A stretch of DNA of 34,756 nucleotides, taken from Limisphaerales bacterium. Its GTDB lineage: Bacteria > Verrucomicrobiota > Verrucomicrobiia > Limisphaerales > SXTU01. The stretch is taken from contig WRPG01000057.1 in NCBI GenBank assembly GCA_009773355.1, positions 1 through 34,756 of the forward strand. The letters run 5' to 3'. The notes under the pieces were generated by a model. That model ran no database searches. It saw nothing but the letters and a program-made list of their open reading frames with translations, and was not told where the DNA came from. The position numbers were made by a program, and so were the translations under genes. Shown piece by piece: positions 1 through 34,756 of the stretch. Each line of letters opens with the position of its first letter. Position 1 is the first letter of the stretch.

Positions 1-1
1 C

Positions 2-97
2 GAGACCGAGCGCACGCTGCAGGCCGCCGTCGGCGCGCGCGGCTGGGGTGCCTACCAGCGCCACGCCGGCGAATGGCTGAGGCAGTTGGGCCGGTGA
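2..97 (+). CDS. C-terminal end of an unidentified protein (partial)
   Basis: An open frame enters at the left edge and ends with TGA at 95-97, giving 31 residues that finish AYQRHAGEWLRQLGR. The tail is amphipathic and rich in Arg, Gln and Trp, like the last helix of a soluble domain. No family can be named from so little. It reads toward the FKBP gene, with 131 bases between them in which I see no clear terminator or promoter. The coding assignment rests only on the open frame and its GC-rich third positions. Confidence 0.45.
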   Translation, partial: ETERTLQAAVGARGWGAYQRHAGEWLRQLGR

Positions 98-228
98 ACC
101 GAAGCCGGCCCGGGCGGCCGTGGACCCGGTGCCGAAGGCGGAAATTTCCCTCGCCTTGCCGGAAAGCGCGCTGTTAGGTTCGCCAAATTCGCGCCTGGTC
201 CGTTCCCGGCGCACACGACAAACACGCA

Positions 229-930
229 ATGAAAGCCCTCACCACCGCCGCCCTCGCGCTCGGCCTTCTGGCCGGCTCCGCGTCCGCCGCCGACACCAAA
301 ATGACCCTGAAAGACGACAAGGACAAAGTCAGCTACAGCATCGGCCTCAACATCGGCAAGAGCATGAAGCAGGAGGGGCTGGACATCAACCCCGACGCCC
401 TCGCCGCCGCGATGAAGGACGTGTTCGCCGGCGCGAAGCCGCAGCTCACGGACGAGCAGGTGCAGCAGGTCATGCAGGACTTCCAGAAGAAGATGATGGC
501 CAAGCAGATGGCCGCCCGCGAGGAGGGCCTGACCAAGAACAAGGGCGAGGGCGAGAAGTTCCTGGCCGACAACAAGAAGAAGGAAGGCATCAAGACCACC
601 GCCAGCGGCCTGCAATACAAGGTCATCAAGGACGGCACCGGCAAGACGCCCAAGGCCACCGACACCGTGAAGACCCACTATCGCGGCACGCTCATCAATG
701 GCACCGAGTTCGACAGCTCCTACAAGCGCGGCGAGCCGGCGGAGTTCCCCGTCAACGGCGTCATCAAGGGCTGGACCGAAGCGTTGCAGCTCATGAAGGA
801 AGGCGCAAAGTGGCAGCTCTACATTCCGTCCGAGCTGGCCTATGGCGAGCGCGGCGCGGGCAAGGACATCGGCCCGAATTCGACGCTCATCTTCGACATC
901 GAGCTGCTCTCGGTGAAGGCCGGGCAGTAG
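229..930 (+). CDS. Secreted FKBP-type peptidyl-prolyl cis-trans isomerase
   Basis: 233 residues. A signal peptide occupies residues 1-21 (hydrophobic core LTTAALALGLLAGSASA, cleavage after SASA). Residues 31-115 match the helical dimerisation domain of FkpA/FklB/Mip-type proteins (DKVSYSIGLNIGKSMK and following helices). Residues 125-229 are the FKBP domain, starting GLQYKVIKDGTG. Pocket residues are visible: Y151, F161-D162, V178-I179, W182 (VIKGWTEAL), Y205 (SELAYGERG) and F222. It should catalyse prolyl isomerisation and act as a folding chaperone in the periplasm. The start at 229 is the only one that gives a full signal peptide, and no Shine-Dalgarno is present. It is a single-gene unit: a strong terminator follows and the next gene is convergent. 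Confidence 0.95.
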   Translation: MKALTTAALALGLLAGSASAADTKMTLKDDKDKVSYSIGLNIGKSMKQEGLDINPDALAAAMKDVFAGAKPQLTDEQVQQVMQDFQKKMMAKQMAAREEGLTKNKGEGEKFLADNKKKEGIKTTASGLQYKVIKDGTGKTPKATDTVKTHYRGTLINGTEFDSSYKRGEPAEFPVNGVIKGWTEALQLMKEGAKWQLYIPSELAYGERGAGKDIGPNSTLIFDIELLSVKAGQ

Positions 931-950
931 GCTTCAACCAAACTTGCGAA

Positions 951-981
951 GGCCGCGTCTGGCAACAGGCGCGGCCTTTTT
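951..981 (+). terminator. Rho-independent terminator after the FKBP gene
   Basis: GGCCGCGTCT (951-960), loop GGCAAC, AGGCGCGGCC (967-976), then five T residues at 977-981. The stem is 10 bp with a single T-G wobble. It begins 21 bases after the FKBP stop codon. Confidence 0.85.
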
Positions 982-999
982 CGTGGGCGGCCAAGGCGA

Positions 1000-1086
1000 A
1001 GTGTTCAGGATTCAGCAACCAGTATTCAGTTGGGCCTCAGCACGTCTGCGACCTCACAGAAGACTGAAAACTGATTACTGAACACT
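1000..1086. repeat. Imperfect inverted repeat of the TTCAG/CTGAA type
   Basis: The left arm starts AGTGTTCAGGATTCAG at 1000 and contains CAGTATTCAGT (1020-1030). The right arm at 1063-1086 reads ACTGAAAACTGATTACTGAA then CACT, the reverse complement of a left-arm-like series of TTCAGT/ATCAGT units. It fills the gap between the FKBP terminator and the stop of the convergent PVC dehydrogenase gene. It is AT-richer than its surroundings. It is probably a copy of a dispersed non-coding palindrome, though only this copy is in the window. Confidence 0.65.
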
Positions 1087-1094
1087 GCTCCTCG

Positions 1095-4000
1095 TCATTT
1101 CGACGCCTTCAGGAACGCCAGCAAGTCCGCCAGCTCCTGCCGTGTCAGCGCCTGCTCCAAGCCGTCCGGCATCAGCGAGACCTTGCCGGGCCGCATCTCC
1201 ATCACGTCCGCGCGGGCGATGCGGGCCTCGGTCTCGGGACCGTTGGCCAAGATGACTTCGTCCGGCGCATCCTTGCGCACGATGCCGGTGACATCCTCGC
1301 CGCCCTTGACCACGACCGTGAACGGCTCGTAGCTCCGCACGAAACTCGCGCTCGGGTAAATGATGCTCTCCAGCAAATCCACCTCCGTCCGCACTTGTCC
1401 GATGCGCGTGAGGTCCGGCCCCAGCTTGCCGCCGAGGTAGCCAAGGGCGTGACAGGTGAAGCACGCGGCCTTCTGGCTCTTGAAAACCTGGTGGCCGCGC
1501 CGCACGTCGCCTTCCTTGAGCGTCGGTGCCAGCTCCTCCAAGTGCGCCCGCTGCTTGCTGGCATCCGCGTTCAGCCGCGCGAGCAGCTCCGCGCCCGCGT
1601 CCTGCACGGACTTCGGATACTTCGCGAACAGCGGCTTGAGCAAATCCACGCGCAGGCCCCGCAGCCCGGCGGAATCCTTCAGCGCCGCAACCAGCTTCAA
1701 GCCCAGCGCCTCGTTCGGCGACTTCTCGAACACCGGCAGCAGCTTCGGCGCGTCGAGCGGGGAAATGGACTTCATCGTGTCGGCCAGCGTGAGTTGTTGC
1801 TCGGCGGACAACTTCCCCTTCGCCAGCACGGTGCTGGCGGCGCTGCGGGTGAGCATCGGTTTCGCCGGGTCAAGGCTCGCGCGGACAAAGTCGAACATTC
1901 GCTGGGAGCTGAACGGAACGCTACCGGCCAGCACCAGCGCGTCCAGCCGGACTTCCGCCGGCTCGTGGATGTCCTCGCCCAAGGCTTGCAGCGCGGTGAT
2001 GAAGGCGGCGTTTCCCTGCTTGGGCAGCGTGAAGGTCCGTGCCGTCGCGACGGCCTGGCGGCGGAGTTCGGGGCTGTCGCCTTCCAGCAGCCAGGTGACC
2101 TCCCTGAGCCAATCGAGCGGCGTCTCTTTCAGCCCGGACGAAGCCATCGCCCGCAAGACAATCAACCGCGCCTCCAACGGCGTGTGCTGGGACTTCACCA
2201 AATCCACCATGACTCTTTGAATCGCCGGGGACTTGGCCAGTTGCGCGAGCCGGGTGGCCGACTCCTCGGCATCGGGAAGCGGCAACGACTGGCCGTAAGT
2301 GAACAGGTTGCCGTGGAATTGCGTGGCGAGAAATTGGCCCATCTCCGGGCGGTGGCTGGCAACCCACCACGCCGTCTGCCTTAGGAGTGGCTGTTTGGAA
2401 TAACACAAGCGCCAGACATTCTCCGGCTTCAGGCTGCTGTTTGGCATCTGGTCGAGCGCCACCAACGCCGCCCGCTGCACCGATGCGTTCGGCAAAGCCA
2501 GCCCGGAGGACGTCTCGGCGGCGGCTCCGATTTCGATGAGCGCGGCGATGAGCGAATGCTCCAGCATCCGCCGCCCATCACCTTCCTTGAGTATCGCGAG
2601 GTGCGCCGCGCCCTCCAGCAGCGCAGCCACCGCAGAGGGGCCGCCGATGCGTCCGAGTGCCTCCGCAGCCACGCGCCGGGCGGCGACCGTGGTTTCGTCT
2701 GCGGTGAGGAAACTTTGGATTCGCCCGACTGCATTCGTGTCCCGCCAAACGCTCACGACGTGCAGGGCGGCGTGGCGGACGGAGGCGTCCGTGTCGTTGA
2801 GCGCGGTGCGGACGGCCTCGCGCGCGGCAGGGCCGGGAATGCGGGCGAGGGACCAGACGGCGGCGAGGCGCGTCTCTTCCGGGTAGCAGCCGACGTGAGG
2901 AGGCTCTGACTCGGGTTTGGGGTTTCGCGTTTGAGGTTTCGCGTTGGAAGTGAGCCTCCTTACGTCGGCTGCTACCAGAAGCTGGCGCAGCGCGGGCACC
3001 GCTGGCTCGCCGCGTTTGCCCAGCTCGTGGATGGCGCGTTGGCGGACGTAGAGGCGTTCGTCAGCGAGGAGCTTGGCGAGTTCGGCGGGTTTGAGCGCGG
3101 GCCAGTTCAGCTTGAGGCCGCGTGGGTCGGCGGGTTTGGGCATTCCCGCTTTGCGCAACCGGTAGATGCCACCGAACACGTCCGGCTTGGCGAGCTGCGA
3201 GGTGGGGCAACAAATCTTATACCAGCCGCCGGTGTCCACGATGAGGATGCTGCCGTCGGCGTCTTCCAACACGTCGGTCGGGTGGAAGTCAACATGGTCG
3301 CTGGCGAGCAGGTCGGTGTCCTTCGTCTTGAACGTCGCGCCGTCGGGAATGAGTTCGTGGCGGACGACTTTGCGGAGGTTGAAGTAGCACGCGAGCAAGT
3401 TGTCGGACCAGTCTGCGCCGAAGACCCGCGAGCGATACGTGGTCAGGCCGCACGGCGCGGCTGCGCCCATGTGCGTCATCACCGGCATGAGGTCGCCGGT
3501 GCGCGGGTGGCCGTCGAGCGCGGCCTGCTCCTTGCCATACACGCCGCCGTAGATGGCGTGGAGCAATCCGTCGCGCTTGCCACCGCCGGGCTGGACGAAC
3601 GTGCAGCTCAAGAAGCGTTCGCCCGTCGAGTGGAACGCGACGCCCACGGGATTGTCCATGCCGCCGGTGAGCACCGGTTCGATGCCCGTGCCGTCCGGTC
3701 GCGCACGAAAGATGTGCGAGGCGCGGGTGACGAAGGGCTTGCCGTTCGGGAGCGTGTAGCGCTGCTCGGCGAACGCGCCCTTGGTCCAGTAAATCCAGCC
3801 GTCCGGGCCGAGGTAGGGGCCGTGCAGATCGTTCGCGCAGCCGGTGAGCGTCTTGCCGTCGTGCCACACGTCGCGTTTGTCGGCGACGCCGTCGCCGTCG
3901 GTGTCCGTGAGCTTCCAGATTTGCGGCGGCGCGGCGACGTAGAGCGAGCCTTCGTAAAACATCGCTCCCTCGGGGAACATCATCTTGTCGGCGAACACCA

Positions 4001-4388
4001 CGGACTTGTCGAAGCGCCCGTCGCCGTCGGTGTCCTCCAGGCGCACGATGCGGTGGTCCTTGCGCTCGTATTGCGTCGGGCCTTTGTCGCTGGAGCCGGA
4101 GGAATCGGTGGCGTAGAGCCGGCCCTGTGGGTCATAACTGATGGAGATGGGGCGATTGACGAGCGGCGCGCGGGCGACCAGCTCAACGATGAAACCGTCG
4201 GGGAGCGTGAAGGTGTGGTCGTTGAGGTTGGTGGTGGCGGCGCGGGCAAAGCTCCAAAACCCAAATCCCAAGCTCCAAAGAAACACCAAGCTCCAAGTTC
4301 CAAGGCGGCGTGCGCGCGAACGGGGAATTGGAGCTTGGTGTTTGGAGCTGCTTGGGAGCTTGGAACTTGGAGCTTGGAGCTTGTTCAT
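1095..4388 (-). CDS. PVC-type dehydrogenase with HEAT repeats and C-terminal cytochrome c motif
   Basis: 1097 residues, read from ATG at 4388-4386. Residues 1-46 form an odd signal peptide: charged RSRARR, core LGTWSLVFLWSLGFGFWSF, then ARA|AT for cleavage. It is encoded entirely by a repeat element. Next comes a beta-propeller of the PVC membrane-bound dehydrogenase (sorbosone-dehydrogenase-like) family, with DGFIVELVARAP, YDPQGRLYATDSSG, two DTDGDG loops, NDLHGPYLGPDGWIYWTKG and ILIVDTGGWYKICC. HEAT repeats fill the middle. The C-terminus has the heme site CFTCH (C976, C979, H980) in the TIGR02603-like domain seen in Planctomycetes and Verrucomicrobia. The likely role is periplasmic sugar or alcohol oxidation with electron transfer through heme; the substrate is unknown. 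Its ATG overlaps the TGA of the GH16 frame (ATGA), which implies coupled translation. As sequenced, a one-base shift merges both genes into one frame, 1095-5192. A second repeat lies inside at about residues 471-502. Confidence 0.88.
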   Translation of the reverse strand: MNKLQAPSSKLPSSSKHQAPIPRSRARRLGTWSLVFLWSLGFGFWSFARAATTNLNDHTFTLPDGFIVELVARAPLVNRPISISYDPQGRLYATDSSGSSDKGPTQYERKDHRIVRLEDTDGDGRFDKSVVFADKMMFPEGAMFYEGSLYVAAPPQIWKLTDTDGDGVADKRDVWHDGKTLTGCANDLHGPYLGPDGWIYWTKGAFAEQRYTLPNGKPFVTRASHIFRARPDGTGIEPVLTGGMDNPVGVAFHSTGERFLSCTFVQPGGGKRDGLLHAIYGGVYGKEQAALDGHPRTGDLMPVMTHMGAAAPCGLTTYRSRVFGADWSDNLLACYFNLRKVVRHELIPDGATFKTKDTDLLASDHVDFHPTDVLEDADGSILIVDTGGWYKICCPTSQLAKPDVFGGIYRLRKAGMPKPADPRGLKLNWPALKPAELAKLLADERLYVRQRAIHELGKRGEPAVPALRQLLVAADVRRLTSNAKPQTRNPKPESEPPHVGCYPEETRLAAVWSLARIPGPAAREAVRTALNDTDASVRHAALHVVSVWRDTNAVGRIQSFLTADETTVAARRVAAEALGRIGGPSAVAALLEGAAHLAILKEGDGRRMLEHSLIAALIEIGAAAETSSGLALPNASVQRAALVALDQMPNSSLKPENVWRLCYSKQPLLRQTAWWVASHRPEMGQFLATQFHGNLFTYGQSLPLPDAEESATRLAQLAKSPAIQRVMVDLVKSQHTPLEARLIVLRAMASSGLKETPLDWLREVTWLLEGDSPELRRQAVATARTFTLPKQGNAAFITALQALGEDIHEPAEVRLDALVLAGSVPFSSQRMFDFVRASLDPAKPMLTRSAASTVLAKGKLSAEQQLTLADTMKSISPLDAPKLLPVFEKSPNEALGLKLVAALKDSAGLRGLRVDLLKPLFAKYPKSVQDAGAELLARLNADASKQRAHLEELAPTLKEGDVRRGHQVFKSQKAACFTCHALGYLGGKLGPDLTRIGQVRTEVDLLESIIYPSASFVRSYEPFTVVVKGGEDVTGIVRKDAPDEVILANGPETEARIARADVMEMRPGKVSLMPDGLEQALTRQELADLLAFLKASK
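2882..2976. repeat. Palindromic repeat inserted in frame within the HEAT region
   Basis: Arms at 2882-2906 and 2952-2976 are 25 bp long and match as inverted copies at 24 of 25 positions; the outer part reads GGTAGCAGCCGACGT. Between them lie near-tandem units of GGTTTCGCGTT (GGGGTTTCGCGTTTGAGG and so on). On the minus strand it is read through as about 30 residues including NAKPQTRNPKPE and PPHVGCY, between LRQLLVAA and PEETRLAAVWSLARI, which otherwise look like neighbouring HEAT helices. It resembles a mobile palindromic element tolerated inside a coding sequence. Confidence 0.85.
4248..4384. repeat. AAGCTCCAAGTTCC-type hairpin repeat (copy 1), coding for a signal peptide
   Basis: The left arm (4248 to about 4306) consists of AAGCTCCAA, AAACCCAAATCCC and AAGCTCCAAGTTCCAAGG units. 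The right arm (about 4326-4384) is the inverted series TTGGAGCTTGG, TTTGGAGCTGCTTGGGAGC, TTGGAACTTGGAGC. A GC-rich loop of about 20 bases (GCGGCGTGCGCGCGAACGGG) separates them. The element spans the first 46 codons of the PVC dehydrogenase on the minus strand. Its left arm, read in reverse, encodes the hydrophobic core of the signal peptide. A second copy is at 32309-32472. Confidence 0.9.
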
Positions 4389-5192
4389 GGTGTCCGTTGA
4401 TAGACGCGCACGTAGTCCACCAGCATTCGCGCGGGAAAGACGGTTTGCGCATCGGGCGGGCCGGGCCAGTTGCCGCCGACCGAGAGGTTCAGCAACAGGT
4501 GGAACGGTTGGTCGAAGGGCGCGGGGGAACGGGCCGCCGTCGCTGCGCCACTTGGTTTGCATGGAAACAAGCAGGCCATCCACATACCAGCGAAAGGCGT
4601 CGCGCTCCCATTCCACTGCGAAGACATGGAAGTCGTCGGCGAACGTGCCCTGCCGCAGCGCGTAGGGTTTCCCAGCGGACTGCTGGCGCGGCCACTTGCC
4701 GCCGAAGTGAATCGTGCCGTGGACCTGGTGCGGCTCGTGGCCGATGACCTCCGCGATGTCAATCTCCCCGCTGGCCGCCCAAGGGCCGTATTTCTCGTGC
4801 GTGGGCAGCATCCAGATGGCCGGCCAGATGCCGCGCCCGCGCGGGAGCTTCGCGCGCACTTCAACACGGCAGTAGGTCCAGTCCGCGCGATGCTTGGTGC
4901 GCAGGCGGCCTGAGGTGAACTGCCGCGTCTGGCCCGAGAGCGAGTAGGTTTCCTTCCGCGCCTCGATGACGAGCTGGCCGTTCTCGATGCGGACGTTCTC
5001 GGGGCGGTCCAGGAAGACTTGCAGCTCGTTGTTGCCGCCGCCGTGGGCGTTTTCCTCCACGGCCCACTTGGCGAAGTCGAGCTTCGGTCCGTCGAACTCA
5101 TCCGACCAGACGAGCTTCCACGGCAAGGGCGCGGCGGCGAACGCCTTCAACCCCAACGCGAGCACCAGCGTGGCGAGAACCCGGAAAATCAC
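4385..5192 (-). CDS. Secreted GH16 beta-glucanase (laminarinase type), frameshifted near its end
   Basis: Read from GTG at 5192-5190. Residues 1-20 are a signal peptide (IFRVLATLVLALGLKAFAAA). The glycoside hydrolase family 16 fold follows: WSDEFDGPKLDFAKW, NNELQVF, FTSGRLRTK, GRGIWPAIWMLP, and the catalytic motif GEIDIAE with E143 as nucleophile, D145, and E148 as acid/base. After WYVDGLLVSMQTKWRSDGG the frame is wrong: the expected ending PFDQPFHLLLNLSVGGNWPG to VDYVRVYQRTP lies in another frame and stops at 4385-4387. Removing one base from the G5 run at 4523-4527 (C5 on the coding strand) restores a full 268-residue GH16 enzyme whose TGA overlaps the next ATG. It probably cleaves beta-1,3 or mixed-link glucans outside the cytoplasm. 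Whether the shift is real or a homopolymer error cannot be decided from the sequence. Confidence 0.85.
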
Positions 5193-5360
5193 GCCCGGCA
5201 GCGTAGCCTTCGGCCCCTGCTTGGCAAGGTCGCGCCCGTGAACAAAAAACCGCTGACAAGCGCCGTGGGATTGCGTTCACTCACCGAGCTTTTGCGGAGC
5301 GCGGCGGACTCAGCCATGAGGGTTGACGCGCGGCGACGCTCCGGCCTGAGCCACTTTTAG

Positions 5361-6887
5361 ATGCCTAAACGCACCGACATCCACAGCGTCCTCATCATCG
5401 GCGCCGGCCCCATCATCATCGGGCAGGCGTGCGAGTTCGACTATTCCGGCACCCAGGCGTGCAAGGCCCTCAAGGAGGAGGGCTACCGCGTCATCCTCGT
5501 GAACTCCAACCCGGCCACGATCATGACCGACCCGGAGTTCGCCGACCGCACTTACATCGAGCCGATCACTCCCGAGTGCGTCGAGAAGATCATCGTCCGC
5601 GAGTTGGAAGAGATGAAGCGCATGGGCGTGCCCGTCGGCCAATCGGCAATCGCCAACAAACTCGTCCTGCTCCCCACGCTCGGTGGGCAAACGGCTTTGA
5701 ACACCGCCATGGCTTTGCACAAATCTGGCGTCTTGGATAAATACGGCGTCGAGATGATCGGCGCGAAACCCGAGGCCATCCACAAGGGTGAAGATCGTTT
5801 CGCGTTCAAGGAACTCATGTTGAGCATCGGCCTCGACGTGCCCATCTCCGGCGTCGCGCACAACATGGATGAAGCCCGCGCCGTCGCCGACAAGATCGGG
5901 CGTTTCCCGCTCATCATCCGGCCCGCGTTCACCCTCGGCGGCACGGGCGGCGGCATCGGTTACAATCGCGAGGAGTTTGAAGAGATAGCCAAGCGCGGCA
6001 TTGAGCTTTCGCCCGTGAACGAAATCCTCATCGAAGAATCTCTCCTCGGCTGGAAGGAATACGAGATGGAAGTCATGCGCGACAAGGCCGACAACTGCGT
6101 TATCATCTGCTCCATCGAAAACTTCGACCCCATGGGCGTCCACACTGGCGACAGCATCACCGTCGCGCCCATCCAGACGCTGACCGACAAGGAATTTCAG
6201 ATCATGCGCGACCAGAGCTTCGCCGTCATCCGCGCCGTCGGCGTCGAGACCGGCGGCTCGAACATCCAGTTCGGCGTCAGCCCGGAGAACGGCCGCATGG
6301 TCATCATCGAGATGAACCCGCGCGTCAGCCGCAGCTCCGCCCTCGCGTCCAAGGCCACCGGCTTTCCCATCGCGAAGATCGCCGCCAAACTCGCCGTCGG
6401 CTACCTGCTCGACGAACTCAAGAATGACATCACGCGCGAAACCCCCGCGAGCTTCGAGCCGAGCATTGATTACGTCGTCACCAAGATTCCGCGCTTTGCC
6501 TTCGAGAAATTTCCGCAAGCCGACCCCACGCTCACCACGCAGATGAAAAGCGTCGGCGAGGCGATGGCCATCGGGCGCACGTTCAAGGAGAGCCTGCAAA
6601 AATGCCTCCGCTCGCTCGAGATCGGCCGCAGCGGCCTGGGCGGCGACGGCAAACCCTGGCGCATCGGCACGGAAATCTATGGCGACCGCGACATCCTCCC
6701 GCGCGACGTCATCAGCCGCAAACTGAGCGTGCCCAACGCCGAACGCATCTTCTTCATCCGCCATGCCCTGCGCGCCGGCTTCACCATCGAGGAGATTTTC
6801 AATCTGACGAAAATCGACCGCTGGTTCTTGGTGCAGATCAAAGAGATCGTGGATTTTGAGGAGGAACTGGCGGGGGCGCGGAACTAA
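5361..6887 (+). CDS. carB: Carbamoyl-phosphate synthase large chain, N-terminal half only
   Basis: 508 residues, starting at ATG 5361, against about 1070 for a full CarB. It covers the carboxyphosphate half: [20 protein letters not shown] (10-29), the ATP-grasp domain with [37 protein letters not shown], then part of the oligomerisation domain ending [20 protein letters not shown]. The frame stops just where the oligomerisation helices continue in single-chain CarB. The next gene is unrelated, so the carbamate-phosphorylating half must be encoded elsewhere. Split carB genes are known, for example in Aquifex and methanogens. The product makes carboxyphosphate and carbamate for arginine and pyrimidine synthesis with CarA and the missing half. 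It is well conserved with no sign of decay. The divergent GH16 gene begins 168 bases upstream; that gap shows no clear promoter. Confidence 0.93.
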
Positions 6888-6898
6888 TCCCAAGACTT

Positions 6899-7804
6899 AT
6901 GCAAAAGTGGCTCAACCGAATCTTCCAGATCATCTGGGTTGTCGGGCTGCTATTGCTGGTGGTGCGGCTGGCGAATTGGGGCCTGAGCAGGAGCCGCACG
7001 CTGCCTGTTCCCCCACAGGCCAACGGATATGAGCCATTGGTCCTTGCTGCGCGTGAGGTCAAGTCGCCTTCCTCGGACTTGGCCGAACTAAGTCAAGAGC
7101 AAGCCCGACAGTTGGCCGAGGAGAACAAACCTGTCCTGGCAATGGCCCGCAAGTCTCTGGCCATGGACAGCGGCGTGACTCTGGATACGAAAAAGGGCTG
7201 GCAGAATCAGCACAACCAGGATCTGAAGGACTTCAAACGCCTGGCCGTTGCATTTGCCGTGGAGGCGAAATCCCACCTGCAAGCCGGCCGCACAAACGAA
7301 GCCGCAGGCTGCCACCTGGAGGTAATTCGTCTCGCCAAGTGCGTAAGCCACGGCGGCATTTTGGTGGATGGCATCACGGGCTTGGCCCTCGAAGTGATCG
7401 GCGGGGCGTCGTTGCAGTCCTTGCTGCCGCAGTTGGACGCGGCGTTTTGCCGGGAATCCGCCGTGACGTTGGAAAAACTCCTGGCCGCACGCGCGCAGCC
7501 GGAAGCGATCATCACCACCGAGCAGGCGTGGTCCCGGCGACAATTTGGGCTGGTGGACGTGATCGGTGGCTGGTTGGGACGCGAGGGCCACGCGAGGCGA
7601 TTCGCGGAGTTCTCCAAAAAGGCGAACGACGCAACCGCACGCACCCAACGACTCATGCTCCGGCTGGCGGCTCGTGCCTACGAGCTGGATGAAAAGCGTC
7701 CGCCTGCAACCGTAGCCGAGCTGGTTCCGAAGTATCTGAAGACGGTCCCGCTTGATTTGCAGACAGGAAAGGCGGTTCAAGAAATCCCAGCACTCGTTAA
7801 GTAG
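6899..7804 (+). CDS. Membrane-anchored hypothetical protein with pseudopilin-like C-terminus
   Basis: 301 residues. One transmembrane helix near the N-terminus (about 9-28, IFQIIWVVGLLLLVVRLAN) anchors a soluble helical domain. There is no Cys-lipobox. The middle (90-240) is helical, with TPR-like stretches such as AVEAKSHLQAGRTNEAAGCH. The end, LAARAYELDEKRPPATVAEL to VPKYLKTVPLDLQTG, resembles the stretch of GspG-type major pseudopilins (ALDLYKLDNGRYPTT...LPKDPWG) and is common in uncharacterised PVC-phylum proteins. It starts 11 bases after carB and is probably cotranscribed with it, but no functional link is visible. Function unknown. Confidence 0.8.
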   Translation: MQKWLNRIFQIIWVVGLLLLVVRLANWGLSRSRTLPVPPQANGYEPLVLAAREVKSPSSDLAELSQEQARQLAEENKPVLAMARKSLAMDSGVTLDTKKGWQNQHNQDLKDFKRLAVAFAVEAKSHLQAGRTNEAAGCHLEVIRLAKCVSHGGILVDGITGLALEVIGGASLQSLLPQLDAAFCRESAVTLEKLLAARAQPEAIITTEQAWSRRQFGLVDVIGGWLGREGHARRFAEFSKKANDATARTQRLMLRLAARAYELDEKRPPATVAELVPKYLKTVPLDLQTGKAVQEIPALVK

Positions 7805-7837
7805 GCGCGTCCGCAGGCTGGTGGAAATCATGCATAA

Positions 7838-7852
7838 GGCCGACGCTCGGCC
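7838..7852. terminator. Small hairpin between convergent genes
   Basis: GGCCGA, loop CGC, TCGGCC forms a perfect 6-bp stem midway between the stop codons of two convergent genes (7804 and 7885). There is no T-tract on either strand, so termination here is only a suggestion. Confidence 0.25.
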
Positions 7853-7884
7853 GAGCTGCGTGCCTCACGCGGCAGACATCGTGG

Positions 7885-9246
7885 TCATACGCCCTGCTTC
7901 AAGTGATACACCTTACGCGGGTCTTGGGTGCTGCTGCCGATGGCGACGAGCTGGCCGAGTTCGACGAGGCGCTTGAGGCGTGTCTGCGTGGCGCGGGTGG
8001 TGCGCTTGATGGCGGCGGCAATCTGGCTGGTGGATGCACCGGGTTTGCGGCGGAGGAATTCCACGATGGCGGTGTCGAGCTTGTCGCGCTCTGGTTTGGC
8101 CACGCGCTCGCGGCGGAAGGTGACGCGGAAGCTGCTGCCGATTTCTTCCAGTTCCGGCTCGGGCAGGCCGGCGGCGCGGCAGGCGGCGGTCATGCGCTGG
8201 ATGCCGCTGCCCCATTGCTCGATGAGGCCCAGCTCGTGAAAGACGCGACCGATGACGCGGTTGCGGAGCTTGGAGACGCCGCGCCGGATGTCCTCCACGG
8301 TCAGGCCGGGCGGCAGGTTGCCAGGGTTTTCGATTTCAATGCGGTCGCGGAAGATGGCGAGGCGGATGGGTGAGCCGCGTTGCGCGTAGTCGGCGTGGAC
8401 GAAGGCGTTGGTGATGGCCTCGCGCAAGGCGACGACGGGGAATTCCCAGACTTCGCGGTGACGCACGCCTTTCACTTCGAGCGCGCGGCGGGTGTTGCGT
8501 TGCACGAAGCGGATGGCTTCCTCCACCGCGAGCACGGGATAGCTCGTGAGGTTGGCGGAATCGAGGATGACGCTCTTGTCCACGCCCTCGAAGCAGCCGG
8601 CGCGCAGCCAGGCCTCGGGGAATTGTTTCAACCGTTCCGTGCCAAACAGCACGATGCCGCCGACGGTCGGCACTTCGCGTTTCTGATGCGGAGCGAGGAG
8701 GTGAAGCGTCCGCAAATCTTTCTTCCGCAGCCGACGAATGGACGCGAAGCACTCGGAAGCAGCTCGGAAGTCGATCGCTTCCGAGTTCAATTCCGGCAAC
8801 GGCTCCTCGTCGTAGCTGCGCCCGCGCACCACGCGCTGAAGCTCTGCCACGGCGGCGGCATCAGCCTGACGGTTTGTGGAGCCGACGCGAACATAGACGC
8901 CCGCCGGGTAGCCGACGGCCTTCACGTAGTGCGGACGGCTGGGGCTGGGGAAAAGCTCGACCGCCAGAACGTGCGTCTTGCGGAACGGGATGATGTGAAT
9001 CTCCGGCACGAGGCGCGGTTCGATGCGGTCGGAGATGAAGCTGGCGAGCTGCTCCTCGGTCTTGGCGATGTCCGGCACGCCGATCACCTTGCGCGAGCCG
9101 TCCAGCACGCCAATCAACAGGACGCCGCCCGCGCCGTTGGCAAAGGCCACGAGTGTCCGCATCACTTTGTCTGGCGAGGAGAGGTCACGCTTGAACTCCA
9201 GGGTCTTCCCTTCGTGCTGGCGCAGCAGTTCCGCAAGGTTGAACAT
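7885..9246 (-). CDS. AlbA_2 / RecG-like putative transcriptional regulator
   Basis: 453 residues, read from ATG at 9246-9244 (MFNLAELLRQHEGKTLEFKR). The N-terminal AlbA_2 (Schlafen-type DNA-binding) domain spans about 8-125, with EFKRDLSS and AFANGAGGVLLIGVLDG. A GHKL-like HATPase_c_4 domain follows, with REAITNAFVHADYAQRG, IEIENPGNLPPG and LGLIEQWGSGIQRM. A C-terminal winged helix lies near 395-440 (GASTSQIAAAIKRTTRATQT). The architecture is that of proteins often mislabelled RecG helicase; there are no helicase motifs. It probably binds DNA and controls nearby genes, but the ligand is unknown. The frame stays open upstream to 9699, but that extension runs antisense to rlmN and lacks domain similarity, so the start at 9246 is preferred. 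Identical palindromes lie 12 bp upstream of the start and within codons 154-165. rlmN is divergent. Confidence 0.88.
   Translation of the reverse strand: MFNLAELLRQHEGKTLEFKRDLSSPDKVMRTLVAFANGAGGVLLIGVLDGSRKVIGVPDIAKTEEQLASFISDRIEPRLVPEIHIIPFRKTHVLAVELFPSPSRPHYVKAVGYPAGVYVRVGSTNRQADAAAVAELQRVVRGRSYDEEPLPELNSEAIDFRAASECFASIRRLRKKDLRTLHLLAPHQKREVPTVGGIVLFGTERLKQFPEAWLRAGCFEGVDKSVILDSANLTSYPVLAVEEAIRFVQRNTRRALEVKGVRHREVWEFPVVALREAITNAFVHADYAQRGSPIRLAIFRDRIEIENPGNLPPGLTVEDIRRGVSKLRNRVIGRVFHELGLIEQWGSGIQRMTAACRAAGLPEPELEEIGSSFRVTFRRERVAKPERDKLDTAIVEFLRRKPGASTSQIAAAIKRTTRATQTRLKRLVELGQLVAIGSSTQDPRKVYHLKQGV
8751..8786. promoter_or_regulatory. Intragenic palindrome, possible auxiliary operator
   Basis: ACTCGGAAGC (8751-8760) and GCTTCCGAGT (8777-8786) are perfect 10-bp inverted arms with a 16-bp spacer. 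A third half-site, GCTCGGAAG, sits inside the spacer at 8762-8770. The same arms with the same spacer length occur at 9259-9294. It lies within the AlbA_2 gene. The palindrome is directly visible; the operator role is inference. Confidence 0.55.
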
Positions 9247-9258
9247 GGTCGGAAAACT

Positions 9259-9294
9259 ACTCGGAAGCACTTGGAAATGGCAAGGCTTCCGAGT
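9259..9294. promoter_or_regulatory. Palindrome just upstream of the AlbA_2 gene, possible operator
   Basis: ACTCGGAAGC (9259-9268) and GCTTCCGAGT (9285-9294) with a 16-bp spacer. Inside the spacer CTTG (9270-9273) pairs with CAAG (9281-9284), so as RNA it would form a 14-bp hairpin with one bulged A and loop GAAATGG. It lies 12 bp upstream of the AlbA_2 start codon in the rlmN/AlbA_2 divergent region (9247-9382). An autoregulatory operator, a leader hairpin or a dispersed repeat are all possible. Confidence 0.55.
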
Positions 9295-9382
9295 GGCATG
9301 GAAATGGAAACATTGCGCGAGCCAGAGCCGATCAAATTTCGGTGTCGCGGTGGGCACTTCGTTCGCCACACTGCGAGGCGAC

Positions 9383-10492
9383 ATGACGACCGCCGCCGTC
9401 GCCACCATCGCGCCGCGTTCGCTCCTCGACCTCACGTTTGCGGAGCTGGAACGGGAGTTCATCGCGGCCAAGTTGTCTCCACTCCACGCGCGGGCGCTGT
9501 GGCGGGCGTTGCACCACGGGCTGAAGCGGGACTTCACCGATGCGACGGATTTTCTGCCTCCGTTGCGGCGCTGGCTGGCGGAGCAGGTGGGCGAGGGAAG
9601 CCGGTTCTTCATCGAGGCACCCGTCGAGGGCGCCGACATCGCGAGCAGCGACGGGTTAACGCGCAAGTTCCTGCTTCGCCTCGCCGATGGGCAGACCATC
9701 GAGACGGTGGTGATGGGCTTCAGGGGACGCTACACGGCCTGCCTGAGCACGCAGGCCGGCTGCGCGATGGGCTGCGTCTTCTGCGCGACGGGGCAGATGG
9801 GCTTCGTGCGGCATCTGCGGCCCGGCGAAATCGTGGCGCAGGTCCGCCATGCGCAGCTCGCGTTGCGCGCCGCCGGTGGTGACGGTTTGCGCAATCTGGT
9901 GCTCATGGGCATGGGCGAGCCGTTGCACAACTACGACGCCGTGATGACCGCGCTGGAAATCATCTCCGACCGGCGCGGCCTGAATATCGGCCCGAGCCGC
10001 ATCACGATCAGCACGGTGGGCGTGGTGCCGGGCATCTTGCGGCTGGCGGCGGAGCAGCGCCCGTATCACCTCGCCGTGAGCCTGCACGGCGCGACGGAGG
10101 AGGAACGCTCGGCGCTGGTGCCCGCGAGTCAGCGCTGGCCCTTGGCCGAACTGATGGCGGCGTGCCGCACTTACTTCGCGCAGACGGGAAGGCGCATTTT
10201 CTTCGAATGGACGCTGATTGCCCACACGAATGATTCCCCGGCGCAAGCCGGTCGGCTGGCCACGCTGCTCAAGGGACTCGACGCCCATGTGAACTTGATC
10301 CCGCTCAATCCCACCGGCGGCTTCGCCGGCACTGCGACGCAAACTGGCGCGGCGAAGACGTTTCAGATGACTCTGCAAGCGGCCGGCATCCCGAACACCA
10401 TCCGCCAGCGCCGGGGCATTGACGTGGCCGCCGGTTGCGGCCAACTGCGGGCGGAGAAGTCCCGGGCCGAGCGTCTGGTGGCAGCAAAGTGA
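9383..10492 (+). CDS. rlmN: Dual-specificity RNA methyltransferase RlmN (23S rRNA A2503-C2)
   Basis: 369 residues from ATG 9383, preceded by GAGGCG at a plausible Shine-Dalgarno distance. The frame is open further upstream, but that part overlaps the divergent AlbA_2 gene. The radical SAM motif is CAMGCVFC, with C127, C131 and C134 holding the 4Fe-4S cluster. C120 (YTACLSTQAG) and C352 (AAGCGQL) match the two catalytic cysteines of Escherichia coli RlmN. Other motifs are NLVLMGMGEPLHNYD, ITISTVGVVPGI, LAVSLHGATEEER and NLIPLNPTGG. The enzyme methylates C2 of A2503 in 23S rRNA, and in many bacteria A37 of some tRNAs, using two SAM molecules. engB follows after 55 bases in the same direction. 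Confidence 0.97.
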   Translation: MTTAAVATIAPRSLLDLTFAELEREFIAAKLSPLHARALWRALHHGLKRDFTDATDFLPPLRRWLAEQVGEGSRFFIEAPVEGADIASSDGLTRKFLLRLADGQTIETVVMGFRGRYTACLSTQAGCAMGCVFCATGQMGFVRHLRPGEIVAQVRHAQLALRAAGGDGLRNLVLMGMGEPLHNYDAVMTALEIISDRRGLNIGPSRITISTVGVVPGILRLAAEQRPYHLAVSLHGATEEERSALVPASQRWPLAELMAACRTYFAQTGRRIFFEWTLIAHTNDSPAQAGRLATLLKGLDAHVNLIPLNPTGGFAGTATQTGAAKTFQMTLQAAGIPNTIRQRRGIDVAAGCGQLRAEKSRAERLVAAK

Positions 10493-10547
10493 ATTGATGT
10501 TCCCGCGAAGGGCTTTTGCTGCGACAGTCGGCTGCTCGTTTTTGATT

Positions 10548-11267
10548 ATGGACATTTCATCCGCCACTTTTTTCCGCAGCGCCCCGGACCTGGACTCGTG
10601 TCCGGACGAGTCGCTGCCGGAGTTTGCCTTCATCGGGCGCTCCAACGTGGGCAAGTCGTCGCTGCTCAACATCATCGCGGGCCAGCAGGGCCTCGCCCGG
10701 GTTTCCGCCACGCCGGGCTTCACCAAGCTCATCAACATGTTCCTGATGAACAAGACGTGGCGGCTGGTGGACCTGCCGGGCTACGGGTGGGCACACGTGG
10801 CGCGGCACGACAAGGCCAAGTTCAACCAGGCGGTGGCCCATTACCTGCGCAACCGCCCGAACCTCTGCCTGGTCTTCGCGCTGGTGGACTCCAGCCTGCC
10901 GCCGCAGGAGATGGACCTGGAATTCGTGGAGTGGCTCGCCGACAACTCGATCCCCTTCGTCCTCGTCTTCACCAAGACCGACAAGGCGAAGCCGCCCGAG
11001 GTGCAGGCGAACATCGCAGCGTTCTCGGAGCGCATCTCCGAGTGGTGCGAGCAACTGCCGGAGATTTTCAAGTGTTCCGCCGTGGCGAAGCATGGCCGGC
11101 GGGAATTGCTCGGGGTGATCGCGGCGGCGATGGCGGAGTATGAGGCGCAGACACCGGCTGACGCGGACGAAGCATTGCCCGATGCGAAGCTGCCACAAGC
11201 CAGCAGCCCGGGCGCGCGGGGCCGGGATGCGCGTGGCACGCAGGCCAAATCCCGGCGGCCTTGGTGA
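10548..11267 (+). CDS. engB: Ribosome biogenesis GTPase EngB (YihA/YsxC)
   Basis: 239 residues from ATG 10548. The start is fixed by the family's usual opening (MDISSATFFRSAPDLDSCP); an ATG 51 bases upstream would add an unrelated tail. GTPase motifs are all present: G1 GRSNVGKSS (30-38), G2 SATPGFTKLIN with T59, G3 DLPGYG (75-80), G4 TKTD (142-145) and G5 CSA (176-178). EngB acts late in 50S subunit assembly. A basic, low-complexity tail of about 45 residues after AAAMAEYEAQ is longer than in most homologues. It lies downstream of rlmN, which fits a small ribosome-maturation unit. The next gene is convergent, 16 bases away, with no visible terminator. Confidence 0.95.
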   Translation: MDISSATFFRSAPDLDSCPDESLPEFAFIGRSNVGKSSLLNIIAGQQGLARVSATPGFTKLINMFLMNKTWRLVDLPGYGWAHVARHDKAKFNQAVAHYLRNRPNLCLVFALVDSSLPPQEMDLEFVEWLADNSIPFVLVFTKTDKAKPPEVQANIAAFSERISEWCEQLPEIFKCSAVAKHGRRELLGVIAAAMAEYEAQTPADADEALPDAKLPQASSPGARGRDARGTQAKSRRPW

Positions 11268-11283
11268 GGTCGCGGGCCGTTCC

Positions 11284-12540
11284 CTACACCACCTCGAATT
11301 CGCGCGTTTCGAGGGAGTTTCTGCCGGACTTTTGAATCGGCCTTGGCTCGGGCTGGGCGAAGTCATTCAGGTCCACCGCACGGGCGCGCACGGAGTATTT
11401 GCCGGGGGCCAATCCTTTGAGCGAGGCGGACCAGGAAACCATGCTGTAGCGCAAGGGCCACGTCGCGGGCTGGCCGGTCTGCGGATTGAAGCCGAGGATT
11501 TGCCGCGAGGAGACGCCAGCGGGAAGCACAGCGCTCCAGTCGGCGGGCGGGGCTTCGAGCTGCGTCGCGGTCCAGTGCTCAGGGGCGTCGGCCTTCGCAT
11601 CGGCGCGACTCAGGGAATACTCGACGCGCTTTAATCCCGACAGACCGGAGATGACGAGGCCGTTGAGATGCACCGGCTGGCCGGCGGGGATTTTTGCCGG
11701 GAGGTTGTCGAGATACGCCGCTGTCTTGAGCGGAGCCTCCGGGTCGTTGTTTTGCTCGGCGTAAGTGTCGTTGGCCCGGTAGTCGTTGGTCACGACGATG
11801 CGCTGGAGCCACTTGATGGATTTGAAGCCGTGCGCCCACGGGATGACCATGCGCACCGGACCGCCGCGCACCAACGAGATCGGTTCGCCGTTGAGGCGGT
11901 AGGCAAGGAAAGCTGGCAGTTCCCCCGGTGCGGTCTCCATCGCCTGCGAGTAGCTGACCGAGGACTGGAAGAGCTGCTTCGGATCGTGGTGGTGGAAGCC
12001 CCAGTAGTAGATGCGGCGCACGTTCCGCAACTGGCCGCAGAGTCGCAGCACCTCGCGCAACGGCACGCCCTCCCACAGTCCCTGGCCGAGCGGCGCAGGG
12101 ATGTTGAGGCACTGCATGGCCTTGAGGTATTTCACGCCGTGCCTTTCGCCAAGCTTCAGCAACGTGGGCAGGTCCAGCGCGGTGCCGTCCGCGAGCGTGA
12201 GCGGCGTGCTCAGGCCGGCTTGTTCCTTGATGGCCGGGTTCGGCGTCGCATCGGCCGTGATTTCCAGCCGCCACGTCTCGGGCGTGAGGCGGGCCTGCAC
12301 GAGCGCGTCACCCTTGAGCGAATGCGGCTTGGGATTGCCCCGGGACACGTCGCGGAATTTCTCGGCGGGCGTGAGCAAGGGATGCGGAGCGGCGGGAGCG
12401 GCAGGCTTTGGCGCTGTGGGAGCCTCCGCCGCTTGCGCAGTGCCGGGCAGCCCGCTCGCGAGCGCGGTCGCAGCCAGCGCGGAGCCGGCGCGCACGAAGT
12501 TCCGGCGGGTGAGGGAGTGGGAAGGGGTTGGAGGTTTCAT
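11284..12540 (-). CDS. Tat-exported sulfite-oxidase-like molybdopterin oxidoreductase
   Basis: 418 residues. A Tat signal is present (LTRRNFVRAG with R12-R13, then a hydrophobic stretch ending AQAAEA). The catalytic domain of the sulfite oxidase / YedY class follows. The Mo-ligating cysteine is C144 in KAMQCLNIP; most sulfite oxidases have CAGNRR at this place, so the loop after the cysteine differs. The family block GGPVRMVIPWAHGFKSIKWL is clear. A C-terminal Ig-like dimerisation domain (LSGLKRVEYSLSRADA to KYSVRARAVDLNDFAQ) matches the Mo-co dimer domain. It is periplasmic and uses molybdopterin; no heme motif is present, so a separate cytochrome would be needed. The substrate may be sulfite or another small oxidisable compound. 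It stands alone, with a palindromic repeat upstream. Confidence 0.88.
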   Translation of the reverse strand: MKPPTPSHSLTRRNFVRAGSALAATALASGLPGTAQAAEAPTAPKPAAPAAPHPLLTPAEKFRDVSRGNPKPHSLKGDALVQARLTPETWRLEITADATPNPAIKEQAGLSTPLTLADGTALDLPTLLKLGERHGVKYLKAMQCLNIPAPLGQGLWEGVPLREVLRLCGQLRNVRRIYYWGFHHHDPKQLFQSSVSYSQAMETAPGELPAFLAYRLNGEPISLVRGGPVRMVIPWAHGFKSIKWLQRIVVTNDYRANDTYAEQNNDPEAPLKTAAYLDNLPAKIPAGQPVHLNGLVISGLSGLKRVEYSLSRADAKADAPEHWTATQLEAPPADWSAVLPAGVSSRQILGFNPQTGQPATWPLRYSMVSWSASLKGLAPGKYSVRARAVDLNDFAQPEPRPIQKSGRNSLETREFEVV

Positions 12541-12612
12541 GGGGCGGTCGGAATGTTGCAGCCCGGCGCAGGCGACGCAAGCGCGGCTGGCGATTCGCGG
12601 CTGTCATCGGCA

Positions 12613-12728
12613 CCGGACGGAGAGCGGCGATGAAGCCACCGCAGTCCAAACGCTGGCGCGAATGTGTGATGTCCACGAATTTCGCGAAGCGTCTGGACTG
12701 CGGCGCGTTCACTGCCGCTCTTTCCGAG
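12613..12728. repeat. Long inverted repeat with CCGCAGTCC / GGACTGCGG core
   Basis: The core arms are CCGCAGTCCAAACGCTGGCG (from 12639) and CGCGAAGCGTCTGGACTGCG (from 12683), about 22 bp each. Imperfect pairing extends outward to AGAGCGGC (12621-12628) and GCCGCTCT (12714-12721), giving arms of about 40 bp around a loop of 22 bases. It occupies most of the 227-base gap between the divergent molybdoenzyme and methyltransferase genes. The rest of that gap (12541-12612 and 12729-12767) shows nothing recognisable. Confidence 0.8.
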
Positions 12729-12767
12729 GCTCGCAGTCTCGCAACCGTTCCGCCACACTCCTGCGCC

Positions 12768-13457
12768 ATGAAGCAGGGCCTGGTGCTGGACAAAGTCGTG
12801 TTGCTTGGGCGCACGCTGGACGAGTATCGGCGCTACTTCACGCTCGACCTCGAAGGGTTGCGTGGTCGGAAGATTCTGGACGTGGCGTCCGGCGTGAGTT
12901 CGTTCTGCGCCGAGGCGCGGCGGGCGGGGCTGCGCGTGACGGCGTTCGACGCGATTTACGAATTGCCGGCGGACGAGATTGAGCGGCGCTGCGCCACCGA
13001 CCTCGACCATGTGACCGATGCCATCCGCGACCTGAAGACCTATCGCTGGGACTTCTACCAGTCGCCGGAGAACCTGCGGAAGTTCCGCGAACAGGCGTAT
13101 CGCGGGTTCCTTGCGGATTATTGCGCTCAAGGGAAGGCGTGCTACGTGCCGGGCCTGCTGCCGAAGCTGCCGTTCCGTGACGGCGAGTTCGACCTCACGC
13201 TAGTTTCCTACCTGCTCTTTGTCTATGAGGACCAGCTCGACTACGAGTTCCACAAGCGGTCGCTGCTGGAAATCATGCGGGTGACGTGCGGCGAGGCGCG
13301 GGTGTATCCCATCGTGACCTTCGAGGCGAAACGCTCCAGCTATCTCGACCGGCTGCGAAGTGACCGCGAGTTGCAGCACCTCGCCTTCGAGGAGGTGCGG
13401 ACGGACTTCGAGTTCCTGCTCAACTCAAACTTCTACCTCCGCGTGTCCCGGCGCTGA
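12768..13457 (+). CDS. SAM-dependent methyltransferase, class I
   Basis: 229 residues from ATG 12768 (MKQGLVLDKVVLLGRTLDEY). Motif I is KILDVASGVSSFCAEA with an acidic residue at the end of the next strand (VTAFDAIYEL). The post-motif region LPFRDGEFDLTLVSYLLFVY is the typical motif II/III block of class I enzymes. The C-terminus (VRTDFEFLLNSNFYLRVSR) completes the sheet. Substrate unknown: it resembles the class-11 type family of small-molecule methyltransferases, but nothing nearby points to a pathway. An alternative start far upstream would read through the palindrome at 12613-12728 and is unlikely. The aquaporin gene is convergent, 11 bases away. Confidence 0.85.
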   Translation: MKQGLVLDKVVLLGRTLDEYRRYFTLDLEGLRGRKILDVASGVSSFCAEARRAGLRVTAFDAIYELPADEIERRCATDLDHVTDAIRDLKTYRWDFYQSPENLRKFREQAYRGFLADYCAQGKACYVPGLLPKLPFRDGEFDLTLVSYLLFVYEDQLDYEFHKRSLLEIMRVTCGEARVYPIVTFEAKRSSYLDRLRSDRELQHLAFEEVRTDFEFLLNSNFYLRVSRR

Positions 13458-13468
13458 GGCCGGGCCGG

Positions 13469-14200
13469 TCAGGCGGGCCAGAGCCACTTGAAGATTTGCG
13501 CGCCCACCACGCCGCCAATCAGCGGGCCGACGACCGGCACCCAAGCGTAACCCCAGTCCGAGCCGCCCTTGCCCGCGATGGGCAGCAGCGCGTGGGCGAG
13601 GCGCGGGCCGAGGTCGCGCGCGGGGTTGATGGCGTAGCCGGTCGGGCCGCCCAGCGAGAGGCCGATGGCCCACACCAGCACGCCGACGAGCGCGGGGCCG
13701 AAGCCCGCGTCCCAGCCGAACTCCGGCTTGAGGTTGGCCTTCGCGCCGATGGCGAGCACGCCGAGCAGGAGCATGGCGGTGCCGATGATTTCGCAGAGCA
13801 GGTTCGCGCAGGATTTGCGGATGGCGGGGGCGGTGCAGAAGATGCCGAGCTTCGCGTCCTGGCTCTCGGTTTCCGCCCAGTGCGGCAGATAGGCAAGCCA
13901 CACCAGCACGCCGCCGAGGAACGCACCCGCCATCTGCGCGCCGATATAGACCGGCACCAGGTCCCAACTGAGCTTGCCGATGCTCGCCATCGCCACGGTC
14001 ACGGCGGGGTTCAAATGCCCGCCGCTGATGCTGCCGATGCAATACACCGCCACGGTCACCGCCAGCGCCCAGCCGGTGGTGATGACGATCCAGCCGGAGT
14101 TCTGGCCTTTGGATTTGTTGAGGAGGACGTTTGCCACGACCCCGTCGCCCAGCAGGACGAGGATCGCGGTGCCAATGAGTTCAGCAAGGAAGGGCGACAT
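13469..14200 (-). CDS. glpF: Aquaglyceroporin (MIP family glycerol uptake facilitator)
   Basis: 243 residues from ATG 14200, with six hydrophobic helices and two half-helices. Both NPA motifs are intact: SGGHLNPAVT (NPA 64-66) and GYAINPARD (NPA 192-194). D196 after NPAR is the mark of the glycerol-conducting GlpF branch, while strict water channels have other residues there. It forms an inner-membrane pore for glycerol and small polyols. No glycerol kinase or regulator is next to it. Candidate starts further upstream add a charged tail not typical of the family. The 199-base gap to the divergent YkgJ gene (14201-14399) shows no repeat or clear promoter. Confidence 0.93.
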   Translation of the reverse strand: MSPFLAELIGTAILVLLGDGVVANVLLNKSKGQNSGWIVITTGWALAVTVAVYCIGSISGGHLNPAVTVAMASIGKLSWDLVPVYIGAQMAGAFLGGVLVWLAYLPHWAETESQDAKLGIFCTAPAIRKSCANLLCEIIGTAMLLLGVLAIGAKANLKPEFGWDAGFGPALVGVLVWAIGLSLGGPTGYAINPARDLGPRLAHALLPIAGKGGSDWGYAWVPVVGPLIGGVVGAQIFKWLWPA

Positions 14201-14399
14201 GGTGGTTGCGCGTTTGTTCTTTAGGGAACGGCGGGAGCGTAGCAGCCGCCGGAAGACGCGCAATGCCGAAGCCGTGGCGTGACGGGCCTCCTGGCGCTGT
14301 CCATTTAACCGGGACAGCCTCACTCCATGCTCCACTGCTCCGTGCTTCCGTGGTTCACCCCGGCTTGCCCTCTGCCTGCGGCCCGCTACCGTCGCGGGC

Positions 14400-14771
14400 G
14401 TGCCGGTTTTTCACGAATGCCAGCGTTGCACCGCCTGCTGCCGGTGGCCGGGGCAGGTGCGGCTCACGGAGGCGGAGATTTCACATCTCGCACAGTTTCG
14501 CGGGCTGGACGAGCGCGACTTCATCCAGCAGTTCACGCGGCTGCGTCCCGACCGGCAGGGTCTTGCGCTCATGGACAAGCCCAACGGCGAATGCGTCTTC
14601 CTCGACGGCGAAAGCTGCGCGGTCCAGCCGGTGAAGCCGCAGCAATGCCGGGACTTTCCGAACTTGTGGAACTTCCCCGGCTTCGAGCAAACCTGCCGCG
14701 CGGTGCCCAAGCTGGTTTCGGAGGAGGAATACCGGCGGCTGGTGGCGGCGGCGACAGGGCGGGCTGTGTGA
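14400..14771 (+). CDS. YkgJ/CxxCxxCC-family cysteine-cluster protein
   Basis: 123 residues from GTG 14400. The N-terminal motif is CQRCTACCRWPG, with C7, C10, C13 and C14. The second half of the motif is GECVFLDGESCAVQPVKPQQ followed by CRDFP. This is the zinc- or iron-sulfur-binding UPF0153/YkgJ family, whose role is unknown. The metal ligands are complete and an extra Cys (FEQTCRAVP) lies near the end. The start is chosen because the first cysteine motif sits close to the N-terminus as usual. A strong hairpin lies 11 bases after the stop. Confidence 0.9.
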   Translation: MPVFHECQRCTACCRWPGQVRLTEAEISHLAQFRGLDERDFIQQFTRLRPDRQGLALMDKPNGECVFLDGESCAVQPVKPQQCRDFPNLWNFPGFEQTCRAVPKLVSEEEYRRLVAAATGRAV

Positions 14772-14781
14772 TAGAGCGCCG

Positions 14782-14803
14782 GGCGCGCTGTCCTCAGCGC
14801 GCC
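14782..14803. terminator. Perfect 9-bp hairpin after the YkgJ gene
   Basis: GGCGCGCTG (14782-14790), loop TCCT, CAGCGCGCC (14795-14803). No T-tract follows, so it is either a weak terminator or another short dispersed palindrome; the core GCGCGCTG-TCCT-CAGCGCGC looks like the repeats elsewhere in this window. Confidence 0.5.
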
Positions 14804-14859
14804 GCCGAGAGTTTGCGGCATCCGGGCAGCCGCCACGGCCCGGAAGCCGCGCATTGGGA

Positions 14860-14960
14860 CCATGAACCGGAAGGAGAAGTTGGCAGGAAAATTGTGGGCA
14901 GGAAGATTTCCGCTTCAATTTTCCTGCCCATAATTTTCCTGCCAAGTTCCCGGTCCATGG
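14860..14960. repeat. Inverted repeat of the GGCAGGAAAATT type
   Basis: The left arm runs CCATGAACCGG, a short unmatched stretch, TTGGCAGGAAAATTGTGGGC, AGGAA. The right arm is the inverse (TTTTCCTGCCCATAATTTTC, CTGCCAAGTT, CCGGTCCATGG). The arms are about 45 bp with few mismatches and the loop is about 10-15 bases. It is markedly AT-richer than its flanks. It sits between the convergent YkgJ gene and the 84-residue protein. Confidence 0.85.
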
Positions 14961-14994
14961 AGAGGAATCGGGCGCAGCCCTGCACCATGCCACA

Positions 14995-15249
14995 TCACTC
15001 CTTCGTGATGCCCAGAGTCTGCTCGAACTCCGCCGAGAAGGCGCGCATCTGCGCGATGATCTTGTCCGGCTGCTGGGAGATGCTCTCGATCATGCGCGGG
15101 GCCAGCTCCGGCTTGCGCCGCAGCAACTCGACCGCCGCCACGATGAGCGAGAGGTTGTTGTTGATGTCGTGCCGCGTGGTGGCGAGTTTTTCGTTCAGCT
15201 CGGCGACCTGCTCCGGTGTGAGCGTGACGGGTGTCTGCGGCGTTGCCAT
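14995..15249 (-). CDS. Small protein resembling a histidine-kinase dimerisation (DHp) helix pair
   Basis: 84 residues, ATG at 15249-15247. All helical: a first helix PEQVAELNEKLATTRHDINN continues NLSLIVAAVELLRRKPE, and a second is RMIESISQQPDKIIAQMRAF. The core RHDINNNLSLIVAAVELL closely resembles the H-box of HisKA domains (HDFNNLL and HDINNHL types), placing H27 at the phospho-acceptor position. There is no ATPase domain in or next to it. It could be a free-standing phosphotransfer or decoy dimerisation module, or an unrelated helical hairpin. No signal peptide or membrane segment. A 73-base gap separates it from the ThuA-like gene upstream on the same strand. Confidence 0.7.
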   Translation of the reverse strand: MATPQTPVTLTPEQVAELNEKLATTRHDINNNLSLIVAAVELLRRKPELAPRMIESISQQPDKIIAQMRAFSAEFEQTLGITKE

Positions 15250-15323
15250 GCGCGGAGGATGGGGAATTCAGGCGGCAAGGCAAGCCCGGTTGCAGGCTGC
15301 AAGCGCGCGATGGGGTGTCCCAA

Positions 15324-16352
15324 TCAGAGCTTGTGGTCGCCCGGCTTCACGCCCTTCTTGTAGCCCTTGAAGGAATACATGGAGGGCTTGTATTCGCCGA
15401 TGTAATCCACGTTCGCCTTTGCCGGAACTTCCATGCCGAGGCCCCAGAAGACCGAGTTCACCACGAGCCGGCGCGTGCCCTCGCTCTGGAGGTCGGTGGC
15501 CGCGCCCATTGTGGTGGTGAAAATCTTGTTCACCTTGCCGGCCTCGTTCTTCACTTCGCGCGTCCATGCCACCGGCATCGCCGGAGCGTTGACGCCCTGC
15601 TCCTGCTTGTCGCTCGCTCGCTTCTTGATGTAGTCGGCGGGCGGATCGGTGGGCTTCATGCCCTTGAGCACCTGGCCGCGCAGGAGAATCTTCGCGTCGG
15701 CGGGCGGATAAGCCTCGTAAGTGTCGGAGTCGGCGAAAATCTGGCCGGTGCCCTTGAGGATGGGGTGTTTCTCCGCACCCGGCTCGACGACTCCCAGCAT
15801 TGCCTCGACCTTGTGCCGGCCCCAGTGCGAAACCCATGTCTCGCCGAGCACCTGCTTGCCGAAGCCGCCCTTGTTGCCGAAGTTCCACTTCTCGTAAGGC
15901 CCCTTCAGCCCGTTGAAGGCGTGCGTGCTCGTGCGCAGCGCGATGAGCGGCACGCCCCGGTTCACGGCGGCCTCGAACTTCTTGTTCGTGTCGTCGTCCC
16001 AGTGGCGGAAGCGCAGCAGCATCACGATGGCGTCGGCGGAGTCGAGCGCGGCGGGATTGGAGAGGCTGCCGCCGGCGTCGGGATCAATGATGCCGTCGGC
16101 GTTCACAGAGAAGAGCACGGAGCATTTGAAGCCGTGGCGCTGGCTGAGAATCTTGCCGAGCATCGGCAGGCCTTCCTCGCTGCGATATTCCTCGTCTCCG
16201 GACAGGAAGACGATGTGCTTGCCCTTGCCGGGGCCGGGCTTCGGCTCGTAAGTGACCCAGGTCTGCTCGGCGGCGGTGGCGGCGGTGGCAACAAGGGCGG
16301 CGGAAAGCAAGGCTCCGAAGCTGCGGCGGGAAAGGAGGGAGGACAGTTTCAT
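15324..16352 (-). CDS. Secreted ThuA-like / trehalose-utilisation domain protein
   Basis: 342 residues from ATG 16352. The signal sequence is MKLSSLLSRRSFGALLSAAL then VATAATAAEQ, with a twin arginine (R9-R10) compatible with Tat export. The rest matches the ThuA / glutamine-amidotransferase-like fold common in Planctomycetes and Verrucomicrobia: HIVFLSGDEEYRSEEGLPML, SADAIVMLLRFRHWDDDTNK, GVPLIALRTSTHAFNG, HPILKGTG, VAWTREVKNEAGKVNKIFTT and LVVNSVFWGLGMEVP. The canonical nucleophilic Cys is replaced (LIALRTSTHAF), as usual in this group. Such proteins are linked to sugar catabolism, but the reaction is unknown. An upstream in-frame ATG adds 19 residues and would bury the signal peptide. The next gene is divergent, 101 bases away. 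Confidence 0.88.
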   Translation of the reverse strand: MKLSSLLSRRSFGALLSAALVATAATAAEQTWVTYEPKPGPGKGKHIVFLSGDEEYRSEEGLPMLGKILSQRHGFKCSVLFSVNADGIIDPDAGGSLSNPAALDSADAIVMLLRFRHWDDDTNKKFEAAVNRGVPLIALRTSTHAFNGLKGPYEKWNFGNKGGFGKQVLGETWVSHWGRHKVEAMLGVVEPGAEKHPILKGTGQIFADSDTYEAYPPADAKILLRGQVLKGMKPTDPPADYIKKRASDKQEQGVNAPAMPVAWTREVKNEAGKVNKIFTTTMGAATDLQSEGTRRLVVNSVFWGLGMEVPAKANVDYIGEYKPSMYSFKGYKKGVKPGDHKL

Positions 16353-16453
16353 GTTCGAGTTGGGCGTTGGACGCGGGCGGGACTGTAGGGCTTCGCGCGT
16401 TTCCCGCAATCCTCTTTACCCGCCACCACGCTCCGGCTAAATGACTCGCAGCC

Positions 16454-17677
16454 ATGAACCCGCCGCTGCCGCCTGAAATCCGCGTGGAGCCGGGCCGGCA
16501 GGGCATCCGCTACCTGCTGCCGCCGCGCGAGACCGGGCCGCTCAAGTTTGTGGCCGTCTTCTTCATCGGCTTCGGCTGCCTCTTCGGCGGGTTCGCGCTG
16601 TTCTGGATTCTGGGCGTGCTGGGCGTGGTGCTACCGGGCACGCCCGGCCCGGCCAACGTGGCCTTCGCCTTGTTCGGTCTGCCTTTCCTTGCTGCCGGGC
16701 TGGGCATCGTCGGCCTCGGTTTCTTCGCGTTGTGTGGCCGCTGTGAAATTGAAGTCCAAGCCGGCGAACTGCTCGCCCGCGAGCGCGGCGGGCCGTTCCG
16801 GTGGACGCGCCGCATTCCATTGAAGGACATCCGCCGCTTCACGCTGGCCGCCGATGCGGTGCGCGTCAATGACCAGCCCGTGAAGTCCGGCCCCATGTCC
16901 GACGTGGGCGTGTTGAGTGCGGAGGTCGGGGCCGGCAAGCCACGCCTCGTCGTGCTGGGCTACCCGCGTGCGTGGGTCGAGGCGCTTGCCGCACGCCTGA
17001 ACGCGGACATCGTCGAGCTGACCGGCGCGGCCCCGCTGCCCACGACCGTCACGCAACTCGACCCGGCCACCGGGAGGGGCATCGCAAGTGGCGACCGCTT
17101 CGACCCGCCCGCCAAGACGAGCATCACCATCAGCCAGATGGCCGGCGGCATTGTCGCGGTCGTGCCGCCGCAGGGCGCGCGCGGAACGCGGGGCTTGCTG
17201 GCCTTTGCCCTCATCTGGCTGGTGTTCGTCAGCCTCGTCGGGACGGTGTTTGCGATTGCGCCGGAATCAACGAAGCGCCGCCGGAATCAGAGCAAGGCCA
17301 TCCCCGCCGTCGTGATCGGCGCGTTCGGTCTCATTGGCGTCGGGATGCTCACCGCCGCCGTGAATCAAATGCGCCGCAAGGCCAGCCTCCGTGCTTCGCG
17401 CGACGAGTTGATCATCCTCCAGCAGTCGCTGTTCGGCACCAAGACCTTCAAGCGCAGCAGCGGCCAACTCGCCGCCATCCGGGTGGGCGACAGCGGGATA
17501 GTGGTCAACAATGTTCCCTTGGAGGAACTCCAGGTTCACGGCACCGACGGGAAGAAACACGGCTTCTTCACCAACCTGACCAACGACGAGTTGCACTGGC
17601 TCGCCACGCACCTGCGCCACGCCACCGGCGTCGGCGAAGCGCCCGGAGAATCCTTCGAGCCGCCGAAACTGGCGTAG
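16454..17677 (+). CDS. Four-helix membrane protein made of two repeated modules
   Basis: 407 residues from ATG 16454. Residues 31-60 and 68-94 form a transmembrane pair (FVAVFFIGFGCLFGGFALFW, FALFGLPFLAAGLGIVGLGF) followed by a beta-rich domain (CEIEVQAGELLARERGG, IPLKDIRRFTLA). The same order recurs: helices at about 246-270 and 282-305, then ASLRASRDELIILQQSLFG and GQLAAIRVGDSGIVVNNVPL. It looks like an internal duplication of a two-helix plus bacterial-PH-like unit, as in DUF3592-type proteins. No catalytic motif is seen. The role is unknown; a membrane scaffold or sensor is possible. A palindromic repeat begins 4 bases after its stop. Confidence 0.8.
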   Translation: MNPPLPPEIRVEPGRQGIRYLLPPRETGPLKFVAVFFIGFGCLFGGFALFWILGVLGVVLPGTPGPANVAFALFGLPFLAAGLGIVGLGFFALCGRCEIEVQAGELLARERGGPFRWTRRIPLKDIRRFTLAADAVRVNDQPVKSGPMSDVGVLSAEVGAGKPRLVVLGYPRAWVEALAARLNADIVELTGAAPLPTTVTQLDPATGRGIASGDRFDPPAKTSITISQMAGGIVAVVPPQGARGTRGLLAFALIWLVFVSLVGTVFAIAPESTKRRRNQSKAIPAVVIGAFGLIGVGMLTAAVNQMRRKASLRASRDELIILQQSLFGTKTFKRSSGQLAAIRVGDSGIVVNNVPLEELQVHGTDGKKHGFFTNLTNDELHWLATHLRHATGVGEAPGESFEPPKLA

Positions 17678-17680
17678 CAA

Positions 17681-17787
17681 CGGAGCGCGGCCCTCCGGGC
17701 CGCAGCGGCTGACCTTGACGATGGCCGCTTGATTTCCAATGGCGCGTCCGGCAATGGACCCGCTGCGGGCCAGAGTCCCGCGCTCCG
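17681..17787. repeat. Inverted repeat of the CGGAGCGCGG / CCGCGCTCCG type
   Basis: The arms are 28 bp, at 17681-17708 (CGGAGCGCGGCCCTCCGGGC then CGCAGCGG) and 17760-17787 (CCGCTGCGGGCCAGAGTCCC then GCGCTCCG), with three or four mismatches between them. The left arm also folds on itself (GCGGCCCTCCGGGCCGC). The 51-base centre contains further short complementary pieces. It fills the gap between the membrane protein and the oxidoreductase. Confidence 0.85.
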
Positions 17788-17832
17788 CTTGCGTTTGGAT
17801 TGTCGCCCGCCATACTCGCGCCTGCTTTTCGC

Positions 17833-18909
17833 ATGAGCACACTCAACTTCGCCATCATCGGCACCGGCGGCATCACCCTCCAGAACCACCTGCCCGGCCT
17901 CGCGCTGTGCAAGGACGTGAAGGTCCACGCCCTCTGCGACGCCAACCCCGCCACGCTCGAAACCGCCCGCCAGCAGACCGGCGCGCCCGTCGCCTCGACG
18001 AAATGGGAGGACATCGTCAGTCGTGACGATGTCCACGCGCTCATCATCGCCACGCCGAACGCCTTCCATCCGCCCGTCGCCATCGCCGCAGCGCGGGCGG
18101 GCAAGCACGTCCTCAGCGAGAAGCCGCTCGCGCTCAACGCCGCCGACGCGCACGCGATGGCCGACGCCGCCGAGCAGGCGAACGTCCGCCACATGACCGC
18201 GTTCACCTATCGCTTCGTGCCGGCGATGCGTTACCTGAAACACCTCGTGGGCCGGGGCGAGCTGGGCCGGCCGTATCACTACCGCTCGTGCCGGTTGCAG
18301 GACTGGGGCACGCGCAACGTCGGCTGGCGGCAGCAGAAGAAACTCGCGGGCACCGGCGAGATCGGTGACATGCTCTCGCACCGCATTGACTTCGCGCACC
18401 ACCTCATCGGCCCGATGGCGCGGCTGGTGGCGAACTTGAAGAACCTCACGCCGATGCGCGACGGCGCGCCGAACGACACGGATGACTGGGTGGCGATTCT
18501 CTCCGAGTTCAAGTGCGGCGCGAGCGGCGTGCTGGAAAGCTCGAAGCTCGCCAGCGGCACGAACGAAAGCTGGCGCAGTCCCGACCGCGTGGAGCTGAAC
18601 GGCAGCGAGGCGAGCTTCAGTTTCACGACCGGCTGCTGGAATGAGCTTCAGTATGGCAAGGTCGGCGGCCCCGGGCTCAAGGCACTGCCCATCCCGCGCG
18701 AGTTTTACACCTGGCCCGGTTCGCCGCGCGATCCGGGCGTGGGCGATCCGTTGGTGAGCTTCCGCTACGATCAGGCGGTGGAGTTCGTGAACGCGATCCG
18801 CGAGCAGCGCCCGTGCAGCGTGACTTTCCACGATGGCGTGCGGATGCAGGACGTGACGGACGCGGCGCTCAAGTCCGCCGAGACGCGGCAGTGGGTGGAC
18901 TTGGGTTGA
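17833..18909 (+). CDS. Gfo/Idh/MocA-family NAD(P)-dependent oxidoreductase
   Basis: 358 residues from ATG 17833 (MSTLNFAIIGTGGITLQNHL). The Rossmann domain has FAIIGTGGI and ALCDANP, and IIATPNAFHPPVAIAAARAG. The catalytic motif is EKP (96-98) in HVLSEKPLAL. The C-terminal alpha/beta domain follows from FTYRFVPAMRYL to the end. The family oxidises or epimerises sugars and inositols with NAD(P). The specific substrate cannot be read from the sequence. No twin-arginine signal is present, unlike many PVC-phylum members, so this copy is cytoplasmic. A terminator-like hairpin follows at once. Confidence 0.92.
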   Translation: MSTLNFAIIGTGGITLQNHLPGLALCKDVKVHALCDANPATLETARQQTGAPVASTKWEDIVSRDDVHALIIATPNAFHPPVAIAAARAGKHVLSEKPLALNAADAHAMADAAEQANVRHMTAFTYRFVPAMRYLKHLVGRGELGRPYHYRSCRLQDWGTRNVGWRQQKKLAGTGEIGDMLSHRIDFAHHLIGPMARLVANLKNLTPMRDGAPNDTDDWVAILSEFKCGASGVLESSKLASGTNESWRSPDRVELNGSEASFSFTTGCWNELQYGKVGGPGLKALPIPREFYTWPGSPRDPGVGDPLVSFRYDQAVEFVNAIREQRPCSVTFHDGVRMQDVTDAALKSAETRQWVDLG

Positions 18910-18912
18910 ACG

Positions 18913-18936
18913 CCGGCCGGGCCGGCCGGGGTTTTT
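18913..18936 (+). terminator. Rho-independent terminator after the oxidoreductase
   Basis: CCGGCC (18913-18918), loop GGGCC, GGCCGG (18924-18929), GG, then TTTTT at 18932-18936. The stem is short but all G/C. It begins 3 bases after the stop and separates this gene from the export cluster. Confidence 0.7.
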
Positions 18937-19017
18937 GATTGAGGCGGCGGGCCGGACTCAGTATCAATCAGCGCATCGCCCCTGCTGTGGCCGGGCACAA
19001 CGCAACCGAATCGGACC

Positions 19018-19290
19018 ATGAAAGACATCCTGAACCGTTTCAGCCTGGAGAGCGTGAAGATCAACAGCCAGACGATCAGCATCGCCGTCCTGCTGTGGTT
19101 CGTCACGCTGGCCTGCGCCATCTGGAGCATCAACTCGCAGCCGTTCAACAAGAAGGAGCGGACGTTCTGGACGGCGATCGTGGTGATGTTCCCGCTGGCG
19201 GGCCTGCTGTTCTATCTCCCCTTCGCGTGGCGCAACGCCGCGACCGGCTCGCTGTCCTTCTGGCGCAAGCCCAAGCGCACCCGGCAGTGA
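19018..19290 (+). CDS. Small two-helix membrane protein (PLDc_N-like)
   Basis: 90 residues. Transmembrane helices lie at about 20-38 (ISIAVLLWFVTLACAIWSI) and 50-70 (FWTAIVVMFPLAGLLFYLPF), joined by a charged loop QPFNKKERTF. The tail is basic. The pattern of W-x2-I then P-x2-G-x2-FY resembles the membrane segment of phospholipase-D N-terminal (PLDc_N) domains, but there is no catalytic part. It lies 25 bases before the beta-barrel gene and may be cotranscribed with it. Function unknown. Confidence 0.75.
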   Translation: MKDILNRFSLESVKINSQTISIAVLLWFVTLACAIWSINSQPFNKKERTFWTAIVVMFPLAGLLFYLPFAWRNAATGSLSFWRKPKRTRQ

Positions 19291-19315
19291 TCGCGCCGCC
19301 GGTCCTCCCCGCGCC

Positions 19316-20980
19316 ATGCGTTCCCCCAAGCGCCGCTGGAAAGCCCTGCTGGGCGGCGCGCTCGCGCTGACGTGCGCGGCCTCCGCGCGGGCGCAGTTCT
19401 CCAGCCAGACCACCGGCACGGCCAGTCCGACCTTCCGCCCCGGCGGCCTGCGCGAGGGCCTGACCACCACGTCGCTCAACGAGAAGCGCGACGCCGAGCT
19501 GGGCGGCGAGGGCACCACGGATTCCAGCCTGGTGCGCGACGCCAGCGCGGCGCAGGAGTCGTTTTTCCGCACGTTCCAAAACGGCATCATCCGCATCCCC
19601 AAGCTCGGCTACGGGCAGGGCCAGTTGCGCGTCGCGGCGCCGCTGGGGCCGACCACGGGCATCCCGTTGTTCGGCTTCGCGGGCAAGCCGGAGGACGCGG
19701 AGTTCAAGCTGGGCAACTTCTACCTCGACGTCTTCTCCCTCGGCGGCTCGGTGCTGTGGAGCGACAACATCAACCTCGTGGAGGTCGGCAAGGAGTCCGA
19801 GGAGATCGCCGTGGTGCGGCTGCGGGCCACGGCGATGTATCAGATCAACCCGGTGATGCAGCTCTCGGCGGCGGGCACGCTGGTGTGGCTGCCGTTCAAG
19901 CCGGACATCGGCTTCACCGACCCGCTGGCGGACTACTCGTTCAGCCTCGCGCCGATCTTCCAGACGCAGTTCAACTACGACATCCCGTTCAACAAGGTGG
20001 ATGTGCAGGTGATCGAGAACTTCACGGTGCAGAGCGGCGGCTTCGGCACGGGGCGGTCGTTCGACCTGCTGGAGCGGCAGGCCGATGACCTGGAGGACCG
20101 CGCGGGCCGCTACTCCTTCCGCGACACGCAGGCGCAGGGGCCGACGGACAAGCGCTTCCGCTCCGCGCCGTCGTTCCGCAACGAGATCGGCGTCAACGCC
20201 AGCACGCTGCTGCCCACGGTCACGCGCTTCACCGCCGGCTACTCGCATGAGAACATCTGGCAGGCGCGCGACAGCCTCGGCCAGCAGAGCAGCTCGGACA
20301 CGTTCACCGGCGAGCTGCGCTCGGAGCGCGAGAACCTGCGCTTCAAGCCGTTCTTCAACTACAGCGCGCGCCACCAGAACAACCGCTTCGGCTACGACTC
20401 CTCGATGCGCGGCGGCTTCTCCGGTCCCATCACGCCCTATCTGGAGCTGCGCAGCGACATGGGCTACTACCTCGCGGGGGACGAGTCGGGCGAGGGCTAC
20501 ACCTGGTTCGTGGGCCTGCTGCACCGCCCGCGCGAGCGCCTTGAGCACGACCTGAGCTACCTGCGCACCATCACCTACCCGGACCGCTCCGTGGTCACCA
20601 TCGTCGGCTACCACGCGCAGTTGCAGGCCAGCCCGGACCTCATCCTGGAGGCCGGCGCGCAGGAGCAGAACGTGGAGCCGCTGGACAACCCGAACAATTC
20701 CTTCGGCGGGAAGGAATTCCGCGCGGAGGGCCGGGTCAACTACCGCGTCCTCGACCGCATCGTGTCGCGCCTGGGCTTCGCCTGGACGCACAGCGTGGGG
20801 CGGACCGGGGCGGTGCCGCTGCGCTTCGATTTGCACACCATCCGCTACGAATGGGTGATCGCGCACACGACGACGTTTGAATCCTCCCTCCTTTACCAGC
20901 ACGAGTTCCGCGACTCCAACCGGGCGCTGGACAGCTACGTGGAAAACGTCATCTCGCTGACGCTCACGCGGAAATTTTAG
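19316..20980 (+). CDS. Outer-membrane beta-barrel protein of the exopolysaccharide cluster
   Basis: 554 residues. Signal peptide 1-26 (KALLGGALALTCAASARAQ). The rest shows many alternating amphipathic strands (FYLDVFSLGGSVLWSDNINL, TRFTAGYSHENIW, LRFKPFFNYSARHQ, RYEWVIAHTTTFESSLLYQH) and it ends ISLTLTRKF, the C-terminal Phe and alternate hydrophobics of the outer-membrane assembly signal. No TonB box or plug is seen, so it is not a TonB receptor. Its place just before the Wza-like gene suggests a partner for polysaccharide passage across the outer membrane, in the manner of the barrels used when the Wza-type protein lacks its own outer-membrane helix. That role is inference. Confidence 0.82.
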   Translation: MRSPKRRWKALLGGALALTCAASARAQFSSQTTGTASPTFRPGGLREGLTTTSLNEKRDAELGGEGTTDSSLVRDASAAQESFFRTFQNGIIRIPKLGYGQGQLRVAAPLGPTTGIPLFGFAGKPEDAEFKLGNFYLDVFSLGGSVLWSDNINLVEVGKESEEIAVVRLRATAMYQINPVMQLSAAGTLVWLPFKPDIGFTDPLADYSFSLAPIFQTQFNYDIPFNKVDVQVIENFTVQSGGFGTGRSFDLLERQADDLEDRAGRYSFRDTQAQGPTDKRFRSAPSFRNEIGVNASTLLPTVTRFTAGYSHENIWQARDSLGQQSSSDTFTGELRSERENLRFKPFFNYSARHQNNRFGYDSSMRGGFSGPITPYLELRSDMGYYLAGDESGEGYTWFVGLLHRPRERLEHDLSYLRTITYPDRSVVTIVGYHAQLQASPDLILEAGAQEQNVEPLDNPNNSFGGKEFRAEGRVNYRVLDRIVSRLGFAWTHSVGRTGAVPLRFDLHTIRYEWVIAHTTTFESSLLYQHEFRDSNRALDSYVENVISLTLTRKF

Positions 20981-21103
20981 GGTGAAACCGCCGTGCCTGT
21001 TCAAAATTGTTTTTGCCAATCGGCCCTATTCTGTGGCATGAAGCCCGGCGAAATTAGCTTGGCCCAACAGATTAGCACGCCGGCACGGTTCACAGCTCGG
21101 AAC

Positions 21104-23473
21104 ATGACCAGCCAACTTCTGCGCGCAGGACTTCTGCTGACGCTGCTCCTGTCCGCTGCCATGCGGCTGACGGCGGCGGAACCCCGGCCCACGCAATCGC
21201 AAATTGATGCGGTGCGGCAGCAGCATCTGCAGGCCATCCAAAAGCTGGACTGGGCCGCCGCCGACCGCCTCGACAAGGAACTCAAGGCCCTCGAAGCCCG
21301 CGCCGGCACCGTGTCCACCACGACCACGCTGTCGCCGGCGGCCTCGTTCTTCTCCGCGCCGGCGGGCAGTCCGGCGGTGCCGCCCGCTGGCAGTTCCTCC
21401 GTGTTCAATCCGCCGACCACCTCGTCGGCCACGTTCACCGCGCCGGCTTTCACCCCTGCGCCAGCGACCAAGAGCGCCGCGCCCGTGCCCAAGACCTCCA
21501 CCCCGGCCGCGCCCGCATTCTCCGCCCCCGCCCCCAGGACCAGCCCCGTCCCGCCGCCCGCCGCGTCATTCACCGCTCCCCCCGCGACGACGGTGGTTTC
21601 GCCTGCCCCTGCGGCGCGGACGACGCTCTCCTTCGGTGGGCCGGTGGCCGCGCCCCTGGCGGCCGAGGAGCCGCGCCCGGCGGAACTGCCGCCCGCCGTC
21701 CTGGAGCTGCGCGCGGCGGAGTCCGCGCTCTCCAAGCTCGAGGAATTCCGCATGGCCGAGAGCCAGACGACCCGGCGCGGCACCGCGCCGCCCGTCGAGC
21801 CGTTCCGCTCCAGCCTCGTGCCGCCACCGTCGGCGGTCATGACTCCGTCCACGCCGTCAACCCCGTTCACCTTCACCCCGGCTCCGTCGGTCAACCTCAC
21901 CGGCACCTCCGACGATCTGCGCCGCAAGCTCGACGACCTCACCCGCCGCCGCTCCGAGCTGCAGGTCGAGGCCGAGCGCCTGGCGAAGGACAACGTGGAC
22001 TGGGAGGCCCGCTACAACGCCGCCAAGGCCGAACTCGCCCGCCTCGAAGCGCAGAACCAGGACCGCAACCGCCTCCAAACCATCCGCGATGAAATCGCCC
22101 GGCTCGATTCCGACTCCACGCGCCTGATGCAGGAGGCCGAGGCCAGCCGCGCCGACCAGGACCGCCGCGCGCGGGCCATGCTGGCGCCGCGTGCCGAGAC
22201 TGCCCCCGGTCTCGCCTCGCTCATGCGTGATCGCCCGACGGTCCCGGCCTTCGGCGGTCAATTCCCCGCCGCGCCCGCTGCCGCCGCGCCGGAGCGCAAA
22301 GGCCCGCCGACCTTTCAGTCCGTCGGCTCCTCCAAGCCGCAGCGCCCGGTCACCGAAGGCAACATCGTCCGCACGGGCCGTTCCGGCGAGGACACCGTCG
22401 CCCTCCAGCGCGACCTCGACAAGCTGACCGAGAAGCGGGAGATCGTCATGCGCGAACTGGACGAGGTGCAGCTCAAGTTCAACCTCGCCCAGCGCGAACT
22501 CGCCACGGCGGGCCGGACCGGCGTGCAATCGGACATTGACCGCTGGACCAAGGAAACCGCCGCCCTCGACGCCCGTTACAAGGCCGCCACCGCCGAGTTG
22601 TCCAAGATTGACGCCGAGACGCAGAGCAAGATCGCCGCGATGAAGGGCGCGGTCAGCGGCGGGGATCCCGACACCGTCAACCCCGGCGACTCCCTCCGGC
22701 TCATCGTGGCGGAGGACGACACCTACAACGCCATTTATCCGGTCAAGCGCGACGGCAACATCACCGTGAAAGGTGTCGGTCGGGTCATCGTCGGCGGCAA
22801 GCACATCAGCGAGGCCGAGGCGGCGGTGAAGGCGGTGCTGGAGGAAACCCAGTTGCAGAAGGCCACCGTGACGTTGGAGTTCGTGAACAAGAAGGAGACC
22901 CCGCAGGACGGCGGCGGCCCGATGCCCACCGAGACGGTTGTCATCTATCTGGCCGGCGAGTTCATCACGCCGGGGCCGCTCAAGATCCCCGAGGGCGTCT
23001 CCCCCACGCTCATCACCACCATCATCCGCTCCGGCGGCATCACGCCCTCCGGCGACCTCACGCGCACCAAGCTCCTGCGCATCGAGAACGGCCAGGGCGC
23101 GGTCGAGGAGATCAACGTCGCCGCCATCCTCTCCGGCAACATCCCGCCCACGGACATCGCGCTCAACCCCGGCGACATCATCATGATCCCGGCCTTCGCC
23201 CCGGTGGTCTATGTGACCGGCAACGTGAACAAGCCCGGCACGCTGCGCCTCTTTCAGGACGAGACCCTCACCGCCTACGCCGCCATCCTGCGCGCCGGCG
23301 GCTTCGCCCGCTTTGCCAACCTGAAGAAATGCACCGTGGTCCGCGACCTCGGCAACGGCGAGAAGATCCAGATGCCGCTCAACGTGAAGGAAATCCAGAA
23401 GGGCCTCGCGCCCGACATCGTCCTTCAGGGCAAGGACATCGTCGTCGTGCCGGAGAGCTTCTTCAGCTTCTAG
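21104..23473 (+). CDS. Wza-like polysaccharide export protein with SLBB domains and a long coiled coil
   Basis: 789 residues from ATG 21104, chosen because it gives a clean signal peptide (LLRAGLLLTLLLSAAMRLTA then AE). Earlier in-frame GTG 20993 and ATG 21038 would extend it. Residues 75-192 are an Ala/Pro/Thr/Ser-rich linker. Coiled coils lie at about 269-359 and 430-513. The Poly_export domain begins at 525 (VNPGDSLRLIVAEDD, VKRDGNITVKGVG). Two SLBB domains follow at about 612 (VVIYLAGEFITPG) and 701 (VVYVTGNVNKPGTLRLFQ). Classical Wza is about 380 residues and a lipoprotein; this one is twice as long and has no lipobox. It should form the periplasmic channel for polysaccharide. The AT-rich 21001-21033 could hold a promoter, but no good -35/-10 pair is seen. 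Confidence 0.9.
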   Translation: MTSQLLRAGLLLTLLLSAAMRLTAAEPRPTQSQIDAVRQQHLQAIQKLDWAAADRLDKELKALEARAGTVSTTTTLSPAASFFSAPAGSPAVPPAGSSSVFNPPTTSSATFTAPAFTPAPATKSAAPVPKTSTPAAPAFSAPAPRTSPVPPPAASFTAPPATTVVSPAPAARTTLSFGGPVAAPLAAEEPRPAELPPAVLELRAAESALSKLEEFRMAESQTTRRGTAPPVEPFRSSLVPPPSAVMTPSTPSTPFTFTPAPSVNLTGTSDDLRRKLDDLTRRRSELQVEAERLAKDNVDWEARYNAAKAELARLEAQNQDRNRLQTIRDEIARLDSDSTRLMQEAEASRADQDRRARAMLAPRAETAPGLASLMRDRPTVPAFGGQFPAAPAAAAPERKGPPTFQSVGSSKPQRPVTEGNIVRTGRSGEDTVALQRDLDKLTEKREIVMRELDEVQLKFNLAQRELATAGRTGVQSDIDRWTKETAALDARYKAATAELSKIDAETQSKIAAMKGAVSGGDPDTVNPGDSLRLIVAEDDTYNAIYPVKRDGNITVKGVGRVIVGGKHISEAEAAVKAVLEETQLQKATVTLEFVNKKETPQDGGGPMPTETVVIYLAGEFITPGPLKIPEGVSPTLITTIIRSGGITPSGDLTRTKLLRIENGQGAVEEINVAAILSGNIPPTDIALNPGDIIMIPAFAPVVYVTGNVNKPGTLRLFQDETLTAYAAILRAGGFARFANLKKCTVVRDLGNGEKIQMPLNVKEIQKGLAPDIVLQGKDIVVVPESFFSF

Positions 23474-23533
23474 CGGGCGCGGACGGAAAGCCAGATTGAC
23501 CGGTCGCGGATGAAGACGCAGTAGTTAAAGCCA

Positions 23534-25729
23534 ATGTTGCCAGGCTCAAAAAAGCGGAAAGCGGATTTTACGGACGTGGTGATGTATGTCGCCATCGCCT
23601 CGAAGCATCTCCGCACCATCATCCTGCTCGTCACCCTGTCACTCACGGCGGGCCTGCTCTTCTACATCTTCAGCCGCCCGGTCTATTTCTCCAAGAGCGT
23701 CATCAGCTACACGTCCATCGGCACGGGGCCGGCCATTCAGCAGGAAAATTTCCAGAAGGGCGAGCGGGGGGAGCGCTTCTCCGAGGATCTGTTCCTCAAG
23801 GAGTTTGACGCCGAGCACATTTGCGTGCGCGTGGACAAGCGGCTGGGCGACGAGCTCGGCGCGGCCCGTGCCGGCAAGAGCGGGCGCAAGCAGGTGCGGG
23901 CCACCTGGACCACGGACCACAACATCGAGTTGAATGTCCACTGCTACATCCCCTCCTGGGTGACCAAGTATCCGGAGATCATGATCGAGGAGTTTCAGAA
24001 GGAGCGCGAAGAGCGCGCCCGGAGCCTCTATCACGCCACCACCAATAAATACATGGCCACCATCAACGAATACTTGAAGGAGTGGCAGAAGCAGCAGGCG
24101 ATCGAGCAGGGCGTCAAGAGCAAGTTCGACCCCGACCGGCTGAAGTTCGACCTGGCCCAGCTCAACACCTTGCCGGCGGAGCTCGCGCGCTACACCCAGG
24201 CGTGGCAGGAGTGGGAGCAGGTCCGGCGCAAGCTGCTCAACCCGGCCATCAGCGTCAGTGACCGGCTGCAGATTTACTCCACGATTGATTACAGCGTCCA
24301 GGGGCCGACGATGGTCGAGGTGGACCCCGGGACCAAGGAGCGGGTGGCCCGCGAGTTCCGCCCCTCCAACGGCACCGTGGTCATCCGGCCCCAGCGCAGC
24401 AGCGACTCGGACTGGCTGGAGATTGAGCAGAGCAAACTCAAGCTGGAGCGCACCATTCGCGAGGAGTCGGTGCGGTTCAGGCCCTCCCATCCGAAGATGG
24501 TCACACTCTACAAGCAATACGAAGCGCTGGATAAATCGCTTCAGGAGGAGTTACGCAAGGCGGAGGCGAAGTTCGAATACCACGGCCGGCTGCTGGCCAC
24601 CCGGCTACAGAAGCTGCAGCAGGAGGAGCCGCTTTGGCGGCAGAAGCAAAAGGAATACGAGAAGTATCTGGAGGAGATGAACCTCATCACGCAGGGACAG
24701 ACGCCTTACCCCCAGATCATTGGTGAATTGCAGAAGCGCATGACCGAGGCCGCCCTCGCCATCAACAACGAGCGCGTCGCCCTCAAGTTCAAGGAATTTG
24801 ATCTGCCCATCCGCGACGAAATCCCCATCTCGCCCAACCGCCTCAAGATCGTGCTCATGTCCCTCGCGCTCGGCCTCGGCCTCGCCATCGGCGTGCCGTT
24901 CCTGCTGGAGTTCATGGACCAGACCGTCACCAACGTGGAGAAAATGGAGGAGGCCACGAACATCCGCGGCCTCGGCATCGTGCCCGACTTCGAGGACACC
25001 ATCGCGGAGGCCTACCCGCTCATCTTCAGCGACGGCGTCGCCAATCCCGACTTGATCGAGAACTTCCGCGTCGTCCGCACCAACCTGCTCTCCAGCGCCG
25101 CCACGTCCAAGTTCCCGCAGGTGATCATGATCACCAGCACCTCGCCCAAGGAGGGCAAGACGGTCGTGGCCTCGAACCTCGCCATGTCCTTCGCGCAGAT
25201 GGGCGAGAAGACGCTCATCCTCGATGCCAACCTCCGGCGCGGCATCCAGCACCATCTCTTCGGCAGCCGCTCCGCGCCGGGCCTGAGCAACATCCTCATG
25301 GAGAAATACGACGTGGCGGACGCCTGCCGCCCGACCACGATGGAGAACCTGCACATCCTGCCCAGCGGCGACCAGTTGGAGGGCGACATCGAGCAGCTCG
25401 GCTCGCCGGCCTTCGTGCAGGTGATTGACCAGCTCCGCAAGCGCTACCAGCGCATCATCGTGGACAGCCCGCCCGTGCTCGGCCTGGCGGAGACCAGCGT
25501 CATGCAGCCCGCCATGGACGGCGTCATGCTCGTCATCTGGAGCGGCCAGACCCCCACGCGCGCCGTGCGCACCGCGATGGAGATGCTGGAGGCCAACCAC
25601 GCCAATTTCTACGGCTTCGTGCTCAACCGCCTCGACCTGATGGCGACGATGAACCGGTTCCACTACTACTACTACACGAACCACTACTATAACCGGTATC
25701 AGAGCCTCACCCGTCAGCCGGGAAGCTGA
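23534..25729 (+). CDS. Wzc-like polysaccharide co-polymerase and bacterial tyrosine autokinase
   Basis: 731 residues. Transmembrane helix 1 is at about 27-46 and helix 2 at about 437-458 (KIVLMSLALGLGLAIGVPFL), framing a periplasmic Wzz/GumC domain with long helices. The BY-kinase domain follows: Walker A SPKEGKTVVASN (K542, T543), Walker A' LILDANLRR (D564), Walker B IIVDSPPVLG (D644). The tail carries a tyrosine cluster HYYYYTNHYYNRYQ (Y711-714, Y718, Y719, Y722), the expected autophosphorylation site. The A' motif has Asn566 where DxD is usual. It should control chain length and export of the polysaccharide by cycling phosphorylation, facing the Wza-like protein encoded upstream. The glycosyltransferase gene begins 11 bases after its stop. 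Confidence 0.94.
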   Translation: MLPGSKKRKADFTDVVMYVAIASKHLRTIILLVTLSLTAGLLFYIFSRPVYFSKSVISYTSIGTGPAIQQENFQKGERGERFSEDLFLKEFDAEHICVRVDKRLGDELGAARAGKSGRKQVRATWTTDHNIELNVHCYIPSWVTKYPEIMIEEFQKEREERARSLYHATTNKYMATINEYLKEWQKQQAIEQGVKSKFDPDRLKFDLAQLNTLPAELARYTQAWQEWEQVRRKLLNPAISVSDRLQIYSTIDYSVQGPTMVEVDPGTKERVAREFRPSNGTVVIRPQRSSDSDWLEIEQSKLKLERTIREESVRFRPSHPKMVTLYKQYEALDKSLQEELRKAEAKFEYHGRLLATRLQKLQQEEPLWRQKQKEYEKYLEEMNLITQGQTPYPQIIGELQKRMTEAALAINNERVALKFKEFDLPIRDEIPISPNRLKIVLMSLALGLGLAIGVPFLLEFMDQTVTNVEKMEEATNIRGLGIVPDFEDTIAEAYPLIFSDGVANPDLIENFRVVRTNLLSSAATSKFPQVIMITSTSPKEGKTVVASNLAMSFAQMGEKTLILDANLRRGIQHHLFGSRSAPGLSNILMEKYDVADACRPTTMENLHILPSGDQLEGDIEQLGSPAFVQVIDQLRKRYQRIIVDSPPVLGLAETSVMQPAMDGVMLVIWSGQTPTRAVRTAMEMLEANHANFYGFVLNRLDLMATMNRFHYYYYTNHYYNRYQSLTRQPGS

Positions 25730-25740
25730 GGCCGTCCCGC

Positions 25741-26706
25741 ATGAGCGAGACGCCGCATCCGATTTCCCCCTCCGTGCCGCCCGGCGTCTCGGTCGTCATC
25801 CCCGCCTACAACTACGCCCGCTTCCTCCCGTCCGCCGTCGAGTCGTGCCTCCAGCAGGACTACCCGAACTTCGAGGTCGTGGTCATTGACGACGGCTCGA
25901 AGGACAACACCCGCGAGATCATGGCGCGCTACGGCCCGCCCGTCCGCTATGTTTATCAGCAGAACGCCGGCCTCTCCGCCGCGCGCAACACCGGCATCCG
26001 CGAGGCGAAGTTCGACTACGTCTGCTTCCTCGACGCCGACGATCTGCTGCTGCCCACGCACCTGAGCGACAGCATGGCGGCCTTCGCGAAGCTCCCGCCC
26101 GACTACGGCCTCGTCGCCTGTGACGACCATCTCGTGGACGTGGACGGCCAGCCGCTCCCTTTCACCGTCCATGTGCCCGTGCTGCCGCGCGAAGTCACGC
26201 TCAAGGACATCCTCATGCGCACGCGCTTCTCGCCCACCGGCGCGGTCGCGCGCAGGGAAGTCTTCGCGCTGTGCGGTGGCTTCGACACCACGCTGCGCAG
26301 CACCGAGGACCGCGACATGTGGATCCGCATCGCCGCCCAACGCCGCATCTGGCATCAGGGCAAGGTGCTCGTCCTCATCCGCAAGCACGGCAACAACATG
26401 AGCAACAACGCCGACCGGATGAAGGCCAACATGGCGGCGGTGCTGAAAAAATCCTACGACGCCCAGGTCGTGCCAAAGTCGAACGTCTGCTTCTGGCTGC
26501 AGGTCTTCAGCTACTGGCGTTTCCAGACCTCGCTCATCTACAACGGCATCAAGCAGCCCGCGCGCGCCTTCCGCGACCTGCTGATCTCCGTGCTGCTCTG
26601 GCCGTTCTTCCCGAACCCGGCGGCGAACGGCAACCCGCCGCTCTTCCGCCTCCGCGCCTGCGTCCGCTACGCGCTCAACGCGCTGCGGGGCGAGGTGAAG
26701 CCGTAG
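25741..26706 (+). CDS. Glycosyltransferase family 2
   Basis: 321 residues. The GT-A fold opens VSVVIPAYNYARFLPSAVES, VVVIDDGSKDNT (D50-D51 bind the nucleotide sugar), QQNAGLSAARNTGI and FLDADDLLLP, with DAD (98-100) as the metal-binding DxD motif. The acceptor side includes FSPTGAVARREVFALCGGFD and STEDRDMWIRIA, the ED base pair usual for inverting GT2 enzymes. The C-terminal segment (LLISVLLWPFFPNP) may touch the membrane. It lies 11 bases after the tyrosine-kinase gene and belongs to the same transcript, so it likely adds a sugar to the exported polysaccharide. The donor sugar is unknown. Confidence 0.93.
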   Translation: MSETPHPISPSVPPGVSVVIPAYNYARFLPSAVESCLQQDYPNFEVVVIDDGSKDNTREIMARYGPPVRYVYQQNAGLSAARNTGIREAKFDYVCFLDADDLLLPTHLSDSMAAFAKLPPDYGLVACDDHLVDVDGQPLPFTVHVPVLPREVTLKDILMRTRFSPTGAVARREVFALCGGFDTTLRSTEDRDMWIRIAAQRRIWHQGKVLVLIRKHGNNMSNNADRMKANMAAVLKKSYDAQVVPKSNVCFWLQVFSYWRFQTSLIYNGIKQPARAFRDLLISVLLWPFFPNPAANGNPPLFRLRACVRYALNALRGEVKP

Positions 26707-26757
26707 GACGCTTATGATGGGGCGCGCGTTGCGAAATCAGGAGCCTGGCGGCGCTCG

Positions 26758-26835
26758 CGTGCTGCGTGTTGCGTGTTGCGTGATTACGGCAGGACGCGGT
26801 CGGAACAGGGCACGCAACCCGCAGCACGAAGCACG
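26758..26835. repeat. Inverted repeat of the TTGCGTG type
   Basis: The left arm at 26758-26782 reads CGTGCTGCGTGTTGCGTGTT then GCGTG. The right arm at 26811-26835 is its imperfect inverse, starting CACGCAACCCGCAGCACGAA. The arms are 25 bp and the loop is 28 bases. It lies in the 172-base gap between the two glycosyltransferase genes; the rest of that gap shows nothing recognisable. Confidence 0.75.
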
Positions 26836-26878
26836 CTTTGGCCCTTGCGTGTTCGTTGGCGTCCATTAGCGGTTCCTC

Positions 26879-27997
26879 ATGCGCCGCCTCCGCATTCTCC
26901 ACGTCGTCTTCTCGCTCGAACCGGGCGGGATGGAGAACGGCATCGTGAACGTCGCGCGGCGGCTGCCGGCGGATGAGTTTGAGGTCCACGTCTGCTGCCT
27001 CGAACGCGGCGGCGCGTTCGTCGAGCGCCTGCCGCATCCGGAGAACGTGGTCGTGCTCAACAAGCCGCCCGGCTTCTCCCTGCGCGCCGTGCTGGGCGTC
27101 GCGCGCCATGCGCAGCGCATCGGCGCGGACCTGCTGCATCCGCACAACCTCGGCCCGCTCACTTACGCCGCACTCGGCTCCGGCTGGGGGTTTTGGAAAC
27201 CGGTCTTGCAAGGCGAGCACGGCGTCTTTCAGGGCGACCAAGGCAGTCCCGCGCGCCTCCGTCAGCGCCAGCGGCTCTACCGCGCTTGCCGGAAAGTCCA
27301 CACCGTCTCCGAGTCGCTGCGCCGCTACCTGATCGAGCACGGTTTCCCGGCGGAGAAGATCACCGCCATCCTCAACGGCGTGGACACGGAGCGTTTTCAG
27401 CCGGTGGACAAGGCGGCTGTCCGCGCGCAACTCGGTCTGCCGGCGCAAGGCCAGTTCATCGGCATCGTCGGACGCTTCGATCCGAACAAGAAGCATCTGC
27501 TGCTGATCGAGGCGTTCAACCGTGTCGCCGCACAGTTGCCCGGCGCGCGGCTCGTCATCGTCGGCGACAAGGGCGCGGAGAAGGACAAGATCCACGCCGC
27601 CGCGCAGGCCAGCCCCGCGCGCGATCACATTCACCTCGCCGGCTTCCAAGCGAACCCGACGCCGTGGTATCAGGCGCTCGACCTGCTCGCCGCGCCGTCC
27701 ATCTTCGAGGGCCTGTCGAACGCCGTGCTCGAAGCGATGGCCTGCGGCGTGCCGTGCCTCGCACACACGGCGTGCGGGAACGCCGAGGTCATCACCAGCG
27801 GCTCGGACGGCTTCCTCGCCGCGCTGGATTCGGCGGACGCGCTGGCGGCGGAACTGCATCGCGTGCTGGCGAACCCGCCGGAGTTGGCCGCCACCGGCCA
27901 GCGCGCCCGCGCCCGCGTGATGCGGGACTTCTCGATGGACGCGATGGTTCGCAATTACGCCCGCATCTACCGCGAAGTCGCTGGTTTTCCAGCGTGA
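26879..27997 (+). CDS. Glycosyltransferase family 4
   Basis: 372 residues from ATG 26879. The GT-B fold opens LRILHVVFSLEPGGMENGIV, with the Gly-rich acceptor loop GGMENG. The donor half has FIGIVGRFDPNKKHLLLIEA, ARLVIVGDKG and the retaining EX7E motif in FEGLSNAVLEAMACGVP (E277, E285). It resembles the TIGR03088-type sugar transferases found near exosortase or polysaccharide loci. It is cytoplasmic and would transfer a sugar from a nucleotide donor onto the growing glycan. It ends the export cluster. A palindromic repeat separates it from the GT2 gene, so it may have its own transcript. Confidence 0.93.
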   Translation: MRRLRILHVVFSLEPGGMENGIVNVARRLPADEFEVHVCCLERGGAFVERLPHPENVVVLNKPPGFSLRAVLGVARHAQRIGADLLHPHNLGPLTYAALGSGWGFWKPVLQGEHGVFQGDQGSPARLRQRQRLYRACRKVHTVSESLRRYLIEHGFPAEKITAILNGVDTERFQPVDKAAVRAQLGLPAQGQFIGIVGRFDPNKKHLLLIEAFNRVAAQLPGARLVIVGDKGAEKDKIHAAAQASPARDHIHLAGFQANPTPWYQALDLLAAPSIFEGLSNAVLEAMACGVPCLAHTACGNAEVITSGSDGFLAALDSADALAAELHRVLANPPELAATGQRARARVMRDFSMDAMVRNYARIYREVAGFPA

Positions 27998-28122
27998 CGG
28001 TGCGGCGTTTTGAACAATCCCCCGCTCGGCCAGTCCATTCCCGTGACCGTCTGCCCGTTGGTTTCACCGGACTTCCCGGTTGATTCCGACCCGCCGTCGG
28101 GCACATTCTGCCAACAACACCT

Positions 28123-30321
28123 ATGAAACGAATCCTTTCCGTGGCGCTGGCCCTGGCAGTCCTCGGCGGCGCCGCGCGGGCGGTCGAGTTCACGCGCGAC
28201 CAGGCGGGGCGCATCGCCAAGGCCGTCGGCACGTTGCTGGACCAAGTGCATTACAAGCGTGTTCGCCTCGACGACACCATCGCCGAGATGCACCTGACGA
28301 ACTACGTCAACGCGCTGGACTTCAACCATATGATTTTCCTCCAGAGCGACGTGGACGAGTTCCTCGCCAAGTATGGCAAGGAGCTGGACAACCTGACCAA
28401 CAAGGGTGACGCGGAGCCGGCCTACGCGATCTTCGAGCGTTACCTCAAGCGGCTGGATGCGTGCCTGGGACGGCTGCCGGCCTTGCTCAAGGCGAAGCAC
28501 GATTTCACGCAGGACGAGAAGTTCATCGCGCAGCGCAACAAGCTCCCGTGGCCGAAGAACGAGGCGGAATCCGCCGAGCTGTGGCGGCAGCGCATCAAGT
28601 TCGAGCTGCTCAACGGCAGGCTCACCGACGAGACACCGGAGAAGACCGCCGACAAGGTCACCAAGCGCTACGCCCGGCTGCAAAAGAACATGAAGCAGTT
28701 CGACGCCAGCGACATCCTCCAGACCTACCTGTCCGCGCTGGGCATGGCCTTCGATCCGCACTCCGGCTACATGGCCCCGCAGGACGCCAAGAACTTCGCC
28801 ATCCACAACGTGGACCTGAAGCTCAACGGCATCGGCGCGCTGCTGGGGCAGGATCCCGACGACGATTACACCCGCATCAAGGGCCTCACCCCCGGCGGGC
28901 CGGCGGAGCTGGGCAAGCAGCTCAAGCCCAACGACAAGATTGTGGCCGTGGCGCAGGGCGAGGCCGAGCCGGTGGACTGCGTGGGCATGAAGTTGAGCGA
29001 GGTCGTGGACATGATCCGCGGCAAGAAGGGCACCGAGGTGCGGATCACGGTCATCCCGGCGGACGCCGTCAGCGAGTCCGAGCGCAAGGTCGTCCGCATC
29101 ATCCGCGACGAGATCAAGCTCAAGGAGCAATACGCCTACGCCCGCATCATTGACCACGTCACCGCCGACGGAAAGCGGCAGCAACTGGGCGTGATCGAGC
29201 TGCCGCAGTTCTACAAGAAGTGCGCGGCGGACGTGGAGAAGCTCATCGTCCGATTGCAAAAGGAGAAGGTCACCGGTGTGATCCTCGACCTGCGCCGCAA
29301 CGGCGGCGGCCTGCTGAACGAGGCGGTCGAGCTGACCGGCCTGTTCATCAAGAAAGGCCCCGTGGTGCAGGTGCGGCAGGCCCGGCAGATCGAGGTGCTG
29401 GAGGACGAGGATGGCCGGGTGACCTACGACGGGCCGTTGATGGTGCTCGTCGGCCATCACAGTGCCTCGGCCTCGGAGATCGTCGCCGCCGCGTTGCAGG
29501 ACTACGGGCGCGCGCTGATCGTCGGCGACCTGGCCACCCACGGCAAGGGCACCGTCCAGACTCTTTACCCGCTGGCCAGCTTCATGGGCACCCGGCAGGT
29601 GGCGGACCCCGGCGAGCTTAAATTCACCATCTCAAAGTTCTACCGCATCGCGGGCGGCACCACGCAGAAGCATGGCGTCACGCCGGACATCATCCTGCCC
29701 AACGTCCTCGACTTCCTCGAAACGGGCGAGGCCTACCTGCCCAACGTGCTGGAGGCCGACAACATTCCGCCCGCGAAATACCAGCGCGCCGACCGCGTCA
29801 ACGGCGGCCTCGACCAGTTGCGCAAGAATTCCTCGGCCCGCATCACCAAGGACAAGGACTTCGCCTACATCCGCGAGGACATCGAGCTGGTGAAGAAACA
29901 GCGTGCGGACAAGACCATCTCCCTGAACGAGCAGCAGCGTGTGCAGGAGAAAAAGGACATCGAGGCGCGCAACGAGGCCCGCAGGAAGGAGCGCGACGCC
30001 CGGCCGGTCTCCGCCGACAAAGTCTTCCTCGTGAAGACCGAGACGGTGGACAAGAACCAGCCGCTCATCGCCGTCCAGCCGCCCAAGCCGGCGCCAACGA
30101 CCGCGAAGGGCAAGGATGCGGCTGCCAAGGCCAAGGCCGCGACGCCCGCCAGCAAGCCGGCCAAGGCTCCGGAGGACGGTGAGGAGCTGGAAGACACCAC
30201 CGACGCCGGCAAGGCGATCATTGATGTCTATCTCCGCGAGGCGCTGAACATCCTGTCCGACTACACCGTGCAGCAGGCCAAGGGCGGCCGCGGTGAGATC
30301 GTGGCCGTCCCGCGCCAGTGA
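28123..30321 (+). CDS. prc: Carboxy-terminal processing protease (Prc/Tsp, peptidase S41)
   Basis: 732 residues. Signal peptide 1-20 (ILSVALALAVLGGAARA). The long Tsp N-terminal domain (about 25-225) includes LNGRLTDETPEKTADKVTKR and AFDPHSGYMAPQ. A PDZ domain lies at about 236-318 (IKGLTPGGPAELGKQLKPND). The protease core has ILDLRRNGGGLLNEAVELTG and HHSASASEIVAAALQDYG, with S449 as nucleophile and K475 (THGKGTVQ) as base, aligned to E. coli Prc S452 and K477; one residue is inserted between them. The C-terminal DUF3340-like part carries a Lys/Ala/Pro-rich stretch near 650-690 not usual in Prc. It degrades or trims periplasmic proteins from their C-termini. No Shine-Dalgarno. The 125 bases before it show no feature. 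Confidence 0.95.
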   Translation: MKRILSVALALAVLGGAARAVEFTRDQAGRIAKAVGTLLDQVHYKRVRLDDTIAEMHLTNYVNALDFNHMIFLQSDVDEFLAKYGKELDNLTNKGDAEPAYAIFERYLKRLDACLGRLPALLKAKHDFTQDEKFIAQRNKLPWPKNEAESAELWRQRIKFELLNGRLTDETPEKTADKVTKRYARLQKNMKQFDASDILQTYLSALGMAFDPHSGYMAPQDAKNFAIHNVDLKLNGIGALLGQDPDDDYTRIKGLTPGGPAELGKQLKPNDKIVAVAQGEAEPVDCVGMKLSEVVDMIRGKKGTEVRITVIPADAVSESERKVVRIIRDEIKLKEQYAYARIIDHVTADGKRQQLGVIELPQFYKKCAADVEKLIVRLQKEKVTGVILDLRRNGGGLLNEAVELTGLFIKKGPVVQVRQARQIEVLEDEDGRVTYDGPLMVLVGHHSASASEIVAAALQDYGRALIVGDLATHGKGTVQTLYPLASFMGTRQVADPGELKFTISKFYRIAGGTTQKHGVTPDIILPNVLDFLETGEAYLPNVLEADNIPPAKYQRADRVNGGLDQLRKNSSARITKDKDFAYIREDIELVKKQRADKTISLNEQQRVQEKKDIEARNEARRKERDARPVSADKVFLVKTETVDKNQPLIAVQPPKPAPTTAKGKDAAAKAKAATPASKPAKAPEDGEELEDTTDAGKAIIDVYLREALNILSDYTVQQAKGGRGEIVAVPRQ

Positions 30322-30330
30322 CGCCAGCGG

Positions 30331-30406
30331 GTAGCTCGACATTCCAATGTCGAGTGCTGAAATACTCCCAAGCATCGCGGTTCTCGACATTGGAATGTCG
30401 AGCTAC
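30331..30406. repeat. Perfect 24-bp inverted repeat with self-complementary arms
   Basis: The arms at 30331-30354 and 30383-30406 are exact inverse copies: GTAGCTCGACATTCCAATG then TCGAG, and its complement. Each arm also folds alone, as CTCGACATT-CC-AATGTCGAG, a 9-bp stem. The loop is 28 bases. It lies 10 bases after the prc stop and could act as a transcription barrier, but no T-tract follows. Confidence 0.9.
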
Positions 30407-30430
30407 GGGCACGATGACGCCGCTGCTTTC

Positions 30431-30450
30431 GCTCGGGACTTCCCCCGAGC
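30431..30450. other. 7-bp hairpin upstream of the secretion operon
   Basis: GCTCGGG, loop ACTTCC, CCCGAGC. It lies in the 190-base gap between prc and gspE, after the 24-bp inverted repeat. No T-tract follows. Role unknown; the remaining bases to 30511 (pyrimidine-rich) show no clear promoter. Confidence 0.35.
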
Positions 30451-30511
30451 CAAATCCTTTGCCCCGGCCGCAACTTTTCCCTACCGTCGCCGTTCAAGTC
30501 TTTGTTGCTGA

Positions 30512-32263
30512 ATGGCCTTTGTATCCATCAAGAACGTCTTCGCCCGCGCCGCGCTCGCGACGCCGGAGCAGTTTGACGAGTGGTCCAAGCTCTGGCGTGC
30601 GGCGTCTGACGGCGGCTCGCCGGAGCCGCTCATCGCCTTCATGGTGCGCGAGTCAGGCCTGAGCGAGGAGGCGTTTCTGGAGAAGCTGGCGGCGGCGCTC
30701 GAATGGCCGTTCCTCAACCTCAAGCTGCTCGACATCCCGGTGGAGGCGCGCGCGCGCGTCTCCACCAAGGTCGCCTTCCAGCACCTCGTCATGCCCACCG
30801 CGTTCACCGACGGCGTGCTGCAAGTGGCGGTGAGCAACCCCTTCGACACCGCGCTGCTCAACGCGGTGCAGTTCGACGCGCACTGTCCGGTGAAGTTCGC
30901 GCTCGCGCCGCGCGCGGAGATCGAGAAGGTGCTCAAGAAGTATTACGGCGTCGGCGCGGAGACGCTCGATGAAATGTCCGAGAACGAGCCGCTGGAGCTG
31001 GAGATCGCGAGCGACAAGGAAATCACCGAGGGCGACCAGGAGGCGAGCGTCATCAAGTTCGTCAACCAGATCGTCTGGGAGGCCTTCAAGGCGCGCGCCA
31101 CGGACATCCATTTCGAGCCGGCGGAGGACGAGCTGCGCATCCGCAACCGCATTGACGGCATCCTGCACCAGATCCCGCTGCCGCCGCAGCTCAAGCGCTT
31201 CCAGGCCGCCATCATCTCGCGCATCAAGGTGATGTCGGGCATGAACATCTCCGAGAAGCGCCTCCCGCAGGACGGCCGCATCAACGTCCGCATCAAGGGC
31301 GAGGAGATTGACATCCGCGTCTCCACCGTGCCGACGGTCTATGGCGAGAGCGTCTCGCTCCGCCTCCTGCTGCGCGGGAAAATTTTCCTCAGCCTCGACA
31401 AGCTCGGGTTCACGCCCGCCGAGGAGACCGCCATCCGCGACATCATCTACAAGCCGCACGGCATCATGCTCGTCACCGGGCCGACCGGCTCGGGCAAGTC
31501 CACGACGCTCTACGCCTTCCTCAGCTCCATCAACTCCGTCCACAAGCGCATCATCACCATCGAGGAGCCGGTGGAATACGAGTTGAAGGGCATCAACCAG
31601 ATTGCCGTGCGTTCGGACATCGGGCTGACCTTCGCGATGGGTCTGCGCCACATCCTGCGGCAGGACCCGAACGTCGTGATGGTCGGCGAAATCCGCGACC
31701 AGGAGACGGCGGAGATCGCCATCCGTGCCGCCCTCACCGGCCACCTGGTCTTCAGCACGCTGCACACGAACGACGCGCCCAGCGCCTTCACCCGCCTGAT
31801 TGACATGGGCATCGAGCCGTTCCTCGTGGCGTCGTCCGTCGAGGCCATCATGGCGCAACGGCTCGTCCGCACCATCTGCCCCAAGTGCAAGGTCGAGCAG
31901 CAGGTCGAGCGCGCTTATCTGATTCGCAACGGGTTCCCGCCGGACGAGGTGGCCACGACGAAGTTCATGCGCGGCGCGGGCTGCGAGGACTGCCGCCTGC
32001 TGGGCTACCAGGGCCGGCAGGGCATTCACGAGCTGCTGCTTGTCAACGAGGCGTTGCGGCCGCTCATCATGAACCGCGCGCCCGCCTCCACCATCGCCCA
32101 GCGCGCGCAGGCGGACGGCATGAGGACGCTGCGCATGGATGGCTGGAAGAAGGTGCAGGAAGGCATCACGACCATCGAGGAAGTCCTGCGCGTGACGCAG
32201 ACCGAGGAGCATCTCAAGGCGCTGATGGACGACACGGGGACGATGTTTTTGACAAAGACGTGA
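30512..32263 (+). CDS. gspE: Type II secretion / type IV pilus assembly ATPase (GspE/PilB)
   Basis: 583 residues. The N-terminal MshEN-like domain (about 45-150) has EEAFLEKLAAALEWPFLNL and KVAFQHLVMPTAFTDGVLQV. The ATPase core has FEPAEDELRIRNRIDGIL, the Walker A loop GPTGSGKST (323-331), the Asp box, Walker B NVVMVGEIRD, and the His box TGHLVFSTLHTND. The C-terminal zinc site has CPKC (456-459) and CEDC (491-494), as in GspE and PilB but not in PilT retraction ATPases. It is a cytoplasmic hexamer that drives pseudopilus or pilus assembly. It heads an operon whose next genes resemble gspL and gspM. GspE is preferred over PilB because of that context. Confidence 0.95.
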   Translation: MAFVSIKNVFARAALATPEQFDEWSKLWRAASDGGSPEPLIAFMVRESGLSEEAFLEKLAAALEWPFLNLKLLDIPVEARARVSTKVAFQHLVMPTAFTDGVLQVAVSNPFDTALLNAVQFDAHCPVKFALAPRAEIEKVLKKYYGVGAETLDEMSENEPLELEIASDKEITEGDQEASVIKFVNQIVWEAFKARATDIHFEPAEDELRIRNRIDGILHQIPLPPQLKRFQAAIISRIKVMSGMNISEKRLPQDGRINVRIKGEEIDIRVSTVPTVYGESVSLRLLLRGKIFLSLDKLGFTPAEETAIRDIIYKPHGIMLVTGPTGSGKSTTLYAFLSSINSVHKRIITIEEPVEYELKGINQIAVRSDIGLTFAMGLRHILRQDPNVVMVGEIRDQETAEIAIRAALTGHLVFSTLHTNDAPSAFTRLIDMGIEPFLVASSVEAIMAQRLVRTICPKCKVEQQVERAYLIRNGFPPDEVATTKFMRGAGCEDCRLLGYQGRQGIHELLLVNEALRPLIMNRAPASTIAQRAQADGMRTLRMDGWKKVQEGITTIEEVLRVTQTEEHLKALMDDTGTMFLTKT

Positions 32264-32267
32264 GGCG

Positions 32268-32507
32268 ATGAACGCGAACCTCAAACTCCAGTCGGTGCGT
32301 GAGCAGCCAAGCTCCAAGCTCCAAGTTCCAAGCTCCAAAGAAGCTCCAAGTTCCAAATCCCAAAGGAGCGGTGGAGTCTTGGACGTGCGCAGTTTTTCTG
32401 TGGTTAACCCCGGCGCATTGGAACTTGAGCTTTGGAGCTTCTTTGGAGCTTGGAACTTGGGCTTTGGAGCTTTCCTCCCGGCACGAAATCCTTCACAGCC
32501 CGCGTGA
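32268..32507 (+). CDS. Possible 79-residue leader ORF made from a repeat
   Basis: ATG 32268 follows the gspE stop by 4 bases and has GAGGCG just before it. The frame ends at TGA 32505-32507, overlapping the GTG start of the next gene (GTGA). The peptide is low in complexity and mostly repeat-encoded (QPSSKLQVPSSKEAPSSK, LELELWSFFGAWNLGFGAF), with no domain. Translation may serve to carry ribosomes to the next gene, or it may be the displaced original start of that gene. It could also be untranslated. Confidence 0.35.
   Translation: MNANLKLQSVREQPSSKLQVPSSKEAPSSKSQRSGGVLDVRSFSVVNPGALELELWSFFGAWNLGFGAFLPARNPSQPA
32309..32472. repeat. AAGCTCCAAGTTCC-type hairpin repeat (copy 2)
   Basis: The left arm (32309 to about 32366) holds units of AAGCTCCAAGCTCCAAGTTC and AAAGAAGCTCCAAGTTCC. 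The right arm (about 32417-32472) is the inverted series TTGGAACTTGAGCTTTGGAG, CTTCTTTGGAGC, TTGGAACTTGGGCTTTGGAG. About 50 unrelated bases lie between the arms, against about 20 in copy 1. It sits between gspE and the gspL-like gene. Same family as 4248-4384. Confidence 0.9.
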
Positions 32508-33898
32508 AGCCTTCTCCCCCCAACGCCTGCAACGTCCTCGACCTGTCCGCTGACCGGCGGCGGTTGTGGCATTTCGACATCGCGGGCGACGGCGAGGCGG
32601 AGCTGGACGAGGAATTTTCCGGCCTGCCCGGCGACGCGCTGCCGACCCAGCACGTCGCGAAGGACTGGCGTGCGCTCTTCAGCAGCCGGCTGAACCTCGC
32701 GTGGCTGCCCGCTGGCAGCGTCTTCCTGCGCGTCGCGCAGTTTCCCAAGTGCGACCGCGCCGAGCTGCTCGCGATGGTCGAGCTGGCGCTGGAGAAGCTG
32801 TCCCCGCTGCCCGTCGCGCAAATCGTCTGGACCGTCGAGCCGGTGCCCACCCGCACCACGGTGCCCAGCGAGATGCAGACCGTCATCGTGCTCATCGCGG
32901 CGCGGCACGAGGTGGAGAAGTTTCTCGGCACGCTGGAAGGGCGCGGTTTCCTCGCCGACCGACTGGAAGTGCCGCTGCTGCATCAAGTGCTCGCGACGAA
33001 GGTCGAGGGCGAAGGCGCGTGGGTTTATCCCGGCAGCGGCGCGGACGCGCACTCCTGCCTCGTCGCGTGGTGGTATGGCGGCGAGCTGCGCAGCCTCACG
33101 CTGGTGAAGCTCACCGCGCCGGAGAACTGGCAGCGCGAGCTGGGCGAAGTCCTGACCAAGTCCGCGTGGGCGGGCGAGCTGGAAGGCTGGCTCACCGGCC
33201 TGCCGCGCTTCCGCCTCGTGTCGGTGCCGGAAGACCAGGAGGTCTGGCTGCGCGTCCTGCGCGACTTGTCCGACAGCCCGGTGGACGTGACGACCCCGTG
33301 CGACGCGGCGGCGCTGGCCACCCTTTCCGCCCGGCGCGCGGCGCGTGGCGAGAGCCTGGCGAACCTGCTCCCGGCGGAGTTCACCACGCGCTACCGGCAG
33401 CAGTTCGTGGACAGCGTGTGGATGCGCGGCCTGGGTGCGTTGGTGGTGCTGTATCTCTTCGGCGTGGCGGTGTTTTTCGCGTTCCTCTGGCGCGCGGAGA
33501 CGCAGCAGCAGGATTTGCAAACGCGGGTCAACGGACTCTCCGGCTCCTACACGAACGCGCTCGTCGCCAAGGCGCGCATCCAGGTCCTGCAGGAGCAGAT
33601 CGCGCTCAAATACGCCGCCATCGAGAGCCTCAAGGCCGTCTCCGCCAAGCTGCCCGAGGGCATGCAGCTCACGGATTTTGCCTTCCAGCGCGGGCAGAAG
33701 GTGGCCCTCCGCGGCGTGGTGCCGGCGGAGCAAATCAGCAAGCTCACGGACTACAGCGCGGCGTTGCAGGCGGCCACGCTCAACGGCCTGCCGCTCTTCA
33801 AGTCCGTCAGCGCGCCCACCTCTCAGGGCAGCGGCGCGACGGTCAACCAGTTCAGTTGGACCCTGAGCTGCGAGCTGCGCGGACCCGAGCTGGAATGA
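32504..33898 (+). CDS. GspL / PilM-PilN-like inner-membrane secretion component
   Basis: 464 residues from GTG 32504 (VKPSPPNACNVLDLSADRRR). The frame is open back to 32432, but that part is repeat sequence, so the GTG just after the repeat is preferred. The N-terminal two thirds resemble the actin-like cytoplasmic domain of GspL/PilM in outline only (NVLDLSADRRRLWHFDIAG, RVAQFPKCDRAELLAMVELA). One transmembrane helix lies at about 309-328 (ALVVLYLFGVAVFFAFLW), then a coiled coil and a PilN-like ferredoxin fold (KLPEGMQLTDFAFQRGQKVA). It would recruit the ATPase GspE to the inner-membrane platform. Its TGA overlaps the next ATG (ATGA). Assignment rests on topology and gene order more than on motifs. 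Confidence 0.75.
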   Translation: MKPSPPNACNVLDLSADRRRLWHFDIAGDGEAELDEEFSGLPGDALPTQHVAKDWRALFSSRLNLAWLPAGSVFLRVAQFPKCDRAELLAMVELALEKLSPLPVAQIVWTVEPVPTRTTVPSEMQTVIVLIAARHEVEKFLGTLEGRGFLADRLEVPLLHQVLATKVEGEGAWVYPGSGADAHSCLVAWWYGGELRSLTLVKLTAPENWQRELGEVLTKSAWAGELEGWLTGLPRFRLVSVPEDQEVWLRVLRDLSDSPVDVTTPCDAAALATLSARRAARGESLANLLPAEFTTRYRQQFVDSVWMRGLGALVVLYLFGVAVFFAFLWRAETQQQDLQTRVNGLSGSYTNALVAKARIQVLQEQIALKYAAIESLKAVSAKLPEGMQLTDFAFQRGQKVALRGVVPAEQISKLTDYSAALQAATLNGLPLFKSVSAPTSQGSGATVNQFSWTLSCELRGPELE

Positions 33899-34497
33899 AA
33901 TCGCTCTTCGACAAATTGAACCTCGGCGCGATGGAGCGGCGCATCGTCGTGGGCGCGGCGCTGGTGCTCTTCGTTGTGGTCAACGCGATGTTCGTCTGGC
34001 CGCAGTTCAAGGACTGGAGCAAGGTGCAGCTCGAAATCGCCAAGGCGCAGAAGACGCTCGACGACTTCCAGAAGGAAGTGGACCAGCTCCCCAAGCTCCA
34101 GAAGCGGGAGGAGGAGCTGAAGGGTGAGGGCGGCGCGCAGCTCGCGTCCGCCGAGATGGCGCTGGCGCTGCTCAAGGTCGTCCAGCCCAAGGCGTCCGCC
34201 GCCGGCATCAACGTGGTGCAGTGGGATCCGCGCAAATCCACCGGGCCGGGCGCGGCCAACAGCTACTTCGAGGAGCAGACCCTCCGCATCAGCTTTCAGA
34301 ACACCGGCGACGCCGAGCTGCTCAAGTTCATGGTGTCGCTGGGCGAGAACAATTCCACCATCCGCATCCGCGACCTGACGGTGAAGCCCGACCCTTCGCA
34401 GATGAAGTTGATGGGCGAGCTGACCATGGTGGCGAGCTACCAGAAGGCCGCGCCGCCCGGCAAGCAACCCACGGCCGCAACTCCCAAACGTCCATGA
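33895..34497 (+). CDS. GspM / PilO-like inner-membrane secretion component
   Basis: 200 residues from ATG 33895, overlapping the previous stop. Short cytoplasmic N-terminus, one transmembrane helix (about 16-36, RIVVGAALVLFVVVNAMFVW), a coiled coil (about 40-78, LEIAKAQKTLDDFQKEVDQL), then a small alpha/beta periplasmic domain (LRISFQNTGDAELLKFMVSL, LTVKPDPSQMKLMGELTMVA). This is the standard PilO/GspM layout and length. It should pair with the GspL-like protein. Its TGA overlaps the next ATG. Confidence 0.8.
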   Translation: MKSLFDKLNLGAMERRIVVGAALVLFVVVNAMFVWPQFKDWSKVQLEIAKAQKTLDDFQKEVDQLPKLQKREEELKGEGGAQLASAEMALALLKVVQPKASAAGINVVQWDPRKSTGPGAANSYFEEQTLRISFQNTGDAELLKFMVSLGENNSTIRIRDLTVKPDPSQMKLMGELTMVASYQKAAPPGKQPTAATPKRP

Positions 34498-34756
34498 AAA
34501 CCAAACTGACGGGCCTCCTCCTCACCGCCGTCGCGACCGTGCTGCTCGCGCAGGTGCCGCCGCCCCCCGCCCCCGCGCCCGCGCCGTCGGACAAGGGCAA
34601 GGGCAAGGCCATCAGCGTGCCGCTGCGCACGTTCAATCCGGGTGCGCCCTCGAATGTCAGCGCGGTCACGAACACCACCAGCGGCGCGCCCACGCGTCCG
34701 CCCAGCACCGCCGCTCCCGAGTTGCTGCCCGCGCTGCCCCTGCCCGCCGGCACGCC
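34494..34756 (+). CDS. Start of an exported Pro/Ala-rich protein, probable secretin (partial)
   Basis: 87 complete codons from ATG 34494 to the right edge, coupled to the previous gene by an ATGA overlap. Signal peptide MKTKLTGLLLTAVATVLLAQ, then low-complexity PPPPAPAPAPS and SGAPTRPPSTAAPELLPALP. No folded domain is in view. In operons of this kind the gene after gspM is often the outer-membrane secretin gspD, with a Pro-rich N-terminal extension in PVC bacteria. A PilP- or GspN-like protein is an alternative. Confidence 0.6.
   Translation, partial: MKTKLTGLLLTAVATVLLAQVPPPPAPAPAPSDKGKGKAISVPLRTFNPGAPSNVSAVTNTTSGAPTRPPSTAAPELLPALPLPAGT

Follow-up and report, generated by a model that had tools for sequence, protein, structure and literature searches.

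Half-site arrays at the promoter and inside the coding sequence of an AlbA_2 winged-helix regulator gene: candidate operators for autoregulation

In Escherichia coli, the lac, gal and purR repressors have main operators and intragenic auxiliary operators. The C proteins of type II restriction-modification (RM) systems are small and lambda-repressor-like, and their C-boxes lie upstream only. For BrxR, a WYL-domain regulator of BREX, cis-regulatory elements that are separate from the protein have been inferred by the authors in its coding sequence (PMC9122589). The 9-kDa autorepressor RptR from Gammaproteobacteria is encoded by the first gene of a type I RM operon; its repeated palindromes with TAGCTA sites overlap the -10 element, the site is conserved with the gene and no intragenic operator was reported (PMC12255303). 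AlbA_2 domains, finally, are found in prokaryotic Argonaute operons (PMC6299218).

The window, by which we mean the whole 34,756-nucleotide stretch of DNA analyzed, carries on its minus strand (7885-9246) a regulator gene for a protein of 453 amino acids, as established from the open reading frame and its translation, Pfam, an AlphaFold model and a structural match to 3LMM. The protein is composed of an SLFN_AlbA_2 domain (residues 12-128, 8863-9213; Pfam 4.1e-25), a HATPase_c_4 domain (residues 291-377, 8116-8376; Pfam 2.1e-30) and a C-terminal winged helix detected by Pfam as HTH_24 (residues 387-431, 7954-8088), which we propose as the reader of the half-sites described below. PF04326 and PF13749 are present in one chain, both above the Pfam cut-offs. 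The AlphaFold model is of good quality (pLDDT 88.7) and was matched by Foldseek to 3LMM (DIP2311 of Corynebacterium diphtheriae; E 5e-22), a protein of unknown function and the only full-length solved relative found. The multidomain fold is the same as in 3LMM and COG2865-type AlbA_2 proteins; identity to 3LMM, however, is only 17-19%, and TM-scores across the whole chain are low, so that the arrangement of the domains may differ. In the literature searched, neither a function nor an operator was found described for 3LMM/DIP2311 and COG2865-type AlbA_2 proteins. PADLOC and NCBIfam offered no name for the window protein, only partial matches to Argonaute-associated models.

Two copies of the palindrome ACTCGGAAGC-N16-GCTTCCGAGT, both with perfect 10-bp arms, are located at 8751-8786, inside the gene, and at 9259-9294, 12 bp upstream of the ATG (9246), with their centers 508 bp apart, exactly as first reported. 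The palindrome was matched in none of 100 shuffled sequences, and a search of the whole 6.16 Mb genome at zero to three mismatches returned these two sites and no others, both belonging to this gene. The 10-mer ACTCGGAAGC occurs six times in the genome, four times within the two palindromes, and in the Verrucomicrobiota carriers searched exact inverted half-site pairs (spacer 0-30) were confined to this regulator gene. A dispersed intergenic repeat of the REP type, the main alternative raised by the first-pass annotation, was therefore ruled out for this genome, there being two copies here and one or two per genome elsewhere. The same annotation had taken equal arms and equal spacing around unlike spacers as an argument for a protein-binding site. 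Arms and spacing stand, but at 8763-8770 (minus strand) the inner spacer holds a third half-site, CTTCCGAG. For this reason we consider the recognized unit to be an arrayed half-site of 8-9 bp and not a single 36-bp palindrome. The half-site consensus is CTTC(C/A)GAG, and the arrays consist of three or four such units.

Like the lac, gal and purR systems, the locus combines a putative promoter operator with a second, identical one in transcribed coding sequence and within looping distance. Unlike them, it involves an unrelated protein family, the intragenic operator lies within the gene of the regulator itself and shows nucleotide-level conservation across phyla, the sites are arrays rather than one dyad, and the genome holds no further site. 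Some clade members, though not the window copy, lie beside defense-type genes, as BrxR does; the window protein gave no Pfam match to a WYL domain, and whereas the intragenic element of BrxR was not identified as an operator, the array is explicit and conserved here. RptR offers a parallel as first gene of an RM operon (the position of some copies), in autorepression (inferred in our case), in palindromes overlapping the -10 element and in a site conserved with the gene, but it is an unrelated protein with TAGCTA sites and without a reported intragenic operator. With the C proteins the gene would have in common that it is a self-contained autoregulatory unit traveling with RM genes; these differ in being small and lambda-repressor-like, with upstream-only C-boxes. 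A literature search, with subscription papers and preprints outside its scope, yielded no description of the element.

The inner element (8751-8786, minus strand), a predicted intragenic operator within codons 154-166, is made up of three half-sites at 8778-8785, 8763-8770 and 8752-8759 in the order CTCGGAAG-N7-CTTCCGAG-N3-CTTCCGAG, to which some copies add a fourth on the left side. Since a scan for the palindrome itself selects for the palindrome, codon conservation was measured on protein-found homologs only and not on the loci from the palindrome scan. Orthologs of 94-66% identity from the same genus, order and class kept both sites, the most distant with few changes. The inner element was present in all full protein-found homologs with at least 53% identity and was absent from L018 (51%) and from the outgroups. 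Over codons 154-165, codon identity given the same residue amounted to 78%, as compared to a gene mean of 46.5% and 56.5% in the best separate window, making this the strongest synonymous-site conservation in the gene. Ala163 was encoded by GCT in 25/25 homologs and Arg161 by CGA in 22/25, although each of these codons accounts for only 6% of synonyms elsewhere; Glu156 was always GAA (36% elsewhere). A C-to-A half-site variant is common to the upstream and inner arrays, and in L224 and L226 two inner half-sites were changed together, synonymously, to CTTCAGAG, a variant common upstream.

The inner sequence could in principle be a mere by-product of the peptide SEAxDFRAASE encoded there, with an incidental likeness upstream, and this peptide is indeed highly conserved in the clade. 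Such a by-product would not, however, fix rare codons while wobble positions outside the half-sites vary; the outgroups have a different peptide at this place, and chance occurrence of two identical pairs of 10-bp arms is out of the question. On the evidence of rare-codon fixation we reject a protein-motif by-product, an explanation to which we give hardly any credence. As judged from these alignments, the putative inner operator is conserved independently of protein coding.

The upstream palindrome (9259-9294, minus strand) is predicted to be an operator that brackets the promoter of the gene. A recognizable upstream element was present in 63/79 distinct units, with a conserved layout: a left arm ACTC(G/T)GAAG, 16-18 bp, a right arm CTTC(C/A)GAGT, a -10 element and a third half-site, the start codon following 9-12 nt past the right arm in most units. 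Orthologs, as the operator idea of the first-pass annotation implied, thus keep both sites despite free codon choice. In the window, the predicted -10 element is TAGTTT (9254-9259), 7 nt before the start codon; across units it is conserved in a position-specific manner (place by place: T 0.95, A 0.95, n, A 0.78, n, T 1.00). The predicted -35 element, TTGCCA (9278-9283), was read from the sequence at a place conserved across units; a weak TTGNC is set 18 bp from the -10 on its upstream side, including in units whose arm spacer has one extra base. The third upstream half-site (9248-9255) is degenerate in the window (TTTCCGAC) and better preserved in relatives (CTTCCGAG). The half-sites flank the -35, fill the spacer between -35 and -10 and sit between -10 and start. 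The window -10 is non-canonical, the -35 is weak, and a generic promoter scan of the window sequence alone returned no promoter match. By comparison across the units, and without transcript-start data, the upstream array overlaps a predicted sigma-70 promoter of the gene itself. The transcript is probably leaderless because the predicted -10 is only 7 nt away from the start codon.

A leaderless transcript would leave the upstream palindrome outside the RNA, which favors DNA over RNA as the molecule that is read. If the arms instead formed mRNA hairpins controlling translation or stability, with the protein or another factor reading the RNA, the 10-bp arms would be able to pair, and RNA binding and cleavage are known properties of the AlbA_2/SLFN domains of animals, relatives of which were found in the structural search. 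We nevertheless regard an RNA element as very unlikely: the conserved -10 places the start of transcription at or next to the start codon and the upstream palindrome in untranscribed DNA, the third half-site, a direct copy, cannot pair simultaneously, and the upstream arms covary only partly, being unequal at position 5 in 21/63 units.

For the distribution of the element, one genome per species from about 85,000 species was scanned with the pattern ACTCGGAAGC-N13-18-GCTTCCGAGT. At least 119 loci were recovered, nearly all with N16, versus about 1.4 expected by chance (calculated from 257 Gb). About 102 (~85%) of the matches listed overlap a whole or partial homolog of the window protein, and in those genes that are intact it is the intragenic site that matches. 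The phyla represented include Pseudomonadota, Acidobacteriota, Gemmatimonadota, Planctomycetota, Myxococcota and Spirochaetota. In the protein tree, phyla are intermixed with strong support (24 label changes versus a minimum of 14), which is consistent with gene transfer between phyla, although binning errors in metagenome-assembled genomes can contribute. In plasmid and phage records, distant homologs occurred in only two plasmids and one phage. A phage or plasmid element was rejected: four matches on viral contigs have no middle half-site and resemble terminators or longer palindromes of an unrelated kind. On L236, L238 and L239, all viral contigs, longer perfect palindromes (CCTCGGAAGCC...GGCTTCCGAGG) lie away from the gene, the one on L238 being terminator-like.

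Proteins whose genes bear the element have a C-terminal winged helix with a RATRTRL-like recognition helix. In sister proteins, which share the AlbA_2-HATPase core and differ at the C-terminus, both the element and the RATRTRL-type winged helix are missing. L018 is located inside the clade on a long branch, has lost both sites and carries RVTRERL; a new operator was looked for in L018 and none was found. Nor were outgroup homologs found with palindromes of their own in the upstream-plus-internal layout. In the absence of binding data for the encoded protein, a different host factor might occupy the arrays, but between phyla the array accompanies the gene, its occurrence follows the type of winged helix encoded, and the genome contains no further site. 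We consider such a factor distinctly unlikely.

Homology upstream of the gene between copies often extends no further than the outer end of the upstream palindrome (L012-L017, L085/L115/L155), as if this point were the boundary of a transferred unit; loss of unconstrained flanks would fit equally well. A copy with 93-99% identity in another family (L017/L118, G013) has a frameshift near codon 260 and both operators intact; about 100 bp past its stop codon resemble the L013 counterpart and are probably a dispersed repeat. Beside rlmN, an empty-site comparison with genus members lacking the gene could not define an insertion point, because their flanks are too different.

About 30 loci are truncated or solo copies. 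Their homology ends within 25 bp of the inner palindrome on the left in 13/32 and on the right in 11/32 cases, as compared to 1.7 and 0.9 expected for uniform ends; the place of the palindrome in the profile was derived from one aligned match. This clustering, together with stand-alone half-site arrays in Gemmatimonadota, could point to a short mobile or repetitive element, that is, a palindrome that spreads by itself and landed twice in the gene. However, in 50 genomes there were one or two copies per genome and most copies lay in the gene, the inner copy aligns as homologous coding sequence and is not an insertion, and the solo copies had been picked by exact palindrome, which biases their ends. 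While we hold a mobile element to be very improbable indeed as the source of the two sites, and selection of loci by exact palindrome explains at least part of the end clustering, neither retention of solo arrays nor a short mobile element is excluded.

Several individual loci may be described in this connection. Nine internally deleted genes (L044, L055, L064, L082, L095, L099, L126, L141 and L149) retain the inner palindrome and often keep the 5' or 3' end of the unit. In L019 (G098:C136), an apparently in-frame deletion of about residues 112-276 removes the inner operator; three exact upstream half-sites remain, and a methyltransferase- or helicase-like gene is next. The Gemmatimonadota loci L249/L260, L257, L258, L259 and L251 have arrays of two to four half-sites outside any recognizable gene copy, and one such stand-alone array is common to two genomes (L257, L258). 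L042 and L137 have upstream-type arrays in promoter layout with the gene missing, L137 retaining about six codons.

Taken together, autoregulation through promoter-proximal and intragenic operators is well supported, although no binding data are available, because the sites are unique in the genome, occur family-wide, show synonymous conservation, overlap the promoter and are absent along with the winged helix from sister proteins. Autoregulation with an internal site, as the first-pass annotation had envisaged, gains support from the promoter overlap and the co-occurring clade-specific winged helix; binding and lac-like looping remain undemonstrated. We think it likely that both palindromes are operators of their own gene, which is autorepressed via the winged helix with the inner array strengthening the effect, binding, repression and inner action all being inferred. 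Counting against it are the weak -35 and the non-canonical window -10, the lack of a match in the generic promoter scan, the copies with an inner site alone and the merely partial covariation of the arms. The C-terminal winged helix would recognize the half-site CTTC(C/A)GAG, and protein bound to the promoter array would block RNA polymerase, repression rather than activation being an inference. The intragenic array would serve as a second operator that reinforces repression: it could stand as a roadblock in the path of elongating polymerase, or it could be bridged to the promoter some 505-508 bp away. Where the gene heads a defense operon, the switch would hold the operon; the window gene stands alone.

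How the inner site may act is illustrated by L057, L145 and L116, in which the gene sits within an operon (the gene ahead of it stops 20 nt short of it or overlaps it), the upstream array is missing and the inner array is full, with a fourth half-site in L057 and L145. These copies were found by exact palindrome, a criterion that selects for intact arms but not for the middle half-site or for the lack of an upstream array. The existence of this group means that the pair of sites is not obligatory, and from its operon-embedded genes we infer that the inner site probably functions in its own right, a roadblock being one example. Where both sites exist, looping is still possible. A variant within the autoregulation model, and not exclusive of it, holds that the operators are real but that the inner one is mainly an independent roadblock or switch and not a loop partner. 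Besides the inner-site-only copies, it is favored by the distance between centers, which rises to 536-576 bp in the leadered copies from Gemmatimonadota, where helical phase is not constant. Most units, on the other hand, have both arrays with centers 505-508 bp apart and hardly varying, although constant coding length alone would produce this. We find this variant plausible without quite adopting it.

Just downstream of the gene, a defense-type gene was present in about 20 of about 71 clade members; a random-locus control is lacking, and some members were assigned by likeness to a scanned one. The types comprise type I HsdM and HsdR, type III methyltransferases, DISARM DrmA, DUF1156/HmaB methylase, TIR, DarT and Cas3, and in some clade members DISARM or Hma helicases lie upstream. 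For the window copy, situated between an unnamed open reading frame and rlmN, no defense neighbor was found. The gene might even be a portable, self-policing controller of defense loci, in which promoter, leaderless start and both operators make up a single transferable unit that would regulate only the gene itself and whatever lies downstream in any phylum, short solo arrays persisting as cis-elements (decoys or immunity sites) after gene loss. This extension is speculative, and we rate it as rather doubtful.

The proteins whose genes bear the element are a candidate regulator family for RM and DISARM-type loci. A putative operator in coding sequence that is kept nearly letter for letter in proteins down to about 46% identity to that of the window, and in at least ten phyla, makes a strong case, and one that is easy to test, for regulatory DNA that constrains a protein. 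The idea put forward for BrxR, namely that the gene of a defense regulator may carry cis-regulatory information apart from the protein, is thereby given a concrete candidate mechanism.
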